DNA from: Bifidobacterium breve
GTDB lineage: Bacteria; Actinomycetota; Thermoleophilia; Solirubrobacterales; Solirubrobacteraceae
Reading direction: 5' to 3'
DNA length: 64,000 bases
Assembly (NCBI GenBank): GCA_945878865.1
Contig: CAMCUD010000002.1
Location: 1-64,000 of the forward strand
Shown here: positions 1 to 64,000 of the stretch, piece after piece
Layout: every line of letters starts with the position of its first letter
Position numbering within the stretch: position 1 is the stretch's first letter
Program-made: the position numbers and the translations under genes
Notes under the pieces: model-generated
What the model saw: only the letters and a program-made list of their open reading frames with translations
Databases searched by the model: none
What the model was told of the DNA's origin: nothing

Positions 1-1
1 G

Positions 2-106
2 CTGCGGGCCCACGCCGAGACCGGGATAGACTGGATCTCGATCGGCGCCCTCACCCACTCGGCGCCCACCCTGGACCTCTCCCTCCTCCTGGAGCCACTG
101 CGATGA
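2..106 (+). CDS. nadC: NadC C-terminus (partial, left edge)
   Basis: The last 34 codons of a gene cut by the window edge. The frame reads WISIGALTHSAPTLDLSL and ends LLLEPLR, which resembles the C-terminal strand and tail of quinolinate phosphoribosyltransferase. That enzyme makes nicotinate mononucleotide from quinolinate and PRPP. Its stop overlaps the next start as ATGA (103-106), so it is translationally coupled to nadA, the preceding step in the same pathway. Family assignment rests on this short stretch plus its neighbour. Confidence 0.75.
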   Translation: MRAHAETGIDWISIGALTHSAPTLDLSLLLEPLR

Positions 107-1122
107 AGCTGCCGATGGCCCCCACGTCCCCCGCCACCCAGCCGCTCGAGCTCTACGACGTCCGGGCGCTGTCCGAGGAGGTGCGCGCGCTGGCCAAGGA
201 GCGCGACGCCGTGATCCTCGCGCACAACTACCAGGTGCCGGAGATCCAGGATGTGGCCGACTACGTCGGCGACTCCCTGGGACTCAGCCGGCAGGCGGCC
301 GCCGCTGAGGCGAGCGTCATCGCGTTCTGCGGCGTGCACTTCATGGCCGAGACGGCCTCGGTCCTCTCCCCGGAGAAGACCGTGCTGATCCCGGACCTCG
401 ACGCGGGCTGCTCGCTGGCGGACTCCATCACGCCCGAGCAGCTGCGTGCCTGGCAGGCCAAGCATCCCGGCGCGGTCACCGTGATGTACGTCAACACGAC
501 GGCCGAGGTCAAGGCGATCACCGACTACTGCGTGACGTCGGCCAACGCGGTGAACGTCGTGCGCCACATCCTCGAGGAACGCGGCCCGGACACCGAGATC
601 CTGTTCGGCCCGGACATGTTCCTCGGCGCATTCGTCGAGAAGACGCTGGGGCTGTCGGGCAGCGGGCGCTTCCATATCTGGGATGGCGAGTGCCACGTGC
701 ACGCCGGCATCCGCCCGAGCGACATCACGAAGATCCGCGGCGAGCACCCCGACGCGGACTTCCTCATCCACCCTGAGTGCGGCTGCGTCACCTCGGTGAT
801 GGAGTACGTCGCCGCCGGGGACGTCGACTCCGAGGGCGTCCACATGCTGTCGACGGGCGGCATGCTGAAGTACGCCGAAGAGCACCCCGACCGCGAGGCG
901 ATCGTTGCGACGGAGACCGGCATGCTCTACCCGATGCAGCAGGCCGCACCCGGCGCCAGTCTCATCCCGGCGAACCCGCGGGCGGAGTGCGTCTACATGA
1001 AGATGATCACGCTGCCGAAGCTGCGCGACGCGCTGCTCGACATGCGCTACGAGGTGAAGGTGCCGGCCGAGATCGCGGAGAAGGCCCGCGTTCCGATCGA
1101 GCGGATGGTCGCGATCTCCTAA
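103..1122 (+). CDS. nadA: Quinolinate synthase NadA
   Basis: Cytosolic [4Fe-4S] enzyme condensing iminoaspartate with dihydroxyacetone phosphate to quinolinate, for de novo NAD synthesis. The 339-residue protein carries the three expected cluster cysteines: Cys76 in AFCGVHFMAET, Cys197 in WDGECHVH and Cys296 in NPRAECVYMKMITL. HNYQVPEIQDVADYVGDS near residue 41 is the typical substrate-site stretch. The spacing of the first two cysteines (121) is like the longer Bacillus-type enzymes. The start is fixed by the ATGA overlap with nadC; an in-frame ATG at 118 is an alternative. No nadB is visible. Confidence 0.96.
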   Translation: MKLPMAPTSPATQPLELYDVRALSEEVRALAKERDAVILAHNYQVPEIQDVADYVGDSLGLSRQAAAAEASVIAFCGVHFMAETASVLSPEKTVLIPDLDAGCSLADSITPEQLRAWQAKHPGAVTVMYVNTTAEVKAITDYCVTSANAVNVVRHILEERGPDTEILFGPDMFLGAFVEKTLGLSGSGRFHIWDGECHVHAGIRPSDITKIRGEHPDADFLIHPECGCVTSVMEYVAAGDVDSEGVHMLSTGGMLKYAEEHPDREAIVATETGMLYPMQQAAPGASLIPANPRAECVYMKMITLPKLRDALLDMRYEVKVPAEIAEKARVPIERMVAIS

Positions 1123-1146
1123 CCGAGACGGTGTGCCCTGGCCACT

Positions 1147-1250
1147 CTGAACGTGATTCAGGGAGGGGCTTTTGCGCTGGACACGGTGGCTATTTCGACC
1201 GGTTTGCAGGTCTTTCGACACGGCGTCCAGACAATGTGAACCTGATTCAG
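1147..1250. promoter_or_regulatory. Two dyad motifs upstream of the HEAT-repeat gene
   Basis: CTGAAcgtgaTTCAG (1147-1161) and a near copy, TGAAcctgaTTCA (1237-1249), lie 89 bp apart between nadA and the HEAT-repeat gene. They share 12 of 13 bases of GAACNTGATTCAG and both have inverted arms around a 5-nt spacer. They look like paired operators for one regulator. No regulator gene is adjacent, so the factor is unknown. Confidence 0.4.
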
Positions 1251-1301
1251 TTTTCGGTCAGGCGCTTGAGTGATCGTCCCGTCGCACCATATCCTCGGGT
1301 C

Positions 1302-2111
1302 ATGACGCGCCTGACCCTCATTCACGGTGGCGGCGAGAGCCATGCGGCCGCGCCACCGACACCCGAGGATCCCGTCGTGCAGGCGTGGATGGAGGAGATC
1401 GACCCCGTTCTCCGGGTCCGCGTGAGCGTCTGGATCGCGCGGCTGACCACTGGTGGCCGCGATCGTGCGATGGCCGACCTGGACACGATCTGCGACGCAG
1501 GCATGCGCTCGGAGGCCGACCTGCTGGCCGCCCTCGTCCCGGCGACGCCGGCGAGCATCGCGGTGGCCGTGTGCCGGGTGCTCGCCTGCATCGGTGACGA
1601 GACCGCGGCCCCGTCGGTCAGCCGGCTGCTGGGGAACGCGTCGTGCGCCCGTGTGCGGATGCAGGCGGCCCTGGCCCTCGGCCGCCTCGGCGGCCCCAAC
1701 GCCCGCGCCGCCCTGACCGACGCGCTCCTGCTCGACGACGACGAGGAAGTCCGTGCGCGGGCGGCGCGTGGTCTCGGCACGCTGCGCGACCATCGTGCGG
1801 TGCCGACGCTGGGCAGCACCCTGGCGAACACCAAGGAGCACGCGATCGTCCGCAGCGAGGCCGCGGAGGCCCTTGGTGTCATCGGCCGGCGCTCGGCCAC
1901 GCCGCTGCTCGTGCGTGCGCTGCGCGACCCCGTCGCGGAGGTCCGCGCGGGTGCCGCGACGGCGCTCGGCCTCCTTGGCGGGCTCGAAGTGGTGCCGGCG
2001 CTGCGCGCGCTCACCGACGATCACGCCGTCGCAGACGAGCTTGGCCCGGTCTCCGGTTGCGCGACGGCGGCGATCACGGACATCCGCCGCCGTTCCCTGG
2101 CCTCCGGCTGA
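1302..2111 (+). CDS. HEAT-repeat (PBS-lyase type) protein
   Basis: A 269-residue protein. Its second half is a run of roughly 30-residue alpha-helical repeats with the pattern VRxxAAxALGxLG...AVPxL, for example VRMQAALALGRLGG, VRARAARGLGTLRD and VRAGAATALGLLGG. This is the HEAT/PBS-lyase-like signature of scaffold proteins that bind partners rather than catalyse. There is no signal peptide or membrane segment. ATG 1302 is chosen because upstream sequence in this frame is noncoding and overlaps nadA. The gene ends 9 bp from a convergent gene. The binding partner cannot be inferred. Confidence 0.75.
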   Translation: MTRLTLIHGGGESHAAAPPTPEDPVVQAWMEEIDPVLRVRVSVWIARLTTGGRDRAMADLDTICDAGMRSEADLLAALVPATPASIAVAVCRVLACIGDETAAPSVSRLLGNASCARVRMQAALALGRLGGPNARAALTDALLLDDDEEVRARAARGLGTLRDHRAVPTLGSTLANTKEHAIVRSEAAEALGVIGRRSATPLLVRALRDPVAEVRAGAATALGLLGGLEVVPALRALTDDHAVADELGPVSGCATAAITDIRRRSLASG

Positions 2112-2120
2112 GCCGACGGA

Positions 2121-2486
2121 CTACGCGAGGAGGTCGACGCCGTCCTCGACGACGTCGCGCACCTTGCGCAGCTGGGCGACCTTGCGCTCGAGCTCCAGCG
2201 GGGTGTAGCAGTGCACCTCGGCCTGGCCGCGCATCTCCCTGGTGTCCCAGAGCATCCCGCACTGGTGCACGCGCTCGAGCCATGGGACGCCGTCGAAGTG
2301 CTCGCTCACGAGCACCAGCACGTACTCCGGGCCGCGCTCGCGCTGCGCACCCGCGCCGCGGATGTCCGCGAGCCGCGCGCCGCCCAGGTACGCGGCGTCG
2401 AGCTGCCAGCGGTCGCCGACGCGCCGCAGGTAGCGGCGCAGTTCCGGGGGATTCAGCTCAGCGGGGAGGGACGGGTCAGAATTCAT
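2121..2486 (-). CDS. Nucleotidyltransferase-like protein, degenerate active site
   Basis: A 121-residue protein. The stretch YVLVLVSEHFDGVPWLER followed by MLWD resembles the beta-strand and helix after the DxD acids in small MNT-type nucleotidyltransferases (consensus DIDLLVVSxxFEGxxxxER). The expected GS...G and DxD residues are not visible: the region reads LGGARLADIRGAGAQRERGPEY. It may therefore be catalytically inactive or a distant relative. Its ATG overlaps the end of the upstream M16 peptidase gene by 11 nt, so it is the last gene of that minus-strand operon. Confidence 0.6.
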   Translation of the reverse strand: MNSDPSLPAELNPPELRRYLRRVGDRWQLDAAYLGGARLADIRGAGAQRERGPEYVLVLVSEHFDGVPWLERVHQCGMLWDTREMRGQAEVHCYTPLELERKVAQLRKVRDVVEDGVDLLA

Positions 2487-3720
2487 CGACGCTGTGCGGG
2501 CCGACGCACGCCACCGCGAGCGTATCGGCCACGTCACGCGCCACGGTCGCGACATCGTCGTAGGTGACGTCGTCGATCTCGCGGATGAGGGCGTCCGGGT
2601 CGATCGGCTCGTCGAAGACGATCGACTGGTACGCGGCGGTCCGGGCGACGGCGCCGGAGTTCTCGAAGCTGAGGACCAAGCGGCCGCTCGCATAGGCGCG
2701 GGCCCGCTCGACCTCCTCCTCGGTCGGCCCGTCGGCGCGCAGCTCGTCGACGATCTCGCGCATCCGCGTGTAGGCCTCGACGCACTTGCTCGACTCCAAC
2801 CCGCTGCCGAGCTGCAGGATCGGCGTGTCGGCGTACGTGTGGTCGACGGCCCACACCGAATAGCAGAGGCCGCGCTGCTCGCGGATCTCGTCGAACAGCC
2901 GCGAGCCCATCGAGCCGCCCAGCAGCGTCGAGTAGATCTTCAGCGCCGCGCGCTGCTTGGGCTGCGTGACGTCGACCTTCGGCTGGTACTGCATGCGCAG
3001 GTGCGACTGGTTCGTGTCGCGCTCCTCGACGAGGATCTCCGGGGTCAGCGCGGGCGCGGGCTCGTACGCCGGAGGCGCGGGAAGGGTGGGGAAGCGGCCG
3101 AGGTACTCGGCGACGGCCCCGTCGTCGAGGTGGTCGACGTTGCCGACGAGGTAGGCGCCGCCGCGCGTGCCCGACCACTGGCGCTCGCGGAACGAGATGA
3201 TCCCCTCGCGCGTGAAGGTCCGCAGGTGCTCCTCGGGGCCCAGGACGGTGCGGCCGAGCGGGTGCTCGCCGAAGGCGGCGGTGTCGATGAGGTCCGCGGC
3301 GACCGACGCCGGCTGGTCCTTGTACCGCTGGATCTCCTGGATGACGACGCCGCGCTCCTTGTCGAGCTCCTCGGCGTCGATGTGCGGGCGGCCGGCGAAG
3401 TCGCTGAGCAGGTCGAGCGCCTCCATGGCCTTCTCCGCGCGCGCCGTGATGTGGAACGCGACGAGGTCGTGGCTCGTGAACGCGTTGAGCACCGCGCCGA
3501 GCCGCTCGGCCGTCTCGTTGACGTCGCGGTAGTGCGGGTACTTCTCGCCGCCCTTGAACACGAGGTGCTCGAGGAAGTGCGCCATGCCGTTCTCCTCCGG
3601 CCGCTCGGTCCGCGCGCCGGCGTCGAAGGCGACGAGCATCGTGATCGCGCGGGTGCCCTCGAGGCCGATGCGATGCACCGGCAGGCCGTTCGCCAGCGTG
3701 GAGGAGGTGATCTGCGGCAT
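2476..3720 (-). CDS. M16-family zinc metallopeptidase
   Basis: A 414-residue pitrilysin-family peptidase. The inverted zinc motif HxxEH appears as HFLEH at residues 48-52 (NGMAHFLEHLVFKGG). A third ligand Glu is expected about 75 residues on, in a KERGVVIQEI-like region. The C-terminal half is the usual inactive-fold repeat (RGLCYSVWAVDHTYADT). M16 proteins of this size act as processing peptidases on small polypeptides. ATG 3720 begins MPQITSSTLANGLPVHR, the standard M16 start. It lies 22 bp after the true stop of the upstream response regulator and is probably co-transcribed with it. Confidence 0.93.
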   Translation of the reverse strand: MPQITSSTLANGLPVHRIGLEGTRAITMLVAFDAGARTERPEENGMAHFLEHLVFKGGEKYPHYRDVNETAERLGAVLNAFTSHDLVAFHITARAEKAMEALDLLSDFAGRPHIDAEELDKERGVVIQEIQRYKDQPASVAADLIDTAAFGEHPLGRTVLGPEEHLRTFTREGIISFRERQWSGTRGGAYLVGNVDHLDDGAVAEYLGRFPTLPAPPAYEPAPALTPEILVEERDTNQSHLRMQYQPKVDVTQPKQRAALKIYSTLLGGSMGSRLFDEIREQRGLCYSVWAVDHTYADTPILQLGSGLESSKCVEAYTRMREIVDELRADGPTEEEVERARAYASGRLVLSFENSGAVARTAAYQSIVFDEPIDPDALIREIDDVTYDDVATVARDVADTLAVACVGPHSVDEF

Positions 3721-3742
3721 GGGGCCAGCGTAGTCGACGCGC

Positions 3743-4377
3743 TCAGCCGTCCAGCCGGTGCTCCGCGGCCCAGCGCGACAGCTCGTGGCGGTTGGAGAGC
3801 TGGAGCTTGCGCAGGACGGCGGAGACGTGCGCCTCCACGGTCTTCGGGAGATCTCCAGGCGGTGCGCGATCTCCTTGTAGAGGTACCCCCGGGCGAGGAG
3901 GCGCAGGACCTCGCGCTCGCGCGGGGTGAGCTGGTCGAGCTCGTCGTCGCCGGCCGGGGCCGGCGCGCTCGCGAAGGCGTCGAGCACGAAGCCCGCCAGG
4001 CGCGGGGAGAACACGGCGTCGCCGTCGGCGACCCGCCGGATCGCATCGACGAGCTCGGCCGGCGCGATGGCCTTCGTCACGTACCCGCGCGCGCCGCCGC
4101 GGACGATCGCGATGACGTCTTCGGCCGCGTCGGAGACCGAGAGCGCCAGGAACCGGGAGGTCGTGCCCGCGGCGCGCGCCTGCCGCAGGACCTCCAGGCC
4201 GCCCCCGTCGGGCATGTGGACGTCGAGCAGCACGACGTCTGGCACGGCGCGGGCGATGAGATCAACGGCGTCCTCGACCGTGCCGGCCTCGCCCACGACG
4301 TCGAGGTGCGCGGCCAGCTCGGCTCGCACGCCGGCGCGCCACAGGGCGTGGTCGTCGACGATCGCGACGGTCGTCAC
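3743..4377 (-). pseudogene. LuxR-type response regulator with a frameshift (LiaR-like)
   Basis: The receiver domain is intact: VDDH near the start, phospho-acceptor Asp in VVLLDVHMP, and Lys in YVTKAIAP. A LuxR-type HTH follows (LTPREREVLRLLARGYLYKE). In minus-strand reading, one base is missing near 3846-3848 (tctcccgaag, expected tctccccgaag). As written, the frame leaves HTH sequence at IS and runs on into the M16 gene. Adding one C restores ISPKTVEAHVSAVLRKL, the normal recognition helix, and a stop at 3743. GTG 4377 overlaps the kinase stop. The result is either a sequencing or assembly error in a C run, or a real mutation disabling DNA binding. Confidence 0.85.
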
Positions 4378-5786
4378 GGCTGGACCTCATCGCCGAGCGC
4401 GATCGCCAGTTCGACCTCGGTGCCGCCGCCCGGTGCGGGGCCGATGCTCGCGGTGCCGCCGTGCCGGTGCATGCGCCCGATGATGGACTCCCGGACGCCG
4501 CGTCGCTCGGCGGGCACCCCGGCGAGGTCGAACCCCGGCCCGCGGTCGCGCACGTCGATCTCCGCGCGGCCGCCACCCGCTTCGGCGTAGACGGCGACGG
4601 GTTCGCCGCCGCCGTACCGGGCGGCGTTGACCATCGCCTCGCGCGCGGCGGCCAGGAGCGCGGTGGTGCGGTCGTCCAGCGGCGCGTCGCCGACGATCAC
4701 CGTGTCGATGACGACGCGGTGGTCGCGCTCGACCTCTTCGGCCGTCGTCTCGAGCGCGCGCGCGAACGACCCGGCGCCGTTCGTCTCGCCCGCGAGCCAG
4801 CGCCGCAGCTCGCGCTCCTGGCGGCGGGCGAGCTGCGCGACGGCGCGCGGGTCGTCGGCGCGCTGCTGGACGAGCGCGAGCGTCTGCAGCACCGAGTCGT
4901 GCAGGTGCGCGGCGACCTCCGCGCGCTCCTGGGAGCGCACGCGCGCCGCGCGTTCGGCGTCGCGCGAGCGGACGAGCCGGACGATGCTCGGCGCGAAGAT
5001 CACCCCGAGCACGGCCGCGACGGCGATGGTCGCGAGCGCCACGTCACGCACCGCACCGAGCGCGCCCGTGGCCTGGAGGAACGCCAGGCCCGCCGCCACG
5101 ACGAGGGCCGCGCCGACACCGGTGCGCGAGATCCGCTCGCCGCGCGTCTCGCGTTCGGGCGGCGCCGCAGCGACCGTGACGTCGGGCTCGGGCTCGGTAC
5201 GTCCGCGGCGCCACAGCAGCGCGACGCCGCCGGCGACGAGGACGAGCGGCCAGACGACCGCGTCCCCGAACCAGATGCCGAGGCCGCGCATCGCCAGCAG
5301 CGCGGCGAGGCACAGTAGGGACACGCCGAGCGCGACGGCCAGGACGCCCCGAGCGGCCGCGGGCCGATCCTCGCCGCGTTCGGCGGGCAGGGCGAACCAG
5401 GCCACGAGGTAGACGACGACGCCGAGGCCGCCCGCGAGGCCCGCCACGACGAACGCGATCCGGACGACCATCGGGTCGACGCCGAGGGCGCCCGCGACGC
5501 CCGAGCAGACGCCGCCGATCCAGCGCCGGTCGGGGTCGCGACGCAGGACCGCGCGCGCGGGCGCCGCGCGTCCCGCGCCCCTGGGGCTCGGCTGGAGCCC
5601 CAGGACGACGAGGATGATCCCCACCGCCGCGGCCATCGCGGGCGCGAGGACGGCGAACGTCGGGGTGAAGACGTCCAGCGCGCCGGCGAGCAGGAGGCCG
5701 CCGAGCGCGATGAGCTCGATCCCGGCGACAAGCGAGACCGGATCGGGGCGCGGCTCGGCGCCGCGGCGCGGTGCGTCAGCCGGCAC
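4374..5786 (-). CDS. PspC-domain sensor histidine kinase (LiaS-like)
   Basis: About 470 residues. It begins with two hydrophobic segments, then a PspC domain (RRWIGGVCSGVAGALGVDPMV), more membrane helices, and a NarL-family kinase core. The core has the phospho-His in AAHLHDSVLQTLALV and HATPase motifs EAMVNAARYGG and DRGPGFD. It should sense envelope stress and phosphorylate the downstream regulator, to which it is coupled by a GTGA overlap. GTG 5786 is chosen because it overlaps the end of the upstream PspC gene by 11 nt and starts just before the first helix; GTG 5795 is also possible. Confidence 0.9.
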   Translation of the reverse strand: MPADAPRRGAEPRPDPVSLVAGIELIALGGLLLAGALDVFTPTFAVLAPAMAAAVGIILVVLGLQPSPRGAGRAAPARAVLRRDPDRRWIGGVCSGVAGALGVDPMVVRIAFVVAGLAGGLGVVVYLVAWFALPAERGEDRPAAARGVLAVALGVSLLCLAALLAMRGLGIWFGDAVVWPLVLVAGGVALLWRRGRTEPEPDVTVAAAPPERETRGERISRTGVGAALVVAAGLAFLQATGALGAVRDVALATIAVAAVLGVIFAPSIVRLVRSRDAERAARVRSQERAEVAAHLHDSVLQTLALVQQRADDPRAVAQLARRQERELRRWLAGETNGAGSFARALETTAEEVERDHRVVIDTVIVGDAPLDDRTTALLAAAREAMVNAARYGGGEPVAVYAEAGGGRAEIDVRDRGPGFDLAGVPAERRGVRESIIGRMHRHGGTASIGPAPGGGTEVELAIALGDEVQP

Positions 5787-6891
5787 GGCCCTCACACGCC
5801 GCCTGCGGCGCGGGGTCGGGGTCGGGGCGGTCGGTCCACTCGTCGTCGAAGGCGTCGCGGTCCTCATGGGCCACGAGCAGGTGCCCGATGCCGACATCGG
5901 CATCCAGGACCACGCGCGGACGGCCTTCGCGCGCCACCTCGGCACGCTCCCAGTCGACGGCGACCCCGCCGGTGTCCTCGTCGAAGACGTCGACGCCGCC
6001 CACGCCCAGCTCGGCCCGGCTGGCGACGCAGGTCCCGCGATCGACGAGCAGCACGGCCTCGCCGGCGCCCACCCGCAGGCGCACCGGCGTGTCCCCGGCG
6101 GGCAGCCGGGTGGCGCGCAGGTCGACCACCAGCCGGCCTGCGCCCAGCTCGTAGGCCGGGCGGACGTCCGCGGCGGTGGCCGGGCGGTACGTCCGCTCGC
6201 CCATCCCGCCGGTGAGGTCGAGGTCGCTGGCCTCGGCGGCAGCGAGCGGCAGGGCGACCGCCAGCGCGGGGAGGATGAGGAAGCGGACCGGGCGAACGAA
6301 CGCGCCGGCGAGCAGCGCCACGCCGGCGGCGATCACCACGCCGGCGACGAGCCAGTCCGCGTCGGTCGCCCCGGCGAAGAACGCCAGGCCCGCGAGGATC
6401 GCGCAGCCGATGAGCACGAGCAGCCCGAGCCCGATGCGTTTGGCGATGTCCCCGGCGGTGCCGTCAGTGCCCTCGCCGGAGACCAGCCACCAGGCTCCAA
6501 GCGCGAGGAGCGCGACGATCGCGAGCGGCACGAGCGGACCGAAGACCCAGAACCCCGCACCGGGGATGAGGACGATCGCGGCGATCGCGAGGACGACGAC
6601 GCCTGTGGCGGTCGCGAGCTTGCCGCGCAGCGTGTCGTCACCACCACCGACGGTCATGCCGGTGCGCTCGTCGGGGATGAGCAGGAGGCCGGCGAGGTAG
6701 AGGAGCACGCCGGCGCCGCCGGCCAGGACGAGGACCACGGCGGCGATCCGGACGACGAGCGGGTCGACGTTGAGTCGGCGGCCGAGACCGGCGCACACGC
6801 CCGCGACGACACGCCCCTCGGCAGGGCGGATCAGGCGGGCGCCAGGCTCGGGCTGGGGCTGCTGGGCGGTGGGGGCGGTCTGGTCGTCCAT
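5776..6891 (-). CDS. PspC membrane protein with LiaF-like C-terminal domain
   Basis: 371 residues. A PspC domain covers about residues 18-75 (IRPAEGRVVAGVCAGLGRRL, then a helix ending LLLIPDE). Several more membrane helices follow, then a soluble beta-rich C-terminal part (YELGAGRLVVDLRATRLPAG, GVGGVDVF) that resembles the LiaF/VraT cell-wall-stress response domain. With the kinase and regulator downstream this forms a LiaFSR-like three-gene module for membrane or cell-wall stress. LiaF proteins typically restrain their kinase, so I infer the same here. ATG 6891 starts MDDQTAPTAQQPQPEPG; upstream in-frame codons are noncoding. Confidence 0.88.
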   Translation of the reverse strand: MDDQTAPTAQQPQPEPGARLIRPAEGRVVAGVCAGLGRRLNVDPLVVRIAAVVLVLAGGAGVLLYLAGLLLIPDERTGMTVGGGDDTLRGKLATATGVVVLAIAAIVLIPGAGFWVFGPLVPLAIVALLALGAWWLVSGEGTDGTAGDIAKRIGLGLLVLIGCAILAGLAFFAGATDADWLVAGVVIAAGVALLAGAFVRPVRFLILPALAVALPLAAAEASDLDLTGGMGERTYRPATAADVRPAYELGAGRLVVDLRATRLPAGDTPVRLRVGAGEAVLLVDRGTCVASRAELGVGGVDVFDEDTGGVAVDWERAEVAREGRPRVVLDADVGIGHLLVAHEDRDAFDDEWTDRPDPDPAPQAACEGRAG

Positions 6892-6958
6892 GGTGTCTCC
6901 CGTGGGTCGGAACGCCCTCGACGATGCCGGTCGGCGCGCCACCCGCCTATCGGGAATG

Positions 6959-6970
6959 TCCCCTAGGGGA
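6959..6970. promoter_or_regulatory. Perfect 12-bp palindrome TCCCCTAGGGGA
   Basis: TCCCCTAGGGGA lies in the 165-bp divergent gap between the PspC operon (start 6891, minus) and ftsE (7057, plus), 68 bp upstream of the PspC start. Its position suits an operator for the PspC operon, possibly autoregulated by the LiaR-like factor, or one controlling ftsE. It is seen once only. Confidence 0.4.
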
Positions 6971-7056
6971 TCGTCGCGGCGTGCAGCTGCATTCCTGCAA
7001 GAGACCCTGCACAGCATGAGGATTTCCCCACCCTCTCGCTAGCCTTGGCCGTCGAT

Positions 7057-7947
7057 ATGCCCGCTTCTGAACGCACCCGACACCGTCCCGACCACGCCCG
7101 CCGGCGCGCGCAGGGGCAGCCGGTCGCGCCGCCCGCGCGCGCCGCCGCCCTGCCGCCCGATCCCCGGAACGTGATCGAGTTCCGGGACGTCACGAAGGCG
7201 TACAGCGCGACCGACACGGGCCTGGAATCGGCGACGTTCAACATCCGCCGCGGCGAGTTCGTCTTCCTCGTCGGCTCCACCGGCTCCGGTAAGTCGACGA
7301 TCATGAAGCTGCTCATCAAGGAGCGTGAGCCGTCGAGCGGTGAGATCCGCGTCGCGGGCCGCAACCTCGGGGACCTGACGCACAAGCAGGTCCCGTACTA
7401 CCGCCGCAACCTCGGCGTCGTCTTCCAGGACTTCAAGCTCCTGCCGAACCGGACGGTCTACGACAACGTCGCCTACGCGCTCCAGGCGACGGGCGCGTCG
7501 CGCAAGGAGATCCGCGCGAAGGTGCCGGACATCCTGCGCCTCACGGGTCTGTCGACGAAGCTCCACAACTACCCCGATCAGCTCTCCGGCGGCGAGCAGC
7601 AGCGTGTCAGCGTGGCGCGCGCGTTCGTCAACCACCCGCCGCTGCTGCTGGCCGACGAGCCGACGGGCAACCTCGATCCCAAGACGTCGATCGGGATCAT
7701 GCAGCTGCTCTACCGGATCAACCGCACGGGCACGACGGTCGTCGTCGCCACGCACGACGCCCAGCTCGTCAACCGCGCGCGCCGCCGCGTCATCGAGCTG
7801 CACGGCGGGCAGATCATCCGCGACGAGGCCGCCGGCCTGTACGCGCCGACCGAGCAGTCGACGAAGGAGTTCGGCGCGATGATCAAGCCGCCGACCGACG
7901 AGTTCGAGGCCATCATGGACTCGACGTTCCCGGGCGAGGCGCGCTGA
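7057..7947 (+). CDS. ftsE: Cell-division ABC ATPase FtsE
   Basis: ABC ATPase that works with FtsX to drive peptidoglycan hydrolase activation at the septum. It has Walker [11 protein letters not shown]-loop [17 protein letters not shown], signature [14 protein letters not shown], Walker [13 protein letters not shown] and the switch His in VVATHD. The protein is about 296 residues against 220-230 for typical FtsE. It carries a roughly 40-residue Arg/Pro-rich N-terminal extension and a C-terminal tail. ATG 7057 is preferred to TTG 7045. FtsX starts one base after the stop. The extension is probably disordered and may bind partners. Confidence 0.95.
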
Positions 7948-7948
7948 C

Positions 7949-8839
7949 ATGGGCTTCTTCTTCCGTGAGGCGTGGCGCTCGCTCACGCGCAACGCCGTCC
8001 CGTCCTTCGCCGCGATGGCCTCGGTCGTCGTGACCATGCTCGTCCTCGGGGTCTTCATCCCGATCATCCAGGCCACCACGGGCGCGGCCAACGACGTGCG
8101 CCAGAAGGTCCTCGTCGACGTGTACCTGAAGACCGGCGCGAAGGACGCGGACGTCGAGCGTGTCCGCCGCGTGCTGGCCGACGACACGCCGTACGTCGGC
8201 AACGTCACGTACATCAGCAAGGCCCAGGCCTACGCCGAGGAGAAGAAGCGCAATCCCGAGGCCTACGAGCTGCTGGGATCCAATCCCCTGCCGGACACGT
8301 TCCGCGTGACGCCGGACAAGCCGGAGAACGTCGAGAAGCTCCGCGACGCGCTCGCGCCCGTGACCGCGGGCGGCAGCCGCGCGACCACGGACCCGGCGAT
8401 CGACGAGGTCCGCAACCGCCGTGAGGAGACGGACAAGATCCTGTCGGCCACCCGCGTGGTGAAGCTCACCGTCGGCGTCCTCGCGGTGCTGCTCGTCCTC
8501 GCCAGCGTCCTGCTCATCGCCAACACCATCCGGCTGTCGCTGTTCGCGCGCCGCCGCGAGGTCGAGGTCATGAAGCTCGTCGGCGCGACCGACTGGTTCA
8601 TCCGCTGGCCGTTCATCATCGAAGGCGTGCTCGTGGGCGCGATGGGGGGCGTCCTGGCGGTGCTGCTGCTCGGGGTGGGCAAGGTCGCGCTGCTGGATCC
8701 GCTCGCCCAGGACTTTGCGCTCCTGAGCTCGCCGGAGACCATCCACTTCGGCCTGCTCATCGGCGTGATCCTGATGGCCAGCGTGGGGGTCGCGGCGCTC
8801 GGCTCCGGCCTGTCGCTGCGCCGCTTCCTGCGCGTCTGA
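7949..8839 (+). CDS. ftsX: Cell-division permease FtsX
   Basis: 296 residues with the FtsX topology: a cytoplasmic N-terminus (FFREAWRSLTRNAVPSFAA), TM1, an extracellular domain of about 130 residues, then three helices near the C-terminus. VEVMKLVGATDWFIRWPF is the conserved FtsX cytoplasmic loop that contacts FtsE. Its extracellular domain is expected to activate a NlpC/P60-type hydrolase partner, which is not encoded in this window. Translation is probably coupled to ftsE (1-nt gap). Confidence 0.95.
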   Translation: MGFFFREAWRSLTRNAVPSFAAMASVVVTMLVLGVFIPIIQATTGAANDVRQKVLVDVYLKTGAKDADVERVRRVLADDTPYVGNVTYISKAQAYAEEKKRNPEAYELLGSNPLPDTFRVTPDKPENVEKLRDALAPVTAGGSRATTDPAIDEVRNRREETDKILSATRVVKLTVGVLAVLLVLASVLLIANTIRLSLFARRREVEVMKLVGATDWFIRWPFIIEGVLVGAMGGVLAVLLLGVGKVALLDPLAQDFALLSSPETIHFGLLIGVILMASVGVAALGSGLSLRRFLRV

Positions 8840-8908
8840 GCGCGCCGCGGCATTCGTCCGTAGCGGGGGTGGGCTGATCTTTAGGTGATCGGCCTACCCT
8901 CGAACGCC

Positions 8909-10105
8909 ATGTCCCGTCTGCGTTGGCCCACGGTCACCCTCGCGCTGCTGATTCCGGTGGCGCTCGTGCTCGGCATCTGGCTGGGCGGTCACCCGATGTC
9001 CCTGCCCGGCCCGGTGCGTGACGTCCTCGTCGACGATCAGGTCGCGGTGATGGCCGAGGCGCTGGACCGCGTCAACGACGACTACTACCGCAAGATCCCC
9101 AACGACCAGCTCGCCGACGCGGCGGTCGGCGGGATCGTCGCGTCGCTGAAGGACCGGTTCAGCGCGTACTTCAACCCGAAGGACTACGCGGCCTACCAGG
9201 ACACGACCAACAGCGAGTTCAGCGGGGTGGGCCTCGGAGTGCAGGGTGACGACGACGGCCTGCTCGTCTCCAACGTCTACGACGACTCGCCCGCGGCCCG
9301 CGCCGGCCTGAAGAAGGGCGACGTCATCGTCGCGGCCAACGGCAAGCGCCTGAAGGGCCGGCCGGAGGAGTCCGCCACGGCGCTCATCAAGGGCCCGGCC
9401 GGCACGAGCGTGAAGCTCACGGTCAAGCGCGGCGACCGCGAGTTCACGAAGACCGTGCAGCGCGCGAAGATCAGCGTCCCCGCCGTGCAGGGCGAGACGA
9501 TCACGACGAAGAACGGCAAGAAGATCGCCGTCATCTCGCTCGCCCAGTTCTCCAGCGGCGCGCACGGCGAGCTCTACGCCGCGATCAAGGACGCGCAGAA
9601 GTCCGGCGCGGACGGCATCGTGTTTGACATGCGCGGCAATCCCGGGGGGCTGGTGACCGAAGCGCGGCTCGTGGCCAGCGCGTTCCTGAAGGACGGGCCG
9701 ATCGTCACCACCCGCGGCCGCAACGTGCCGACGAAGACGCTGAACGCGACGGGCTCGCCGGTGGCGCCGAAGATCCCCGTCGTCGTGCTGGTGGACAACG
9801 GCAGCGCCTCGGCCGCGGAGATCGTCGCGGGCGCCCTGCAGGACAGAAAGCGGGCGAAGCTCGTCGGGCAGCCGACGTTCGGCAAGGGCGTCTTCCAGGA
9901 GGTCGTGCCGCTGCGCAACGGCGGCGCGCTGGACATCACCGTCGGCCGCTACTTCACCCCGAACGGGACGAACCTCGGTGGCGGCGGGGTCGCGCGCGGC
10001 AAGGGCCTGCAGCCCGACGTCACAGCCAAGGACGACCCGGACACCAAGCAGGACGAAGCGCTGGACAAGGCGGTCAGCGAGCTGCAGTCCGAGCTGAGCG
10101 CGTGA
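8909..10105 (+). CDS. S41 C-terminal processing protease (Ctp-type)
   Basis: 398 residues with an N-terminal signal anchor (WPTVTLALLIPVALVLGIWLGG). A PDZ domain (FSGVGLGVQGDDDGLLVSNV, SPAARAGLKKGDVIVAANG) is followed by the S41 peptidase core. The catalytic pair is Ser301 in NGSASAAEIVAGAL and Lys326 in PTFGKGVFQ; the 25-residue spacing is typical of the Ser-Lys dyad. It acts outside the membrane and cleaves C-termini of envelope proteins. Neighbouring ftsEX suggests a cell-wall hydrolase or its regulator as substrate. ATG 8909 is preferred over GTG 8885. The stop overlaps the RNase R start (GTGA). Confidence 0.93.
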   Translation: MSRLRWPTVTLALLIPVALVLGIWLGGHPMSLPGPVRDVLVDDQVAVMAEALDRVNDDYYRKIPNDQLADAAVGGIVASLKDRFSAYFNPKDYAAYQDTTNSEFSGVGLGVQGDDDGLLVSNVYDDSPAARAGLKKGDVIVAANGKRLKGRPEESATALIKGPAGTSVKLTVKRGDREFTKTVQRAKISVPAVQGETITTKNGKKIAVISLAQFSSGAHGELYAAIKDAQKSGADGIVFDMRGNPGGLVTEARLVASAFLKDGPIVTTRGRNVPTKTLNATGSPVAPKIPVVVLVDNGSASAAEIVAGALQDRKRAKLVGQPTFGKGVFQEVVPLRNGGALDITVGRYFTPNGTNLGGGGVARGKGLQPDVTAKDDPDTKQDEALDKAVSELQSELSA

Positions 10106-11853
10106 GCCGCCGCGGCGGGCCGCCCGCCGGCGGGCTCTCCGGCCCGCAGGCCGTCGGCGTGCTGCAGGCCAAGGGCCGGTTCATGGTCGTCGAGCCGCTC
10201 TTCGAGCGCGGCCGCGCGGTGACCGTCGAGCGCGACAAGCGCCACCGCATCGGCGACCTCGTCGTGGCCCGCCCGGGCCGTGGCGGCAAGGCGAAGGTCG
10301 TGCGGCGCCTGGGGCGGCCGGACAACGCGTCAGCGGTGCTCGAGGCGCTCATGCTCGACCGTGGCCTGCGCCGGCGGTTCGATCCGCTCGTCGAACGACG
10401 TGCGGCCGAGTCGCGCGACCGCGGCGGCCACCGCATCGACGTCCCGCGGCGCGACCTCACCGCGCTGCCGACGTTCACGATCGACCCCGCCACCGCGAAG
10501 GACTTCGACGACGCGATCAGCGCGGAGCGCCTGGAGGGCGGCGCCATCCGGGTCTGGGTGCACATCGCCGACGTCAGCGCGTTCGTGGAGCCGCGGTCGC
10601 CTGTCGATCGCGAGGCGATGCGGCGGGCGACGAGCGTCTACGTCCCCGGTCGGGTCGAGCCGATGCTGCCCGAGGCGCTGTCCAACGAGGCCTGCTCGCT
10701 GCTGCCCGGCCACGACCGGTTCGCGGTCACCGTCGAGATGGATCTGCGCGACGGGCACTGCACGCGCGCGTCGTTCTACCGGTCGCTGATCCGCAGCGAC
10801 GAGCGCCTGGACTACGACCGGGTCGACCGCATCTTCGCCGGCGCCGAGGCCGCGCACGAGCCGTGGGCCGAGCCGCTCGCCGCCGCGCGGGAGGCGGCCG
10901 CGGCGCTGCACGTGGTGCGCACGCGCGAGAGCGCCCTGGAGCTCTCCAGCAGCGAGCCCGAGTTCGTCTTCGACGCGACCGGGCACGTGCGCGCACAGCA
11001 GGAGGCCGAGCAGACCGAGTCGCACCGGGTCATCGAGCACCTCATGATCTCCGCGAACGCGCAGGTCGCCGAGCTGCTGCACGGCCGGGGCATACCGACG
11101 CTGTTCCGCGTGCACGAGCGGCCGGAGCCCGACGCGGTACGGCGGCTGGTCGACCAGCTCGCGACGTTGGACGTCCCGACGCCGGAGCTACCCCCGAGCA
11201 TGTCGCCCGAGGAGGCCTCGGAGTTCGTGGCAGAGTGCTCGCGGCTGGTCGACGCCCACGTGCGCCGCACCGGCCACGGCCGGGTCGGCATGACCTTCCT
11301 CGTCCTGCGCGCGCTCAAGCAGGCCCGGTACCACCCGCGCGACCTCGGCCACGCCGGCCTCGGCCTCGCGCACTACTGCCACTTCACCTCGCCGATCCGG
11401 CGCTACCCCGACCTCATCTGCCACCGGGCGCTGCTCGCCGCCGTCGGTGGCGGCGAGGACGCGCCCCGCGGTGACGCGATGGAGGAGGCGGCCGACTGGA
11501 CGAGCCTGAAGGAACGCGAGGCGATGGCCATCGAGCGCGACAGCGACCGCGTCGCGCGCTGCTTCCTGCTGGAGCGCCAGATGCGCGAGGGTCACGACGG
11601 CCCGTTCGACGGCGAGGTGACCGGGGTGATCTCCGCGGGCGCGTTCGTCCGCTTCGCCGGCGGCCACGAGGGACTCCTGCCCGTGCGTCACCTCCGCGGC
11701 GACTGGTGGGACCTCAACGAGGCGGGGACGATCCTCACGGCGGCGCAGAGCGGGCGGCGGATCCGTCTCGGCGACACCGTGAAGGTCGAGGTCGACCGGG
11801 TCGACGCGCCGCGCGGACGCGTCGACCTGATGCCGGCCGGTGGCCGGTTCTAG
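10102..11853 (+). CDS. rnr: RNase R / RNase II-family exoribonuclease
   Basis: 583 residues, shorter than E. coli RNase R (about 800). The catalytic RNB core has TIDPATAKDFDDAIS, whose acids bind the metals, plus HIADVSAFV and HYCHFTSPIRRYPDL. A C-terminal S1 RNA-binding domain follows (DGEVTGVISAGAFVRFAGGHEG). The N-terminal cold-shock/HTH part is reduced to about 80 residues. It degrades structured RNA 3' to 5'. RNase R often works with SmpB-tmRNA on non-stop mRNAs, and smpB lies 5 kb downstream. The start is coupled to the S41 gene by GTGA. Confidence 0.94.
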   Translation: MSRRGGPPAGGLSGPQAVGVLQAKGRFMVVEPLFERGRAVTVERDKRHRIGDLVVARPGRGGKAKVVRRLGRPDNASAVLEALMLDRGLRRRFDPLVERRAAESRDRGGHRIDVPRRDLTALPTFTIDPATAKDFDDAISAERLEGGAIRVWVHIADVSAFVEPRSPVDREAMRRATSVYVPGRVEPMLPEALSNEACSLLPGHDRFAVTVEMDLRDGHCTRASFYRSLIRSDERLDYDRVDRIFAGAEAAHEPWAEPLAAAREAAAALHVVRTRESALELSSSEPEFVFDATGHVRAQQEAEQTESHRVIEHLMISANAQVAELLHGRGIPTLFRVHERPEPDAVRRLVDQLATLDVPTPELPPSMSPEEASEFVAECSRLVDAHVRRTGHGRVGMTFLVLRALKQARYHPRDLGHAGLGLAHYCHFTSPIRRYPDLICHRALLAAVGGGEDAPRGDAMEEAADWTSLKEREAMAIERDSDRVARCFLLERQMREGHDGPFDGEVTGVISAGAFVRFAGGHEGLLPVRHLRGDWWDLNEAGTILTAAQSGRRIRLGDTVKVEVDRVDAPRGRVDLMPAGGRF

Positions 11854-12608
11854 CGGCGCAGCGGGTCGACGTAGACGTCGTCGATCGTGATCGGCGCGCC
11901 CTGGGCGGTGATGCGCAGAGCGAGCGTGCCGCCGGTGAGCAGCGGCAGGCCCGACAGCGTCAGGATCTGGTGCGTCGGCTGCCAGTCGCGGTTCGGCAGC
12001 ACGACGCCGAGCGTCGCGCCGGCCAGGAGCCCGTCCTTGTTCGGGTACAGGATCTCGACGCGCGCGCCGGCGAGCAGGGGCACCTTGCCGCCCTTCGTGA
12101 AGAGGCGAGCGGTGGGATGCGTCAGGCCGGCGCAGAGCGGCGGCGTCACGACCGACGCGCCCTTCGGGAGGTGGAGTGCCCGGTGGTCGGACGCTGCCGT
12201 CACCTTCCACGGCTCGTTGTCCTCGACGACCGAGGCGCCTCCCGACAGCGACCAGCCGTCGAGGGAGCTCTCGAAGTCTCCGCCGGGAACCAGGGTGTAG
12301 TGCGCGGCGTCGCCCCAGCGGGTGAAGGGCTGGGAGAGCGCTTGGTCGCAGTCACCGCCGGGGGTGACGTCGGCGACCGTGTCGCCGACGGTCGCGAGCA
12401 CGCCGGCGACGTCTCGACGCCCGGCGGCGTCAGTCGCTGCGGGCACGGCGCCGGAGACGGCGTCGGTCGCGCTGCGCACGGTCGCGCCGGTGGCGCCGCC
12501 GAGTGAGGACAGCAGCCCGCCCGTCGCTGCGTGGGCCGGGGTGGTGAGGGCGATCGACGCGAGGAGGGCGGCGACCGCGATGGTGAGTTTTGGTGACATC
12601 CGTGTCAT
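11850..12608 (-). CDS. Secreted protein, function unknown
   Basis: About 250 residues with a Sec signal peptide (MSPKLTIAVAALLASIALTT then PAHA-A). The mature part is an Ala/Thr/Asp-rich linker followed by a beta-rich region with GDFESSLDGWSLSGGASVVED and LHLPKGASVVTPPLCAG. This looks like a carbohydrate-binding-type jelly roll, but I cannot name the family. ATG 12608 has AGGAG only 2 nt away; ATG 12599 sits 11 nt from it and is equally possible. The 3' end overlaps the convergent rnr stop by 4 nt. Probably extracellular. Confidence 0.7.
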   Translation of the reverse strand: MTRMSPKLTIAVAALLASIALTTPAHAATGGLLSSLGGATGATVRSATDAVSGAVPAATDAAGRRDVAGVLATVGDTVADVTPGGDCDQALSQPFTRWGDAAHYTLVPGGDFESSLDGWSLSGGASVVEDNEPWKVTAASDHRALHLPKGASVVTPPLCAGLTHPTARLFTKGGKVPLLAGARVEILYPNKDGLLAGATLGVVLPNRDWQPTHQILTLSGLPLLTGGTLALRITAQGAPITIDDVYVDPLRR

Positions 12609-12808
12609 GACTCCTACGTGGTGTGTGCCGCACAGGACCTGGCTCCGGTGGGGAGATCGGGCGGGAACGGCCTGAACGCGGTATGTGCGGTGTGGACACG
12701 GTGTCAACCTGGACGAGCGTTGCGCGTTGCACGCGTTTCTCGGAAATGCGTCTGGACCGTCCAGCGGGACTAAACACGTTCGTACCGCGTGCCGAGGAGG
12801 TGGGCGTC

Positions 12809-14164
12809 GTGTCTGAACTCACCCCCGACGTCGAAGAGCTCTTCGAGGAGCAGGGTCCGCGCGAGGCGTCGGCTCCGCCTGCGCGCACGGTCACCGTGGA
12901 ACTCGTCGCGACCGCCGGTCTGGCCGCGGCCGTCCTCGCGATGGCCTCCATCTTCCCGGGAGGCGACCTGGCGTCGCCGCTCCTCGTGCTCACGCTCGTC
13001 GTGCTCTACGCGCTCGCGGCCACGGTGCACTTCGACATCGGCCTGGGCTTCACGTCACCGTGCCAGCTCGTCTTCGTGCCGATGTGGTTCGTGGTCCCGC
13101 CGGCGTTCCTGCCGGTGCTCGTCGCGGCCGGGCTTCTCCTCGAGCAGATGATCACCATCGTCGCCAGCCGGCGCGCGCGCCACCCGCTTCGGGTCGTCTG
13201 TGCGATCCCCGACGCGTGGCACGCGGTAGGCCCGGCGCTGGTGCTCGGCGTGGCCGGCGCGACCGAGCCGTCGTTCTCGGACTGGCCGATCTACGTCGCT
13301 GCGTTCGGCGCGCAGGTCCTCATCGACTTCTCCGTGACGACCGTGCGGGGTTGGGCGGATCTCGGGATCAAGCCGGACCTGCAGATCCGCGTCGTTGCCT
13401 GGGCGTTCATGGTCGACTTCGCACTCGCGCCGATCGGGCTGCTCGCCGCGGTCGCGATGACCCAGACGCCGGTCGCGGTGGTGTGCCTCATGCCGCTCGT
13501 CGGCGTGTTCGCCGTCTTCGCGCGGGAACGTGACGAACGGATCCGGCAGGCGCTTCAGCTCTCGAGCGCGTACCGCGGCACCGCGATCCTGTTGGGTGAC
13601 GTGCTCGAGGCCGACGACGCCTACACCGGCGGCGAGCACACCCAGGGCGTGGTCGAGCTCGGGCTGGAGGTCGGCAAGGAGCTGGGGCTGACGTCCCGGG
13701 AGCTCCGGGACCTGGAGTTCGGCTCGCTGCTGCACGACATCGGCAAGCTGCGGGTCAGCAACGAGATCATCAACAAGCCCGGCAAGCTCACCGAGGCCGA
13801 GTGGGAGATCATCCGCCGGCACCCGGCCGACGGTCAGGAGATGCTCGCCCGTGTCGGCGGTGCGCTCGAGAAGGTCGGCGAGATCGTGCGCGCCCATCAC
13901 GAGCGCGTGGACGGCGGGGGCTACCCGGACGGCCTCCGGGGCGAGGAGATCCCGATGGAAGCGCGGATCATCTGCGTCTGCGACGCGTACAGCGCGATGA
14001 CGACGACGCGGTCCTACCGCCCGGCGATGACGCGGTCAGACGCGATTGCGGAGCTGCGTCGCTGCTCAGGGGAGCAGTTCGATCCTCGCGTGGTGGACGC
14101 GCTCATCCGGGTCGTTGAGCGGACGCCGGATACAACGGTTCCGCACCTGCGCCTCGCGGCGTAG
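12809..14164 (+). CDS. Membrane HD-GYP domain phosphodiesterase
   Basis: 451 residues. Residues 1-30 are acidic; then come about six to seven membrane helices, and a C-terminal HD-GYP domain. Its HD pair is in LLHDIGKL, followed by HHERVDGGGYPDG. This domain typically hydrolyses cyclic di-GMP, so it should lower c-di-GMP in response to a membrane signal. GTG 12809 is chosen because GAGGAGG (12794-12800) sits 8 nt upstream; the longer upstream frame is noncoding. The C-terminus is followed at once by a strong hairpin. Some HD-GYP proteins act on cGAMP instead. Confidence 0.9.
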   Translation: MSELTPDVEELFEEQGPREASAPPARTVTVELVATAGLAAAVLAMASIFPGGDLASPLLVLTLVVLYALAATVHFDIGLGFTSPCQLVFVPMWFVVPPAFLPVLVAAGLLLEQMITIVASRRARHPLRVVCAIPDAWHAVGPALVLGVAGATEPSFSDWPIYVAAFGAQVLIDFSVTTVRGWADLGIKPDLQIRVVAWAFMVDFALAPIGLLAAVAMTQTPVAVVCLMPLVGVFAVFARERDERIRQALQLSSAYRGTAILLGDVLEADDAYTGGEHTQGVVELGLEVGKELGLTSRELRDLEFGSLLHDIGKLRVSNEIINKPGKLTEAEWEIIRRHPADGQEMLARVGGALEKVGEIVRAHHERVDGGGYPDGLRGEEIPMEARIICVCDAYSAMTTTRSYRPAMTRSDAIAELRRCSGEQFDPRVVDALIRVVERTPDTTVPHLRLAA

Positions 14165-14186
14165 GACATCTGCGAGGCGCAGGTGC
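14143..14186 (+). terminator. 15-bp-stem hairpin spanning the HD-GYP stop
   Basis: GCACCTGCGCCTCGC (14143-14157) is perfectly repeated in inverse at 14172-14186, with a 14-nt loop containing the stop codon. No T-run follows. It may be a rho-independent-like terminator or an mRNA-end stabiliser. Confidence 0.55.
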
Positions 14187-14369
14187 GCCGGCCGTGAAAC
14201 GACCGGATGTCGAGGTGCTGCTTAGCGGCGAAGGGGCATGGAGATCCTCCGATCTCAGTGACAGGGTCATGTGGCGATCTGCGTGGCTCGGCATCCGGCC
14301 GGGCCACGGTGTGATCTGGGGATCTCGATCACCACGGGGCGGACGATTGGTGCGGCGGGTGAGCTGCGT

Positions 14370-15596
14370 TCACCCACCTCGGGAAGGGGAAGGAACCAGG
14401 ACGGGCGCGGGCCGCGTGATTCGGGCCGGACGCCAGGCGATCAGGCCGAGCGCCAGGACGACGGCGCCTCCGGCGGCGCCCGCGATGAGGTAGACCTGGG
14501 CGGGGGAGAGCAGCTCGCTCAGCCCTCCGCCGAGGAGGTAGCCGATGCCCGGCGTCGCGAGTGCGAGGCTCTCCACGACACCGCTCGTGCGGGTCCGCAT
14601 CGCGGGCGGCACGGCCTCGAGCGTGATGACGTTGAACGCGCCCCAGAACATGCCGTTGCCGATGCCGCCGCCGATGGCGACCGCGAACGCGGCGGCCGTG
14701 GTCTGCGCGAGGCCGAGGCCGACGTAGGCGCCGGCGAGCAGCGAGCCGGCCAGCACGAACACGCCGAGCATCGACCAGCGGCGCAGGAGCGTGAAGCACG
14801 CGCTCCCGAGGAGGATGCCGACGCCCCAGAAGGTGAGCAGCGTCGCGTAGTCGCCCGCATCGCCGCCGAGCGACCGCTCGACGTAGGGCAGGAGGACCGG
14901 CTCGTCCATGCTGAACAGCACCAGCAGCGCGGCGGCGCCGAGGATCACTGCGGCGATGCCGGGACTGGACGTCAGCACACGCCACCCCTCGCGCAGGCCC
15001 GCCGGCGCGTCGTCGGCGTTCTCGCCGGCCGCCGATCCCGTCACGGTCCAGACGCTCGCCGCCAGCCCGGCGAAGATGGCCGCGCCCGCCAGGACGCCGG
15101 CCTGGGGCCCGGCGAGGACGGCCACGGCACCGGCGGCGGCGGGCCCGAGGACGTTGATCGCGCCGTAGCTGACGTTGATTGCCGCGGCGCCCTCCCGGAG
15201 CAGCCCGTGGCGATCGAGCAGATTGCACGCGGCGGTCCGCGTCAGGACGCGCCCGGTCGCCGCGCAGGTGGCGGTGGCGAAGGTCAGTGCGTACAGGACG
15301 GCGAGCGGCGCAGCAGTGCCGACCGCGAGGATCGTGGCACCGGCAGCCGCCAGGAGATAGAGGACGCCGAGGGTCCGCCCGAGGCGCAGCGCGCCGAGGC
15401 GGCCCGCCAGCGGGGTGATGATCAGCGACGGGCCGAAGCGGGTCGCCACCAGAAGGAGCGCGACGCCAAGCGCGCTGCCGGTGCGCTTGTACACGAGGAT
15501 CGCGAGCGCGATGCCGACGAGCCAATCGGCAGCCTCGTCCAGCGTGTAGGTCGCGAGGAGCCTGCCGAACGGACGGATGCGGAGCGCAGCCAGCAC
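14370..15596 (-). CDS. MFS transporter (exporter type)
   Basis: About 408 residues with roughly 12 hydrophobic helices. The start resembles MFS-3/enterobactin-exporter-like proteins (RPFGRLLATYTLDEAADWLVG), and LAGRLGALRLGRTLG is the typical motif-A loop. The substrate is unknown; small lipophilic drugs or metabolites are plausible. GTG 15629 would overlap a perfect operator palindrome, so GTG 15596 is preferred and the true start is uncertain. The unlinked palindrome suggests repression by a TetR-type protein encoded elsewhere. Confidence 0.85.
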   Translation of the reverse strand: MLAALRIRPFGRLLATYTLDEAADWLVGIALAILVYKRTGSALGVALLLVATRFGPSLIITPLAGRLGALRLGRTLGVLYLLAAAGATILAVGTAAPLAVLYALTFATATCAATGRVLTRTAACNLLDRHGLLREGAAAINVSYGAINVLGPAAAGAVAVLAGPQAGVLAGAAIFAGLAASVWTVTGSAAGENADDAPAGLREGWRVLTSSPGIAAVILGAAALLVLFSMDEPVLLPYVERSLGGDAGDYATLLTFWGVGILLGSACFTLLRRWSMLGVFVLAGSLLAGAYVGLGLAQTTAAAFAVAIGGGIGNGMFWGAFNVITLEAVPPAMRTRTSGVVESLALATPGIGYLLGGGLSELLSPAQVYLIAGAAGGAVVLALGLIAWRPARITRPAPVLVPSPSRGG

Positions 15597-15614
15597 GGGG
15601 CGCAACGTACTGAC

Positions 15615-15628
15615 TGACCAGCTGGTCA
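15615..15628. promoter_or_regulatory. Perfect 14-bp palindrome at the MFS gene start
   Basis: TGACCAGCTGGTCA is fully self-complementary and lies 19 bp before GTG 15596. The ACTGACC...GGTCA form resembles sites of TetR-family repressors that control efflux pumps. Its position at the likely promoter suggests steric repression. Confidence 0.55.
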
Positions 15629-15731
15629 CAACCCGACTTGCCGATTTTGTTCACCTTTGACGCGAAACCTGTGCAAGACGCACCGGGTTCCTGCATGCCG
15701 GTCATCCCGGTTTCTGGTGATGCGCGGCGTC

Positions 15732-17105
15732 TCAGCGCAGGTGCGGCGCGAGCTCGGCGACCGCCTCGTCGAACACCGCGGTATGGCGGTCGACGTCGGC
15801 CTCTGCGGTCGCCGGGCTCATGAGCGCCATGTTGTGAAACGGCGTGATGAGCACGCCGCGGTTGAGCGCGTGCAGGTGCAGAAAGCGCTCGAGCCCCTCA
15901 TGGCCGATGGCGGCCGACGCGCCGCCGTCGCGGGGCGCCTCGGGCGAGAAGCGGTACTCGGCCCGCGCCCCGAGCTGGGTCACGTGCCAGCCGACCCGGT
16001 GGCGGGCGAGCACGTCGTCGACCCCATCGGCGAAGCGCCGTGCCAGCCCGATCGTGCGGCCGTAGGCGTCCGCGGTGAGGACCTCGCCGAGCGCAGCCCG
16101 CGCGGCAGCGAGCGAGAGGGCGTTGCCCGCGAGGGTGCCGCCGACGCCACCCACGTCCTCGATGTCGGCGTCTGCGTCGGCGAGCATGCGCTCGGCGAGC
16201 TCGGCGCGCATGCCGAAGGCGCCGGTCGGCACGCCGCCCGCGACGGCCTTGCCCATGACGACGATGTCGGGGTCCAGGGCCCACGCCCCGGTGCATCCGC
16301 CGGGTCCGGCGCTCAGCGTGTGCGTCTCATCGATGAGCAGGAGGGTGCCGGTCTCGGTGCACAGGCGCCGCAGCGCGTCATGGAAGCCGGGCTCGGGCAG
16401 CACGATCCCGATGTTCGTGAGCGCCGGCTCGGTGAGCACGACCGCCACGTCTTCGTGGCGCAGCGCGCGCTCGAGCGCGTCGCGATCGTTGAACTCGACG
16501 ACCCGGGTCGTGTCGCGCACGTCGTACGCGGGCCCGACGTTCCCTGGCCGTGACGCCGGACGCCCGTCCTCGCCCAGGACGATGAATGCCTCGTCGACGG
16601 TCCCGTGGTAGCAGTAGCTGAACACCAGGACCTTCGGGCGACCGGTGATCGCGCGCGCCATCCGCAGCGCGAAGCGGTTCGCATCGGTTGCGCTGACCGT
16701 GAACTGCCACCGGTCCACGCCGAAGCGGCGCGTGAGCTCGGCGCCGACCCACGCGGCGTCCTCGGTGGGGAGCATCGCGGTGGCGCCGCGGGCGTAGCGG
16801 TCCGCGATCGCGCGCACGATCGGCTCGGGAGCATGGCCGGTCATCGCGCCCGTGTCGCCGAGGCAGAGGTCGCTGTAGGTGTGCCCGTCGATGTCGGTGA
16901 CCTGCGCGCCGCGCGCCTCCCGCAGCACGAGCGGCACGGGTGACGCCCAGCGCAGCATCCAGCTCATCGGCACGCCGCCGAGCAGCGAGCCGCGGGCCTG
17001 CTCGGCGTGGGCCACGCTCTTCGGATGGTCGCGCAGGAATCGCTCGGTCTCTCGGGCGATCAGCGGCTCGAGGACGGACGCGGGCGGGGCGACGACGGCG
17101 CTCAT
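15732..17105 (-). CDS. Class-III PLP aminotransferase (GSA-aminomutase-like)
   Basis: 457 residues of the glutamate-1-semialdehyde aminomutase / acetylornithine aminotransferase fold. Motifs are SDLCLGDTGAMTGHAPEP near the start, the PLP-stacking region VSATDANRFALRMARA, LLIDETHTLS holding the Asp/Glu that contacts the cofactor, and the Schiff-base Lys in DIVVMGKAVAGGVPTG. It is longer than GSA aminomutase (about 430) and no haem genes are near, so a catabolic amino-group transfer is likelier than tetrapyrrole synthesis. ATG 17105 starts MSAVVAPPASVLEPL. It is divergent from smpB with a 37-bp gap. Confidence 0.88.
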   Translation of the reverse strand: MSAVVAPPASVLEPLIARETERFLRDHPKSVAHAEQARGSLLGGVPMSWMLRWASPVPLVLREARGAQVTDIDGHTYSDLCLGDTGAMTGHAPEPIVRAIADRYARGATAMLPTEDAAWVGAELTRRFGVDRWQFTVSATDANRFALRMARAITGRPKVLVFSYCYHGTVDEAFIVLGEDGRPASRPGNVGPAYDVRDTTRVVEFNDRDALERALRHEDVAVVLTEPALTNIGIVLPEPGFHDALRRLCTETGTLLLIDETHTLSAGPGGCTGAWALDPDIVVMGKAVAGGVPTGAFGMRAELAERMLADADADIEDVGGVGGTLAGNALSLAAARAALGEVLTADAYGRTIGLARRFADGVDDVLARHRVGWHVTQLGARAEYRFSPEAPRDGGASAAIGHEGLERFLHLHALNRGVLITPFHNMALMSPATAEADVDRHTAVFDEAVAELAPHLR

Positions 17106-17142
17106 GCGCCGAAGTATCCCGCCCCGCATAAGCTGGAAGGCC

Positions 17143-17622
17143 ATGGCGAAGAAGGGCAAGCGCAAGGCCGCACCGGGGGACGTCGCGACGAACCGCCAGG
17201 CGACGTTCCGCTACGAGCTGCTCGACAAGCTCGAGTGCGGCATGCAGCTGGAGGGCACCGAGGTCAAGGCGCTGCGCACCGTCGGCGCGCAGCTCAAGGA
17301 CGGCTACGTCACGATCAACAACGGCGAGCTGTGGCTGCACAACGTCCACATCCCGCCGTATCCGCCGGCGGCCCGCGAGAACCACGACCCGGATCGCAAC
17401 CGCAAGCTCCTGGCGAGCAAGCGCGACATCGAGAAGCTCACCGGCCGGGTCTCCGAGCGCGGCCTGACCCTCATCCCCACGCGGATCTACTTCAAGGGGC
17501 CGTGGGCCAAGATGGAGATCGCGCTCGGGCGGGGCAAGGACCTGTACGACAAACGGCAGGCCATCCGGGAGCGCGAGAGCAAGCGCGAGATGCAGCGCGC
17601 GGTGCGCGAGGCGACGCGGTAG
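17143..17622 (+). CDS. smpB: SsrA-binding protein SmpB
   Basis: 159 residues, the usual length. It has the OB-fold with YELLDKLECGMQLEGTEVKA, NNGELWLHNVHIPPY and LIPTRIYFKGPWAKMEIALG, and the basic C-terminal tail GKDLYDKRQAIRERESKRE that enters the ribosomal A-site. It binds tmRNA and starts trans-translation on stalled ribosomes. The partner ssrA lies about 24 kb downstream (41811). ATG 17143 begins MAKKGKRKAAPGDVATNRQA. A hairpin after the stop suggests a monocistronic unit. Confidence 0.97.
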   Translation: MAKKGKRKAAPGDVATNRQATFRYELLDKLECGMQLEGTEVKALRTVGAQLKDGYVTINNGELWLHNVHIPPYPPAARENHDPDRNRKLLASKRDIEKLTGRVSERGLTLIPTRIYFKGPWAKMEIALGRGKDLYDKRQAIRERESKREMQRAVREATR

Positions 17623-17649
17623 TACCGCAGCGCTGAGCGCCTCTCTTCC

Positions 17650-17670
17650 AACCGAGTGCACAACTCGGTT
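17650..17670 (+). terminator. Hairpin after smpB
   Basis: AACCGAGT (17650-17657) and ACTCGGTT (17663-17670) form an 8-bp stem with a 5-nt loop, about 28 bp after the smpB stop. CC and GG extend it with a one-base bulge. A weak candidate intrinsic terminator separating smpB from the ABC operon. Confidence 0.5.
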
Positions 17671-17729
17671 TGGACCTCATGGACATGTGCGGGGCCCGGG
17701 AGGGGCCCTACCTTTCCGCTCACCAAACG

Positions 17730-17752
17730 AAACGCTACGTCGCGTAGCGTTT
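17730..17752. promoter_or_regulatory. Operator before the ABC/amidohydrolase operon
   Basis: AAACGCTACG (17730-17739) and CGTAGCGTTT (17743-17752) are perfect inverted arms with a 3-nt spacer, ending 15 bp before the ATPase ATG. This is the size and symmetry of TetR-family operators. The TetR gene inside the same operon (26824) is the obvious candidate ligand-responsive repressor. No second copy was found near that gene. Confidence 0.65.
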
Positions 17753-17767
17753 GGCGCTCCGAGGACC

Positions 17768-18541
17768 ATGTCACCTGCCGCTCTCACCATCACTGATGCC
17801 ACCGTCGACTTCGGCGCCGGCCCCGTGCTCGATCGGGTGTCGCTCGACGTCGCCGCGGGCGAGTTCGTCTGCGTCGTCGGAGCCAGCGGCTCAGGGAAGA
17901 CCACCCTCCTCAACGCGATCGCGGGACTCGTCGAGCTCGACGGGGGCACGGTGGCGGTGGACGGGCGGCAGGTGGCGGGTCCGGGTCCTGACCGGGCCGT
18001 GGTGTTCCAGGACGACGCCGTGTTTCCCTGGCTGACGGTCGCGCGCAACGCGGCGTTCGGCCTGCAGACGCAGGGCGTCGCGAAGGCTGCCCGGCGCGAA
18101 CGGGTGGCGGAGGTGCTCGCCACCGTCGGGCTGACGGGCCACGAGGACCAGTGGCCGCGCGAGCTGTCGGGCGGCATGCGCAAGCGCGTCGACCTGGCCC
18201 GCGCGCTGGCGGTCCGCCCGCCGGTGCTGCTCATGGACGAGCCGTACGGCGCGCTCGACATGCTCACGAAGGAGAAGCTGCAAGGCGACCTCGACACCAT
18301 CGTCAGCCACGAGGGCATGACGGTCGTGTTCGTCACGCACGACCTGGAAGAGGCGGTCTTCCTCGCCGACCGGGTCGTGATCCTCGCCTCGCATCCCGGG
18401 CGCGTCGCCGCCGAGGTGCAGATCCCCTTCGCGCGCCCGCGAGACCCCGAGCTCCGGCTCACCCCGGACTTCCAGGCGCTGCGCGGCGAGGTGCTGCACC
18501 ACCTGCAGGCCGTCGCGGGCCCTGCCGGAGTGGCGGCATGA
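17768..18541 (+). CDS. ABC importer ATPase (SsuB/TauB/NrtD type)
   Basis: 257 residues. Walker A GASGSGKTT at 38-46, Q-loop VVFQDDAVFPWLTVARN, signature LSGGMRKRVDLARAL, Walker B VLLMDEPYGALD and His switch VFVTHD. The PWLTV Q-loop and MRKRV signature are typical of the nitrate/sulfonate/taurine/pyrimidine-precursor importer family. First gene of the long catabolic operon, directly behind the operator palindrome. The stop overlaps the permease start (ATGA). It powers uptake by the permease and lipoprotein encoded next. Confidence 0.93.
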   Translation: MSPAALTITDATVDFGAGPVLDRVSLDVAAGEFVCVVGASGSGKTTLLNAIAGLVELDGGTVAVDGRQVAGPGPDRAVVFQDDAVFPWLTVARNAAFGLQTQGVAKAARRERVAEVLATVGLTGHEDQWPRELSGGMRKRVDLARALAVRPPVLLMDEPYGALDMLTKEKLQGDLDTIVSHEGMTVVFVTHDLEEAVFLADRVVILASHPGRVAAEVQIPFARPRDPELRLTPDFQALRGEVLHHLQAVAGPAGVAA

Positions 18542-19386
18542 CCGCTGTGACGGCCCCGGCCCCCGCCGCGACCCCTCGCGCGCGCAAACGCCCGCGCGTC
18601 GACGTCCGTCGCATCGCGCTGCGCGCGGTCGTGCCCGTCGGCCTCATCGCCCTCTGGTGCGCGCTGTCGTACGGCGACGTCGTCGAGCCGCTGTACCTGC
18701 CGTCGCCCACCGGGATGTGGGAGGCATTCACCCAACTGCGCCCCGACCTGCCGAGCGCCATCGCCACGACGGTCGGGATGACGCTCACCGGCTTCCTCCT
18801 CGGCACCGTGCTCGGCGTGGGCCTCGGGCTGCTCATGGCCTACTCGGCCACCGCCCGTGTGCTGCTCAGCGACGCGCTCGACGCGACCCGGCCTGTCCCG
18901 GTGTTCGCGCTTATCCCCCTCTTCCTTCTGTGGTTCGGCATCGGTCGCGGGCCGCAGATCGCGCTCATCGCGCTCGGGACCTCCGTGATCCTGGGCGTGA
19001 CGACGCTGGAAGCGATCAGAAACGTCAATCCCATCCACGTGCGCGCCGCACTGACCCTCGGCGCGACACGCGGCACGATCTATCGGCGGGTCGTCCTGCC
19101 GAGCATCTTTCCCCACCTCCTCGGGGCGATCCGTGTCGCCGCCGCGGCCTCTTGGGGCCTCGACGTCGCCGCGGAGCTGATCGGGTCGCAGAACGGTCTG
19201 GGCTATCTCATGATCGTCCGCCAGCAGTACCTCGACACCGCGGGAATCCTCGTGGTCGTCGTGGTCTACGCCGTGCTCGCGCTGGTGCTCGACCGGGCCA
19301 TCGTCTGGCTCGAGCGCCCGCTCACCCGGTGGACCCACCGGGACCAGAGAGCCGGCGTGGCGGCATCGATCCTCGGGCGCGCCTGA
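18538..19386 (+). CDS. ABC importer permease (SsuC type)
   Basis: 282 residues, about six membrane helices, with a cytoplasmic basic N-terminus (ARKRPRVDVRR). The EAA loop contacting the ATPase is visible as EAIRNVNPIHVRAALTLGA followed by VVLPSIFPHLLGAIRVA. LYLPSPTGMWEAF near the start is the usual stretch in taurine/nitrate-family permeases. The start overlaps the ATPase stop. Imports the solute captured by the next gene's product. Confidence 0.93.
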   Translation: MTAVTAPAPAATPRARKRPRVDVRRIALRAVVPVGLIALWCALSYGDVVEPLYLPSPTGMWEAFTQLRPDLPSAIATTVGMTLTGFLLGTVLGVGLGLLMAYSATARVLLSDALDATRPVPVFALIPLFLLWFGIGRGPQIALIALGTSVILGVTTLEAIRNVNPIHVRAALTLGATRGTIYRRVVLPSIFPHLLGAIRVAAAASWGLDVAAELIGSQNGLGYLMIVRQQYLDTAGILVVVVVYAVLALVLDRAIVWLERPLTRWTHRDQRAGVAASILGRA

Positions 19387-19425
19387 CCTCCCTTCACTGA
19401 CGAACCACGAGGAGTACAGAGAAAG

Positions 19426-20583
19426 ATGACCAACCACCGAACCCGGGGGCGGCTCCTGGCCGCGCTCGCGGCGTGCGGCGCGCTCGCGCTGGGCGTCGCG
19501 GCCTGCGGCGACGACGGCGACAGCGGCGCGAGCACGGGCTCGTCCACCACCGCGGCGAAGCCCACCACCGTCAAGGTCGGCGTCGGGCCGTTCCTCGACA
19601 ACCAGACGCTCGCGCTGGCCCACGAGCTCGGCTACGACAAGGAGCAGGGGCTGGACTTCCAGCAGGTGATCCTGCCGTCGAACAACGCGATCTACCAGGC
19701 GATCCGCACGGGGGACATCGACCTCGGCGCGGGCACGCTGCGCGGGCTGCAGACCGTGGCGAAGACCGCGCCGGACCTGCAGAACTTCATCGTCAAGGAC
19801 CAGTTCAAGGGCTACTTCTTCGTCGGCCGCAAGGGCGAGACGCCCGTCTACGCTGACCTCATCAAGGAAGGCAAGACGCCCGAGGAGGCCAAGAAGGAGG
19901 TCCTCGAGTCGTTCAAGGGCAAGACCTTCAACATGGTCAAGCAGCAGAACTACGCGCCGCTGGCCGCCGGCCTCGAAGCCGCCGGAATCGACCCGAAGGA
20001 CGTGAAGATCAACGACTTCGCCGACGACGCGAAGGCGGCGCTCGCGTTCCAGCGGGGCGACGGCGACTTCTACACGGGCGCGCTGCCGCAGCAGAGCAAG
20101 CTGCTGCTCGAGAACCCCGACAAGTACGTCAACGTCGGCGGCTACGAGATCCTCGGGCCGGTCGCGATCTCCTACGACACGTGGACCACGTCGAAGGACT
20201 TCCTCGCGAAGAATCCCGAGGTGGCGCTGAAGGTCGTCGCCGCGCAGCTGAAGGCGGCGCAGTACATCAAGGACGACCTCGACGCCGCGTCGGTGAAGCT
20301 CGGCGAGCTCGTCACCGACGCGAGCAAGACCGAGCTGCCCGCGGAGAACGTGAAGCTGCTCGCCTCGGACTTCACGAAGTTCCTGACGGCCGAGGACCTC
20401 GAGAAGGATGTCTTCAACCCGGACAGCCCGTTGTACTGGAAGAAGGAGGCGGAGCTCGCCGCCAAGCAGAACGCGAAGGACCTGCCGGAGGGCTACACGC
20501 CGGAGGACCAGAACGTCAGCCAGGACTGGTTCGAGAAGTACCAGGCCGACGCCGACCTGCAGAGCTGGGTGCAGGGCACGTGA
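19426..20583 (+). CDS. ABC substrate-binding lipoprotein (NMT1/SsuA-like)
   Basis: 385 residues. Signal peptide with lipobox LGVAAC, so Cys is lipidated after cleavage (LALGVAACGDDGDSG), followed by an Asp/Ser/Thr linker. The mature part has TVKVGVGPFLDNQTLALAHE, a typical start of NMT1/THI5-type periplasmic binding proteins, and IDLGAGTLRGLQTVA. The family binds sulfonates, nitrate, pyrimidine precursors, urates and riboflavin, so the ligand cannot be read off; the downstream genes suggest a ureide or N-heterocycle. It lies 39 bp after the permease and overlaps the next small gene (GTGA). Confidence 0.9.
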   Translation: MTNHRTRGRLLAALAACGALALGVAACGDDGDSGASTGSSTTAAKPTTVKVGVGPFLDNQTLALAHELGYDKEQGLDFQQVILPSNNAIYQAIRTGDIDLGAGTLRGLQTVAKTAPDLQNFIVKDQFKGYFFVGRKGETPVYADLIKEGKTPEEAKKEVLESFKGKTFNMVKQQNYAPLAAGLEAAGIDPKDVKINDFADDAKAALAFQRGDGDFYTGALPQQSKLLLENPDKYVNVGGYEILGPVAISYDTWTTSKDFLAKNPEVALKVVAAQLKAAQYIKDDLDAASVKLGELVTDASKTELPAENVKLLASDFTKFLTAEDLEKDVFNPDSPLYWKKEAELAAKQNAKDLPEGYTPEDQNVSQDWFEKYQADADLQSWVQGT

Positions 20584-20771
20584 CCGACCGGGCGGCATCC
20601 AGCGGGCCCGCGCGCCCGACGGACGACGTGGCACGCGCGCTCGACGCGTTCTTCGCCACGGACCTGTGGAACCGCGACCGGCTCGGGTTCCGCTTCGGCC
20701 CGGACGCGGTGACCTGGGTGCCGCCCGCCCACACCGTCGTCGTCGCTCCGCCCGTCCGGGAGGAGCGATGA
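20580..20771 (+). CDS. 63-residue orphan, translationally coupled
   Basis: GTG start overlapping the lipoprotein stop and stop overlapping the amidase ATG, so it fits exactly between two coupled genes. The sequence has VARALDAFFATDLWNRDRLG and then HTVVVAPPVREER. No signal peptide, helix or known motif is recognised. The aromatic-rich middle (DLWNRDRLGFRFGPDAVTWV) suggests a small folded protein rather than random GC-rich codons. Coupling at both ends supports real translation. Function unknown. Confidence 0.6.
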   Translation: MTDRAASSGPARPTDDVARALDAFFATDLWNRDRLGFRFGPDAVTWVPPAHTVVVAPPVREER

Positions 20772-22159
20772 CGGTGGCGACCGATCTCGCCTGGCTCGGC
20801 GTCGCCGAGGCCGGCAGACTGCTGCGCGCCGGCGACATCGGCGCGGTGGAGCTCACGGAGGCGACGCTTGCGTGGATCGACCGGACCGAGCCGTTCGTCC
20901 ACACGTTCGTCGCGCTCGACGTCGACGGGGCCCGCGCCGCGGCGCGCGTCGCGGAAGCGGAGCTGGCGGCGGGCCTGGACCGCGGCCCGCTGCACGGGAT
21001 CCCGTACAGCGTGAAGGACCTCGTCGCGGTCGCCGGCCTACCCCTGCGCGCAGGCTCGCGCGCGGTCGATGGCACGGTTCCGGCGATCGACGCAGCGGTC
21101 ATCTCGTCGCTGCGCGAGGCCGGAGCGATCTGCCTGGGCAAGGTCGCCACGCACGAGTTCGCGTGGGGGATGCACTCCGATCCGGCCCGCAACCCGTGGG
21201 ACGGCGAACGCCTGAGCGGCGGGTCGAGCGGCGGCAGCGGCTCGGCGGTCGCGGCGGGCCAGGGCGCGTTCTCGATCGGCACGGACTGCGGCTGCTCGGT
21301 GCGCGCCCCCGCGGCGCTGAACGGCGTGTGCGCGATCCGCCCGACCCACGGGCGGGTGGCCATGGACGGGGTCGTGCCGCTGTCGATGACGATGGACAAC
21401 GTCGGCCCGCTCGCCCGCAGCGCGGAGGATGTCGCGCTCATCCTCGACGCGATCGCCGACGGCTGGACGTGGGAGCCGCCGCAGACCGACGACCTCGTGG
21501 GGCTCCGTCTCGGCGTGCCGCGCGGCTACTTCTTCGAAGCGATCCAGCCGGGCGTTGCCGCGGCGGTCGAAGCGGCGATTGACGTCCTGCGTGGGCTCGG
21601 TGCCGAGGTCGTCGACGTCGAGCTCGAACGCGCCGCGCAGGCCGCGCCCGTCGATGTCGCGATCGTCAACAGCGAATCGGCCGTCCTGCTCGAGGACCTC
21701 GCCGCGGACCGCGGCGGCGACCTCGGCGACGACGTGCGCGCCCAGCTCGCCCTCGGCCGGGCGATCTCCGCGCGCGATTACCTGCGCGGCCAGCAGCTGC
21801 GCACGCTGATCGGCGAGGACTTCGCGCGGGTGTTCGGCGACGTCGACGCGATCGTGACGCCGACCGTCCCGGCAGTCGCGCAACGGCACAACGGGAGCCT
21901 CTTCATCGACGTGGAGTTCCCTGGCGGGACGACGGAGGACGTGGGGTGGACGTACTGCCGGTACACCTTCCCGATGAGCGTTGCGGGCGTCCCGACCGTC
22001 GCGGTCCCGTGCGGACTCTCGGAGGGGCTCCCGGCCGGCATCTCGATCGCCGCGCGGCAGTTCGGCGAAGCCACCGCTCTGCGGGTCGCCCTGGCGTACC
22101 AGCGGGTGACCGACCACCACCGGCAGCGACCCCCGGCCCTCATGGAGGCGACCGCATGA
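20768..22159 (+). CDS. Amidase signature (AS) family hydrolase
   Basis: 463 residues. The Ser-cisSer-Lys triad is present: Lys in GIPYSVKDLVAVAG, cis-Ser in LSGGSSGGSGSAVAAGQ and the nucleophile Ser in GTDCGCSVRAP. The usual TGGS around the nucleophile is CGCS here, which may alter the acyl pocket. AS enzymes hydrolyse amides to acid and ammonia, so this could be a late step in the operon's pathway. It overlaps both neighbours by ATGA. A second, more canonical AS amidase is at 40315. Confidence 0.9.
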   Translation: MTVATDLAWLGVAEAGRLLRAGDIGAVELTEATLAWIDRTEPFVHTFVALDVDGARAAARVAEAELAAGLDRGPLHGIPYSVKDLVAVAGLPLRAGSRAVDGTVPAIDAAVISSLREAGAICLGKVATHEFAWGMHSDPARNPWDGERLSGGSSGGSGSAVAAGQGAFSIGTDCGCSVRAPAALNGVCAIRPTHGRVAMDGVVPLSMTMDNVGPLARSAEDVALILDAIADGWTWEPPQTDDLVGLRLGVPRGYFFEAIQPGVAAAVEAAIDVLRGLGAEVVDVELERAAQAAPVDVAIVNSESAVLLEDLAADRGGDLGDDVRAQLALGRAISARDYLRGQQLRTLIGEDFARVFGDVDAIVTPTVPAVAQRHNGSLFIDVEFPGGTTEDVGWTYCRYTFPMSVAGVPTVAVPCGLSEGLPAGISIAARQFGEATALRVALAYQRVTDHHRQRPPALMEATA

Positions 22160-23007
22160 CCGAGTACCGCGCCACGATCTGCGTCTGCAGCGACTTCGAC
22201 GCGCTCTCGATGTGGATGGACTTCGGTGCGATGGGCGCCCGTGCGCTCTCGCGCGGTGAGTTCGGGCCGCGTGTCGGCGCGCCGCGCCTGCTCGAGCTGC
22301 TGGACCGCCTCGACGCTCCGAGCACCTGGTTCATCCCCGGGCACACCGCCGAGACGTTCCCCGAGATCTGCCGCCGGGCTGCCGACGCCGGCCACGAGAT
22401 CGCCGGGCACGGCTACCACCACGAGTCGTTCGACGCACTCTCGATCGACGAGGGTCGGCACGTCATCCGCGTGAGCAACGACGCGCTCGAGCGCGTCACG
22501 GGCCAGCGGCCCGTCGGCTTCCGCCACCCGACGGGCGACCTCGACCAGGCACTGCTCGAGGTCTTCGTCGAGGAGGGCTACGCGTACGACTCAAGCCTCG
22601 CCGCCGACGACTTCTTCCCCTACTGGGCGCGCGGCGCGTGGACGCACCAGCACCTCGGGCCGAGCATCCCCGGCCCGCTGCTCGACCTCGTCGAGATCCC
22701 GCACAGCTTCGTCCTCAACGACTTCCATCACTTCGAGTTCACCTACGACGGGCCGAAGCTCACGGGCCGCGACGGACCGGCGCCGGTCGAGGCGATCTGG
22801 CGCGCGGAATGGGAGTACCTGCTGGCCAACGCGCCGGGCGGGATCTTCAACCTCGTCCTGCACCCCGAGTCGATCGGACGCGGCCTGCGGATGGCGATGC
22901 TCGAGCGGTTCCTGCGCGACGCCGCGGCCGAGCCGGGCGTCCGCTTCGCGACGCTCGCCACGGTGGCGCAGGAGTTCCGTGACGCGCATCCGGGAGGTCC
23001 GGCGTGA
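22156..23007 (+). CDS. NodB-fold deacetylase / PuuE allantoinase-like
   Basis: 283 residues of the polysaccharide deacetylase superfamily. Metal-site residues are visible: Asp pair in CSDFDALS, His in HEIAGHGYHHESFD, and a conserved Arg in VGFRHPTGD. There is no signal peptide, so it acts in the cytoplasm. That fits PuuE-type amide-ring hydrolases (allantoinase and related) better than cell-wall deacetylases. In this operon it may open a cyclic ureide or remove an N-acyl group. Coupled to the amidase (ATGA) and to the RidA gene (GTGA). Confidence 0.8.
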   Translation: MTEYRATICVCSDFDALSMWMDFGAMGARALSRGEFGPRVGAPRLLELLDRLDAPSTWFIPGHTAETFPEICRRAADAGHEIAGHGYHHESFDALSIDEGRHVIRVSNDALERVTGQRPVGFRHPTGDLDQALLEVFVEEGYAYDSSLAADDFFPYWARGAWTHQHLGPSIPGPLLDLVEIPHSFVLNDFHHFEFTYDGPKLTGRDGPAPVEAIWRAEWEYLLANAPGGIFNLVLHPESIGRGLRMAMLERFLRDAAAEPGVRFATLATVAQEFRDAHPGGPA

Positions 23008-23387
23008 TGGAGCTCATGATGGCCCCGGGGGCACCCGCGCCCAAGGGGCCGTACTCGCACGCCGCGGCGTTCGGCGATCTCGTCGTCGTCACCGCGCAGA
23101 CCGGGACGGACCCGGCCACCGGCCTGCTGCGCGAGGGCGCCGAGGCGCAGGCCCGGCAGGCGGTCGCGAACCTCGGCGCGGTCCTGCGCGCGGCGGGCTG
23201 CGCGCCCCAGACGGTGCTCCGCCTGGGCCTCGCGCTCGTCGACCTGGCGTACCTGCCGGCGCTCAACGGCGCACTTGCGGGTCTGCTGGGGGCGCACCGG
23301 CCGCCGCGCGCGACCGCGCAGGTGATCGCGCTGCCCGGCGGGGCCCGGCTGGCGATCGAGGCGATGGCGATCAGGGAGGCGAAGTAG
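23004..23387 (+). CDS. RidA-family protein (enamine/imine deaminase or RutC-like)
   Basis: 127 residues of the YjgF/YER057c/UK114 fold: PGAPAPKGPYSHAAAFGDLVVVTAQTG at the start is the usual strand-turn-strand (GPYSHA) and RPPRATAQVIALPG the conserved Arg strand. RidA proteins hydrolyse reactive enamines or imines; the RutC subgroup acts in pyrimidine breakdown. Here it probably processes an unstable intermediate made by the deaminase or hydrolases of this operon. GTG 23004 overlaps the upstream stop; ATG 23007 is an alternative. Confidence 0.88.
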   Translation: MMELMMAPGAPAPKGPYSHAAAFGDLVVVTAQTGTDPATGLLREGAEAQARQAVANLGAVLRAAGCAPQTVLRLGLALVDLAYLPALNGALAGLLGAHRPPRATAQVIALPGGARLAIEAMAIREAK

Positions 23388-23768
23388 GTGGCGAAGACCG
23401 AGCGGGAGTTCCACACGCCGGCGAACCCGTGGATCGAGAGGTCCCCGGGCAACGACGCCCAGGTGCTGAGCGTGGACGAGGAGACCGGAGCGTTCACCCG
23501 GCTCTCCCGGCTGGAGCCGCACACCGACACCACGCCGCAGGGGGTCCAGGCCCACGCGTGCTGGGAGGAGGTCTACATCGTCAGCGGCTCGATCTACGAC
23601 ATCGGGCTCGACGCGTGGTTCCACGCGGGTCAGTACGCCGTGCGGCCGCCCGGGATGAAGCACGGGCCGTGGAAGGCGGGGCCCGACGGCACCGTGATGC
23701 TCGAGTGGCGCTACGCGATGACCGACGACCGCGAGCGGCTGCCGCGAGACCACTACGTGACGCCGTGA
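23388..23768 (+). CDS. Cupin-domain protein
   Basis: 126 residues. A single cupin barrel: HACWEEVYIVSGSIYDIG matches the first motif, with Glu but few His ligands, and YAVRPPGMKHGPWKA the second. It resembles ChrR-type or small isomerase cupins. Metal binding is possible through Glu and His but the classical HxH is missing. GTG begins directly after the RidA stop. In ureide pathways cupins act as ureidoglycine aminohydrolase or ureidoglycolate lyase. That analogy is only by context. Confidence 0.78.
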   Translation: MAKTEREFHTPANPWIERSPGNDAQVLSVDEETGAFTRLSRLEPHTDTTPQGVQAHACWEEVYIVSGSIYDIGLDAWFHAGQYAVRPPGMKHGPWKAGPDGTVMLEWRYAMTDDRERLPRDHYVTP

Positions 23769-24172
23769 CCGACGCCGAGGCCATCGTGCGCGCGTGGGTG
23801 GACGCCATCAATGCGCGGGACTTCGACGCGTTCGACACGCTGTTCGCGCCGACGTACGTCAACCATCACCGCCCGTACGCACAGGACGACGGCGTGCCGG
23901 GGGTACGCCGGTTCTTCGAAGCGCTCTGCGACGCGCTGGACGGGTTCTTCTACGACGTGGAGTCGCTGACAGTCGACGGTGAGCACGTGCGCCTGCGACT
24001 GCGCGGCACCGGCGTGCAGGTTGGCGAGGTGCTCGGCATGGCGCCGACCAACGCGCCGGTCGAGGTCACCGTCACGCATCTGTACCGGGTCACCGACGGG
24101 CGGATCCAGGAACGCTGGGGTGACCCGGATGATCCGTTCGCGATCCGCCCGCTCGAGGAGGCCGGCGCGTGA
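23765..24172 (+). CDS. SnoaL / NTF2-like protein
   Basis: 135 residues with the alpha+beta cone fold. VRAWVDAINARDFDAFDTLF, FAPTYVNHHRP and GVRRFFEALCDALDG match the SnoaL-like polyketide cyclase/ester cyclase family. YRVTDGRIQERWGDPDD is the typical C-terminal strand. Such proteins are cyclases, isomerases or binding subunits. Overlaps both neighbours by GTGA, so it belongs to the operon. The substrate is unknown. Confidence 0.8.
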   Translation: MTDAEAIVRAWVDAINARDFDAFDTLFAPTYVNHHRPYAQDDGVPGVRRFFEALCDALDGFFYDVESLTVDGEHVRLRLRGTGVQVGEVLGMAPTNAPVEVTVTHLYRVTDGRIQERWGDPDDPFAIRPLEEAGA

Positions 24173-25611
24173 GCACGACGCTGCTGGCCGACGTGCTGCT
24201 CCCCGCCGGCACACGTGCCGATGTGCTGCTCGACGACGGCGTGATCGCCTCCGTCGGCGCCCCGGGCGCGCTCGCGGGCGACGTCCGGGTCGACGCGACA
24301 CGGCGGCTGGTGCTTCCCGGCTTGGTCAACGCGCACTTCCACTCCAGCGAGAACTGGTTCAAGGGGCGCTTCGACCGGCTCCCGCTCGAACCGTGGATGC
24401 TCTTCAGCTACCCGCCGCTGCTGGCGCCCGAGCAGACGCCGCGGGAGATCTACGTCCGCACGCTGCTCGGCGCCGTCGAGTTGCTGCGGGGCGGGTGCAC
24501 GACGGTGGTGGACTTCCTCTACGAGCTGCACGGGTTCACCGGCGCGACGGTCGACGCCGTCGTGCGCGCGTACCGCGATGCGGGGCTGCGCGCGCTTGTG
24601 GTCCTCGGGATGAGCGATCTGGCCTGGGCGGACACCCTCATCCTCGACGCCACGCGGCTCGGCGCCCGCGCGCGGGAGGCGCTGCGCGACGACGCGCCGC
24701 CCACGTGGGCGGAGTGGGAGGGCTTCACGCGCGACATGGTCGCCGCGCACCACCGTCCTGAGGAGGGCATCGCGATCGGCCTCGGCCCGTCCGGCCCGCA
24801 GCGCTGCACCGACGCGATGCTCGCGGGGTGCGCGCGACTGGCCAGAGAGCTCGGCCTCTGCGTGCACATCCACGTGCTGGAGACCCGCATGCAGGCCGAG
24901 AGCGGCCGCCGGCGGTGGGGCACGACGCTGCCCGCCCGCCTGGACGCACTCGGCTTCCTCGGTCCGGAAGTCTGCTTCGAGCACGCGATCTGGCTCGAGG
25001 ACGACGACGTCTCGCGGATGGCCCGGCACGGCGTGAAGGTCGCGCACAACCCGGTCAGCAACCTCAAGCTCGGCAGCGGCGTCTGCGACGTGCGCGCGCT
25101 GCGACGGGCGGGCATCTCCGTCGGCCTGGGAACGGACGGGTCGTCTTCGAACGACGGCGCCGACATGTTTGCGTGCGTGAAGACCGGGGCGCTGCTGCAC
25201 CGCGGGCCGGACACCGACTTCGAGGACTGGCTCGGTGCACGTGACCTGTGGGACATGGGCACGCGCGGCGGTGCCGCGTCGACGCCGTGGGACGCGGTGC
25301 TCGGGCGCGTCGAGCCGGGGGCGGCGGCAGACCTGCTGCTGCTCGACCTCGACCATCGCGCCTACACGCCGCTGCACCAGCCGGTGCGCCAGACCGTGTT
25401 CACCGCGCCGTCAAGCGCGCTCACCGACGTGTTCGTCCGCGGACGGCGGGTGCTGGCCGACGGGGAGATCGCGACGTTCGACGAGCGTGCGCTCCTCGCT
25501 GACGCGCGCGCGGCCGGCCGCGCGGTGACGGCGCGGTTCGCCGCGGCGGACACGCTCGCCGACGACCTCATGGACGCGGTGACGGCGGGCTGGCGGGCGG
25601 TGGCCGCATGA
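24169..25611 (+). CDS. Amidohydrolase-superfamily deaminase
   Basis: 480 residues, TIM-barrel metal hydrolase of the cytosine/guanine/SAH-deaminase and chlorohydrolase group. Metal-site residues: HxH in LVNAHFHSS, His with Glu in VHIHVLET, His in FEHAIWLED, and Asp in LGTDGSSSND. Mononuclear deaminases have this HxH-H-H-D set with Glu. It should remove an amino group (or halide or thioether) from an N-heterocycle. Within the operon this fits a first chemical step that yields a ring for the dihydropyrimidinase. Substrate unassigned. Confidence 0.88.
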   Translation: MSTTLLADVLLPAGTRADVLLDDGVIASVGAPGALAGDVRVDATRRLVLPGLVNAHFHSSENWFKGRFDRLPLEPWMLFSYPPLLAPEQTPREIYVRTLLGAVELLRGGCTTVVDFLYELHGFTGATVDAVVRAYRDAGLRALVVLGMSDLAWADTLILDATRLGARAREALRDDAPPTWAEWEGFTRDMVAAHHRPEEGIAIGLGPSGPQRCTDAMLAGCARLARELGLCVHIHVLETRMQAESGRRRWGTTLPARLDALGFLGPEVCFEHAIWLEDDDVSRMARHGVKVAHNPVSNLKLGSGVCDVRALRRAGISVGLGTDGSSSNDGADMFACVKTGALLHRGPDTDFEDWLGARDLWDMGTRGGAASTPWDAVLGRVEPGAAADLLLLDLDHRAYTPLHQPVRQTVFTAPSSALTDVFVRGRRVLADGEIATFDERALLADARAAGRAVTARFAAADTLADDLMDAVTAGWRAVAA

Positions 25612-26831
25612 CCGCGGTCGCTGAGCGCATGGCGGCGACCGCCGAGCTCCTGTCGGCGCCGCCGTTCTCCGACCGCGACGACGCGGTGTGCCGGTACGCC
25701 TTCACGCCCGGGTTCGCAGCGACCGTCGACCACGTGGGCAGCCTGCTCGCCGACGCCGGCCTGCGGGTGCGGCGGGATCGCGCCGGCACGCTGTGGGGCG
25801 ATCGGGGAGCGCCCGGCGCGCCGCGTGTCGGCGTCGGCTCGCATCTCGACAGCGTGCGTCGCGGCGGGCGCTGGGACGGGGTGCTCGGGATGCTCGTCGC
25901 GCTGGAAGTCGCGCGTGCCGCGCCCGATCTCCCGGTGCGGGCGGTCGCCTGGGTGGAAGAGGAAGGGGCCGGCTTCGGCCAGCTCCTGCTCGGCAGCCGG
26001 ATCGCGACGGGCGCGGTCGACGCCGATGCCCTCGCCACAGCGATCCGCGCGCTGGACGACGGGCGCCCGTTCACCGAACACGCGCGCGCCGCGGGGATGC
26101 CGACGGCTGCGTGCACCGAGTCGGCGGCGATCCTCGATGGGATGGTCGCGTGGATCGAGCCACACATCGAGCAGGCACGGGTCCTCGAGGACACCGGGAC
26201 CCGGTTGGGTGTCGTCGACCGGATCGCGGGCTTCGTTCAGGGCGAGCTGGTCGTCGAAGGGCGGGCCGACCACGCGGGTGCCACGCCGATGGCGTTGCGC
26301 CGCGATGCCGGCCTGCTCGCTGCGGAGGTGATGCTGCGCCTCGAGGAGCTCGCGCTCACCCATGGCGCTGTCGCCACCGTCGGGGACGTCGTGTTGACTC
26401 CCGGGGCGATGAACGTCGTTCCCGCTCGCGCTCGCCTGACCCTCGACATCCGCGGCCCGCATGACGCGGCGGTCCTGGGCACCCTTGAGGAGGTGCTCGC
26501 GTTCGCCGGCGAGCGCGCCGTTGCGCGGGGGCTGCGCACGGACTACCGCGAGCGATCCCGGCAGCCTGCCACGGTCCTGGACACGGGCGTCGTGGATGCG
26601 CTCGCGGACGCGGCGCGGGTGGAAGGCATCGAGCCGCTTCGCATGGTCTCCGGCGCCGCGCACGACACGATGGTGCTCGCGCCCTACGTTCCCAGCGCGA
26701 TGCTCTTCGTCCCGTGTGTCGACGGCCTGAGCCACGACCCGGGAGAGGCCGTTGACCCGGCGGACGCGGCGCTGGCCGTGCGGGTCGTCACGCGCGCCGC
26801 CCACACGCTGATCGGAGGTCGCGATGGCTGA
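25608..26831 (+). CDS. M20-family N-carbamoylase / ureidoacid hydrolase
   Basis: 407 residues of the hydantoinase/carbamoylase (HyuC/AllC/beta-ureidopropionase) group. Dimetal residues: GVGSHLDSVRRGG holds the first His-Asp, AWVEEEGAGFG the bridging Glu pair, and SGAAHDTMVLA the C-terminal His. The lid domain GRADHAGATPMALRRDAG is characteristic. It hydrolyses N-carbamoyl amino acids or allantoate to CO2, ammonia and an amino acid. It is the natural next step after the hydantoinase at 27569. Start coupled to the amidohydrolase (ATGA). Confidence 0.92.
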   Translation: MTAVAERMAATAELLSAPPFSDRDDAVCRYAFTPGFAATVDHVGSLLADAGLRVRRDRAGTLWGDRGAPGAPRVGVGSHLDSVRRGGRWDGVLGMLVALEVARAAPDLPVRAVAWVEEEGAGFGQLLLGSRIATGAVDADALATAIRALDDGRPFTEHARAAGMPTAACTESAAILDGMVAWIEPHIEQARVLEDTGTRLGVVDRIAGFVQGELVVEGRADHAGATPMALRRDAGLLAAEVMLRLEELALTHGAVATVGDVVLTPGAMNVVPARARLTLDIRGPHDAAVLGTLEEVLAFAGERAVARGLRTDYRERSRQPATVLDTGVVDALADAARVEGIEPLRMVSGAAHDTMVLAPYVPSAMLFVPCVDGLSHDPGEAVDPADAALAVRVVTRAAHTLIGGRDG

Positions 26832-27426
26832 GCCCGTCACCCGGGGCATCCGCCCCGCGACCGAGGAGGCGGTCTTCGCCGCAACGCTCGACGCCCTCGC
26901 CGACAGGGGCTATGGCGCGCTGACCATCGAGGGCGTCGCCGCGCGATCGGGCGTGGCCAAGACGACGATCTACCGCTGGTGGCCGAGCAAGGCCGCGCTC
27001 GTCATCGACGCGATCGCCCCCGTCTTCGCGTCGGTCAACCCCGTGGCGCCGGAGGCGGGCAGCGACCTGCGCGCCGACCTCCAGGCCGCCGTGCGCCGGG
27101 TCGTCGACGGGTTCCAGCACCGCCTGGAGGGCATCGTCCTCGCGGGCCTCGTCGCCGACCTGGCGCGTGACCCCGAGACGGCGGCCGCCTATCGCGAGCG
27201 CATCGTCCGTCCGCGGCGCGAGGCGGTCACGCGGCTGTTGGAGGCATGGCAGGCGCGCGGGCGGATCCGTCCCGACGCCGACCTCGACCTCGTCCAGGAC
27301 CTCTACGTCGGCCCGATCTACTACCGGTCGCTCGTGACCGGCGCCCCGGTGGACGACGGGTTCGGCGACGCGCTCGTCGACGCGATCCTCGCGCACGTCG
27401 CGCTGCCTGCCGGAGAGGGCGGATGA
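26824..27426 (+). CDS. TetR-family regulator of the operon
   Basis: 200 residues. N-terminal HTH: ADRGYGALTIEGVAARSGVAKTTIYRWWPSK covers helices 1-3 with the common TTIYRWW recognition helix. The C-terminal domain (YYRSLVTGAPVDDGF) is of the AcrR/TetR_C type that often binds aromatic or heterocyclic ligands. It lies inside the operon, overlapping the carbamoylase by 8 nt, so it is autoregulated if it represses the promoter at 17730. I infer that it responds to the imported compound or an intermediate. Confidence 0.92.
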   Translation: MAEPVTRGIRPATEEAVFAATLDALADRGYGALTIEGVAARSGVAKTTIYRWWPSKAALVIDAIAPVFASVNPVAPEAGSDLRADLQAAVRRVVDGFQHRLEGIVLAGLVADLARDPETAAAYRERIVRPRREAVTRLLEAWQARGRIRPDADLDLVQDLYVGPIYYRSLVTGAPVDDGFGDALVDAILAHVALPAGEGG

Positions 27427-27572
27427 CCGCCACGCGGAACGTCTGCCTCCCTCTCCGACCGCCGGTCCACGGTGGTTCGTACGTCCCGTCCGTGGCCGCG
27501 TTCGCACCTCCCTGGGACGGTGCCCCGGCCATGCCGCCCCGCCCATGCCGAACAGTGGAAGACCAGCCGTGA
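27423..27572 (+). CDS. Possible 49-residue coupled ORF
   Basis: ATG 27423 overlaps the TetR stop (ATGA) with GGAGAGGG just upstream, and its stop overlaps the GTG of the next gene (GTGA). The peptide is Pro/Arg-rich (VCLPLRPPVHGGSYVPSV) with no recognisable fold. It may serve only to carry ribosomes across the 146-nt gap to the hydantoinase, or be noncoding leader sequence. The DNA also holds loose CCACGG/CCGTGG arms. Confidence 0.3.
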   Translation: MTATRNVCLPLRPPVHGGSYVPSVAAFAPPWDGAPAMPPRPCRTVEDQP

Positions 27573-28975
27573 CCGACACCCTCATCAAGGGCGGCCGCAT
27601 CATCACCGCCGCCGACGATTATCACGCCGACGTCCTGCTCAGCGCGGGTCAGATCGCGCTCATCGGCGCGGATCTCGACGTGCGGGCCGACCGCGTCATC
27701 GACGCGCGCGGCCACTACGTCCTGCCGGGCGCCGTCGACATGCACACGCATCTCGAGATGCCGTTCGGCGGCACGATGACCTGCGACGACTTCACCACGG
27801 GAACGCTCGCCGCGGTGCACGGCGGCACGACGTCCATCGTCGACTTCTGCGTCCAGCAGCAGGGTCAGTCCCTGCCTGACGCGCTGGCGACATGGCACGA
27901 GAAGATCACCCGCTGCCCGCCGTTCGCCGACGTCGGTTTCCACGTCGCGGTCACCGACCTGTCCGATCCCGCCCGCCTCGACGAGCTCGCCGCGCTGCCC
28001 GAGCAGGGCGTCACCTCGATCAAGCTCTTCATGGCCTACAAGGGCGCGATCATGGTCGACGACGAGACCCTCTTCCGCACGATGCAGGTCGCCGGCCGCA
28101 GCGGCAGCCTCGTGATGGTCCACGCCGAGAACGGCGACGCGATCCAGGTGCTCATCGAGCAGGCGCTGGCCGCCGGGAACACCGGCACGGCGTGGCACGG
28201 ACGGACGCGCCCGCCGATCACCGAGGCCGAGGCGACGAGCCGCGCCATCGACTTCGCGCAGCTGGCCGACTGCCCGCTGTACGTCGTGCATGTCTCCTGC
28301 GGAGAGGCGCTTGCGCCGGTCGAGCGGGCGCGCGCTGCGGGGGCGAAGGTGTGGGCCGAGACGTGCAGCCAGTACCTCTACCTCGACGAATCGGTGCTCG
28401 ACCTGCCGGACTTCGCGGGAGCCAAGGCCGTCTTCACTCCGCCGCCGCGCGCGAAGCACAACCAGGAGATCCTGTGGAGCGCGCTGGACCGCGGCGTGCT
28501 CGAAGTCGTCTCCAGCGACCACTGTCCGTTCCGCTGGGCCGACCAGAAGGCCCTGGGCCGCGACGACTTCTCGAAGATCCCCAACGGCGGGCCGGGCATC
28601 GAGGACCGCGTCGAGCTGCTGCACGAGTTCGGCGTGCGCACCGGCCGGCTGACGCTCAACCAGTGGGTGGACATGACCGCCACGGCGCCGGCGCGGTTGT
28701 TCGGCCTGCGGGGCAAAGGCTCGATCGCGGTCGGCGGCGACGCCGATGTCGTGGTGTTCGACCCCGAGCGCGAGCGGACGATTAGCGCCGCCTCCCAGCA
28801 CTCGGCCATCGACTACAACCTCTACGAGGGGATCACCGTGCACGGCGGTCCGACCGCCGTCTTCGTTCGAGGGGAGCTCGTCGTCCGCGACGGAGAGACG
28901 GTGGCGGAGCCGGGAACCGGCCGGTTCGTTGCGCGGGAGCGGTTCGGGGCCGGGCGGACGTACGCGCATGCGTGA
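27569..28975 (+). CDS. Dihydropyrimidinase / D-hydantoinase
   Basis: 468 residues. Dimetal amidohydrolase: HxH in VDMHTHLEMPFGG, carboxylated Lys in GVTSIKLFMAYKG, His in VMVHAENGD and VVHVSCG, and Asp in VSSDHCPF. It opens six- or five-membered cyclic diamides (dihydrouracil, hydantoins, possibly allantoin) to N-carbamoyl amino acids. This pairs with the M20 carbamoylase. No dihydropyrimidine dehydrogenase is encoded nearby, so hydantoin-type substrates are more likely than uracil. GTG 27569 overlaps the small ORF's stop. Last gene of the operon. Confidence 0.94.
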   Translation: MTDTLIKGGRIITAADDYHADVLLSAGQIALIGADLDVRADRVIDARGHYVLPGAVDMHTHLEMPFGGTMTCDDFTTGTLAAVHGGTTSIVDFCVQQQGQSLPDALATWHEKITRCPPFADVGFHVAVTDLSDPARLDELAALPEQGVTSIKLFMAYKGAIMVDDETLFRTMQVAGRSGSLVMVHAENGDAIQVLIEQALAAGNTGTAWHGRTRPPITEAEATSRAIDFAQLADCPLYVVHVSCGEALAPVERARAAGAKVWAETCSQYLYLDESVLDLPDFAGAKAVFTPPPRAKHNQEILWSALDRGVLEVVSSDHCPFRWADQKALGRDDFSKIPNGGPGIEDRVELLHEFGVRTGRLTLNQWVDMTATAPARLFGLRGKGSIAVGGDADVVVFDPERERTISAASQHSAIDYNLYEGITVHGGPTAVFVRGELVVRDGETVAEPGTGRFVARERFGAGRTYAHA

Positions 28976-28995
28976 GTGCTAGCATGCCTGCATGC
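28966..28995 (+). promoter_or_regulatory. Triple GCATGC and likely leaderless vapB promoter
   Basis: GCATGC occurs at 28966-28971, 28982-28987 and 28990-28995; the last overlaps the vapB ATG (28992). TAGCAT (28980-28985) is a good -10 hexamer ending 6 nt before the ATG, and no ribosome binding site precedes it, so the transcript may begin at the start codon. The repeats fit a self-regulating antitoxin operator. Confidence 0.55.
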
Positions 28996-29294
28996 ATCAG
29001 TTCTCGCTGCGGGTGGCCGACGAGCTGGGCGAGGCGGTGAAGGCCGCCGCGGCCGACCGCGGACAGAGCGTCAACGCCTTCGTCGTCGCGGTGCTCGAGG
29101 CCGTGACCGATCCCGCTCATGCCGGCGACGACGCCGCGCGGCTGCGCGAGCGCCTGGCACGCGGAGGGATCCTGTCGGTGCAGGGCCCGCCGCGTCCGCG
29201 GCCCGACCGCGCGGCGTTTGAGGCTGCGCGCGCTCGGGCGGCGGAAGGCACGCCGCTCTCCGATCTCGTGGTGGCCGAGCGCGACGCGCGGTGA
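28992..29294 (+). CDS. VapB-type antitoxin (ribbon-helix-helix)
   Basis: 100 residues. FSLRVADELGEAVKAAAADRG then QSVNAFVVAVLEAV is a ribbon-helix-helix DNA-binding fold (Arc/MetJ type). The C-terminal half (ILSVQGPPRPRPDRAAFEAA) is probably the toxin-binding, flexible part. Sits directly upstream of and overlaps a PIN toxin gene (GTGA), the standard vapBC arrangement. It neutralises the RNase and represses its own promoter. Confidence 0.85.
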   Translation: MHQFSLRVADELGEAVKAAAADRGQSVNAFVVAVLEAVTDPAHAGDDAARLRERLARGGILSVQGPPRPRPDRAAFEAARARAAEGTPLSDLVVAERDAR

Positions 29295-29725
29295 CGGTGT
29301 TCGCAGACAGCTCGGCACTGGTCGGGCTGTACGGCGACGAGCCCAGCCGCACCCAGGCGCGGCAGATCGCCGATCTCGCGGTGTCCGACCTCGCCCGGGT
29401 GGAGGTCACCTCCGCGCTGTGGACGAAGGTGCGGACTGGGGAACTCGCGTCGGAGGACGCGGTGCTGCTCGAGGCGTGGTTCGCCACCGACTGGCACGGC
29501 GACGGGCAACATCCCCCGCGCTTCGCTGCGATCCCGGTGTCACCCGCCATCCTCGAGCGCGCGGTGGCGCTCGTGTCGCGTCACGCGCTGAGGACGCTCG
29601 ACGCGATCCAGCTCGCGAGCGCGATCGCCGCGCGGGAGGCCGACCCGGACCTCGACACGTTCCTCGGCTTTGACGCGCGGCTGAACCGCGCCGCCGCGGC
29701 CGAGGGGTTCGCGGTCGTGTCGTAA
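29291..29725 (+). CDS. vapC: VapC-type PIN-domain toxin RNase
   Basis: 144 residues, PIN fold. The acids are visible: Asp in FADSSALVGLYGDE, Glu in LARVEVTSALW, and Asp in RTLDAIQLASAI plus FLGFDARLN. VapC toxins cleave tRNA or rRNA loops and stop translation. The start is coupled to the antitoxin. Convergent with the peptidase gene, 4 bp apart. Its position right after the catabolic operon could mean it helps keep that region, but this is only suggestive. Confidence 0.88.
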   Translation: MTVFADSSALVGLYGDEPSRTQARQIADLAVSDLARVEVTSALWTKVRTGELASEDAVLLEAWFATDWHGDGQHPPRFAAIPVSPAILERAVALVSRHALRTLDAIQLASAIAAREADPDLDTFLGFDARLNRAAAAEGFAVVS

Positions 29726-29729
29726 GGCG

Positions 29730-31532
29730 CTACGCGCCGACGGCCTCGGGCCGCGCCTCGCGCGCGGCCGCCTCGGCCTGCTCGAGCTGGGCCTCGACGA
29801 GGTCCAGCCCGCTGTCCCAGAAGCCCGGGTCGGCGAGGTCGATCCCGACGATCGCGCCGAGGTCCTCCGGCGAGCGCGACCCGCCGGCGGCCAGCAGCTC
29901 GAGGTACGCGGGAACGAACGCCTCGCCGCCCTCCACGTAGCGCTGGTAGATCGACATCGCCAGCAGCTGGCCGTACGCGTAGGCGTAGACGTAGCCGGGC
30001 GTGTTGATGAAGTGCGGCACGTAGGACCACCAGGTCTTGTAGCCGTCGGTGATCTCCACGCTGTCGCCGAGCATCTCGGCCTGCGACTGTGCCCACAGGC
30101 CCGAGAGGTCCTCGACGCTGAGCTCGCCCTGCTCGCGGCGGGCGGTATGCGCGAGGTGCTCGTAGTGGTTCATCGCGCACTGGCGGAACACGGTGGCGAT
30201 CGAGCCCTCGATCGACTCGGCCAGCAGCGACAGGCGCGCCTCGGGATCCGGCGTCTGCTCGAGCAGGCGGCCGAAGACGAGCGTCTCGCCGAACACCGAC
30301 GCGGTCTCGGCGAGCGTGAGCGGCGTGTGCTGCTCGAAGACGCCGCGCGGACGCGCCAGCGACGCGTGCACGCCGTGGCCGAGCTCGTGCGCGAGCGTCA
30401 GCACGTCGCGGCGGCGCGCGGTGTAGTTGAGCATCACGTACGGGTGGGCGCTCGGCACGGTGTACGCGCAGAACGCACCGCCGCGCTTGCCGGGACGGGT
30501 CGGCGCGTCGATGTAGCCGCCGGTGAAGAACGACTCGGCCGTCTCGCCAAGCGACGGGGCGAACGACCGGTAGGCGTCGAGCACGATGTCGCGCGCCTCG
30601 TCCCACGGAATCTCCGTGTCGTCATCGGCGACGACCGCGGCCATCCGGTCGTAGTCCTTGATGCGGTCGACGCCGAGGAGCTTGGCCTTCAGCGTGTACC
30701 AGCGCTGCGCGAGGTCGTACCGGCGGCGGACGGCGTCCAGCAGCGCCTGCACCGACTCGTCGCTGGCCTCGTTGGAGAGGTTGCGGCTGGAGATCCACGA
30801 CGGGTAGGCGCGCAGGCGGTCGTCCGTGGCCTTGTCGGCCATGAGCGTGTTGTAGATGAAGGCGCGGGTGCGGAGCCCGGGCGCCAGCGACGCCGTCACG
30901 GCCTCGGCGGTCGTGCGGCGCACGTCGGCGTCGGGGGACATGAGCCGGGTGAGGGCGACGTCCAGCGCGACCGGCTCGTCGGCGTCGGGCAGGTCGACTT
31001 CGAGCGCGGAGACCTGCTCGCTGAACAGGCGCGCCCACGCGCTGGACCCGGTGACGCCCTTCTCGGTGAGGATCTTCTCCTCGGGCTCGGTGAGCAGGTG
31101 CGGGCGGTAGCGGCGTGCCGACTTCAGGTGGTGCCGGGCGTGCTCGAGCCCCGGCGTCTGCAGCAGCTCCTCTGCGCGGGCGTCGTCGAGCGCGGCCCAC
31201 TCGAGCTCGAAGAACAGGAGCTTCGTCTCGATCTGCGCGCCCTGCTCCTGGACCTTCTGCAGCAGCGCGCCGTTGGCCGGATCGGCGGTGTTCGTGCTGA
31301 AGCGCAGCATCGCGTAGTTGCCCGCGCGGCCGATCCGGTCGCTGAGCTGCTCGAGCGCGTCGACGGCGGCGACGAGGCCCGGGCCGTCGATGTCGGCGAC
31401 CTTGCCCGCGTACGTCGCGGCGAACGCGTCGGCCTGTTCGGCGGCCTCCTCCAGCAGGCGCAGCGCGCCGGCTTCGCCGTCCCCGTGGACGAGCGGTTCG
31501 AGATCCCAGGCGACGTCGGCGGCTTCAGGCAT
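29730..31532 (-). CDS. pepF: Oligoendopeptidase F (M3 family)
   Basis: 600 residues, close to typical PepF. Zinc motif HExxH in LTLAHELGHGVHAS, with the downstream Glu in LAETASVFGE. N-terminal helical domain (VAWDLEPLVHGDGEAGALR) and the YVYAYAYGQLLAMSIYQ region are typical. It digests oligopeptides of about 7-17 residues in the cytoplasm. ATG 31532 begins MPEAADVAWDLEPL; longer upstream reading frame overlaps the response regulator gene. It follows that regulator by 14 bp on the same strand, so it may share its transcript. Confidence 0.95.
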   Translation of the reverse strand: MPEAADVAWDLEPLVHGDGEAGALRLLEEAAEQADAFAATYAGKVADIDGPGLVAAVDALEQLSDRIGRAGNYAMLRFSTNTADPANGALLQKVQEQGAQIETKLLFFELEWAALDDARAEELLQTPGLEHARHHLKSARRYRPHLLTEPEEKILTEKGVTGSSAWARLFSEQVSALEVDLPDADEPVALDVALTRLMSPDADVRRTTAEAVTASLAPGLRTRAFIYNTLMADKATDDRLRAYPSWISSRNLSNEASDESVQALLDAVRRRYDLAQRWYTLKAKLLGVDRIKDYDRMAAVVADDDTEIPWDEARDIVLDAYRSFAPSLGETAESFFTGGYIDAPTRPGKRGGAFCAYTVPSAHPYVMLNYTARRRDVLTLAHELGHGVHASLARPRGVFEQHTPLTLAETASVFGETLVFGRLLEQTPDPEARLSLLAESIEGSIATVFRQCAMNHYEHLAHTARREQGELSVEDLSGLWAQSQAEMLGDSVEITDGYKTWWSYVPHFINTPGYVYAYAYGQLLAMSIYQRYVEGGEAFVPAYLELLAAGGSRSPEDLGAIVGIDLADPGFWDSGLDLVEAQLEQAEAAAREARPEAVGA

Positions 31533-31546
31533 GGCGGGAGAATACG

Positions 31547-32236
31547 TCAGCCGGGCCGCGGCTCTGCGCCGTGCGGCGCCTCGCCTGGGCGGACGAGCCC
31601 TGACTCGTAGGCGAGCACGACGGCCTGGACCCGGTCGCGCAGCCCGAGCTTGGCGAGGATGCGGGTGACGTGGGTCTTGACCGTCGCCTCGGACAGGACG
31701 AGCTCGCCGGCGATCTCGCCGTTGGAGAGGCCGCGCGCGACGAGGCGCAGCACCTCGGCCTCGCGGTCGGTCAGCTGCGCGAATCGCTCGTCGTGGGCCG
31801 GGGTGCCGGCGACCGGCGTCTGCACGAACCGCTCGACGAGCCGCTGGGTCACGGCGGGCGCCAGCAGCGCTTCGCCCGCCGCGACGGCGCGGATGCCGTC
31901 GGCCAGGCGGCGCGGGGGCGTGTCCTTGAGCAGGAACCCCGATGCGCCGGCGCGCAGCGCCTCCCACACGTACTCGTCGAGGTCGAACGTCGTGAGCACG
32001 AGCACCGCGGCGGCGCTGCCGGCCGCGGCGAGCCGGCGCGTCGCCTCCAGCCCGTCGACCCGGGGCATCCGGATGTCCATGACGACGACATCGGGACGCA
32101 GGCGTAGGACCTCCTCGACGGCCGCGCCGCCGTCGGCGGCCTCACCGACGACCTCCATGTCGTCCTGCGCGTCGAGCATCCCGCGCAGGCCGTCGCGCAG
32201 CAGCTCGTGGTCGTCGGCGAGGACGAGGCGGATCAC
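31547..32236 (-). CDS. NarL/LuxR-type response regulator
   Basis: 229 residues. Receiver: LADDHELLRDGLRG, phospho-Asp in VVVMDIRMPRVDG, Lys in FLLKDTPP. LuxR HTH: LTDREAEVLRLVARGLSNGE and LVLSEATVKTHVTRILAKLG, complete, unlike the frameshifted regulator at 3743. GTG 32236 overlaps the kinase stop. It probably controls the divergent membrane protein (33544) and/or its own operon, as is common for DesR-like pairs. Confidence 0.94.
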   Translation of the reverse strand: MIRLVLADDHELLRDGLRGMLDAQDDMEVVGEAADGGAAVEEVLRLRPDVVVMDIRMPRVDGLEATRRLAAAGSAAAVLVLTTFDLDEYVWEALRAGASGFLLKDTPPRRLADGIRAVAAGEALLAPAVTQRLVERFVQTPVAGTPAHDERFAQLTDREAEVLRLVARGLSNGEIAGELVLSEATVKTHVTRILAKLGLRDRVQAVVLAYESGLVRPGEAPHGAEPRPG

Positions 32237-33450
32237 CGGTCGGCCTCGAGCGGGAGCGTCGCCCGGATCGCGAAGCCGCCGTCCTCCGTCGGCGCGGTCT
32301 GCAACGTGCCGCCGTACAGCCGGACGCGTTCGCGCATGCCGATGAGGCCGTGGCCGGCCCCGCGATCGCCGTTCGGCGCGCCGTCCGGGCCGTTGACGAC
32401 CTCGACCTCGAGCGCGCGGTCGCCGTAGCGGACGGCGACATGTGCGGGTGCGCCGTGCGCGTGGCGCCGCGCGTTCGTCAGGCCCTCCTGCACGACGCGG
32501 TACGCGGCGAGGTCGAGGCCCGGGGGCACAGCGCGCACCTCGCCGTCGGCGTCCACCGTGACGTCCTGGCCCGCGGCGCGCGCTTCGTCGACGAGCTCGT
32601 CGAGCCGCGCGAGCCCGGGTTGCGGGTCGTACACCGGTTCGTCCTCGCGCAGGACGCCGACCAGGCGACGCAGCTCGTCGAGCGCGTCGTGCGCGGCCCG
32701 GCGGACCTTCTCGAGGTGCTCCTCGGCGCGATCGGGGTCGCGGCGCAGCAGCTCCTGCGCGGCGCCCGTCTGCACGCTGATGATCGACACCGAGTGCGCG
32801 ACGACGTCGTGGAGCTCGCGGGCCAGCCGCGCGCGCTCCTGCACGACGGCTTCCCGCGCGAGCTCGGGTCCGAGCTCTTCGGCGGCCTGCAACTGCGCGG
32901 CGCGCAGCCGGACGAGCCACCCTCCGGTCCACGCGCCCGCGCAGATGAAGCTGATGATCGCGACGTCGACCGCTCCGGGGGAGTCCGCGAATCCTTCGAG
33001 CACCACGGTGGCGATGATCGCGGCGAGCACGATCGGCAGCCCGGCAATGGCCGCGGCCGCCGGCCGCGCGTAGAGCGCGACGGAGAAGGCGGCGAGCAAC
33101 AGCTCCGGCATCGGCGTCGCACCTTCCTCGGGGACGTCGCCCCAGGCGCTGCGGGCGCCGAGCGTCAGCACCACGACGAGCAGCACCGGCAGCGGCCACC
33201 GGCGGCGCCAGGCCAGCGGCACGGTGAACGCGGCCGCCAATGCGAGGCGGACGCCCGTCGAGCCCGGCCCGGTCGCGAACACCGCCTCGAGCGCGGCCCA
33301 CGCAAACAGCGCCGCCGCGATGGCGACATCGACGCGCGGCGGACGCCGCGGCACGGCGGCGAGCTGGACGACCGGACTGCGCTCGGGCACGGGCCGAAGG
33401 TACGCGAGCCCGCGCGTGAGCGCGTCATCCCTGAGGTTGATCTGCGTCAT
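32233..33450 (-). CDS. Sensor histidine kinase (DesK/NarX type)
   Basis: About 405 residues. Four to five membrane helices in the N-terminal half (VDVAIAAALFAWAALEAVFA, LPVLLVVVLTLGA, and others). Then the dimerisation box RLARELHDVVAHSVSIISVQ with the phospho-His, N-box EGLTNARRHAHG and G-box GHGLIGMRERVRLYGG. The sensory input appears to be within the membrane. ATG 33450 is chosen, but the true start could be a GTG near MTQINLRDD...VPERSP, where hydrophobic sequence begins. Coupled to the regulator by GTGA. Confidence 0.92.
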   Translation of the reverse strand: MTQINLRDDALTRGLAYLRPVPERSPVVQLAAVPRRPPRVDVAIAAALFAWAALEAVFATGPGSTGVRLALAAAFTVPLAWRRRWPLPVLLVVVLTLGARSAWGDVPEEGATPMPELLLAAFSVALYARPAAAAIAGLPIVLAAIIATVVLEGFADSPGAVDVAIISFICAGAWTGGWLVRLRAAQLQAAEELGPELAREAVVQERARLARELHDVVAHSVSIISVQTGAAQELLRRDPDRAEEHLEKVRRAAHDALDELRRLVGVLREDEPVYDPQPGLARLDELVDEARAAGQDVTVDADGEVRAVPPGLDLAAYRVVQEGLTNARRHAHGAPAHVAVRYGDRALEVEVVNGPDGAPNGDRGAGHGLIGMRERVRLYGGTLQTAPTEDGGFAIRATLPLEADR

Positions 33451-33543
33451 CCCACGGTGGCACGGCCGGTGACGACCGCTGGACGGCGCGGTCGCGACCC
33501 GCGGCCGATGGCGCGGCCAAGGCGGGCCGGAAGGCTGTGGGGC

Positions 33544-34101
33544 ATGACCACCACCCACACCCCCACCAAGACCACCGCCGCGTTCTGCGCCATGGGCGCC
33601 GCGGTCTCGCTCGCCGTCGGCGGCGTCCTGCAGCTCAGCGACTCCCAGTCCAGCCAGAGCACGGTTGAAGGCGTCGCCGAGCACCTCATCCTCGTGAGCT
33701 TCAGCGCGACGCTCTTCCTGCTGATCCCCGTCATGCTCCACCTCGCTCGACTCGCCGGACGACCGGTCGTGGGGGTGGTGATGGCATGTGGCATGGGCAC
33801 ACTCGCCGTGCTGGGCACGATCTCGAACGTCCGGGGCGAGGACCCGTCGTTCTTCGCCGCGGTCGCCGTCCCGACGAACCTCATCTGGTTCGGCGGCAGC
33901 ATCGCGCTGGCCGTGATGCTCCGCCGCCGCGGCCTCGTCCCGCTCGCGCTGGCGATCGGCCTCCCGCTGGCGTGGATCTTCGCGCTGCCGATGTCGGCGA
34001 TCGGTGGCGGCCTCGTGGCGGGGGCGTACTGGCTGACGGTCGGCTGGCTGCTGCGTCACGACGAGCTGCCCAGCGCCGCGCGCCAGCCCGCGGCCGCCTG
34101 A
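33544..34101 (+). CDS. Small integral membrane protein
   Basis: 185 residues with about five to six hydrophobic helices, for example FCAMGAAVSLAVGGVLQL, HLILVSFSATLFLLIPVMLH and LVPLALAIGLPLAWIFALPM. No known transporter motif. It is divergent from the kinase-regulator pair with only 93 bp between starts, which suggests it is their target or part of the sensing. Function unknown. Confidence 0.75.
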   Translation: MTTTHTPTKTTAAFCAMGAAVSLAVGGVLQLSDSQSSQSTVEGVAEHLILVSFSATLFLLIPVMLHLARLAGRPVVGVVMACGMGTLAVLGTISNVRGEDPSFFAAVAVPTNLIWFGGSIALAVMLRRRGLVPLALAIGLPLAWIFALPMSAIGGGLVAGAYWLTVGWLLRHDELPSAARQPAAA

Positions 34102-34199
34102 CCGCAACCTCGGCGCGCTCGGCCTGTTGGGAACAGTGAGGGCGGCACCCTGCCTCGCCGTCCTCCGTCCCTTGCACCCGACGCCGGGAGGTCCCCTCC

Positions 34200-35585
34200 G
34201 TGCGCCGCGCTCACCTGCTCCTGTCCCTGCTCCTCGCCGTTGTTGGCGCCGCCGCGCTCCCTGCGGCCGCCTCGGCCAGTTCCACCCAGTCGACGCTGTT
34301 CGAAGCACCACGGGAGCTCCTCGGCGATGACCCGGCGCTCCGCGCGTCCACGGCGAAGGAGGTCAAGGATCTGGGGGCGGACTGGGTGCGGATCGTCCTG
34401 TACTGGGGGACCGCCGCGCCGGACCCGAACGGGTCGGCGGTGCCCGCCTTCGACGAGCGTTCGCCGGCCGGCTACCCCGGCCTGGCGCGGTACGACGCCG
34501 CGGTCGCCGCCGCCCGGGAGGCGGGCCTGCGGGTGCTCGTGACCGTGACCGGCCCGGTTCCGCGCTGGGCGACGGCGACGCAGAAGGATCAGCGCACCCG
34601 TCCGAGCGCCACGCGGTTCGGCCGGTTCACCGAGATGCTCGCTCGCCACTACGGCACGCAGGTCAGCGCCTGGTCGATCTGGAACGAGCCGAACCATCCG
34701 CAGTTCCTGCTCCCGCAGATCACCCGAAAGGGGAAGAGCCGCGAGTACACCGCGGCGAAGCTCTACCGCCAGCTGTTCCAGCGGGGCGAGGCCGGCCTGG
34801 CCAAGGGCGGGAACCGCGCGCCGGTGCTCCTCGGCGAGACCGCGCCGCGCGGCACCGCGACGGCTGTCGCGCCGCTGCGGTTCCTGCGCACGGCGTTGTG
34901 CCTGGACTCGCGCTGGCACAAGCGCAGCAGCTGCGGCCGCCTGAAGGCCGACGGCTACGCCCACCACGCCTACACCACCCGTGGCGGCCCGTTCTTCACG
35001 CCCCCGAACCGCGACGACGTCACGATCGGCGTGCTCTCGCGGCTGAACAGCGCGCTGGCGAAGGCCGAGCGCGCCCGGGCGCTTCCGAAGGGGACACGGA
35101 TCTGGCTGACGGAGTTCGGGATCCAGTCCTGGCCCGACAAGCGCCTCGGCGTGAGCCCGCAGCAGCAGGCGGAGTACCGCTCGATCTCCGAGCAGCTCTC
35201 GGCCCGCAACTCCCGCGTGCGGATCTTCAGCCAGTACCTCATGCGCGACGACGACGCGCGCGGCGGGACATACGGCGGCTTCGAGTCGGGCCTGCGGTAC
35301 GCCAGCGGCACCGCGAAGCCGTCCTACGACGGGTTCCGCCTGCCGCTCGTCGCCACCCGCGGCACGCGCAGCACCACGCTGTGGGGCATGGTCCGCCCGG
35401 CGACCGGCGCGACGACCGTGACCGTGGAGTACCGCAACGGGTCCAAGGGGGCGTGGCGGCGGTTGAAGACCGACCGGACGAACACCCGCGGGGTGTGGTC
35501 GACGTCGACGTCGGCGAAGGCGTCGCGTCAGTACCGCGTGCGGTGGGACGGGCTCGTCGGCCCTCCGACGCGCTCGTACCGCTAG
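34200..35585 (+). CDS. Secreted glycoside hydrolase (cellulase-like TIM barrel)
   Basis: 461 residues. Signal peptide RRAHLLLSLLLAVVGAAALP then AAASAS. Clan GH-A signatures: acid/base Glu in AWSIWNEPNHPQF and nucleophile Glu in IWLTEFGIQSW. VRIVLYWGTAAPDP is the usual early barrel strand. The last 80 residues form a beta-sandwich (TVTVEYRNGSKGAWRRLKTD) that may bind carbohydrate. Substrate (cellulose, xylan, glycan) cannot be decided; the family is near GH5/GH39. GTG start is used because it sits at the signal peptide. Confidence 0.86.
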   Translation: MRRAHLLLSLLLAVVGAAALPAAASASSTQSTLFEAPRELLGDDPALRASTAKEVKDLGADWVRIVLYWGTAAPDPNGSAVPAFDERSPAGYPGLARYDAAVAAAREAGLRVLVTVTGPVPRWATATQKDQRTRPSATRFGRFTEMLARHYGTQVSAWSIWNEPNHPQFLLPQITRKGKSREYTAAKLYRQLFQRGEAGLAKGGNRAPVLLGETAPRGTATAVAPLRFLRTALCLDSRWHKRSSCGRLKADGYAHHAYTTRGGPFFTPPNRDDVTIGVLSRLNSALAKAERARALPKGTRIWLTEFGIQSWPDKRLGVSPQQQAEYRSISEQLSARNSRVRIFSQYLMRDDDARGGTYGGFESGLRYASGTAKPSYDGFRLPLVATRGTRSTTLWGMVRPATGATTVTVEYRNGSKGAWRRLKTDRTNTRGVWSTSTSAKASRQYRVRWDGLVGPPTRSYR

Positions 35586-35587
35586 CG

Positions 35588-36349
35588 CTACCGCCGGGCG
35601 CGCAGCGAGAACGTCAGACGCTGCACGGGCGCGGTGGCGAGCGCGTCGTGCAGCGTCGCCGCGTCCTCGAAGCGCTCGCGCGGCAAGAGCCGGCCCTCGG
35701 TATGGACTGTCACGGCGTCGGTGATGAACGGCCACGGGTCGAGCGTGTGGCCGCCCGCGACGTCGTCGTCCACGAGCCGCAGGTCGACCGGGTCGTCAGC
35801 GGTGGGGACGTCGCGCTGGGTGTATGGCGCCCAGTCGAGGCACAGCGCGAGGGAGAGCGCGTCCCACGTCCAGACCAGCTGCTGGTTGCGCTCGATCTCG
35901 CCCTCGGGGCGACCGAGTCCCGCGCGCAGGCGGTCCTGGAGCTCGCGCTGCTCGCGCAGGTAGCTGCGCACATCCTCGGCGTCGGCCTCAGGCAGCGCGT
36001 CGAGGTCGCGGAAGCGCTGGAGCGCCGAGCCGTGCATCGAGCAGAGCAGCGCCGCGTACGTGCTCTGCGTCAGGAGCTTGTGCGGCGCGGCGCGCCAGAG
36101 CCCGAGATGCGTGGCGACCGGCAGGTGCATGAAGTCCCGCGGGTGACCCGTCTCGAGATCGAGCTCAGGCCGGAGATCCCACTCGGCCATCCCCACGTCG
36201 TGCTGCTCGGCGGCGAGACACACCTCCTCGCGGGGGACGACCGCGCCGAAGCGCGGGTTGCCCCACAGCCGCGCGAGCTGGCCGGAGATCCAGGCGTGGG
36301 CGGCCTGCCCGATCACCAGCAGGCCGTCGTCGGTGGGGCGCAGGAGCAT
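35588..36349 (-). CDS. DUF3891-family protein
   Basis: 253 residues. GLLVIGQAAHAWISGQLARLWG and EVCLAAEQHDVGMAEWD match the DUF3891 family, which has an HD-like pattern of His and Asp residues (HAW...HDVG) and may bind a metal. Cytosolic. Function unknown. Convergent with the glycoside hydrolase, 2 bp apart. A strong hairpin ends immediately at its start codon, so it has no normal ribosome binding site; translation may start internally or from a leaderless message. Confidence 0.8.
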   Translation of the reverse strand: MLLRPTDDGLLVIGQAAHAWISGQLARLWGNPRFGAVVPREEVCLAAEQHDVGMAEWDLRPELDLETGHPRDFMHLPVATHLGLWRAAPHKLLTQSTYAALLCSMHGSALQRFRDLDALPEADAEDVRSYLREQRELQDRLRAGLGRPEGEIERNQQLVWTWDALSLALCLDWAPYTQRDVPTADDPVDLRLVDDDVAGGHTLDPWPFITDAVTVHTEGRLLPRERFEDAATLHDALATAPVQRLTFSLRARR

Positions 36350-36387
36350 GCCGCGCAGTCTCGCGGGTGGCCGCGAGACTGTGCGGC
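36350..36387 (-). terminator. 17-bp-stem hairpin between cbiM operon and DUF3891
   Basis: Arms 36350-36366 and 36371-36387 pair over 17 positions with a single G-U, including AGTCTCGCGG / CCGCGAGACT, around a 4-nt loop. It begins 8 nt after the PDGLE stop and ends at the DUF3891 ATG. Most likely a terminator for the metal-uptake operon. Confidence 0.65.
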
Positions 36388-36394
36388 GGTTGCG

Positions 36395-36706
36395 CTACGC
36401 GGGAGCGGCGCGCGGGGTCCGGCGCCGGAGCACGGCGGCGGCCCCGAACGCGAGGAGGAAGACCGTGACGGTTCCGGCGAGGCCCGCGGCGGCGGTCGCG
36501 CCACGGTCGCCGCCGACCCCGGGGAACGCGTAGCCGGGAACGGGAGCGTCCTCCTGCACCGGGTGGAGCGTCCCCGCCTCGTCGAAGCCCTGATCCATCG
36601 CGACGCGGTTCAGGCCGTCGGGCGACGACGACGCGAACGGCGAGGCCAGCGTCGCGAGGGCGATCGCGACGGCGAGTGCGAGCCCGATGAAGATCCCGAG
36701 CCTCAT
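36395..36706 (-). CDS. PDGLE-domain protein (CbiN-like metal uptake component)
   Basis: 103 residues: a membrane helix (IFIGLALAVAIALATLASPF), then SSSPDGLNRVAMDQGF, the PDGLE motif, a loop, and a second helix (GLAGTVTVFLLAFGAAAVL). The two-helix layout matches CbiN-type auxiliary subunits of cobalt and nickel ECF importers. Overlaps CbiM by ATGA. Confidence 0.88.
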   Translation of the reverse strand: MRLGIFIGLALAVAIALATLASPFASSSPDGLNRVAMDQGFDEAGTLHPVQEDAPVPGYAFPGVGGDRGATAAAGLAGTVTVFLLAFGAAAVLRRRTPRAAPA

Positions 36707-37353
36707 GCCGGGACCCCGGCTGCCCGCCGGCCGTCCACGAGATCCGGGCGCACGGCCAGGACGGACGCGACGACCGCGACGCTGATCGCCGCCTCGCCGA
36801 CGCCGATCAGCGCGTGGACGCTCAGCATGGCCGGCAGGACGGTCGCCAGCGGGATCGTTCCGGACACCGCCAGCTCGATCGACGTGGCGGTCGCGGCGGC
36901 GATGACCGAGACCCACGCGGCGACGGCGACCACGCCGAGCAGGCCGGAGGCGCGGGCGCGCAGGGCCTTCGTGCCGTCGAGCACGGCGGCGGTCACGAGC
37001 GAGCCGACGACGGCCATGTTCAGGGTGTTCGCTCCCAGCACCGCCACGCCACCGTCGGCGAACGCGAACGCCTGGACCCCGAGCACGACCGAGACGACGA
37101 GCATCCCGAGCCACGGCCCCAGCAGGACGGTGGCGAGCACCGCGCCGAGCAGGTGGCCGCTCGTCCCTCCGGCGACGTGGAAGTTCAGCATCTGCAGCGC
37201 GAAGACCATCGCGGCGGTCGCGCCGACGAGCGGGACGCGCGCCTCGTCGAGCTCGTCGCGCGCGCGGACCGCGGCGTAGCCGAGGATGCCGGCTGCGCCG
37301 ACGTTCGTCACGGCGCAGACCTCCGAGCTGAGGTAGCCGTCAGGGATGTGCAT
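36703..37353 (-). CDS. cbiM: CbiM-type cobalt/nickel ECF importer S-component
   Basis: 216 residues, six to seven helices. It begins MHIPDGYLS: the free N-terminus and His2 form the metal site in CbiM/NikM. LQMLNFHVAGGTSGHLLG supplies a further His ligand. Known: CbiM with CbiN alone can import cobalt at low rate. The CbiQ and CbiO energising genes are not in this operon. Overlaps the upstream Fur-family gene by 14 nt, and the start is fixed by the required MH N-terminus. Confidence 0.94.
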   Translation of the reverse strand: MHIPDGYLSSEVCAVTNVGAAGILGYAAVRARDELDEARVPLVGATAAMVFALQMLNFHVAGGTSGHLLGAVLATVLLGPWLGMLVVSVVLGVQAFAFADGGVAVLGANTLNMAVVGSLVTAAVLDGTKALRARASGLLGVVAVAAWVSVIAAATATSIELAVSGTIPLATVLPAMLSVHALIGVGEAAISVAVVASVLAVRPDLVDGRRAAGVPA

Positions 37354-37822
37354 GGTGAGCTTCTCCGGGTGCTGTGGTGGTCGCGCAGGCCGGACACAGC
37401 CCGACGAGCGGGAAGTGGCTGAACCGCGCCTCGTAGCCGAACGCCTCGCGCATGGCGGCGCGCACGCCGTCCATCCGCTCGGGTTCGACCGCCGTGTGCG
37501 TGCCGCAGCCGTCGCACACGAGGTGCTCACGCTGCGGCGCTCCTGCGAGGGCGTAGCGCCCCGGCCCATGGCCGAGGTGCGTGTGCCGCACGAGCCCGAT
37601 GCCCTCGAACGTCTCGAGGTTGCGGTAGACCGACGTGAGATCGCAGCGGCTGCCGAGCTGGTCGGCGAGCTCCTCCGCGGTGACCGCGCCGTCGGTGTGC
37701 AGCAGCGCGTCGAGGACCAGCCGACGCGGCCCGGTGACCCGTAGCCCGTGCTCGTGCAGCACCTCGACCGCGGCGCCGAGGTCGGCGACGGGGACGGGCG
37801 AGACGAGCGAGGCGGAGGTCAA
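37340..37822 (-). CDS. Fur-family metalloregulator
   Basis: About 160 residues. Winged helix: GLRVTGPRRLVLDALLHTD and CDLTSVYRNLETFEGIGLVRH. Zn-structural cysteines in LVCDGCGTH and LCPACATT, and sensor His/Glu residues in the C-terminal part, which ends in a His-rich tail (GEAHHAHP). Its linkage to cbiM suggests nickel or cobalt (Nur/Zur-like) control. The start TTG 37822 is tentative; an upstream dyad at 37847 supports transcription from about there. Confidence 0.9.
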   Translation of the reverse strand: MTSASLVSPVPVADLGAAVEVLHEHGLRVTGPRRLVLDALLHTDGAVTAEELADQLGSRCDLTSVYRNLETFEGIGLVRHTHLGHGPGRYALAGAPQREHLVCDGCGTHTAVEPERMDGVRAAMREAFGYEARFSHFPLVGLCPACATTTAPGEAHHAHP

Positions 37823-37846
37823 GACCGGCGCGACGCTAGTCGTTGC

Positions 37847-37861
37847 TGCCAGCCACTGGCA
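37847..37861. promoter_or_regulatory. Dyad before the Fur-cbiM operon
   Basis: TGCCAG-cca-CTGGCA, perfect 6-bp arms with a 3-nt spacer, lies 25 bp upstream of the TTG of the Fur-family gene. Position suits an autoregulatory operator for this operon. It also lies in the divergent gap with the gene at 38013. Confidence 0.45.
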
Positions 37862-38012
37862 AGTGCGTCCCGGGGTGATCTGCGGGGTGATCGCGCACCA
37901 GGTGAGTGCCTACGTGCCAGTTTCGTGACATTCGTCCCCGGGCACGGTCTTCCCTGACGCGCGGCCCGCATCGCCGCGCTTCACTGGAGACACAGGGAAG
38001 GAGCCTCATCTC

Positions 38013-38804
38013 ATGCCATCCACCTTTCGCATGACCGCCGTCGCGCTCGGCGCGGCCGGCGCGCTCGGCGCCATCGCGGCGCCGGCTGGCGCCCACGGGG
38101 GCGGCGGCCTCGGCGTCGTCGTCGCCCAGAAGGACGCCGACACGTTCGTCGTCGCCAACCGCGGCGGCCAGCTGCGCGCGATCGACGCCGCGACCCCGCC
38201 GGCCGTCGGTTCGGTCGTGAAGGTCAAGGCGCGCAAGGGCGTCGCCAAGCGCATCCGCGTCGTCGGCACGGCGACGAAGGCTCGCATCCGCGGCATCGTC
38301 ACCACGAGCGCGGCAGACGCCTTCACGCTCACCGGCAAGCCTGACGACACGGCGGCGGTCGTCGTCAAGTACGCCGCGCCCCTGACGCAGCCCGGCCTGG
38401 GCCGCCGCCTGAGCGTCACGGTGACGATCTCCGGCTCGGATCTCACCGCGACCGGCGTGAAGACCGGCGGCTGCGAGGGCACCGAGGTCGAGGGCACGAT
38501 CACCGCGGTCGACACGGCGGCGCGCACGCTCACCCTCCAGCCCGAGAGCGGCACGCCCGTCGTCATCTCGGTGCCGGCGTCCGTCGATCTCGCGCAGTTC
38601 ACCGTCGGCGAGAAGGTCGAGCTGAAGGTCCTGCTGCAGGCCGACGGCACGTATGTCCTTCGCGGCGCCGATCGTCGCGGCGCCGGCGCGGACGATCACC
38701 CCAAGGGCGACGACCATCCCAACGGTGACGATCGTGGCCGCGGCCGTGGCAGCGACGACGACCAGAACGACGACCGGGGCCGTGGGCACGGCCGCGACGA
38801 CTAG
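38013..38804 (+). CDS. Secreted DUF5666-like protein with acidic/Arg-Gly tail
   Basis: 263 residues. Signal peptide (TAVALGAAGALGAIAAPAGA). Two beta-rich repeats follow, ending IRGIVTTSAADAFTLTG and VEGTITAVDTAARTLTLQ; the pattern IxGxVTxxxxxxFTLxG is typical of DUF5666. The last 40 residues are low-complexity Asp, His, Arg and Gly (GDDRGRGRGSDDDQND), possibly metal-binding or wall-associated. The next gene, 28 bp on, is an ECF sigma fusion whose tail has the same composition, so the two are probably one system. Confidence 0.8.
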   Translation: MPSTFRMTAVALGAAGALGAIAAPAGAHGGGGLGVVVAQKDADTFVVANRGGQLRAIDAATPPAVGSVVKVKARKGVAKRIRVVGTATKARIRGIVTTSAADAFTLTGKPDDTAAVVVKYAAPLTQPGLGRRLSVTVTISGSDLTATGVKTGGCEGTEVEGTITAVDTAARTLTLQPESGTPVVISVPASVDLAQFTVGEKVELKVLLQADGTYVLRGADRRGAGADDHPKGDDHPNGDDRGRGRGSDDDQNDDRGRGHGRDD

Positions 38805-38831
38805 CCGCAGCATCCGCGAGGAGGTCGACTG

Positions 38832-40262
38832 ATGGCCGGCCTCCTCGCCGGGGCGCTGCTGCGCACACAGGACGACGAGCGACTCGCCGCCCTGGCCTCC
38901 GCCGGCCACGCCGGCGCGTTCGACGTGCTCGTCGCGCGCCACGAGCGCGCGCTGCGCGGCCTGGCGCGGCGTCTCGTCGGACAGGACGCCGCCGAGGACG
39001 TCACGCAGCAGGCGCTGCTGCGCGCGTGGACGGCCGTGCAGGCCGGCGCGCATGTGCGCCACCCGCGCGGCTGGCTGCACCGGATCGTCCGCACGACCGC
39101 CAGCGATCACCACGGGCACGCCATGGCTCACGACGACACCCCACTCGCCGACGACGTCCCCTCGGGGACCGACCTGCCGGCCGACGTGCAGGAGCGGATG
39201 GACGTCCGGCGCGCGCTCGAGCTCATCGCGGCGCTGCCCGACGAGCAGCGCGCCGCGGTGCTCGCGGCGGCGCAGGGGCGGGCGAACGCGGACGTCGCCG
39301 ACGAGCTCGGCATGAGCGAGGGCGCGGTGCGCCAGCTGGCCTACCGCGCGCGGACCGGGCTGCGTGCGGCGATGACGGCGATCACGCCCTACCCGCTGGC
39401 GGTGTGGGCCGCGCAGCGGATGGCCGGCGAGGGGGCCGCGATCGCGGCCGAGACCGTCGGCGCCGGCGGCAGCGTGCTCGGGGGTGCGCTGCTGGCGAAG
39501 GCCGGTGCCGTGGTCGCGGTCTCCGGCGTGGTGGTCGCGGGGGCCGCCACGGTGGAGCGCCCGCGCGGAGATCGCGCGGCGCGTGAGGACGGGAGTCCGG
39601 CGGCGGAGGCGGTGGCGCCCGCCCCGCCGCCGGCCCCGGCCGGGACGCGGTTCGTCGCGTCGACGATCGCATCCGCTGCGCTGCCGTCCGGTGCGAGCGC
39701 GTCGAAGGGGTCTCGGGAGAAGGCCCGCGAGGACCGCCGGCGCGAGCGCGACCGCGGGCGCGGCCGCGATGACGATCGGCGACAGGACGACGGCCACCGC
39801 GGGCACGGGAGCGGTGGATCGCCGGGATCCGGCCACCGCGACGAGGGCGACGACGACGTGACGCCGACCGCAGCGTCGGGTGGGGGAGACGACCGGCGCG
39901 GTGATCGCGGGCGGTCGGGTCGCGGCGGCGGGTCGGCGGATCGGGAGTCGGGCGGCCGAGGACACGACGACGCGCCCGAACGCGACTCGTCGCCCTCGTC
40001 CGGCAAGCACGGCTCCTCTGGCTCCTCAGGATCAGGCTCGTCAGGTTCCGGCTCGGGGAAGGACAAGGGCGAGGGCTCCTCCGGCGGCGATCGCGACGAG
40101 GCGCCCGCCCCGCAGGCGCCGGCTGCTGCGCCGCCGCCGACCGAAAGCGGGGGCGGCGGCAGCGAGAGCAGCGGCGATGACGGCGGCGGCGGATCCGGCT
40201 CGTCAGGATCTGGCGACAGCGGGTCGGGTGGATCGGGCAAGCACGGCGGCGATGACGGCTGA
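38832..40262 (+). CDS. ECF sigma factor fused to a membrane segment and disordered tail
   Basis: 476 residues. Residues 25-90 resemble sigma region 2 (FDVLVARHERALRGLARRL, GQDAAEDVTQQALLRAW) and 125-180 region 4 (ALPDEQRAAVLAAAQGRANA, MSEGAVRQLAYRARTGLR). Residues 212-240 (GSVLGGALLAKAGAVVAVSG) look like a transmembrane helix. From 243 to the end is a Gly/Ser/Asp/Arg/Pro-rich disordered region with no fold. Membrane-anchored ECF sigma factors release or expose their sigma part on a signal; the tail would lie outside. GAGGAGGT precedes ATG 38832. Confidence 0.85.
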   Translation: MAGLLAGALLRTQDDERLAALASAGHAGAFDVLVARHERALRGLARRLVGQDAAEDVTQQALLRAWTAVQAGAHVRHPRGWLHRIVRTTASDHHGHAMAHDDTPLADDVPSGTDLPADVQERMDVRRALELIAALPDEQRAAVLAAAQGRANADVADELGMSEGAVRQLAYRARTGLRAAMTAITPYPLAVWAAQRMAGEGAAIAAETVGAGGSVLGGALLAKAGAVVAVSGVVVAGAATVERPRGDRAAREDGSPAAEAVAPAPPPAPAGTRFVASTIASAALPSGASASKGSREKAREDRRRERDRGRGRDDDRRQDDGHRGHGSGGSPGSGHRDEGDDDVTPTAASGGGDDRRGDRGRSGRGGGSADRESGGRGHDDAPERDSSPSSGKHGSSGSSGSGSSGSGSGKDKGEGSSGGDRDEAPAPQAPAAAPPPTESGGGGSESSGDDGGGGSGSSGSGDSGSGGSGKHGGDDG

Positions 40263-40314
40263 CCCTGTTCCGACTCTTCGGTAGCTTTCGGTCCTCCACG
40301 AGGGAGGAGATCAC

Positions 40315-41793
40315 GTGCGCTACGAGGAGTACGCCGAGCACGACGGCCTGGGACTGGCCGCGCTCGTGCGCGACAAGGAGGTCACGGCCCGGGAGCTGCT
40401 CGACATCGCGCGGGCGCGCGCGGACGCGGTCAACCCGACGATCAACGCGATCGTGCGCCGCATGGACGCCGACGCGGAAGCCCGAGCAGAAGGCCCGCTC
40501 GACGGTCCGTTCGCCGGCGTCCCGTTCCTCCTCAAGGACCTCGGCCAGGAGTACGCGGGCGTCCCGTCCACCTACGGCTGCCGCGCGCTGGCCCACGTGC
40601 CGGCCGCCGAGCACGCGACCGTCACGCAGCGCTGGCTCGACGCAGGCCTCAACCCGTTCGGCCGGACGAACGTTCCCGAGTTCGGCGCCAAGGGCGTCAC
40701 CGAGCCGGCGCTGTTCGGTCCCGCGCGCAACCCCTGGGGGCTCGAGCACACGCCCGGCGGCTCGTCAGGCGGATCGGCGGCTGCGGTCGGCGCCGGCATC
40801 GTGCCCGTCGCGGGCGCGTCGGACGGCGGCGGCTCCATCCGCATCCCCGCGGCATGCTGCGGGCTCGTCGGCCTGAAGACCAGCCGCGGGCTCATCCCGC
40901 TCGGCCCGGACGTCGGCGAGCCGCTGCAGGGCAGCGCGGTCAACGGCGTGGTCTCCCGCAGCGTGCGCGACACCGCCGCGATGATCGACATGCTCGCCGG
41001 CGCCGATCCGGTCTCGCCGTTCCTGCCCGGTCTCCCGGACCGTCCTCTTCTCGACGAGGTCGGCGCCGCGCCGGGGAAGCTGCGGATCGGTGTGCAGACG
41101 ACGTCGGCCGTGCGCGCGCAGGCCCATCCGGAGGCCATCCGTGCCGTCGAGGACGCCGCCGCGCTGCTCGCCGACCTCGGCCACGAGGTGGAGGAGACGC
41201 CCCGCGTCGTCGACGACAAGGCGCTGGCCCGCGACTTCCTCACGACGTGGTTCGCCCACATGGCCTACGAGGTGGGGGAGGTGATGCGCCGGACCGGCTC
41301 CGGGCCGGAGGGCTTCGAGCTCGACACGCGGATCATGGCCGCACTGGGCCGCTCGACGACCGCTGTCCAGCAGATCGCGGCGGTCGAGCGCCGGCACGAG
41401 TACGTCACCCAGCTCGCACGCTTCTTCGATGGACACGACCTCCTGCTGACGCCGACGCTCGCCGAGCCGCCGGTGAAGATCGGGACGATGTCGACGCCGA
41501 AGCTCGCGCAGGTGGGCGCCTCGCTCCTCCTGCGCCTGCGCGCGACGCGGGTCCTGCATCACCTCGACCTCGTCGACGACCTCATCGAGAAGAACCTCGG
41601 CTGGGTGCCGTTCACGCAGCTCGCGAACGTCACCGGGCGGCCCGCGATCAACGTGCCGCTGCGCTGGACACCCGCCGGGCTGCCGCTGGGCGTGCAGTTC
41701 GTCGCGCCGCTCGGCGGGGAGGCGACGCTCGTCCGTCTCGCCGCGCAGCTGGAGGAGGCGCGGCCGTGGGCGCAGCGGCGGGCTAGACTCTGA
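40315..41793 (+). CDS. Amidase signature (AS) family amidase
   Basis: 492 residues with the AS triad: Lys in PFLLKDLGQEYAGV, cis-Ser in PGGSSGGSAAAVG, and nucleophile Ser in ASDGGGSIRIPAACCGLVG. Closer to nylon oligomer/6-aminohexanoate-cyclic-dimer hydrolases and general amidases than to GatA; no gatB/gatC nearby. GTG 40315 follows GGGAGGAG. Its 3' end carries the promoter region of ssrA, whose transcript begins 18 bp after the stop. It belongs to the same family as the gene at 20768 but is clearly distinct. Confidence 0.92.
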   Translation: MRYEEYAEHDGLGLAALVRDKEVTARELLDIARARADAVNPTINAIVRRMDADAEARAEGPLDGPFAGVPFLLKDLGQEYAGVPSTYGCRALAHVPAAEHATVTQRWLDAGLNPFGRTNVPEFGAKGVTEPALFGPARNPWGLEHTPGGSSGGSAAAVGAGIVPVAGASDGGGSIRIPAACCGLVGLKTSRGLIPLGPDVGEPLQGSAVNGVVSRSVRDTAAMIDMLAGADPVSPFLPGLPDRPLLDEVGAAPGKLRIGVQTTSAVRAQAHPEAIRAVEDAAALLADLGHEVEETPRVVDDKALARDFLTTWFAHMAYEVGEVMRRTGSGPEGFELDTRIMAALGRSTTAVQQIAAVERRHEYVTQLARFFDGHDLLLTPTLAEPPVKIGTMSTPKLAQVGASLLLRLRATRVLHHLDLVDDLIEKNLGWVPFTQLANVTGRPAINVPLRWTPAGLPLGVQFVAPLGGEATLVRLAAQLEEARPWAQRRARL

Positions 41794-41810
41794 AGCTGAC
41801 ATACACACCC

Positions 41811-42174
41811 GGGGACGACATGGCTTCGACGTGGTCGGTTCACCCGGGTGGTTGCGAGCCGAGGTTCCGGGATGGCCTCGTAAATCCCCCGGAAAACCAT
41901 ACGTGCGGACTCTCACGAGTACGCCCTCGCCGCCTAGCACTAGCTAGCTCTGCGAGGTTCTGGTCCCCGCCAGCCGACGGCGGGACAACCGGAATCATTC
42001 ACGTCGGCTGACCCCGGAAGGTCCGCTTCCGCCGACCGGGGGACATCTCAGGAAGCTGGTCCCCCGCAACCCGGCCAGCGAGGCGAGCGGGGGATGAGAT
42101 CAGAGCGCTGGCTACGCTCGTAGACGCCACCCTCGGTGCGGCCGCGGACGCGGGTTCGATTCCCGCCGTCTCCA
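41811..42174 (+). ncRNA. ssrA: Transfer-messenger RNA (tmRNA)
   Basis: One-piece tmRNA of about 364 nt. The 5' end GGGGACG pairs with CGTCTCC at the 3' end (one G-U). The 5' region has GACATGGCTTCGACG, the D-loop/5' signature, and the 3' end has the T-arm GCGGGTTCGATTCCCGC. The tag reading frame starts with GCG at 41905 and encodes ADSHEYALAA before TAG (41935-41937). The CCA end is not encoded: the discriminator A (42174) is followed by CT, so CCA must be added. Works with SmpB (17143) and, often, RNase R. Confidence 0.96.
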
Positions 42175-42187
42175 CTGCACACGATGC

Positions 42188-42216
42188 GAAAGCCCCGCGG
42201 ATCCCGCGGGGCTTTC
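42188..42216 (+). terminator. Strong intrinsic terminator after ssrA
   Basis: GAAAGCCCCGCGG (42188-42200) and CCGCGGGGCTTTC (42204-42216) form a 13-bp perfect stem with a 3-nt loop. The A/T ends make it usable in both directions, here ending ssrA and the convergent VOC gene at 42302. Nothing else is seen between ssrA and that gene. Confidence 0.88.
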
Positions 42217-42301
42217 TCGTGGATGGCCCGCGGCCGCCGCGCCCATGGTCTTTCTCGTCGCATACCGACGAAAAAGCGCCGCACGCGACGCTCGCCCGAC
42301 C

Positions 42302-42673
42302 TCACTCGCCCGCCGGCGGCTCCCACAGCTCGAACCGGTTGCCCTCAGGATCGACGGCCCAGCCGAACTTCCCGTACTCGCCGTCCATCGTCTCGTCGTC
42401 GACCTCCGCCCCGGCCGCGCGCAGGCGCTCCAGGACGGCGTCGAGGTCGTCGACGCGGAAGTTGACCATGCACGCCTGATCCGGGCGCCCGAAGTACGTC
42501 GTGTCCGCGGGGAAGACGGAGAAGACCGAGGTCGCGCCCGCGCTCGCGGCAAACTGGGCTCCCGCGGGGCCCTCGATCTGCAGGCCGAGGTGGTCGGCGT
42601 ACCACCGGCGGAGCTCCTCCGCGTCCTGGGCGCGGATGAACACGCCCCCGATGCCCGTCACCTGTCCGCTCAT
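42302..42673 (-). CDS. VOC/glyoxalase-superfamily protein
   Basis: 123 residues, one VOC module pair: GIGGVFIRAQDAEELRRWYA (first beta-alpha-beta), VNFRVDDLDAVLERLRAAGA and FGWAVDPEGNRFELWEPP (second). The metal ligand pattern of true glyoxalase I is only partly present (Glu in FELWEP). Could be a resistance or isomerase protein. ATG 42673 is chosen because AGGGTGG lies 5 nt upstream; GTG 42682 is an alternative. Confidence 0.88.
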   Translation of the reverse strand: MSGQVTGIGGVFIRAQDAEELRRWYADHLGLQIEGPAGAQFAASAGATSVFSVFPADTTYFGRPDQACMVNFRVDDLDAVLERLRAAGAEVDDETMDGEYGKFGWAVDPEGNRFELWEPPAGE

Positions 42674-42695
42674 GGCGGCCACCCTAGGGGACGGC

Positions 42696-43211
42696 TCAGG
42701 CGCCGCCCATGATCAGGCAGCTGCTTGTCGCGGTCGCCAGCTGCTTGCCGGTGGCGTCGAGCACCTCGGCCTCGGCGAACGCGATGCGGCTGCCCGGCTT
42801 CGTCACGCGGCCGTTGACCGTCAACTCGCCGGTGTCGCCGCGGACGGCGCGCAGGTAGCTGACCTTGATCTCGACAGACGTGTAGCCCACGCCTGCCGGC
42901 AGCGTCGTGTGCACCGCGCATCCAGCGGCGCTGTCGAGCAGGGTGCAGACCATGCCGCCGTGCACCAGGCCGATCGGGTTGTACGCCGACTCGTCGGGCG
43001 TCGCGGCGAAGACCACCTCGCCGGGGTCGGCCGAGACGGCGCGCATGTTGAAGTGGTGGGCGATCGGCGCCATGGGCAGCTCCCCGCGCCCCATCGCGCG
43101 CATGTACTCGAGACCCGAGAGGCGAAGGCCCGCCTCGGCGGCCGCGAGAGGGTCGTGCCAGGTGATCGTCTTGGAGCGGGGCGCGCCCCAGGAGGTGATG
43201 TCAGCGGTCAT
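42696..43211 (-). CDS. PaaI-type hotdog thioesterase
   Basis: 171 residues. Hotdog fold: YNPIGLVHGGMVCTLLDSAAG contains the HGG and helix with the catalytic Asp typical of PaaI/Ent thioesterases. It should hydrolyse acyl- or aroyl-CoA. An operator-like dyad lies 26 bp before the ATG. Shares its upstream region with the SGNH hydrolase gene, which runs the other way. Confidence 0.9.
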   Translation of the reverse strand: MTADITSWGAPRSKTITWHDPLAAAEAGLRLSGLEYMRAMGRGELPMAPIAHHFNMRAVSADPGEVVFAATPDESAYNPIGLVHGGMVCTLLDSAAGCAVHTTLPAGVGYTSVEIKVSYLRAVRGDTGELTVNGRVTKPGSRIAFAEAEVLDATGKQLATATSSCLIMGGA

Positions 43212-43236
43212 GGTCCTGTCTGTGGCGGAAGGTCGA

Positions 43237-43252
43237 TATGACGAGTGTCATA
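43237..43252. promoter_or_regulatory. Operator TATGACgagtGTCATA
   Basis: Perfect 6-bp arms with a 4-nt spacer between the thioesterase (minus, 43211) and the SGNH hydrolase (plus). It resembles TetR-family sites such as those controlling acyl-CoA metabolism. It could repress both genes. A tempting ATG within it (43238) is not used as the SGNH start. Confidence 0.5.
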
Positions 43253-43345
43253 GTACCGCCGCCTTCAGCGAGAGTCGCCAAGGCGTGCGTCCATCATGGG
43301 CAGGTGGACTTGAGCGGTCGGCGCGTGCGGTCGATACCGGCGCCG

Positions 43346-44155
43346 ATGGAGCAGCTTCGGCAGCCGAGGATGAGGATCCTGCTCGCGGTCCTGGCTGTCG
43401 TCGCGGTCTGGGGCGCCGTCGTCCAGTACCGCCGGTTCACCGACGGCGCCGAGTCCGCGGCGTACTCGCCGGCGACCTGCCGGGAGCGGCCGTGTGTCCT
43501 CTTCGTCGGCAACAGTCTGACGTTCGTCAACGAGCTTCCCGTGGTCTTTCAGCGGCTTGCTCGAAGTGGCGGGCACGAGATCACGGCCGAGGACGAGAGC
43601 GTGGGCGGCTTCACCCTCCTCGACCACGCGCGTCGGCCGATGACGCGGAAGGTCATCGACGACTCGCCCTGGGACGTCGTCGTGCTGCAGGAGCAGAGCC
43701 TGGTGCCCGCCGTGCGCGAGTGGCGTGAGGCGTCGACGGTCGAGGCCGGGCGGGACCTCGCGTCGTGGGTCCGGCGTGCTGGGGCACGCCCGCTGCTCTT
43801 CATGACCTGGCCCAGGGAACGCGGTGTGCCGGAGATCGGCCTCCCGTCGTACACCGCGTTGAGGCGGGCCGTCATCGAGGGCTACCGCGAGGCGGGGCGG
43901 GACCTGGGGGTGCAGGTCGTCCCGGTGGGGGTGGCCTGGGATCTCGCCACCCGGCGACGCGACGTCCCGCCGCTCTGGAGCGACGGCAATCACCCCACCA
44001 TGGCGGGGACCTACCTTGCGGCCTGCGTCTTCTACGCCGCCATCCTCGGCGAGAACCCTGCCGGAATCGAGTTTCGTGCGGGCCTGCCCGAGCACGTCGC
44101 GGCAGTTCTCCAGCGGATCGCCTGGGATGCGGCTCGTGCTGAGCGTGCCGGCTGA
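43346..44155 (+). CDS. Membrane-anchored SGNH-type hydrolase
   Basis: About 270 residues. One N-terminal helix (MRILLAVLAVVAVWGAVVQY) anchors it outside the membrane. GNSLTFVNE near residue 50 carries the Ser of block I, and SDGNHPTMAGTYLAA the Asp-His of block V. This is an SGNH/GDSL-like esterase, near the DUF4886 subgroup. Possibly a lipid or glycan deacylase. Start ATG 43346 or 43370; the longer frame upstream includes the operator and is rejected. Confidence 0.8.
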   Translation: MEQLRQPRMRILLAVLAVVAVWGAVVQYRRFTDGAESAAYSPATCRERPCVLFVGNSLTFVNELPVVFQRLARSGGHEITAEDESVGGFTLLDHARRPMTRKVIDDSPWDVVVLQEQSLVPAVREWREASTVEAGRDLASWVRRAGARPLLFMTWPRERGVPEIGLPSYTALRRAVIEGYREAGRDLGVQVVPVGVAWDLATRRRDVPPLWSDGNHPTMAGTYLAACVFYAAILGENPAGIEFRAGLPEHVAAVLQRIAWDAARAERAG

Positions 44156-44224
44156 TCGTTACCCCGTTGTACACACGTCCAAAGTTGCGGAATCGGACCG
44201 CCATACGCGGCATGATGGGACGTT

Positions 44225-44845
44225 GTGAGGTCCCGCACTCCTCGGCTCGCGGCTGACGCGCGGCGCCGCCAGATCCTCGACGCCACGCTGCGGGTCGTCG
44301 CCCGCGACGGGTACGCCGGCCTCACGATGGAGGTCATCGCCAAGGAGGCGGGCGTCACGCGCACGCCGCTCTACGCGATCTTCGGTGACCTCGAGACCCT
44401 GCTGCGCGCCGCCGCCGACGAGGGGGAGGCCCGCGCCCGGGCGGCGATTCCCGAGGACGTCTTCATGGCGCCGCAGGACACCACTCCGGCCGGCGTCCTC
44501 AGCCACGCCACGCGGCGCTTCCTCGATGCCGTCCAGGCCGACCCGCTCACGTGGCAGGTGCTGCTGCTACCGGCGTCGGGAACACCCGAGGCGGTCCGCC
44601 GGCGCTACGAGCGCAACCGCGTCGAAGTCGTCCAGGCCGTCGAACACGTCGTGCGCTGGGGACTGCCGCAACTCGGCCTGGAGCAGGGCACCGATCCGCA
44701 TCTCATCGCCCGGGTGATCGTGGGGGTCGGTGAGGACCTCGGTCGGATGGTGCTGGCCGAGCCTGACCGTTGGCCACCGGAGCGCGTGGCCGACGCGATC
44801 GGGGACATCGTGCGCCTCGTGCCGGCCCAGGAGGCCGCCGCGTGA
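44225..44845 (+). CDS. TetR-family regulator 1 of a tandem pair
   Basis: 206 residues. HTH: RRRQILDATLRVVARDGYAG and EVIAKEAGVTRTPLYAIFGD. The C-terminal half continues TPAGVLSHATRRFLDAV. Next to a second TetR with similar architecture and the P450 that converges on them, it may control that P450 or the downstream lipid genes. GTG start; the upstream DNA has a TTGTACACA motif. Stop overlaps the next start (GTGA). Confidence 0.92.
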   Translation: MRSRTPRLAADARRRQILDATLRVVARDGYAGLTMEVIAKEAGVTRTPLYAIFGDLETLLRAAADEGEARARAAIPEDVFMAPQDTTPAGVLSHATRRFLDAVQADPLTWQVLLLPASGTPEAVRRRYERNRVEVVQAVEHVVRWGLPQLGLEQGTDPHLIARVIVGVGEDLGRMVLAEPDRWPPERVADAIGDIVRLVPAQEAAA

Positions 44846-45459
44846 CCGCGTCCCGGGCGGTCCCAGCCCGCCGGATGCCGATGGACGAGCGGCGCCGCCA
44901 GCTGCTCGACATCACGCTCCGCATCGTGGTCGAGGAGGGGTTCGGCGCGGTGCACGCGCAGCGGATCGCCGACGAGGCGGGCGTGACCAAGCCCATCCTC
45001 TATCGCGCGTTTCCGAGCCTCGCCGCGCTGCAGCTCGCGATGCTGCGTCGCGAACAGCGCCGGGTCGAATCGGTGCTCGACCGGGTCGCGCCCGCCGATC
45101 CCGGCGAACGCGATCCGCGCGAGATGCTCGAGGCGAGCCTGGCGGGGATTCTCGAGGCCGCCGCCCAGCGGCCTTTGACCTGGCGGCTCGTGCTGCATCC
45201 GCCGGAGGGGACGCCGAAGGTCGTGCGCGCGCTCATCGACCGCCGCCGCCGTGCCCTGCTCGAGCGCACGCGCAGCCTCGTGCAGTGGGGATCCGATGCG
45301 GTGCCCGGCGCGAAGGCCATCGACGACGAGCTCCTCGCGCGCGTGCTGCTCGCGATCTTCATCGAGCACGTCCAGGTGGTGCTCGACGATCCGCAGACCG
45401 ATCGCGACGCGCTGCTGCGGGCGTCGGGCGCCGTGGTCGACGGGCTCAGCTGGCGCTGA
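44842..45459 (+). CDS. TetR-family regulator 2 of a tandem pair
   Basis: 205 residues. HTH: ERRRQLLDITLRIVVEEGFG and RIADEAGVTKPILYRAFPSL. Both proteins share an ITWR/LTWxxLLxPxxGTPxxVRxxxxxxR-like ligand-domain pattern (LTWQVLLLPASGTPEAVRRR and LTWRLVLHPPEGTPKVVRAL), so they arose by duplication. Convergent with and overlapping the P450 by 14 nt at the 3' end. Confidence 0.92.
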   Translation: MTASRAVPARRMPMDERRRQLLDITLRIVVEEGFGAVHAQRIADEAGVTKPILYRAFPSLAALQLAMLRREQRRVESVLDRVAPADPGERDPREMLEASLAGILEAAAQRPLTWRLVLHPPEGTPKVVRALIDRRRRALLERTRSLVQWGSDAVPGAKAIDDELLARVLLAIFIEHVQVVLDDPQTDRDALLRASGAVVDGLSWR

Positions 45460-46795
45460 CGGCCGGGATCCCGTGGAGGCCCTCGCGCGCGTCGGCCCGC
45501 GAGATCACGCGACGCACCGTGACGGGAACGCCATGGCGCGGGGCGAGCGTGACACCCCGGAGGACGACCTCATCCTCGGCCGGGCGGTCCGGTGCCAGCT
45601 CGGCGCGGGCGAGCACCACGCGGAGCACCTCAGCCATCTCCGCCTGGGCGAGCGCGGCGCCGATGCAGCGCCGGATCCCGCCGCCGAACGGCAGCCACGC
45701 ATAGGACTCGACCTGACCGTCGAGGAATCGCTCGGGCCGGAAGGCGTCGGGTTCGGGGTAGAGGTCCGGCCGGTGATGGACGAGCGCGATCGCGGGGTAC
45801 ACCTTCGTGCCCGCGGGAAGGTCCCAGCCCGCGACGGTGCGCGGCTGGGTCAGCGTCCGCTCGGCTGCGTCGATGACGGGCCGGAGGCGCAGCGACTCCT
45901 TCGCCGTCGCGTCGAGATAGACGTCGTCGTTGGCCGCGACCGCCTCCCGCACGCGCGCGAGCGCCGGGGGGCGGCGCAGCAGCAGGTCGAAGCTGAACGC
46001 CAGTCCCGTCGCGGTCGTCTCGTGGCCGGCGGCGAGCATGGTGGTGAGCTCGTCGCGGAGCTCCTCGTCGGTGAGGGGCGTCCCGTCCTCGTCGCGGGCG
46101 CGCAGAAGCAGGGACAGGACGTCGTCGCGCTCGTCGAGGTCCGGCGCGTCGCGCCGGCGCGCGATCTCCTCATAGAGCAGGGCGTCGGCCGCCGCACGCC
46201 GCCGGGCCAGGCGGCCGCCCGGGCTCCATGCCCCGAGGTCGCGCTGCATCCCCGGCAGGAGCAGGACGGCCGTCGCGACGTCGATGAGCGCGCCGAGCGC
46301 CCCGCGCAGGCGCTCGACCCGCTCGGGCTCGGTGACGCCGAAGACCGCGCGGCAGATGACGTCGAACGTCAGCGCGCGCATCCGGTTGCGGAGCACGATC
46401 CGGTCCCCGGCGCGCCAGCCGTCGACCTCGCGGTGCGCCGCGTCACGGATGATCTCGCGGAACGTCTCAACATGGCGGCCCTGGAACGGCGGCAGCAGCA
46501 GCCGCCGCTGGCGCAGATGCCGCGGCCCATCGAGGACGAGGACCGAGTTCGGCCCGAGCACGGGCGCCAGGAACGAGTTGGCCTCGCCGGCGAGCAGGTC
46601 GGACTGGTCGCCCGTCAGCAGGGTGCGCAGCGCGTCGGGGTCGGCGACGTAGACCCCAGGGCCGAACCCGGTGAAGTGGACGGTGAACGCGTCGCCGTAC
46701 CGGGCGTGCCACGCGCGCAGGCGATCCAGCGGACGATGGAGGAACCGCGCCGACGTGACGAGGCTCGGTCCCCGGGGACCGGGGGGCAGACCCAT
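45446..46795 (-). CDS. Cytochrome P450
   Basis: 449 residues. I-helix LTTMLAAGHETTATGLAFSF holds the oxygen-binding AGxET motif, ExxR in AKESLRLRPVID, and the haem-Cys loop LPFGGGIRRCIGAALA with Cys at about 377. Typical of class-I bacterial P450s that use ferredoxin partners; no ferredoxin gene is adjacent. The N-terminus has no membrane helix. Substrate unknown; sterol, fatty acid or drug oxidation are possible. A 14-bp dyad is 9 bp upstream of the ATG. Confidence 0.95.
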   Translation of the reverse strand: MGLPPGPRGPSLVTSARFLHRPLDRLRAWHARYGDAFTVHFTGFGPGVYVADPDALRTLLTGDQSDLLAGEANSFLAPVLGPNSVLVLDGPRHLRQRRLLLPPFQGRHVETFREIIRDAAHREVDGWRAGDRIVLRNRMRALTFDVICRAVFGVTEPERVERLRGALGALIDVATAVLLLPGMQRDLGAWSPGGRLARRRAAADALLYEEIARRRDAPDLDERDDVLSLLLRARDEDGTPLTDEELRDELTTMLAAGHETTATGLAFSFDLLLRRPPALARVREAVAANDDVYLDATAKESLRLRPVIDAAERTLTQPRTVAGWDLPAGTKVYPAIALVHHRPDLYPEPDAFRPERFLDGQVESYAWLPFGGGIRRCIGAALAQAEMAEVLRVVLARAELAPDRPAEDEVVLRGVTLAPRHGVPVTVRRVISRADAREGLHGIPAVSAS

Positions 46796-46803
46796 GCGCC
46801 GAT

Positions 46804-46817
46804 GCTATCCGCATAGC
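46804..46817. promoter_or_regulatory. Dyad at the P450 start
   Basis: GCTATccgcATAGC, 5-bp arms, 9 bp upstream of the P450 ATG (minus strand). Such a position blocks transcription when bound. The tandem TetRs downstream are candidates. Confidence 0.4.
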
Positions 46818-46900
46818 GGGCTACCGCAAAGACGGGAAGCGATCTCCACAGATGGCGTAGTCGGGGTGCAGGCCGGGCGACGCCGGTCGATCACCGGGCC

Positions 46901-47143
46901 ATGCAAGAGGACCCCCGCCGCTCGTCAGTCGCACGCGCCCACATCGCCGCGCTGGCGTTCGGGTGGGGGATCGAGCCGCATCAGCTCACCCTGGCGCTCG
47001 TGCAGGGCTGCTGGCCGACGACCCCGCTGCGCGATGCGCCGATGACGCCCGCGGAGATCCGTCAGCTCGCCGACCACGAGCTCGAGCTGCAGCCGCCGAC
47101 GTGCCAGTGCGCGAGCGGCGGAGCGTGCCTCATCTGCAACTGA
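46901..47143 (+). CDS. Cys-rich small protein, unknown
   Basis: 80 residues. The C-terminus ends PPTCQCASGGACLICN with four cysteines as CxC...CxxC, suited to Zn or Fe-S binding. N-terminal half (HIAALAFGWGIEPHQLTLAL) is helical. No family recognised. A hairpin with a short T-run follows the stop (47180), supporting an independent small gene. ATG 46901 has no clear ribosome binding site. Confidence 0.5.
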   Translation: MQEDPRRSSVARAHIAALAFGWGIEPHQLTLALVQGCWPTTPLRDAPMTPAEIRQLADHELELQPPTCQCASGGACLICN

Positions 47144-47179
47144 CCGGCGGGTCGGGATGAACGCTCGCGCGCCGGAAAG

Positions 47180-47198
47180 CCGGTGCGTTTCGCACCGG
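47180..47198 (+). terminator. Hairpin after the Cys-rich gene
   Basis: CCGGTGCG-TTT-CGCACCGG forms an 8-bp stem with a 3-nt loop, followed by TTTA and preceded by AAAG. Probably the terminator of 46901-47143. It also lies 101 bp upstream of the next gene. Confidence 0.65.
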
Positions 47199-47299
47199 TT
47201 TACAGGTTCGTAACACATGTGAACAAAAAGGACAGGGAGTATCGAAGCATTCTGTCCCGGGTGTTCCATGCCCGGCGCGTCGCCTCCGAGAGGACTGTT

Positions 47300-47962
47300 A
47301 TGCCCCCTGCCAAGGCTGTCCGCCGTTCCGCTCTCGCCGCTGCCTCGCTTGCGGCGCTCCTCATCGCCCCAGCCGCCGCATCCGCGACCGCACCGACGTG
47401 CAACGGCGTGCCGGCGACCACGTACTGGGACGGCGCCGCCTGGGTCCTCGGACCCGGGGTCACCGTCGACGACGGCACGGTCGTCGGAAGCGGTGGGCCG
47501 GACGTGATCGTCGGATCGGGCGCCGCCGACGCGATCGACGCCGGGAGCGGCGCCGACCTGATCTGCTCGAAGGACGGCGCGGACGAGGTCACCGCGGGCT
47601 CCGGCACGGACTACATCGACGGCAACGCCAAGGACGACATCCTCTTCGGCGAGACCGAGGACGACATCATCTACGGCGGCATCGGCAACGACACGATCGA
47701 CGGCGGCTCGGGCAACGACTCGCTCTACGGCGAGCTCGGCAACGACATGCTGCTCGGCGGCTTCGGCAACGACGTGATCGACGGTGGCCCGGGCGACGAC
47801 CACCTCTACGGCGGGCCCGGAAGCGACCAGCTCTACGGTCGGCAGGGCAACGACTACGTCGATGGCGGCTCGGGCGGCGGCGACGTGAGCTCCGGCAACG
47901 GCGGCACCGACACCTGCGTCGGCGCGCCGGAGGCCGGCACGGACTTTCGCTGCGAGGGCTGA
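47300..47962 (+). CDS. Secreted RTX (calcium-binding nonapeptide) repeat protein
   Basis: 220 residues. Signal peptide (ALAAASLAALLIAPAAASA). The mature region has RTX repeats of GGxGxDxLxG type, for example GGIGNDTIDGGSGNDSLYGE and GGFGNDVIDGGPGDDHLYGG, forming a calcium beta-roll. Four cysteines could make disulfides. RTX proteins usually leave via type I secretion with a C-terminal signal, whereas this one has a Sec signal, as in actinobacterial forms. No catalytic domain. GAGAGGA precedes ATG 47300. Likely an extracellular calcium-dependent surface protein. Confidence 0.85.
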   Translation: MPPAKAVRRSALAAASLAALLIAPAAASATAPTCNGVPATTYWDGAAWVLGPGVTVDDGTVVGSGGPDVIVGSGAADAIDAGSGADLICSKDGADEVTAGSGTDYIDGNAKDDILFGETEDDIIYGGIGNDTIDGGSGNDSLYGELGNDMLLGGFGNDVIDGGPGDDHLYGGPGSDQLYGRQGNDYVDGGSGGGDVSSGNGGTDTCVGAPEAGTDFRCEG

Positions 47963-47973
47963 CCCGCACGGCT

Positions 47974-47999
47974 CGCGCGCGCCCGGCTGGGCGCGCGCG
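47974..47999 (+). terminator. Hairpin between RTX and carboxylase genes
   Basis: CGCGCGCGCCC (47974-47984) and GGGCGCGCGCG (47989-47999), 11-bp perfect stem, 4-nt loop, between two convergent stops (47962 and 48006). Likely a bidirectional terminator without a T-run. Confidence 0.6.
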
Positions 48000-48005
48000 G
48001 GCTGA

Positions 48006-51000
48006 TCACCAGACGTCGACCATCGTCCGGCGGCGGCCGTCGGACGGCGGGACGGGGAACGCGTCGAGCGCGGCGGTGACCCGGGCGCGGGTGTCGACGG
48101 GGTCGATGACGTCGTCGATCTCGAAGTGCGCGGCCATGTTCAGGGCGCCGCTCTGCCCGCGGACCTGCTCGACGAGGTCGCGCACCCGCTGCTCGCGTTC
48201 GCCCTCGTCCTCGATCGCCTCGAGCTCCTTGCGCAGCGCCAGGCGCACCGCGCCCTCGACGCCCATCGCGCCGAATTCGCCAGTCGGCCACGCGATGTTC
48301 AGGACGGGGACGTGGAAGCCGCCGCCGGCCATCGCCTGCGCGCCCAGCCCGTAGGCGCGGCGGACCACCACGCACACCCATGGCACCGAGATCGTCGCGG
48401 CGCTGGTGAACATCCGCGAGGCGCGGCGCACGAGCGCGGCGGATTCCGCGTCGGGCCCGACCATGAACCCCGGGGTGTCGACAAGGCTGACGACCGGCAG
48501 GCCGAAGGCGTCGCACAGCTGCACGAAGCGCCCGGCCTTCTCCGACGCCTCGGCGTCCAGCGCGCCCGACAGGTGCGCGGGATCGTTGGCGAGCACGCCG
48601 ACCGCGCGGCCTTCGATCCGCGCCAGGGCGGTGACGACGCCGCGGCCGTAGCCGCGCCGCAGCTCGAGCGCCGATCCCGTGTCCACGAACGTGTCGAGCA
48701 CCGCGCGCGCGTCGTGGATGCGCTTGGGGTCCTCGGGGATGAGCCCGCGCAGCTCGCGCTGGTCGGCGCAGGTCCACTCGTCCTCACGCCGACCCGCGAG
48801 CAGGGCGACGAGCCGGCGCGCCGTCGCGACGGCCTCCGCCTCGTCGTCGACGAGCACGTCGACGACGCCGTTGGGGACCTGCATGTCCATCGGCCCGACG
48901 TCCCCGGGAGCGAAGCGGCCGAGCCCGCCGCCTTCGATCATCGCCGGGCCGCCCATGCCCAGTGACGCCTCCGGGGTGGCGATGAGCACGTCGCAGCAGC
49001 CCGCGAGCGCCGCGTTGCCCGCGAAGCAGTTGCCCGACACGATCCCGATGCGCGGGACGAGTCCGGAGAGCCGCGCGAACGTCGCGAACGTCGGGACGGT
49101 GAGCTGGAAGAGCTCGGCGAAATCCGTGTCGCCCGGACGTCCGCCGCCGCCTTCGGCGAAGAGCACGACCGGGAGGGCGCGGCGCTCGGCGAGCTCGAGG
49201 ATCCGGTCGGTCTTCTGGTGGTTGCGGTAGCCCTGCGTGCCCGCCATCACCGAGTAGTCGTAGGACAGCACCGCCGTCTGCACGCCGCCGATCTCCGCGG
49301 TGCCGAGGACGATCCCGTCGCCGGGGGTGTTGGCGATGAGGTCAGCCTCGTCGCGACGGGCGCGCTGGGCGGCGAGGACGAGCCCGCCGTACTCGCTGAA
49401 GGTGCCGTCGTCGACGAGGTCGGCAACGTTCTCGCGCGCGGTGCGCCGGCCGCGCTCGCGGCGCTTGGCGACGGCGGCGGGGCGCGCGTCGTCGAGCAGG
49501 CCCGCGCGGCGCGCGAGCACGGCGGCGAGATCCGGGCGTGGCGTGTCGAGGTCGACCGCGGCTGCGCCGGTCTCGGCGCTCTCGACGTGTCCGGGGACGA
49601 CACGGAAGAGCGGGTCGCCGGGGTGGATCTGGTTGCCGGGATGCACCGTGACGTCCGCGATCTCCCCACCCACTGGCGTGACGACCTCATGGTGCATCTT
49701 CATCGCTTCGACGACGAGCACCGGCGCGCCGGCGGCGACCGCCGTCCCGGTCGGCGCGGCGATGTCGACGACGACGCCGGTCAACGGTGACGTGACGTCG
49801 ACGGGCCCGACCGCCACGCCGGCCGCATCCGCCGCGTCGCCGCGGATGCGGGCTTCTAGCAGCGCGGTCGAGAGCCGCGCGGCGCGGACGTCCTCGTCGG
49901 CGAGGATCGCGCCGAGCAGATCGATGTTCGTGTCCACGCCGCCGAGCTCGAGCGCGACCACCGCGGCGCGCGCGGCGTCGACCGCGGCGGCGAACGACGC
50001 GCCGCGTGCGACGACCTTCGCCAGAAGCGTGTCGTAGCGCGGGTCGACCGTCACCCCGGCGCGAGCGGCGGTGTCGACGCGGACCCCCTCGGGCGCGGCG
50101 AAGCGCGTGAGCGTCCCGGCGGCGGGAAGGGGCGCGCCGTCGGGCCCAGACCGTTCAGCGTTCACCCGCGCCTGCACCGCGCTGCCGCGGGGCGTCGCGT
50201 CGGCCAAGCCCGTGTCCGCCAGGGACGCGCCCGTCGCCAGACGCAGCTGCGCGACGACGAGGTCCACGCCGTAGATCTCCTCGGTGACGGTGTGCTCGAC
50301 CTGCAGCCGCGGGTTGGCTTCGATGAAGACGAACCGCTCGTCGTCGTCGAGGTCGACGAGGAACTCGCACGTCGCCAACCCGGCGAGTCGCAGCTCCCGG
50401 CCGATCGTCGCGGCGGCGTCGACGAGCGCCGCGCGCAGCCCGTCGGGGAGGCCGGGCGCCGGCGCGATCTCGACGAGCTTCTGGTGGCGGCGCTGCAGGC
50501 TGCAGTCGCGGTCGCCGAGCGCGAGCACGTCGCCCGTGCCGTCGCCGACCAGCTGGACCTCGACATGGCGGGCGCGCTCGACGAGCTCCTCGGCGTACAG
50601 CGCGTCGGACCCGGTCGCCACGCGCGCCTCGGCGGCGCACCGCTCCCACGCCTCGTCGATGGCGCCGGCGTCGCGGATCACACGCATGCCCCGCCCGCCA
50701 CCTCCGGCGACGGCCTTGAGCATGAGGGGGCGGCCGAGCTCGGTCATGAAGGCGCGGACGTCGTCGGGCGAGGACGTCGACGTCGCGCGCGGGACGGGGA
50801 CGCCGAGCTCCTGCGCGAGCGCCCGCGCTGCGACCTTGTCGCCGAGGCGGTCGAGCACCGCGGGGGAGGGGCCGACGAAGACGATCCCGGCGTCGGCACA
50901 CGCCCGTGCGAACGCGGCGCTCTCGGAGAGGAAGCCCCAGCCGGGATGGACGTGCGTGCAGCCCGTCTGCTGCGCGGCGGCGACGAGCGCGTCGATGTCG

Positions 51001-51179
51001 AGGTAGGCGGCCGGGCCGTCCGCGCCGAGCGTGACCGCGAGCTCGGCCGCCTCGACGTGCGGGGACGTCGCATCGTCCCCGGCGAAGACGGCGACGCAGG
51101 GCAGGTCAAGCGCGTCCGCGGCGCGGGCGACGCGGACGGCGACCTCGCCCCGGTTGGCGATAAGGAGCTTCGCGGGCAT
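48006..51179 (-). CDS. Single-chain acyl-CoA carboxylase (BC-BCCP-CT)
   Basis: 1057 residues combining three enzymes. Biotin carboxylase (about 1-445): KLLIANRGEVAVRVARAA, ATP-grasp loop VAGGGGRGMRVIR, FIEANPRLQVEHTVTE. Biotin carrier (about 460-530): VVEAMKMHHE with the biotinylated Lys at 494. Carboxyltransferase (about 570-1057): GNCFAGNAALAGC and VDTPGFMVGPDAESAALVRR. It carboxylates acetyl-, propionyl- or longer acyl-CoA. Most bacteria use separate subunits; a fused chain like this resembles the long-chain acyl-CoA carboxylases described in some actinobacteria and mycobacteria. Acyl chain preference cannot be read. Confidence 0.95.
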   Translation of the reverse strand: MPAKLLIANRGEVAVRVARAADALDLPCVAVFAGDDATSPHVEAAELAVTLGADGPAAYLDIDALVAAAQQTGCTHVHPGWGFLSESAAFARACADAGIVFVGPSPAVLDRLGDKVAARALAQELGVPVPRATSTSSPDDVRAFMTELGRPLMLKAVAGGGGRGMRVIRDAGAIDEAWERCAAEARVATGSDALYAEELVERARHVEVQLVGDGTGDVLALGDRDCSLQRRHQKLVEIAPAPGLPDGLRAALVDAAATIGRELRLAGLATCEFLVDLDDDERFVFIEANPRLQVEHTVTEEIYGVDLVVAQLRLATGASLADTGLADATPRGSAVQARVNAERSGPDGAPLPAAGTLTRFAAPEGVRVDTAARAGVTVDPRYDTLLAKVVARGASFAAAVDAARAAVVALELGGVDTNIDLLGAILADEDVRAARLSTALLEARIRGDAADAAGVAVGPVDVTSPLTGVVVDIAAPTGTAVAAGAPVLVVEAMKMHHEVVTPVGGEIADVTVHPGNQIHPGDPLFRVVPGHVESAETGAAAVDLDTPRPDLAAVLARRAGLLDDARPAAVAKRRERGRRTARENVADLVDDGTFSEYGGLVLAAQRARRDEADLIANTPGDGIVLGTAEIGGVQTAVLSYDYSVMAGTQGYRNHQKTDRILELAERRALPVVLFAEGGGGRPGDTDFAELFQLTVPTFATFARLSGLVPRIGIVSGNCFAGNAALAGCCDVLIATPEASLGMGGPAMIEGGGLGRFAPGDVGPMDMQVPNGVVDVLVDDEAEAVATARRLVALLAGRREDEWTCADQRELRGLIPEDPKRIHDARAVLDTFVDTGSALELRRGYGRGVVTALARIEGRAVGVLANDPAHLSGALDAEASEKAGRFVQLCDAFGLPVVSLVDTPGFMVGPDAESAALVRRASRMFTSAATISVPWVCVVVRRAYGLGAQAMAGGGFHVPVLNIAWPTGEFGAMGVEGAVRLALRKELEAIEDEGEREQRVRDLVEQVRGQSGALNMAAHFEIDDVIDPVDTRARVTAALDAFPVPPSDGRRRTMVDVW

Positions 51180-51232
51180 GCCGACAGCTTCGCGGTCGGG
51201 GTGGTCGGCGCGCGCTGCGCTCGCCTGCCACC

Positions 51233-53257
51233 ATGTCCCGCGTGCCTCACATGCTCAGCATCTCCCGAATGATCGCCGTCCTCGGTGTCGCGTTCGGCGG
51301 ACTCGCCCTTCCCGCGACCTCCATCGCCGCGATCACCTGGCGTCAGCTGGATCCGGCGCCAAGCTGCGTCGCCACCGCCGGTGACGCAATCGCGACGACG
51401 ACTGAGGCGGGGCCCGCGCGGGACGTGCAGCTGTGGGACGCGACGCTGCAGCCGCTTCCACCGCTGGCTCTGGGCCTCCTCGCCGACTGCCCGCAGGTCG
51501 CCGGTGACCGGCGGGGGACACTGGCGGCAGCTGGGGAGGTCCACACGTCGGATGGGCGCGGGGTGCGCGTGGTCGCCCGCGACGCCGACGGGACGACCGT
51601 CGACGCGGGCTCGACGACGGGTGTCCGTCCGGCCGTGGCTGTCGGCAGTGCAGGCGACGTGGTCGCCGCGTGGCTCGAGACGCGAGAGCGCAACCGCGGC
51701 GAGAGTCAGGCCCGGGTCCAGCTCGTGCGTCGCACGCCCGGCGGCGCCTTCGGCCCGGCCGAGCCGGTCGGGGACTGGTTCCCGGCCGAGCTGCCCGCCG
51801 CGGACACCATCCTGCGCGTGGGCGTCGATGGCGCCGGAGCCGTGAGTGTCGCGGTGGCGCACGGCGTCGAGGGCGGTCAGACCGTGGGCTCCGACGACGC
51901 GGGCGTGGTCGTGGTCCACCAGGCCACCCGTGGCGCGGCGTTCGGCGCGCCTGAGGTCCAGACATCCACTCGGTGGGATGAGCCGGGACTCTCGCTCTCC
52001 GTGGCGGACGACGGTGCGCGGGCGATCGTCTATGTCACGCAGGGTCGCTTACGGGTGATGGACTCGTCACCGGCGGGCACCTTCGGAACGCCGCAGGCGC
52101 TTGCGGCACGCGGCACGCCGAGCTCGCCGACGGTCAAGATCACTCCGGGGGGCGGCGGGGTCGTCACGTGGGTTGCGGCGTCCGGGCGGGACGGGTCGGC
52201 CGCCGCGATGTATGCCGCCGTGCGGACCGGCCGAGGCCCCTTCACGGCTCGGCGTCGTCTGGACGCGGTCAACCTGGGCGTGTCCCGCTCGGACGAGTCG
52301 GCCGCATTCGACGCGCTTGGCGCGTTCGTGCGCCTGCTGTCCTACGGCACCCTCGGGCTCGTGGCCGACCCGACGTCCTCCTCCATCGGCATCACGCCGG
52401 ATGGTGCTGTGACGATCGTGTTCGGCGGCTTCGCGTGTCCCTGTGCCGACGGCGATCTCCGCATCGCGGCCTACGCCGCTCGGGGCAGTCTGCAGCACGG
52501 CATCGGTGCGCCCGATGCGCTGACCGGGCCCGCGCTGTTGCCCGGTGGCGTCGCCGTGCTTCCCGACGGCGCGGTCGCCGTCTCGGTTTCGGAGGGCGCT
52601 TGGTCGGCGCCGGCGAGTGAGACGACGTTCGGTGCCGGCCGTCTGGGGGTGGTGCCGCCACAAAACGCCGAGCCGACGGCGGCCTCGCCCGGCCTGCGGG
52701 TGGTCGGCGTCCTGCGGTCCCGTCGCGCCGCGCAGGCGGTGTCCGTGGTCGTCCGGTGCGCCGCGGCCTGCGACGTACGCGGGATCGTGCGAGGACGCAG
52801 CGGACCGCTCGCTGCGGGGTCGGCGACGAGCCCGGGCGGCAAGCGCTTCACGGTGCGTCTGCGGACCGGCGTCGCCGCGGTGCCGCAGCGCCTGCGCATC
52901 GTGCTCCGCGCCACGCCGCAGGGGCGCAGCGGTCCCGAAGAGGTCCAGCGGGTGCGGGCAACCGTGCGCCGCGTGCGGGCGCGAGCGCCGCGGATCGTGG
53001 GTGCGAGCGCCCGCATCGTCAACGGGGAGGTCGCGGTGAGGTTCGCGACGACATCGCCCATGGACGACGGGCTCGTGACAATCGGCTACGCCGGCCGACG
53101 CGTCGAGGTCGTCTTGCCCTCGGATGGAACGAGCCGCTTCGCCGGCACCCTTCCCGGCCCACCTCCACGAGGCGACCGTCCCGTGGTCGTGAGCCTGCTG
53201 CCGTTCAGCGGCAACGAGGACGACGCGACGGTCGTGCGCCTTCCTGTCGGACGGTGA
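51233..53257 (+). CDS. Large secreted beta-rich protein, unknown
   Basis: 674 residues. Signal-like N-terminus (MLSISRMIAVLGVAFGGLAL). The body has repeated beta-strand units of PGGAFGPAEPV and SPAGTFGTPQALAARGTPS type, each with FGxxxxV, suggesting a beta-propeller or WD-like lectin fold, then a C-terminal beta-sandwich region (VRFATTSPMDDGLVTIGYAG). No enzyme motifs. Could be a surface or extracellular binding protein. ATG 51233 or 51251. Divergent from the carboxylase, 53 bp apart. Confidence 0.65.
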   Translation: MSRVPHMLSISRMIAVLGVAFGGLALPATSIAAITWRQLDPAPSCVATAGDAIATTTEAGPARDVQLWDATLQPLPPLALGLLADCPQVAGDRRGTLAAAGEVHTSDGRGVRVVARDADGTTVDAGSTTGVRPAVAVGSAGDVVAAWLETRERNRGESQARVQLVRRTPGGAFGPAEPVGDWFPAELPAADTILRVGVDGAGAVSVAVAHGVEGGQTVGSDDAGVVVVHQATRGAAFGAPEVQTSTRWDEPGLSLSVADDGARAIVYVTQGRLRVMDSSPAGTFGTPQALAARGTPSSPTVKITPGGGGVVTWVAASGRDGSAAAMYAAVRTGRGPFTARRRLDAVNLGVSRSDESAAFDALGAFVRLLSYGTLGLVADPTSSSIGITPDGAVTIVFGGFACPCADGDLRIAAYAARGSLQHGIGAPDALTGPALLPGGVAVLPDGAVAVSVSEGAWSAPASETTFGAGRLGVVPPQNAEPTAASPGLRVVGVLRSRRAAQAVSVVVRCAAACDVRGIVRGRSGPLAAGSATSPGGKRFTVRLRTGVAAVPQRLRIVLRATPQGRSGPEEVQRVRATVRRVRARAPRIVGASARIVNGEVAVRFATTSPMDDGLVTIGYAGRRVEVVLPSDGTSRFAGTLPGPPPRGDRPVVVSLLPFSGNEDDATVVRLPVGR

Positions 53258-53269
53258 CCGCGATCGAGC

Positions 53270-53491
53270 TCACCAGGTGAGCTCGATCTCCATCTCCGTC
53301 TCGTCCTCCGAGATCTCGAACTCGAGCTTGAGGTTGACCTGATCGGGCACCTTCGCCTTGATCGTCATTCCGCCTCGCTCGAACTCCAGGTTGTTGTGCC
53401 GTGCGAGCTGGTCGGCGATCTCGCGCAGGCGGCCCGCGGCTTCCTCGCGGCTGACCTGCGTCTTCTCCTTGAGTTCAATGAGGTCGCTCAT
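53270..53491 (-). CDS. Amphi-Trp domain protein
   Basis: 73 residues. SREEAAGRLREIADQLARHN and a C-terminus EMEIELTW: this is the amphi-Trp domain, a short amphipathic strand ending in a nearly terminal Trp, found in small bacterial proteins of unknown role. It is strongly charged and cytosolic. Convergent with 51233 and 10 bp downstream of a divergent gene's stop. Confidence 0.85.
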   Translation of the reverse strand: MSDLIELKEKTQVSREEAAGRLREIADQLARHNNLEFERGGMTIKAKVPDQVNLKLEFEISEDETEMEIELTW

Positions 53492-53501
53492 GGCGCGAAG
53501 C

Positions 53502-53807
53502 CTACGCGCTGAAGCGGGCCCGCATGCTCGGGTCGACGTGCTCGGCGAGCTCGGGGTGGCGCGACAGGTAGGCGGCGGCGAACGGGCACGTCGGCAGCAC
53601 GGTCTTCCCCTGCTCGGCGATCGCCTCGATCGCGCCGCGCACGAGCTTGCCGCCGAGCCCCTCGCCCTCGTGGCCCTCGAGGACCTCGGTGTGCGCGAGG
53701 ATGACGCTCTCGCCGCCCGGAAGTTCGTCGAGCCAGCCGACGAGCTCGCCGTCGATACGCAGCTCGTGACGCCGCGCCGCCTCGTCGTAGGTGAGCTCCT
53801 CGGCCAT
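53502..53807 (-). CDS. Short GNAT-like N-acetyltransferase (YjdJ/NATD1-type)
   Basis: 101 residues. RHELRIDGELVGWLDELPG, AHTEVLEGHEGEGLGGKLVR and TVLPTCPFAAAYLSRHPE match the minimal GNAT fold: the acetyl-CoA binding loop is GHEGEGLGGKL, and CPFxxxYLSRHPEL is the family signature. Substrate unknown. ATG 53807 lies next to a GTG; start overlaps the MarR stop by GTGA. Third gene of the VOC-MarR-GNAT operon. Confidence 0.9.
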   Translation of the reverse strand: MAEELTYDEAARRHELRIDGELVGWLDELPGGESVILAHTEVLEGHEGEGLGGKLVRGAIEAIAEQGKTVLPTCPFAAAYLSRHPELAEHVDPSMRARFSA

Positions 53808-54343
53808 CACGCCACCTCGTCCGGGCCGCGGGTGCAGATCGGCGCACCGGGCTCGGAGATCCGGGCGAGCAGCGCCGCCAGCTGCGCGGTCTCGTCGGCG
53901 TCGAGGTGTGCCAGGAGCGTGTCCTGGATCGTCTCGGCTGCGGTCGTCTGCGCAGCTGCGACGAGGTCGGCGCCGGCGTCGGTCAGGGTGGCGTTGACGG
54001 CGCGCGCGTCCGACGGGCAGGTGCGCCGGACCATGAGCCCGCGCTGCTCGAGCGTCACCGCGATGCGCGACACCCGGCTGAGGCTCAGCCCGGCGTCGTC
54101 GGCGAGCGCGGTGAGTCGCATCGTGCGCTCGTCGGCGATCGCCAGGCGGCCGAGGAGGAGGAGCTGGCTCACGGTGAGGTCGTGCTCGTGCTCGACCGCC
54201 GTGTCGACCGCGTCGCGCACGGTCTGCTCGGCGGCGTGCAGCTGCTCCCAGACCGCGAGCTCGGCGGGCGCCCACGTGGCGGCACGCGCGCCGCCGAACA
54301 TCGACGCGGCGCGCGAGCGGAGGGTCTGATCGGTCGTCGCCAT
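53807..54343 (-). CDS. MarR-family regulator
   Basis: 178 residues. Winged helix: LTVSQLLLLGRLAIADERTM, ADDAGLSLSRVSRIAVTLEQ and GLMVRRTCPSDARAVNATLT. Single Cys (RRTCPSDARA) at the wing could be redox-active but needs testing. Located between a VOC protein and an acetyltransferase, it likely represses the operon, and the dyads at 55272-55310 are candidate sites. Many MarR/VOC pairs sense quinones or phenols. Confidence 0.92.
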   Translation of the reverse strand: MATTDQTLRSRAASMFGGARAATWAPAELAVWEQLHAAEQTVRDAVDTAVEHEHDLTVSQLLLLGRLAIADERTMRLTALADDAGLSLSRVSRIAVTLEQRGLMVRRTCPSDARAVNATLTDAGADLVAAAQTTAAETIQDTLLAHLDADETAQLAALLARISEPGAPICTRGPDEVA

Positions 54344-54354
54344 GGCGAGCCAGC

Positions 54355-55254
54355 CTACGCCGGGTCCCGGGCGACGAGCACGGCGTTGCCCGACGGGTCG
54401 GTGAGCAGGATGCCGTCGGTCCGTTCGGTGACCCTCGTGCCGGCCCGGGCCGCGCGCTCGCGTACCGCGTCGACGTCGGCGGCGGTCGGGACGTAGACCG
54501 TCCAGTGCCGCAGCCCCGCGGCGTCGGGCGGCGACGGCGGGACACCCTCACCCCGCCACACGTTGATCGCGACGTGGTGGTGGTAGCCGCCTGCGGCGAG
54601 GAACTTCGCCGAGCCGGGCAGCTCGACGATCGGCTCGAAGCCGATGACGTCGCGATAGAAGCGGTCGGCCGCCTCGAGGTCACCGACGTGCAGATGCAGA
54701 TGCCCGGTCTGGAAGCCCGGCTCGACGTGCTCGGGAACCGGGCCGGAGCCGACCAGCCGGAACAGGTCGTCGGTGTCGAGCGGGCGCGGGCGGATCGCGT
54801 CGATCGTGCCGTGGAAGTCCGGCCAGGCGTCGCGTGGGCGGTCGGCGGCGAGCTCCAGGCCGTTGCCGTCGGGGTCCGGCAGATAGATCGCCTCGTGCGT
54901 GCCGTGGTCCGACGCGCCGGAGATCGGCGTGCGCGTCGCGGCCAAGCGGGCGGCGGCGCGGGCGAGTTCCAGGCGGGTGGGGTAGAGGACGGCGACGTGG
55001 TAGAGCCCCGCGTGCCGGCCGGCGGGCCGGACGGCGGCGTCCGCGACGAGCACGAGCACGTCCTCGCCTCCGGCGCCCAGGCCGGCGCGGCCCGCGTCGT
55101 CGTCGCGCCAGTGCAGGCGCAGTGCGAGTGGGCCGGTGTAGAAGGCCAGCGCACGGTCGAGGTCGCGGACGACGAGCTCGGTGGGGCCGAGTCGCGTGGC
55201 GGCGGGGAGCACGCCGGCGGACGTCGCGGTGGGGGAGGTGGTGGGGTTCGTCAT
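54355..55254 (-). CDS. Two-module VOC protein (extradiol dioxygenase-like)
   Basis: 299 residues, two VOC halves (about 20-130 and 165-290). The metal residues fit catechol-2,3-dioxygenase-type proteins: His in LYHVAVLYPT, His in TGHLHLHVGDLEAADRFYRD and a further Glu in the C-terminal part. CatE-like enzymes break catechol rings or act on hydroquinones. With MarR next door this matches an MhqR/CatE-type quinone response. ATG 55254 starts MTNPTTSPTATSAGV; operator-like dyads lie just upstream. Confidence 0.88.
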   Translation of the reverse strand: MTNPTTSPTATSAGVLPAATRLGPTELVVRDLDRALAFYTGPLALRLHWRDDDAGRAGLGAGGEDVLVLVADAAVRPAGRHAGLYHVAVLYPTRLELARAAARLAATRTPISGASDHGTHEAIYLPDPDGNGLELAADRPRDAWPDFHGTIDAIRPRPLDTDDLFRLVGSGPVPEHVEPGFQTGHLHLHVGDLEAADRFYRDVIGFEPIVELPGSAKFLAAGGYHHHVAINVWRGEGVPPSPPDAAGLRHWTVYVPTAADVDAVRERAARAGTRVTERTDGILLTDPSGNAVLVARDPA

Positions 55255-55271
55255 CGGGACCTCAAAGAAAC

Positions 55272-55310
55272 GCTTGCGCTGACAAGCATAGCCGGTGGTT
55301 GCGTGCGCAA
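55272..55310. promoter_or_regulatory. MarR-type dyads before the VOC operon
   Basis: GCTTGcgctgaCAAGC (55272-55287) and TTGCGtgCGCAA (55299-55310) share TTGCG half-sites, 18-56 bp upstream of ATG 55254. Paired dyads in this spot fit autoregulation by the MarR gene at 53807. They also lie 62 bp before the plus-strand glutamine amidotransferase gene. Confidence 0.55.
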
Positions 55311-55371
55311 GCAGATCGGGTCGCCCGGACCGGGTGACGCATGGGCGCGCGACGCGCGCGAGGATCGGGGC

Positions 55372-56229
55372 ATGTGCAGATGGATGGCGTGGCACGGGCA
55401 GCCGATGCTCCTCGAAGATCTCCTCTTCCGCCCCAAGCACGGGCTCATCGACCAGAGCCTGCATTCGCGGATGGGGGCGGAGACCACGAACGGCGACGGA
55501 TTCGGCGTCGGCTGGTACGGCGAGGGCGACGGCCCCGGCGCGTATCGCAGCACGCAGCCCGCGTGGGGTGACGCGAACCTCCGTCACCTCGCCGGCCACG
55601 TCCGCTCGCCGCTCTTCCTGGCGCACGTGCGCGCGACGACGGGAACGGCGATCCAGCAGTCCAACTGCCACCCGTTCCACCACGAACGCTGGCTGTTCGT
55701 CCACAACGGCCTCGTGGCCGGCTTCCGCGACCTGCGCCGCGAGCTCATGCTCGAGCTCGATCCGGCGCGGTTCCCCGACGTCATGGGCTCGACCGACTCG
55801 GAGGTCCTCTTCCATCTCGCGCTGACCTACGGGCTGGCCGAGGACCCGGTGCTCGCGCTCGAGCGCGTCCTCGGCCTCGTCGAGGAGCGTGCCGCCCGCC
55901 ACGGCATCGCCGACGTGCTGCAGGCCAGCATCGGGGTGAGCGACGGCGAGCGCCTCTGGGCCGTCCGCTACGCGACGACCGGCACGCCGCGCACGCTCTT
56001 CGTCTCCGCCGACGTCGACGCGGTCCGCCGCCTGCACCCCGAGGCCGAGAACCTCGCCCTGCTGCACGAGGGCGACCGCCTCGTCGTCTCCGAGCCGCTC
56101 GCCGACCTCAGCGGCGCCTGGCACGAGCTGCGGCCCGGCTCGGCGCTCGTGGTCGACCCCGACGGGGCGCTGCATCACCGGCGCTTCCATCCGGAAGCGC
56201 CGGGTGAGCACGGGTGGGAGCCGCTCTAG
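55372..56229 (+). CDS. Class-II glutamine amidotransferase domain protein
   Basis: 285 residues. Cys2 after Met is the Ntn-type nucleophile (MCRWMAWHGQP). ETTNGDGFGVGWY and FVHNGLVAGF are the typical GATase-2 oxyanion and substrate loops, with LAHVRATTGTAIQQSN and the TDSEVLFH motif. It resembles YafJ and EgtC-like stand-alone domains that release ammonia or act on gamma-glutamyl amides. No synthase partner or ergothioneine gene is nearby. ATG fixed by the required Cys2. Confidence 0.92.
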   Translation: MCRWMAWHGQPMLLEDLLFRPKHGLIDQSLHSRMGAETTNGDGFGVGWYGEGDGPGAYRSTQPAWGDANLRHLAGHVRSPLFLAHVRATTGTAIQQSNCHPFHHERWLFVHNGLVAGFRDLRRELMLELDPARFPDVMGSTDSEVLFHLALTYGLAEDPVLALERVLGLVEERAARHGIADVLQASIGVSDGERLWAVRYATTGTPRTLFVSADVDAVRRLHPEAENLALLHEGDRLVVSEPLADLSGAWHELRPGSALVVDPDGALHHRRFHPEAPGEHGWEPL

Positions 56230-57053
56230 GAGGCGGTGCCCGCCGCGGCGCCGCGCTGGGCGTCCACGCGCGAGGTGAACTCGAGGATCGTCCGGCTGAC
56301 GAGCGCCGGGTCGTCCCAGTGCGGCAGGTGGCCGAGGTTCGGCAGGTCGATGAACTCCGCGTCGGGCAGGATGCGGTGCAGACGGGCCGAGTAGCGCTTC
56401 GGCGGCAGGACCCGGTCGCGCGTGCCCCACGCGATGCGCACGGGCGCGTCGAACGGCTCGAGCTCGTCGAAGTGCTGGGTCTTCGAGGCCTCGAGGACCT
56501 CGAGCGTCACCGCGCAGTTCGCCGCGCCCTGCATGAGCGAGTACGCGTCGGCGGCCGAGAGCCGGTCGGGTCGCGCGATGATCTCGCGCAGCGCCGCGCG
56601 GCGCAGGCGCGGGCGGGCGGCCACCATCTTCATCTGGCGGCGGCCGTACTGCGAGCTGTAGTGCATCCGCAGGAAGAGCCGCCGCACGCGGCGAGCCTCA
56701 GGCGTGTCGTGCTCCCAGCCGCCGGCCGGGCAGAGCCCGACGACGGAGACGGCGCGGCCGCGCGCGGCCAGCGCCAGGGCGAGCCAGCCGCCGAGCGAAT
56801 TGCCGACGAGATGCGCGCGCTCGATGCCCGCGTCGTCGAGCAGCCGCTCGACCTCGGGGAGCATCGTCTCCCAGGAGAACGACGCCGGCAGCGGGGCGCC
56901 GCCGTGGTGGCCGGGCAGCGTGGGGGCGAACACCTCGTGGTGCGCCTCGAGCTCCGGCAGGATCGGCGTCCACGTGCGCCAGGTGTCGGTGAAGCCGTGG
57001 AGCAGCACGAGCGGCGTGCCCGCGCCGCCGCGGTGAGCAGCAGTGACCTCCAT
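56226..57053 (-). CDS. Alpha/beta-fold hydrolase
   Basis: 275 residues. Nucleophile elbow GNSLGG (AHLVGNSLGGWLALA), oxyanion region LVLLHGFTDTWRTW, and catalytic His in LPNLGHLPHWDDPALVS. No signal peptide. Family of esterases, epoxide/haloalkane hydrolases and C-C hydrolases; specificity cannot be read. Overlaps the convergent amidotransferase by 4 nt. ATG 57053 begins MEVTAAHRGG. A TGTGTACACA palindrome lies 30 bp upstream. Confidence 0.92.
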   Translation of the reverse strand: MEVTAAHRGGAGTPLVLLHGFTDTWRTWTPILPELEAHHEVFAPTLPGHHGGAPLPASFSWETMLPEVERLLDDAGIERAHLVGNSLGGWLALALAARGRAVSVVGLCPAGGWEHDTPEARRVRRLFLRMHYSSQYGRRQMKMVAARPRLRRAALREIIARPDRLSAADAYSLMQGAANCAVTLEVLEASKTQHFDELEPFDAPVRIAWGTRDRVLPPKRYSARLHRILPDAEFIDLPNLGHLPHWDDPALVSRTILEFTSRVDAQRGAAAGTAS

Positions 57054-57082
57054 GGGCGGGAATCCTACCGAGGGGTTGCAAG

Positions 57083-57092
57083 TGTGTACACA
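57083..57092. promoter_or_regulatory. TGTGTACACA palindrome
   Basis: A 10-bp perfect palindrome in the divergent gap between the hydrolase (57053, minus) and the fatty acyl-AMP ligase (57288, plus). With its right-hand neighbour TGCACA it makes a looser 16-bp dyad. A similar TTGTACACA precedes the first TetR (44167-44175), which could be its regulator. Confidence 0.35.
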
Positions 57093-57287
57093 GGTGCACA
57101 ATCCGACATACGGAGTTCATACGTCGAGAAGGCCGTTCCCCGCTGGATCAGGCCCCGATGCCGGGCTACGATGTCTCGCGCGCTCACGCTCCGACTCCTG
57201 GTGTAACGGAACGGGGCCGACGCACTGCGAACCACACCTGGGGGTGGCGGAGATGGACACGGTCATGACCGCGAGGGCGGGGGCCCG

Positions 57288-59030
57288 ATGACGGCGGCGT
57301 ACAAGACGTTCGCGAGCGTGCTCGCGGCCAACGCGGAGCGGGACGCCGACGGCCTGGCGTTCACCTTCCTCAGTGACAAGGGCGACACGGTCGTCACGAA
57401 CCTCGAGCTGTACGAGCGCGCGCAGGCGATCGCGCGCCGCCTGCGCGAGACGCTGCCCGTCGGCGCGCGCACGATGATCCTCTTCCCGCCCGGCATCGAC
57501 TACGTCGCGTCGGTCTTCGGGTGCTTCGCCGCGGGCGTGATCGGCGTCTCCGCGGTCCCGCCGCACCCCGCGCGCCTGCACCGCACGCTGCCGCGCCTGC
57601 TCGCGATCGCCGAGGACGCCGACGTCGAGGCGGTGCTCACGACCGAGGCCATCAAGGAGACCGCGCAGCCGCTGCTCGCCGGCGGGGGCGACACGCCGCT
57701 GGCCAAGGCCGACTGGATCGCCGCCGACGACGAGGCTGTCGCGGCGCTGCGTGCCGGCAGCGACGCGTACATCGACGAGATGAGCGAGGTCGCGTTCCTG
57801 CAGTACACGTCGGGCTCGACCGCCACGCCGCGCGGCGTGATGCTCACCCAGACGAACCTGCTGGAGAACACCGCGTCGATCACCCGGCACTTCGGCATGG
57901 GGCCGGAGAGCATCGGCTTCATCTGGCTGCCGCCGTACCACGACATGGGCCTGATCGGCGGGATCCTGCAGCCCGTCTACTGCGGCGTGCACTGCGCGCT
58001 CATGAACCCGCTCGCGGTCATCAAGCGGCCCGAGGCATGGCTGCACGGCATCGCCCGGTTCGGTGCGACGGTCTCGGGCGGCCCGAACTTCGCCTACGAC
58101 CTGTGCGTCAAGCGCATCGAGGACGAGAAGCTCGAGGGGCTGGACCTCTCAACCTGGGAGGTCGCCTTCAACGGCGCCGAGCCCGTCCGCGCCTCGACAC
58201 TCAAGGCGTTCAGCGAGCGCTTCGCGCCGTACGGCTTCCGGGCCAAGGCGCACCTGCCCTGCTATGGCCTGGCCGAGGGCACGCTCATCATCACGGGCAA
58301 GCCGCACGAGCAGCCGCCGAAGATCACGGAGTTCGACGCCGCCGAGCTCGAGGCCGGCCGCGCGGTCGTCCTCGAGGACAGCGAGCGCTCGATGCCGCTG
58401 GTCAGCTCCGGTGTCACCGACCACCTCCACGAGGTCAAGATCGTCGACCCGACCCACCTGACGCCGCTGGTCGACGGCCAGATCGGCGAGGTCTGGATCA
58501 ACGGCCCGAGCGTCGCGGCCGGCTACTGGCGCCGCGACGACGAGAACGCCGACCTGTTCGGCGCCAAGCTCTCCGGGCCGCTGGCCGACGACAAGGAATG
58601 GCTGCGCTCCGGGGACCTCGGCACCATCGTCGACGGCGAGCTGTACATCGTCGGCCGCTCGAAGGACCTGCTCATCGTGCGCGGGCGCAACATCCACCCG
58701 CACGACGTCGAGGAGGCCGCTGAGGCGGCGCACCCGCTGCTGCGCCCGCACTGCAGCGCCGCGTTCCCGGTGTCGCTCGACGACCCGAGCCACGTCTCGA
58801 TGGCGCTGGAGATCGACCCGCCCAGCGAGGAGGACGACCTCGACGAGATCATCGCCGCGATTCGCGTGCAGGTCTCACGCGAGCTCGAGCTCAAGCTCCA
58901 GGGTGTGGCGCTCGTCCCGGTCGGCGCGGTCCCGAAGACGACGAGCGGCAAGGTCCAGCGGCGCCTGTGCCGCCAGCAGCTGCTCGACGGCGAGATCGAG
59001 CCGATCGCGGCCTGGCACGCCGACGTCTAG
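57288..59030 (+). CDS. Fatty acyl-AMP ligase (FadD32/FAAL-like)
   Basis: 580 residues of the adenylate-forming family. P-loop YTSGSTATPRGVMLTQTN, A5 region CYGLAEGTLIITG, and C-terminal motif LRSGDLGTIVDGELYIVGRS. LPPYHDMGLIGGILQPVY and FAAGVIGVSAVPPHPARLHR are typical of FAALs, which pass acyl-AMP to carrier proteins rather than to CoA. An FAAL normally serves a polyketide or lipopeptide synthase, and none is in this window. ATG 57288 with GAGGGCGGGGG upstream. Downstream is a convergent aminotransferase. Confidence 0.93.
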   Translation: MTAAYKTFASVLAANAERDADGLAFTFLSDKGDTVVTNLELYERAQAIARRLRETLPVGARTMILFPPGIDYVASVFGCFAAGVIGVSAVPPHPARLHRTLPRLLAIAEDADVEAVLTTEAIKETAQPLLAGGGDTPLAKADWIAADDEAVAALRAGSDAYIDEMSEVAFLQYTSGSTATPRGVMLTQTNLLENTASITRHFGMGPESIGFIWLPPYHDMGLIGGILQPVYCGVHCALMNPLAVIKRPEAWLHGIARFGATVSGGPNFAYDLCVKRIEDEKLEGLDLSTWEVAFNGAEPVRASTLKAFSERFAPYGFRAKAHLPCYGLAEGTLIITGKPHEQPPKITEFDAAELEAGRAVVLEDSERSMPLVSSGVTDHLHEVKIVDPTHLTPLVDGQIGEVWINGPSVAAGYWRRDDENADLFGAKLSGPLADDKEWLRSGDLGTIVDGELYIVGRSKDLLIVRGRNIHPHDVEEAAEAAHPLLRPHCSAAFPVSLDDPSHVSMALEIDPPSEEDDLDEIIAAIRVQVSRELELKLQGVALVPVGAVPKTTSGKVQRRLCRQQLLDGEIEPIAAWHADV

Positions 59031-60217
59031 GACCGGACGGCGGCACCCAGCCGGCGCAGACCCTCGGCGAGCTCGTCGGGGGTGTGCGTCACGAAGGAGA
59101 AGCGCAACGTCCTCGGGTCTGGATCGGGCCCGGGGTGGAACGGCGCGCCCGGGACGAACGCGACGCCTTGGGCGATCGCGTCGCGCAGCAGCGCCGCGGC
59201 GTCCCAGCCCTCGGGCAGGCGCGCCCATACGAACATGCCGCCGGCGGGCCGGTTCCACGTCGAGCCCTCCGGCAGCGCGTCCGCCAGCCCGGCGAGCAGC
59301 GCGTCACGGCGCTCGCCGTACAGCGCCCGGACGGCGTGCAGGTGCGCGTCGAGGTCCAGCGCGGCCATCGCTCCGGCTGCGGCCTCCTGGTCGATCGTCG
59401 ACGTGTGCAGATCCGCGGCCTGCTTGGCGACGATGAGCTGGGCGCGCAGCGCCTCGGGCATCCGCGCGTAGCCCAACCGCAGGCCGGGGGCGAGCACCTT
59501 CGACAGCGAGGAGATGTGCACCGTGCGGTCGGCGGCGTCGTCGAGCGCGGCGATCGGGACGAGCGGCGTGCCCTCGTAGCGCAGCTCGCCGTACGGGTCG
59601 TCCTCGAGGATCCACAGCCCGAGGTCCGCGGCGATGCGCGCGATCGCCTCGCGCCGCGCCGTGGGCAGCGTGCGCCCCGACGGGTTCTGGAAGTTCGGCA
59701 TCGTGTAGAGCAGCTTGGGCCGGTGCTCGCGGACCGCCGCGGCCAGCGCGTCGGGCACGAGGCCGTCGTCGTCGCAGGCCACGCCGACGCAGCGCGCGCC
59801 GGCCATGGCAAAGCGCTGGAGCGCCGCGAGGTACGTCGGGTCCTCGACGAGCACGACATCGCCCGGTTCGATCAGCACGTCGCAGACGAGGCCGAGCGCC
59901 TGCTGCGAGCCGGTGCAGACGAGCAGTTCGTCGCCGGTGGTCGGCAGTCCCCGCTCCGTGAGCCGCGCGGCGTGCGCGGCGCGCAGTGCGACGTTCCCCT
60001 CGGTCGTCGAGTACTGCAGCGCGCGGCGTGCGCCCGGGCCGGCCAGCGCGTCGGCGAAGGCTGCGCGGACCTCGTCGGCGGGGAACGTGTCCGGGCTGGG
60101 GAGCCCGCCGGCCAGGGAGATGACGTCGCCCTGCGCGGTCAGCGCGAGGATCTCGCGGACCGGCGATGATGCGACCGCGGCCAGGCGGGCGGCGGGAGGT
60201 GGCGGAGGCGTCGTCAT
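59027..60217 (-). CDS. Class-I/II PLP aminotransferase (LysN/ARO8-like)
   Basis: 396 residues. ISLAGGLPSPDTFPADEVRA at the start, LLVCTGSQQALGLVCDVLIE, YTMPNFQNPSGRTLPTARRE and the Schiff-base Lys in ISSLSKVLAPGLRLGYARMP are typical of 2-aminoadipate/aromatic aminotransferases and of MocR-type proteins without the HTH. No HTH is present, so it is an enzyme. Substrate could be aminoadipate, aromatic or branched-chain keto acids. ATG 60217. Confidence 0.93.
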   Translation of the reverse strand: MTTPPPPPAARLAAVASSPVREILALTAQGDVISLAGGLPSPDTFPADEVRAAFADALAGPGARRALQYSTTEGNVALRAAHAARLTERGLPTTGDELLVCTGSQQALGLVCDVLIEPGDVVLVEDPTYLAALQRFAMAGARCVGVACDDDGLVPDALAAAVREHRPKLLYTMPNFQNPSGRTLPTARREAIARIAADLGLWILEDDPYGELRYEGTPLVPIAALDDAADRTVHISSLSKVLAPGLRLGYARMPEALRAQLIVAKQAADLHTSTIDQEAAAGAMAALDLDAHLHAVRALYGERRDALLAGLADALPEGSTWNRPAGGMFVWARLPEGWDAAALLRDAIAQGVAFVPGAPFHPGPDPDPRTLRFSFVTHTPDELAEGLRRLGAAVRS

Positions 60218-60265
60218 CGGGCCGTCACTCTCGCAGGTCGCCGTCCCCGCAGACAGGAGCCCCAC

Positions 60266-61261
60266 GTGCCGTACAGCAGCCGCGAGTTTCACCTGGCGTC
60301 CCGTCCATCCGGCGAGCCGGTGCCGGAGAACTTCCGCCTCGTCGAGGTGGAGGTGCCCGATCCGCGGCCGGGGGAGATCGTCGTCCGCAACACGTTCATG
60401 TCCGTCGACCCGTACATGCGCGGGCGCATGAACGACGTGAAGTCCTACGTCCCGCCGTTCCAGATCGATGCGCCCCTGGACGGCGGCGCGGTCGGCGAGG
60501 TGGTCGCCAGCGAGGCGCCGGAGCTGCCGGTCGGCACCCACGTCGTCCACCAGGCCGGCTGGCGTGAGTACGCGCGGCTGGATGCGCGGCACGCGCGCGC
60601 GATCGACCCGTCCCTGCAGACCGCCTACCTCGGCGTGCTGGGGATGCCGGGCCTCACCGCGTACGTCGGGTTGCTCGACATCGGCGCGCTGCGCGCCGGC
60701 GACGTCGTCTTCGTCTCCGGCGCCGCGGGCGCGGTCGGCAGCCTCGTCGGGCAGATCGCCAAGCTGCGCGGCCACACCGTCATCGGCAGCGCGGGCGGAC
60801 CGGAGAAGTGCGCGCACATCGTCGACGACCTCGGCTTCGATGCGGCGATCGACTACCGCGAGGGCGACCTGGTCGGGCAGCTGCGCACCGCCGCACCGAA
60901 GGGCGTCGACGTGTACTTCGACAACGTCGGCGGGGATCACCTCGAGGCCGCGATGTTCGTCATGCGCACCTTCGGCCGCGTGGCCCTGTGCGGTGCGATC
61001 TCCGGCTACAACGCGACGTCGCTGCCGCCCGGCCCGCGGAACATGTTCATGGCGGTGTCCAAGCGGCTGACGCTCCGCGGGTTCATCGTGACCGACCACG
61101 CCGACCGGCGCGAGGCCTTCGAGGAGGAGGTCGGCGGGTGGGTGCGCAACGGTGACATCGTCGTGCGCGAGACCGTGGTCGAGGGCATCGCCCAGGCGCC
61201 GCACGCGTTCATCGCCCTGCTGCGGGGCGCGAACACCGGGAAGATGCTCGTCGAGCTCTAG
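60266..61261 (+). CDS. Zinc-less MDR NADPH oxidoreductase
   Basis: 331 residues of the leukotriene B4 12-hydroxydehydrogenase / curcumin reductase (CurA) group. Rossmann motif SGAAGAVGSLVGQIAKLRG, substrate-loop MSVDPYMRGRMNDVKSYVPP, VDVYFDNVGGDHLEAAMF and CGAISGYNAT. It reduces activated double bonds with NADPH. CAGGAG 8 nt before the GTG supports the start. Divergent from the aminotransferase by 48 bp. Confidence 0.94.
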   Translation: MPYSSREFHLASRPSGEPVPENFRLVEVEVPDPRPGEIVVRNTFMSVDPYMRGRMNDVKSYVPPFQIDAPLDGGAVGEVVASEAPELPVGTHVVHQAGWREYARLDARHARAIDPSLQTAYLGVLGMPGLTAYVGLLDIGALRAGDVVFVSGAAGAVGSLVGQIAKLRGHTVIGSAGGPEKCAHIVDDLGFDAAIDYREGDLVGQLRTAAPKGVDVYFDNVGGDHLEAAMFVMRTFGRVALCGAISGYNATSLPPGPRNMFMAVSKRLTLRGFIVTDHADRREAFEEEVGGWVRNGDIVVRETVVEGIAQAPHAFIALLRGANTGKMLVEL

Positions 61262-61263
61262 TT

Positions 61264-61911
61264 CTAGGTCCGGCGGACGCCGGTCGCGGCGGTGGCGGCG
61301 CCCAGCGCCATGTACACCGCCGCGGTGCCGTACTTCGACGCGCGCGCAAGCCGGGCGCCGCCACGCCCGCGGAACCGGTCGGCCAGCGTTCCGCTGGCCA
61401 GCGCGTAGAGGCCGTCGGTGCACAGCGCGAGTGCGACGAACGTCGATCCCAGGAGGAAGGCCTGCAGCGCGACCGCGCCGGCGTCAGGGTCGATGAACTG
61501 CGGCAGGAACGCGACGAAGAACACCGCGGTCTTCGGGTTGAGCGCCGCGACGATCACGCCCTGGCCGACGATCCGCCGCGTCGGGACGGCCTGGCGCTCG
61601 GTGACGGCCAGCGCGATCTCCTCGTCGCGGGCGCGCAGGCGCATGATCCCCAGCCAGATGAGGTACGCCGCGCCGACGTACTTCAGGACGTGGAAGGCCG
61701 TGGCGGACGACGCGACGAGCGCGGAGAGGCCGAGCGCCGCCCAGAGCACCTGGATGAAGTTTCCGCACCCGACGCCCAGGACCGAGAGCAGCCCCGCCCG
61801 CCGTCCCTGGTCGACGCTGCGGGCGACGATGTAGAGCACCCCCGGGCCGGGGATGAGCACGAGGACGAGGGCCGCGCCGAGGAACAGGACGAGCGTGTGG
61901 GTGTCCGGCAT
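61264..61911 (-). CDS. LysE/RhtB-family exporter
   Basis: 215 residues, about six helices. LIPGPGVLYIVARSVDQGRR is the family start, GVGCGNFIQVLWAALGLSAL the second helix, VIVAALNPKTAVFFVAFLPQ the signature loop. Exports amino acids or related cations. ATG 61911. Convergent with the oxidoreductase, 2 bp apart. Confidence 0.93.
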   Translation of the reverse strand: MPDTHTLVLFLGAALVLVLIPGPGVLYIVARSVDQGRRAGLLSVLGVGCGNFIQVLWAALGLSALVASSATAFHVLKYVGAAYLIWLGIMRLRARDEEIALAVTERQAVPTRRIVGQGVIVAALNPKTAVFFVAFLPQFIDPDAGAVALQAFLLGSTFVALALCTDGLYALASGTLADRFRGRGGARLARASKYGTAAVYMALGAATAATGVRRT

Positions 61912-62057
61912 CGGCGGATCGTACGCCGAACCGCCCGGGAGAATCGGCCGAACGGCATACCTACGGTGGTGTAAGTTGCCTGCGACCGCGACGGAGGAGA
62001 ACCCGTAGTGTCCGTCGCAGCCGTCGTCCCAGACCACCACCAGGGGAGTTCGCCGCC

Positions 62058-63596
62058 GTGGGCCTGAACCTCGCCACCTTGCTCGACCAGAGCGCGCGTC
62101 ACGCGCCCGACCACGTTGCGCTGCGCCTCGGCGAGCTCGCCGTGACGTACGCGCAGCTCGATGACCAAACGAAGCGGTTCGCCGGGCTGCTCAAGGCCCG
62201 GGGCATCCAGCCGGGCGACCGCGTGGCGCTGATGCTGCCCAACGTGCCGCACTTCCCGATCGCCTACTACGGCGCGCTGCGCGCCGGCGCCGTGGTGGTC
62301 CCGATGAACGTCCTGCTCAAGGGCCGTGAGGTCGCGTTCTACCTCCAGGACTCCGGCGCGAAGGTCCTCATCGCGTGGAACGGGTTCGGCGCCGAGGCCT
62401 ACGAGGGCGCGGGGCTGGCCGGCGTGCCGATGGTGGGCGCGGGGCCCGACGAGCCGCCCGCGGGAATCGAGCGGGTCGAGGAGCTCGTCGGCGCGACGGA
62501 GCCGCTCGAGGGCATCCACCAGACCGAGCCGACCGATCCGGCCGTCCTGCTCTACACGTCGGGCACGACCGGCAAGCCCAAGGGCGCGACGCTCACGCAC
62601 AGCAATCTGGCGTGGAACACCGAGATCAACAGCGCGATGTTCGAGACCACGCCCGACGACGTGATGCTCGGCGCGCTGCCGCTGTTCCACAGCTTCGGCC
62701 AGACGGTCTCGATGAACGGCGTGCTGCGCCGCGGCGGCACGCTCATCCTCCTGCCGCGCTTTGACCCGAACGACGCGCTCGCCCTCATCCAGCAGCACAA
62801 GGTCACGCTGTTCGCCGGTGTGCCGACGATGTACGTCGCGTTCCTCAACACGCCGAAGCTCGCCGAGACCGACGTCTCGAGCCTCCGTCTGTGCGTGTCG
62901 GGCGGCGCGGCGATCCCGGTCGAGGTGCTGAACACCGTCGGAGAGAAGATGGCGCGCATCCTCGAGGGCTACGGCCTCTCGGAGACGTCGCCGGTCGCGT
63001 CCTTCAACCATCCGGACCGCCCGAGCAAGGCCGGCTCGATCGGCACCCCGCTCTGGGGCGTCGAGATGGACGTGTGGGACATCGACGGCAAGCCGGTCGC
63101 CAACGGCGAGGTGGGCGAGATCGTCATCCGCGGCCACAACGTCATGGCGGGCTACTGGAATCGCCCGGACGCCACGCGGGAGGCCATCACCGAGGACGGG
63201 TGGTTCAAGACCGGCGACATGGCCACGCGCGACGAGGACGGCTACTACTTCATCGTCGACCGCAAGAAGGACATGATCATCCGCGGCGGCTACAACGTGT
63301 ACCCGCGGGAGATCGAGGAGGTCATCTACGAGCACCCGGCCGTCCTCGAGGCCGCCGTGTTCGGCATTCCGCACGACGAGTTCGGCGAGGAGGTCGCCTG
63401 CGCTGTCGTCGCCAAGCCGGGGCAGACGCTCGACGCCGAGGAGCTCAAGGGCTACGTCAAGGACCGCGTCGCGGCGTACAAGTACCCGCGCTTCGTGCAG
63501 GTCATCGAGGAGCTCCCGAAGGGCCCGACGGGCAAGATCCTCAAGCGCGAGATCGACAAGACGCCGTTCGGGGCCGGCGAGCCCGCAGGCGCCTGA
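62058..63596 (+). CDS. Long-chain acyl-CoA ligase (FadD-type)
   Basis: 512 residues. P-loop LLYTSGTTGKPKGATLTHSN, A5 EGYGLSETSPVASF, GWFKTGDMATRDEDGYYFIV and the C-terminal Lys in LPKGPTGKILKREI. Uses ATP and CoA to activate fatty or aromatic acids. GTG 62058 is the first start with good homology (NLATLLDQSARHAPDHVALR). Its 3' end overlaps the convergent PAP2 gene by 56 nt. Confidence 0.94.
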   Translation: MGLNLATLLDQSARHAPDHVALRLGELAVTYAQLDDQTKRFAGLLKARGIQPGDRVALMLPNVPHFPIAYYGALRAGAVVVPMNVLLKGREVAFYLQDSGAKVLIAWNGFGAEAYEGAGLAGVPMVGAGPDEPPAGIERVEELVGATEPLEGIHQTEPTDPAVLLYTSGTTGKPKGATLTHSNLAWNTEINSAMFETTPDDVMLGALPLFHSFGQTVSMNGVLRRGGTLILLPRFDPNDALALIQQHKVTLFAGVPTMYVAFLNTPKLAETDVSSLRLCVSGGAAIPVEVLNTVGEKMARILEGYGLSETSPVASFNHPDRPSKAGSIGTPLWGVEMDVWDIDGKPVANGEVGEIVIRGHNVMAGYWNRPDATREAITEDGWFKTGDMATRDEDGYYFIVDRKKDMIIRGGYNVYPREIEEVIYEHPAVLEAAVFGIPHDEFGEEVACAVVAKPGQTLDAEELKGYVKDRVAAYKYPRFVQVIEELPKGPTGKILKREIDKTPFGAGEPAGA

Positions 63597-64000
63597 CGGC
63601 AGCGTCGCCGATGCGCGGCGCGACCCGCGCCGCGCACCAGCCCGCCAGGCCCCCGGCGAGCACGTCGCCGGGGTAGTGCACCCCGACGTGCACGCGGGTG
63701 AACGCGACGAGCAGCCCGAGTCCGCGCAGCGGGATCGCCGCCGCCGGCGGCAGATCCCGCGCGGCAGCGGTGCTGAACGCCAGCGCTGACGCGCTGTGGC
63801 CCGAGGGAAACGACGTGCTGCTCGGCATCTTCACGTGACGCGCGATCGGCACGTCGTGCGCGTCGCGGTCGGGCCGGCGCCGGCCGCCGAGGGGCTTGAG
63901 CAGCGCGTTCGTCGTCAGTGACGCGAGGGCGAGCGCGACCATCCCGTCGCGCGCGGCGTCGCGGCGGCCCGCGAGCGCCAGCCCGGCTGCCACGCCCATC
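63541..64000 (-). CDS. PAP2-type phosphatase (partial, right edge)
   Basis: At least 152 residues up to the window edge. KPLGGRRRPDRDAHD gives the KxxxxxxRP motif, SFPSGHSASALAF the PSGH motif, and FTRVHVGVHYPGDVLAG the RxxxxxHYPxDV motif, together the phosphatidic acid phosphatase type 2 active site on the membrane. An ATG at 63999 may be internal, so the true start is likely outside. Removes phosphate from lipid phosphates or undecaprenyl pyrophosphate. Overlaps the acyl-CoA ligase tail. Confidence 0.88.
   Translation of the reverse strand, partial: MGVAAGLALAGRRDAARDGMVALALASLTTNALLKPLGGRRRPDRDAHDVPIARHVKMPSSTSFPSGHSASALAFSTAAARDLPPAAAIPLRGLGLLVAFTRVHVGVHYPGDVLAGGLAGWCAARVAPRIGDAAVRRLRARRPRTASCRSRA

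Follow-up and report, generated by a model that had tools for sequence, protein, structure and literature searches.

A tightly packed hydrolase operon with its own TetR gene, tentatively read as a self-contained nitrogen-scavenging system

Within the window, that is, the whole 64,000-nucleotide stretch analysed here, 13 open reading frames, all on the forward strand, span positions 17768-28975 and raise the question of which nitrogen compound they serve, and whether it is one compound or two. An earlier note had proposed a nitrogen-compound catabolic operon outside classical pyrimidine and purine catabolism, with its substrate left unassigned, and this view is supported by the present analysis, in which the operon also appears to be inducible. 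As a tightly packed gene set the operon is real; its parts are familiar, while their combination is unusual. The features are as follows (identities and dN/dS are relative to Svornostia abyssi J379).

17730..17752, no strand: putative inverted-repeat operator, perfect, AAACGCTACG-TCG-CGTAGCGTTT; identical in J379, exact core once per genome in both
17768..18541, +: gene 1, ABC importer ATPase (PF00005; identity 89%, dN/dS 0.10)
18538..19386, +: gene 2, ABC permease (PF00528; dN/dS 0.22)
19426..20583, +: gene 3, substrate-binding lipoprotein (SBP), NMT1/THI5-like (PF09084)
20580..20771, +: gene 4, 63-aa ORF, possible small partner of the AS amidase (no family; identity 82%, dN/dS 0.54)
20768..22159, +: gene 5, amidase-signature (AS) amidase, proposed half-amidase (family profiles; Lys, cis-Ser and Ser motifs)
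22156..23007, +: gene 6, NodB-fold hydrolase of HpPgdA type, proposed cyclic imidase (D15-H85-H89 kept; dN/dS 0.08)
23007..23387, +: gene 7, RidA-family imine/enamine deaminase (PF01042; alternative start GTG 23004)
23388..23768, +: gene 8, ChrR-like cupin (PF12973)
23765..24172, +: gene 9, SnoaL-like protein, NTF2-fold (PF07366)
24169..25611, +: gene 10, ATZ/TRZ-type amidohydrolase, deaminase or ring hydrolase (family profiles; motif residues)
25608..26831, +: gene 11, M20 amidohydrolase, hydantoinase/carbamoylase family (TIGR01879, 272 bits, cut-off 204)
26824..27426, +: gene 12, TetR regulator (TetR_N, TetR_C_11)
27427..27544, no strand: 118-bp gap, missing in J379 (locus comparison)
27545..28975, +: gene 13, D-hydantoinase/dihydropyrimidinase (TIGR02033, 564 bits, cut-off 393; alternative start GTG 27569)

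Profile searches of the 13 products bore out the families named earlier, with the exception of a PuuE-like label for the NodB-fold enzyme. From gene 1 to gene 13, the junctions measure -4, +39, -4, -4, -4, -1, 0, -4, -4, -4, -8 and +118 bp. The claim that all junctions but one overlap or abut therefore holds for genes 1-12 (17768-27426), where the 39-bp gap is the only one, but not for the step from TetR to the hydantoinase, where a second gap measures 118 bp, or 142 bp if the hydantoinase begins at GTG 27569, the codon that aligns with its start in J379. There, the TetR gene (to 16230) and the hydantoinase gene (from 16227) overlap by 4 nt. The extra DNA has no 16-mer match in the rest of the window and could house a separate promoter.

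The one perfect operator described ahead of the operon is present, with arms of 10 bp each, a 3-bp spacer and the first ATG 15 bp downstream; its pattern, at up to three mismatches, occurs once in the window and in none of 100 shuffles. Perfect 10-bp palindromes are not rare in the window, since 18 are listed (spacers 0-6, several nested) against 0-8 per shuffle in ten mononucleotide shuffles, and the palindrome by itself was therefore dropped as evidence. The case for an operator is instead made by conservation and uniqueness: the site is identical in J379, and a search for its exact 7+7 core gave a single copy each in the own genome and J379 and none in G002. Because each of the two genomes carries a single exact site, the internal TetR, presumably by binding there, probably controls this operon alone.

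Complete gene order is preserved in J379. Of the ten genes that align cleanly, all but the 63-aa ORF (0.54) have a low dN/dS, the lowest value of all belonging to the NodB-fold gene (0.08). The values for the amidohydrolase, M20 and TetR genes are inflated by the inclusion of out-of-frame J379 stretches, and that of SmpB is affected by its N-terminus. In J379, these same three operon genes carry single-base frameshifts, which are either errors or decay of the ureide arm (genes 10, 11 and 13) there.

Within the ureide arm, residues H56, H58, H235, E238, H272 and D323 of gene 10 are invariant across 16 aligned proteins, though an SsnA identity was rejected (122.7 bits on TIGR03314, cut-off 455.5). 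The hydantoinase passes TIGR02033 (564.4 bits, cut-off 393.25), with 3sfw as its best PDB match, and its paralogues elsewhere in the genome fail the allantoinase models. Likewise, the M20 enzyme passes TIGR01879 (272.2 bits, cut-off 204) and fails all other 19 matched models.

The NodB-fold enzyme had been called PuuE-like and counted as a third ureide ring opener, and neither description is supported: it reaches 70 bits on the PuuE allantoinase model TIGR03212 (cut-off 424.6) and matches HpPgdA of Helicobacter pylori, its nearest solved relative, about twice as well as PuuE in sequence (150 bits vs 70-78) and more closely in structure (TM 0.91 vs 0.79-0.81). Its conserved D15, H85 and H89 are presumably the metal-binding positions of the family. 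The adjacent AS amidase keeps Lys, cis-Ser and Ser residues that we take to be the AS catalytic motifs; an AtzE identity was rejected (258.9 bits on TIGR02715, cut-off 425.75). FAAH is likewise an AS enzyme. In the available part of the work on the Aspergillus nicotinate pathway, the cyclic imidase HxnM is described as resembling HpPgdA in structure, and the step after HxnM is taken by HxnN, which is likened to FAAH (PMC9304392). According to the accessible text of PMC3084791, HpPgdA showed no activity on any compound tried, allantoin among them, and in 2022 the available part of PMC9304392 still described its specificity as unknown. Since HpPgdA is the closest relative and its group includes HxnM, an imidase activity is suggested; judged by sequence, model and analogy, the NodB-fold enzyme and the AS amidase are more likely an imidase/half-amidase pair than a PuuE-like ureide opener. 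The likeness to HxnM/HxnN, an HpPgdA-like NodB-type enzyme followed by an amide hydrolase, is one of description (same partial source, PMC9304392) rather than of sequence, and no nicotinate enzymes were recognised among the operon genes.

Taken together, we tentatively favour, at somewhat below even confidence, a TetR-repressed and self-contained nitrogen-scavenging operon. A ligand or a derivative of it would free TetR from the single operator, so that all 13 genes are co-transcribed, and the NMT1-type ABC importer would take up a small nitrogen heterocycle. The ATZ/TRZ amidohydrolase may then strip an exocyclic amino group or open a first ring, the D-hydantoinase would open a hydantoin or dihydropyrimidine ring and the M20 enzyme would release the carbamoyl group. 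Either alongside these steps or after them, the NodB-fold enzyme could open a cyclic imide, and the half-amide would be deamidated by the AS amidase, possibly assisted by the 63-aa protein. RidA would clear an imine or enamine product. What was observed comprises the order and families of the genes, the motif residues that are retained, an operator both conserved and unique, and the low dN/dS of nine genes; every substrate, the step order, TetR binding, co-transcription and the roles of the cupin, the SnoaL-like protein and the 63-aa protein are what we infer.

This single-operon reading is supported because gene order and operator are kept in J379, because the hydantoinase and M20 enzyme exceed their family cut-offs, because importer, amidohydrolase, hydantoinase and M20 genes cluster in two further genomes (G188, same family; G582, another family), because sequence, motif and model of the NodB-fold enzyme point to HpPgdA with the HxnM/HxnN precedent, because RidA genes are found more than once with NodB-type and annotated amidase genes and one directly precedes a gene-10 relative on pRL10, and because uricase and a PreT-type dehydrogenase are lacking and RutA matches fall far under cut-off. 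It is weakened because the full set occurs in just two of three genomes of the genus, with few linked neighbourhoods outside it, because the SBP is unmatched in G188 and G582, and because of the J379 frameshifts and a possible promoter in the 118-bp gap. If true, a local repressor, an importer and eight proteins that are enzymes or resemble them would make up a pathway for a nitrogen compound not so far matched to any known route, NodB-fold enzymes of HpPgdA type would gain a substrate, and the SsnA-HyuA-M20 logic would have a compact example beyond urate degradation.

An unlikely but serious alternative is that two unrelated modules, RidA-imidase-amidase and amidohydrolase-hydantoinase-carbamoylase, were fused behind one promoter and handle different substrates through one broad importer, in which case the operon would be a routine joining of hydrolase sets already known. 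Linkage elsewhere, named in the earlier note as a check, speaks to both sides: the full set is linked in one congener and absent from all other neighbourhoods read, and the ureide core recurs with the importer in G188 and G582, but both arms are also found apart. The ureide arm stands alone in G188 and G582, whose importers are 46-50% (ATPase) and 29% (permease) identical to that of the operon; the SBP query from the window found no match within these loci, and their SBP, nitrilase-type, GntR-type and flavin monooxygenase-like labels were read by eye rather than from operon-query matches (the G582 nitrilase-type protein reaches 120 bits on TIGR03381, under its cut-off of 410). A scan with the G582 amidohydrolase at E<=1e-110 returned G582 alone (1 of 396). 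Among five gene-10 neighbourhoods in the order outside the genus, M20 and hydantoinase genes adjoin in G188 only; the G051 neighbourhood holds importer genes and a hydantoinase that matches weakly (33%), and G224, G047 and G033, two of which end at contig edges, have none of the other query genes. The imide arm stands alone on two Rhizobium plasmids, each of which groups genes with the annotations RidA, polysaccharide deacetylase and amidase, and in G112, the only one of 14 NodB neighbourhoods (order outside the genus) with a relative of this AS amidase. On pRL10, a RidA gene lies immediately upstream of a gene-10 relative. Against two modules, the operon has a single local regulator gene, a single operator site and a single importer, with an SBP that is almost without relatives in the order, and these features point to one substrate class.

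More improbable is a variant of pyrimidine salvage, in which gene 10 deaminates a cytosine-like base, a reductase is encoded elsewhere, and the hydantoinase and M20 enzyme lead to beta-alanine. The hydantoinase is an orthodox dihydropyrimidinase-type enzyme, a gene-10 relative lies near an annotated cytosine deaminase in Terrarubrum, and others adjoin a nucleoside hydrolase and a BMP-type ABC importer, presumably for nucleosides, on S. meliloti pSymA. Yet the imidase/amidase half is left unexplained, no reductase was seen by eye between SBP and M20 genes in G582, and genome-wide searches of the 96%-complete assembly found no PreT-type or fused dihydropyrimidine dehydrogenase, the sole Fer4_20 domain, which such enzymes bear, lying in the GltB-GltD stretch. 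These searches also gave no uricase (PF01014, 0 matches) and only seven RutA matches (TIGR03612, best 57 bits, cut-off 498.3), so both assignments were rejected and the absence of dihydropyrimidine dehydrogenase (PreT-type), Rut oxygenase and urate oxidase noted earlier is borne out. Reductive pyrimidine (Pyd) clusters are associated with an importer and TetR. As described in partial sources, they share a dihydropyrimidinase-type enzyme and a carbamoylase with the operon, which lacks their PreT-type dehydrogenase genome-wide and adds the amidohydrolase, imidase-type enzyme, AS amidase, RidA, cupin and SnoaL-like protein.

By analogy, the ureide arm may work in the manner of SsnA, HyuA and YgeY in the reductive uric acid cluster (XdhD-YgfK-SsnA-HyuA-YgeY-YgeW-YgeX), without a known redox enzyme; in the part available of PMC12507026, the enzymes that act sequentially on nitrogen rings and ureido groups are likewise of the Amidohydro_1, D-hydantoinase and M20 types. 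In contrast to that cluster, gene 10 lies under the SsnA cut-off, the M20 enzyme belongs to the carbamoylase family with no YgeY-named model among its 20 matches, and neither XdhD, a YgfK/UacX reductase, YgeW nor YgeX is among the 13 gene products. It is highly improbable that the operon works as a counterpart of this pathway without redox steps, importing an already non-aromatic bicyclic or bis-ureide compound (e.g. an oxidised guanine product such as guanidinohydantoin or spiroiminodihydantoin) for hydrolysis only, with the imidase and AS amidase replacing the YgeW/UacY steps. Least probable is an allantoin or related ureide pathway with an allantoate-type M20 enzyme and two allantoinases, since, although the best NCBIfam match of the M20 enzyme is an allantoate amidohydrolase model (304.6 bits, under its cut-off of 479), AllB (hydantoinase, 274 vs 357.85 bits), PuuE (NodB-fold enzyme, 70 vs 424.6) and AllC (M20, 169.5 vs 597.75) were all rejected and the genome lacks uricase.

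Returning to the single-operon reading, the earlier note held three ring openers in one operon to be unusual, which is weakened by the Rhizobium plasmids and by Haloferax volcanii pHV4, where the nitrogen-shift cluster HVO_A0293-A0306 contains neighbouring, co-induced genes for an importer, a NodB-like protein, a dihydropyrimidinase and an M20 carbamoylase (available part of PMC6801745). Compared by description rather than DNA, this cluster differs in its spermidine/putrescine-type importer, aminotransferase, semialdehyde dehydrogenase and luciferase-family oxidoreductase, and the accessible description names no AS amidase or ATZ/TRZ enzyme (PMC6801745). In the open-licence PMC literature, most of the gene combinations looked for gave no paper, one led to the Haloferax study, and nothing was found on Svornostia abyssi.

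The SBP has matches at E<=1e-15 in three genomes, the own among them, out of 232 from the order; since its closest solved relatives are weak (THI5, E 0.003; taurine-binding protein, E 0.006) and no plasmid match was found, it names no ligand. For the cupin, no useful solved relative was found, and two plasmid relatives of it lie in unrelated contexts. The atzDGEHF cyanuric acid operon also has a small protein ahead of an AS amidase and an NTF2-fold protein, as the available text of PMC6219798 describes; here, none of the five Pfam matches of the SnoaL-like protein is an AtzH/DUF3225 model, and the AS amidase is under the AtzE cut-off. The 63-aa ORF, with no Pfam or NCBIfam match, weak constraint and a poor single-sequence model (pLDDT 70, pTM 0.29), sits where AtzG would, a position with parallels elsewhere, and is possibly a small partner of the AS amidase. 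Finally, a NodB relative 44% identical to that of the operon, and possibly the hydantoin-opening ddaH, is carried by Paenarthrobacter YJN-5, on a plasmid of this iprodione degrader.

The catabolic operon is real and conserved, its parts are known, and its two modules, a ureide arm (gene 10, M20 enzyme and hydantoinase) and an imide arm (NodB-fold enzyme and AS amidase, with RidA), are found separately elsewhere. The window belongs to a Svornostia genome (Solirubrobacterales). Reading the region 17401-29200 and translating its open reading frames (ORFs) gave 13 genes in the following order:

Genes of the operon (17768-28975, + strand)
Gene 1, +, ABC ATPase
Gene 2, +, permease
Gene 3, 19426-20583, +, NMT1-type lipoprotein, the binding protein (SBP)
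Gene 4, +, 63-aa ORF
Gene 5, +, AS amidase
Gene 6, +, NodB-fold hydrolase
Gene 7, +, RidA
Gene 8, +, cupin
Gene 9, +, SnoaL-like protein
Gene 10, 24169-25611, +, ATZ/TRZ amidohydrolase
Gene 11, +, M20 carbamoylase-type enzyme
Gene 12, +, TetR
Gene 13, 27545-28975, +, D-hydantoinase

From start to end, the successive intergenic gaps are -4, 39, -4, -4, -4, -1, 0, -4, -4, -4, -8 and 118 bp; the earlier note, which had all junctions but one overlapping or abutting, was right about the 39-bp gap but missed the final one of 118 bp. The operon is flanked by smpB upstream and by an RHH-PIN gene pair and an M3 peptidase gene downstream. In Svornostia abyssi J379 (CP088295.1; identical to the compared genome G001 across 11,240 bases compared), all 13 genes lie in unchanged order between smpB and the M3 peptidase gene, and TetR and hydantoinase genes overlap by 4 nt instead of being separated by 118 bp. 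The toxin-antitoxin-like pair of ribbon-helix-helix and PIN-domain genes sits at 28992-29725, between the hydantoinase and M3 peptidase genes; these two are adjacent in J379, without the pair, which was thus gained in the window genome or lost in J379.

Over ten cleanly aligned genes, dN/dS against J379 ranges from 0.08 for the NodB-fold enzyme, the most constrained, to 0.54 for the 63-aa ORF, the least. Single-base insertions break the J379 frame in the amidohydrolase, M20 and TetR genes (about 13194, 15268 and 15841 of the fetched locus L048), the first adjoining a run of C, and these frameshifts may be errors or decay. The third Svornostia genome (G002, 89% complete) gave no match to gene 10, NodB-fold enzyme, SBP or operator at the thresholds used, and its best relative of the operon amidase shows 39% identity.

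The operon is probably self-regulated. The palindrome AAACGCTACG-TCG-CGTAGCGTTT lies 15 bp 5' of the first ATG, with a ribosome-binding-like GAGGA just downstream; it is the same in J379 together with its near flanks, DNA farther upstream having diverged, and each of the two genomes contains the exact 7+7 core at a single position. Dedicated autorepressors are usually arranged in this way, with the TetR gene inside the operon and a single site at its head, and TetR is predicted to bind this site. By eye, the stem of a hairpin at 17650-17670, 3' of smpB, is preserved in J379, where one pair has changed in a compensatory manner, consistent with a terminator ahead of the operon.

The NodB-fold enzyme, labelled PuuE-like in the earlier note, groups with HpPgdA in sequence comparison (150 bits versus 70-78 for PuuE) and in its predicted model (pLDDT 92; TM 0.91 versus 0.79-0.81), so that the PuuE label should yield to an HpPgdA/imidase-type one. 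HpPgdA is described as able to bind metal, unlike PuuE, and as inactive on allantoin (PMC3084791). The cyclic imidase HxnM, reported to resemble HpPgdA structurally and to share 64% identity with a P. putida imidase homologue, yields a product that is cleaved by HxnN (PMC9304392). The enzyme has matches in 22 of the 232 genomes of the order, own included (E<=1e-30), and D13, D15, H85, H89, D189 and H236 are invariant across 20 aligned NodB proteins.

The adjacent AS amidase and NodB-fold genes would form an imidase/half-amidase pair. In favour of this, both genes stand side by side in genome G112, and among four plasmid loci examined around NodB hits, three show an annotated amidase within the stretch (a pair of related clusters from Rhizobium, both with RidA, and a Haladaptatus locus). 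On the other hand, no annotated amidase accompanies the fourth, from Paenarthrobacter, or the NodB relative (27%) on a Comamonadaceae plasmid, and outside the genus G112 is the only one of 14 order neighbourhoods with a relative of the operon amidase. The iprodione degrader Paenarthrobacter YJN-5 carries a NodB-fold relative with 44% identity on a plasmid (L072:8998-9837), with an Asp/Glu racemase-family gene and hydantoinase/oxoprolinase genes in its vicinity.

The 63-aa ORF has no family match. Among the 232 genomes, four match at E<=0.01, and credible matches are limited to two Svornostia; the other two reach 9e-4, with two stop codons, and 5e-3, and a second own-genome match 7e-3. All four opened plasmid AS amidases, three of which were already listed with a hypothetical protein when chosen, have an overlapping or abutting upstream ORF of 51-97 aa, none aligning convincingly to the 63-aa ORF. 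By analogy with AtzG, described as a small non-catalytic partner on which AtzE solubility depends (PMC6219798), the 63-aa ORF is a candidate amidase partner.

In the ureide arm, the hydantoinase exceeds the TIGR02033 cut-off (564 versus 393 bits), its closest solved relative being the dihydropyrimidinase 3sfw, and the M20 enzyme exceeds that of TIGR01879 (272 versus 204 bits) while staying below cut-off for all other 19 matched models. Gene 10 carries six active-site-like residues in 16 of 16 aligned proteins and passes none of the best 25 of its 38 matched models; hence the name "deaminase" is a guess from its family. For the reductive urate pathway, PMC12507026 describes how SsnA, a family relative of gene 10, opens a dearomatised purine ring by hydrolysis, how HyuA does the same to hydantoin or dihydrouracil rings, and how a ureido group is taken off by YgeY, an M20 enzyme. 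Gene 10 could therefore, by analogy, be a ring hydrolase.

Relatives of gene 10 occur in 16 of the 232 genomes, own included (E<=1e-60), and in 3 of 396 in a phylum sample, own included (E<=1e-75). Six of the 15 non-own neighbourhoods in the order were read (J379, G188, G051, G224, G047, G033), with the full operon in J379. In G188, of the same family but another genus, the row of genes reads permease, ATPase, nitrilase-type gene, amidohydrolase, M20, hydantoinase. In G051, importer genes, a RidA relative and a weak hydantoinase are scattered across 16 kb; the others show no further query gene nearby, G047 and G033 being ~12-kb stretches that end at contig ends. From the phylum sample, G582, of another family, carries SBP, permease, ATPase, nitrilase-type gene, amidohydrolase, hydantoinase, GntR-like gene and M20, and at the G363 locus the amidohydrolase alone matches among the operon queries. 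By eye, an ORF resembling a flavin monooxygenase lies ~3.3 kb past the G582 M20 gene.

The G188 and G582 SBPs are related to each other, and the window SBP finds no match within either locus; hence these importers are related to that of the operon in ATPase (46-50%) and permease (29%), not recognisably in binding protein. Plasmid relatives of gene 10 accompany other importers, as in S. meliloti, beside a BMP-type importer and a nucleoside hydrolase. A cupin gene is directly 3' of the relative on an Ensifer plasmid, and RidA directly 5' on R. johnstonii pRL10.

The proposed substrate class, a cyclic ureide or amide, is reasonable and unproven. In genome-wide searches for classical routes, uricase has no match, RutA none over cut-off, and the sole Fer4_20 match, bearing on PreT-type dihydropyrimidine dehydrogenase, sits in a GltB-GltD stretch. 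A search of open-licence PMC papers found none on this gene set; related clusters are described for urate (PMC12507026), pyrimidines and a Haloferax nitrogen shift (PMC6801745). Further hydantoinase relatives occur on own-genome contigs C14, C28 and C43. On C28 (L096, 10000-29900), two such hydantoinase-like genes lie near a second importer, its SBP at 24% to that of the operon; the stretch also holds an IclR-type regulator gene and one end of an M20-like gene. On C14 (L095, 76500-96400), a hydantoinase over the TIGR02033 cut-off, at 54% to that of the operon, has an AS amidase relative ~3.6 kb away.

What the first reader, a model, noticed from the sequence alone, without database searches (positions are those of the whole stretch)
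38832..40262. Membrane-tethered ECF sigma factor with a 230-residue Gly/Ser/Asp/Arg tail
Sigma regions 2 and 4, then one helix, then a long disordered extracellular stretch with no anti-sigma domain. Tethering could keep the sigma factor inactive until proteolysis. The tail may sense wall tension, polyanions or metals. The tail composition (RGRGRDDD, SGSGSS) is shared with the secreted protein encoded just upstream.
Basis: partly seen in the sequence, partly recalled or inferred. Interest (0 to 1): 0.6.

Follow-up and report, generated by a model that had tools for sequence, protein, structure and literature searches.

The report
Membrane-anchored sigma factor with secreted partner
A gene-switching protein (sigma factor) in a Solirubrobacterales bacterium appears to be built into the cell membrane with a long floppy tail outside and no inhibitor domain, and across its order it is often encoded next to, and seems to switch on, a secreted partner protein with a similar floppy tail, which points to a little-studied way for bacteria to sense their surface.

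Summary
The ORF is real: sigma region 2, region 4, one small-residue transmembrane helix, then a 236-residue Gly/Ser/Asp/Arg tail, with no anti-sigma domain. It belongs to a family found here only in the order Solirubrobacterales; nearly all of about 65 members have the helix and a 120-330-residue disordered tail. On a tree they separate from equally common paralogs that carry a Hx3Cx2C anti-sigma signature. Three new points. (1) The upstream secreted protein is a conserved partner: an OB-fold or TSP3/beta protein with its own Asp-rich disordered stretch lies within 1 kb of 17 of 35 members recruited by sigma similarity alone, against 0 of 39 zinc-finger paralogs (Fisher 2e-7). (2) Tail and partner compositions co-vary locus by locus (p=0.0002 after thinning relatives). 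(3) A shared ECF-type promoter, GCGTGAnC..GTCTTA, precedes the operon; in the window it lies at 37924-37950 and is the only intergenic strict match ahead of a gene in this genome. Best reading: an autoregulated operon whose tethered sigma factor is freed by intramembrane proteolysis, with the secreted partner acting outside. Release and signal are inferred. New variant of the fused-extension ECF kind; not ECF52.

The parts
37924..37950 (+). ECF-type promoter candidate CGTGACATTCGTCCCCGGGCACGGTCT (-35 CGTGAC, -10 GTCT) upstream of the partner-sigma operon
   Evidence: family motif found de novo in both halves of the upstream set; only intergenic strict match with a gene downstream in the genome; GTGAC and GTC[TA]T cores kept in two congeners
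38013..38804 (+). partner gene: secreted multi-OB-fold (DUF5666-like) protein, 263 aa, with Asp/Arg/Gly/His-rich disordered C-terminal tail
   Evidence: signal peptide with A-G-A site read directly; AlphaFold2 beta domains 32-216 and Foldseek hits to multi-OB proteins; homologs beside the sigma gene in relatives
38670..38801 (+). disordered Asp/Arg/Gly/His tail of the partner
   Evidence: pLDDT below 50; composition matches the sigma tail
38832..40262 (+). membrane-anchored ECF sigma factor, 476 aa
38928..39113 (+). sigma region 2 (res. 33-94)
   Evidence: Pfam PF04542 5.6e-11
39213..39353 (+). sigma region 4 (res. 128-174)
   Evidence: Pfam PF08281 1e-9
39390..39455 (+). linker helix 187-208 behind the invariant Pro (P186) of the [IVL]TPxPL motif
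   Evidence: P186 invariant in 45 homologs; helix in the model
39483..39551 (+). transmembrane helix (about res. 218-240), Gly/Ala/Val-rich, with a conserved K/R at its cytoplasmic edge (K223 nearly invariant in 20 homologs)
39552..40259 (+). disordered, presumably extracytoplasmic tail (res. 241-476), Gly/Ser/Asp/Arg

Best explanation
A two-gene, autoregulated surface-sensing operon. Gene 1 makes a secreted OB-fold protein with a charged disordered tail. Gene 2 makes an ECF sigma factor held in the cytoplasmic membrane as a type II protein: sigma domains inside, one small-residue helix, disordered tail outside. There is no anti-sigma domain, so control is by location. Most likely the signal changes how the tail and the secreted partner meet at the wall, a protease trims the tail near the membrane, and a site-2 protease cuts the Gly/Ala-rich helix. 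The freed sigma domain then directs RNA polymerase to its own promoter (GCGTGAnC..GTCTTA), making more partner and more sigma factor; the partner would feed back on the outside, as RseB does on RseA. Shown here: architecture, family, pairing, co-varying tails, shared promoter motif. Inferred: topology, proteolysis, direct tail-partner contact, direction of feedback, signal.
For: Architecture kept in nearly all homologs. Partner within 1 kb in 17/35 family members against 0/39 zinc-finger paralogs among loci recruited by sigma similarity alone, Fisher 2e-7, all 17 on the same strand. The nine-member clade holding the window has a detected partner in eight. Partner is a multi-OB protein with a readable signal peptide. 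Tail and partner compositions co-vary: no permutation of 5000 as high for 33 loci, p=0.0002 for 14 thinned loci, 0.0016 after regressing locus GC; since the partner is secreted, this favours the tail being outside. The promoter motif emerges independently from both halves of the upstream set and is found in 37-43% of held-out operons at a cut-off passed by 5% of other genes and 4-13% of zinc-finger paralogs. In this genome 10 places match the strict pattern and only the operon's own is intergenic before a gene; among the relatives' strict matches the one intergenic match with a gene called right behind it is the same operon in G026.
Against: Flanking charges do not favour either orientation (net +0.1 before, +0.4 after the helix over 65 members). 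About half of the family has no detected partner in the stretch held, partly because contigs end. Membrane tethering alone need not silence a sigma factor. Site-2-protease presence is universal. No protease, signal or contact is shown. The strict promoter pattern was drawn partly from the window's own site, so that match is by construction.
Confidence: 0.5

Rival explanations
1. The sigma factor works while still in the membrane, like the membrane-bound activators ToxR and CadC: RNA polymerase is recruited to the tethered sigma factor and the tail only anchors or positions it.
For: No anti-sigma domain anywhere; sigma domains look intact with the usual conserved positions; about 36 residues of linker give reach.
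Against: Would leave the sigma factor constantly active; a conserved 120-330-residue tail and a dedicated secreted partner suggest regulation.
Confidence: 0.2
2. The short linker with the TPxPL motif and helix 187-208 is a minimal built-in inhibitor that blocks region 4 or the region 2-4 cleft, perhaps a remnant of the zinc-finger anti-sigma domain of the paralogs; the membrane and tail relay the signal to it.
For: P186 invariant in 45 homologs; helix predicted directly after region 4; paralogs carry Hx3Cx2C there.
Against: Only about 36 residues separate region 4 from the membrane, too few for a three-helix class I anti-sigma domain; domain packing is not resolved (pTM 0.45); no sign which state is ancestral.
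Confidence: 0.2
3. The tail is neutral low-complexity sequence grown from GC-rich repeats, and the likeness to the neighbour only reflects genome composition.
For: High-GC genome; tail evolves fast (Gly/Ser/Asp/Arg in the window, Arg/Lys/Glu/Pro in G002).
Against: Length 119-332 aa (5th-95th percentile) with over 90% disorder-promoting residues in 65 members; composition co-varies with the specific partner after thinning relatives and regressing GC; the partner is tied to this family and not to the paralogs.
Confidence: 0.1

Closest known systems
ECF52 (SCO4117 of Streptomyces coelicolor)
   Same: Actinobacterial ECF sigma factor with C-terminal membrane helix and long low-complexity extracytoplasmic extension; proposed release by proteolysis; suggested autoregulation (PMC5826349, PMC8999054)
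   Different: ECF52 has a zinc-finger domain, a proline-rich stretch and a carbohydrate-binding domain, all absent here; no OB/TSP3 partner gene described
ECF48 and ECF53
   Same: Actinobacterial ECFs with C-terminal membrane extensions expected to act by proteolysis (PMC8999054)
   Different: Described as carrying a zinc-finger anti-sigma-like domain with one or two membrane helices
IutY of Pseudomonas putida (ECF243)
   Same: Sigma and membrane part in one protein; RIP by Prc and RseP frees the sigma domain; truncated form constitutively active (PMC8999054)
   Different: Fused anti-sigma factor working with a cell-surface signalling system for aerobactin; a different extension
RpoE-RseA-RseB
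   Same: A secreted protein encoded in the sigma operon acts on the outer side of the membrane regulator (PMC8103513)
   Different: There the membrane protein is a separate anti-sigma factor; no relation between RseB and the OB partner was tested or expected
Zinc-finger (Hx3Cx2C) ECF-TM paralogs of the same order, e.g. L061 and L063 in this genome
   Same: Related sigma domain, Gly/Ala linker, K-plus-small-residue membrane helix, long disordered tail
   Different: Carry the anti-sigma signature, have mostly Ala/Pro/Thr-rich tails, and lack the OB partner

Membership tests
ECF sigma factor | sigma regions 2 and 4 as the only sigma regions | tested here: met
   Pfam regions 2 and 4, NCBIfam sigma70-ECF TIGR02937 above cut-off; fold match to ECF sigma factors
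ECF52 | zinc-finger anti-sigma domain after region 4 | tested here: not met
   no Pfam match and no Hx3Cx2C
ECF52 | carbohydrate-binding domain at the C-terminus | tested here: not met
   no Pfam match after residue 181; tail is low complexity
ECF52 | proline-rich extension | tested here: not met
   tail is Gly 24, Ser 17, Asp 12, Ala 11, Arg 11 percent; proline is not among the five commonest residues
ECF52 | transmembrane helix after the sigma domains | tested here: met
   one helix, KD 1.98; from sequence only, topology not measured
ECF activated by proteolysis of a fused extension | released sigma domain is the active form | not testable with these tools
   needs an experiment
ECF activated by proteolysis of a fused extension | extension that resembles an anti-sigma factor | tested here: not met
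   no domain match; only about 36 residues before the membrane
numbered ECF group of the 2021 classification | score against the group models | not testable with these tools
   the classification paper is not held and its models are not on hand
DUF5666 (partner protein) | Pfam gathering score of 27 bits | tested here: not met
   15.2 bits for the window copy; 3 of 5 homologs match at E<=0.1, best 1.1e-6; OB-type fold by model

The most novel reading that the evidence does not exclude
A whole class of ECF sigma factors that has done away with the anti-sigma domain: inhibition by membrane anchoring alone, sensing by a disordered tail that is matched to, and perhaps interacts with, a secreted OB-fold or TSP3 polyelectrolyte protein, which is itself the main target of the sigma factor, forming a closed sensing loop at the cell wall.
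Probability: 0.35. Interest if true: 0.75.

Novelty: new variant of a known kind. Interest (0 to 1): 0.6.

Why it matters
Reviews list fused-extension ECF groups as expected to work by proteolysis, but most are unstudied and those described carry an anti-sigma-like domain. This family lacks one, so it tests directly whether membrane anchoring alone can silence a sigma factor. The linked secreted partner with a co-varying disordered tail, and a shared promoter, give concrete handles: two genes, one promoter, and named isolates (Conexibacter arvalis, Conexibacter sp. S30A1, Solirubrobacter soli) in which to look. It may also be a case in which disordered segments of two different proteins co-evolve in composition.

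Tried and rejected
Frame breaks in both congeners (G001 just before the membrane helix, G002 between regions 2 and 4) first looked like a possible switch to a soluble sigma factor; rejected because a neighbouring conserved gene is also broken in each genome. Metal sensing through the adjacent Fur-like and CbiMN genes: these neighbours are conserved only within the genus, so they are not part of the module. The DUF5666 model found nothing in the own genome at E<=0.001, so the Pfam label is too weak to use; family-specific alignments A2 and A3 were used instead. A2 and A3 could not be shown homologous to each other (hhalign probability under 1%), so the two partner types may be analogous. Two promoter pattern scans used a wrong spacer of 9-12 and were repeated with 13-15. 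A first dyad count with pooled spacings was swamped by GC repeats. A regulon beyond the operon itself was not found with the strict pattern. Literature searches found no description of this architecture in the order; DUF5666 gave four papers with passing mentions.

Full report
WHAT IS THERE. The ORF at 38832-40262 encodes 476 residues with a clear ribosome site and sits 27 bases behind the stop of the upstream gene. Sigma regions 2 and 4 pass Pfam's gathering scores and no other domain is found; sigma factors are the relatives with solved structures. After region 4 come about 36 residues, one Gly/Ala/Val-rich helix of KD 1.98, and about 236 residues of mainly Gly, Ser, Asp, Ala and Arg with almost no hydrophobic residues. 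AlphaFold2 on 45 homologs models the sigma domains well, then a separate helix 187-208 and the membrane helix 222-238; the arrangement of domains is not resolved, pTM 0.45. Region 2 matches solved ECF region 2 at TM 0.83-0.86.

THE FAMILY. Searches of 61 genomes, the named genome collection, 119 genomes of the class and 296 of the phylum gave strong matches (E below 1e-70) reaching through the membrane helix only within the same order; named members include Conexibacter arvalis, Conexibacter sp. S30A1, Solirubrobacter soli and Paraconexibacter antarcticus. More distant groups have other ECF-TM proteins with different tails, so the broad layout is wider than this family. Among complete homologs of both types 95 of 100 have the helix and 90 have a tail over 100 residues. 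Invariant positions include P186 of the TPxPL motif just behind region 4.

TWO SISTER TYPES. About 46 relatives carry Hx3Cx2C, the signature used in the literature for zinc-binding class I anti-sigma domains (PMC7406223), between region 4 and the helix; Pfam does not recognise a zinc finger in the two own-genome copies tested, so the assignment rests on the motif. On a tree of sigma domains the two types need only two changes of state against about 36 in shuffles. The root is unknown, so loss or gain of the motif cannot be told apart.

THE PARTNER. The upstream gene encodes a protein with a signal peptide (read directly), modelled as several OB-type beta domains and a disordered Asp/Arg/Gly/His tail, with Foldseek hits to multi-OB proteins such as bS1 and cold-shock-domain arrays at low overall TM-score. 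Relatives carry either this type (alignments A3, A5) or a second type with TSP3-like repeats and a beta domain split by an Asp-rich stretch (A2). Both alignments were built from neighbours of the sigma gene, so the fair test uses loci recruited by sigma similarity alone: a partner lies within 1 kb in 17 of 35 family members and 0 of 39 zinc-finger paralogs, Fisher 2e-7. Genome-wide searches with A2 also landed beside sigma genes at loci not used to build it, for example G034:C28, G035:C9, G012:C250, G038:C10, G040:C1, G042:C24, G048:C46 and G051:C20. Other A2 matches had no such sigma gene nearby, so the partner domain also occurs alone.

MATCHED TAILS. Over 33 pairs the composition of the sigma tail correlates with that of the partner's disordered stretch (mean 0.37, null 0 +/- 0.058, no permutation in 5000 as high). 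With one locus per group of sigma domains over 55% identical, 14 pairs remain, the mean is 0.29 and p=0.0002; with locus GC regressed out p=0.0016. Genome-wide biases other than GC are not excluded.

THE PROMOTER. Hexamer counts upstream of the operons pointed to GCGTGA and GTCTTA-like words, with near-fixed spacing. A two-block matrix gives nGCGTGAnn-N11-16-GnGTCTTnn. Trained from random starts on either half, it recovers the same words and marks 37% and 43% of the held-out half at a cut-off that 5% of other genes pass. The window's copy is CGTGACATTCGTCCCCGGGCACGGTCT at 37924-37950. Of ten strict matches in the genome, this is the only intergenic one ahead of a gene. The window's match is partly by construction; the informative part is that no other gene in the genome has such a site.

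HOW IT WORKS. The sigma domains must act inside, so with one membrane helix the tail should be outside; flanking charges neither support nor contradict this. A helix rich in Gly and Ala in an N-in, C-out protein is the kind that site-2 proteases cut (established knowledge of RseA-type substrates), and the genome has such proteases, as nearly all do. I therefore favour release by intramembrane proteolysis with autoregulation, and a partner that acts outside by analogy with RseB. Proteolysis, contact and signal are inference. Rivals are activity at the membrane, or a mini-inhibitor in the 187-208 helix.

COMPARISON WITH THE KNOWN. The nearest described kind is the set of actinobacterial ECFs with membrane-spanning extensions, ECF48, ECF52 and ECF53, said to carry zinc-finger anti-sigma domains and expected to act by proteolysis (PMC8999054; PMC5826349). 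This protein fails the ECF52 tests for zinc finger, proline-rich stretch and carbohydrate-binding domain. IutY shows that release of a sigma domain from a fused membrane part works in principle (PMC8999054). The literature searches that could be run found no description of a family without the zinc finger and with a dedicated secreted partner; subscription papers and the 2021 classification were not available.

Noticed in passing
36395-37822 (-): Fur-family regulator followed by CbiM-like and CbiN-like cobalt/nickel transport genes, divergent from the partner gene; order kept in both congeners but not seen in other genera.
   Followed up: partly
37870-37895: Two direct GGGGTGAT repeats between the Fur-like gene and the ECF-type promoter, conserved in both congeners; possibly an operator for the Fur-like regulator.
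   Followed up: no
40315-41793 (+): Amidase-signature gene starting 52 bases behind the sigma gene; kept there in both congeners, so perhaps co-transcribed in this genus only.
   Followed up: partly
L081 2212-8773: Genome G048 (another family of the order) has three ECF-TM-tail genes and two TSP3/beta secreted genes interleaved in one cluster of about 7 kb.
   Followed up: partly
L033, L034, L036, L038: In several relatives the sigma gene follows an M16-type zinc peptidase gene, and nadA lies on the other side in some; the peptidase could be examined as a site-1 protease.
   Followed up: no
L039, L091, L103, L114: A zinc-finger ECF-TM paralog lies beside the partner-sigma pair on the opposite strand in four related genomes.
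   Followed up: partly
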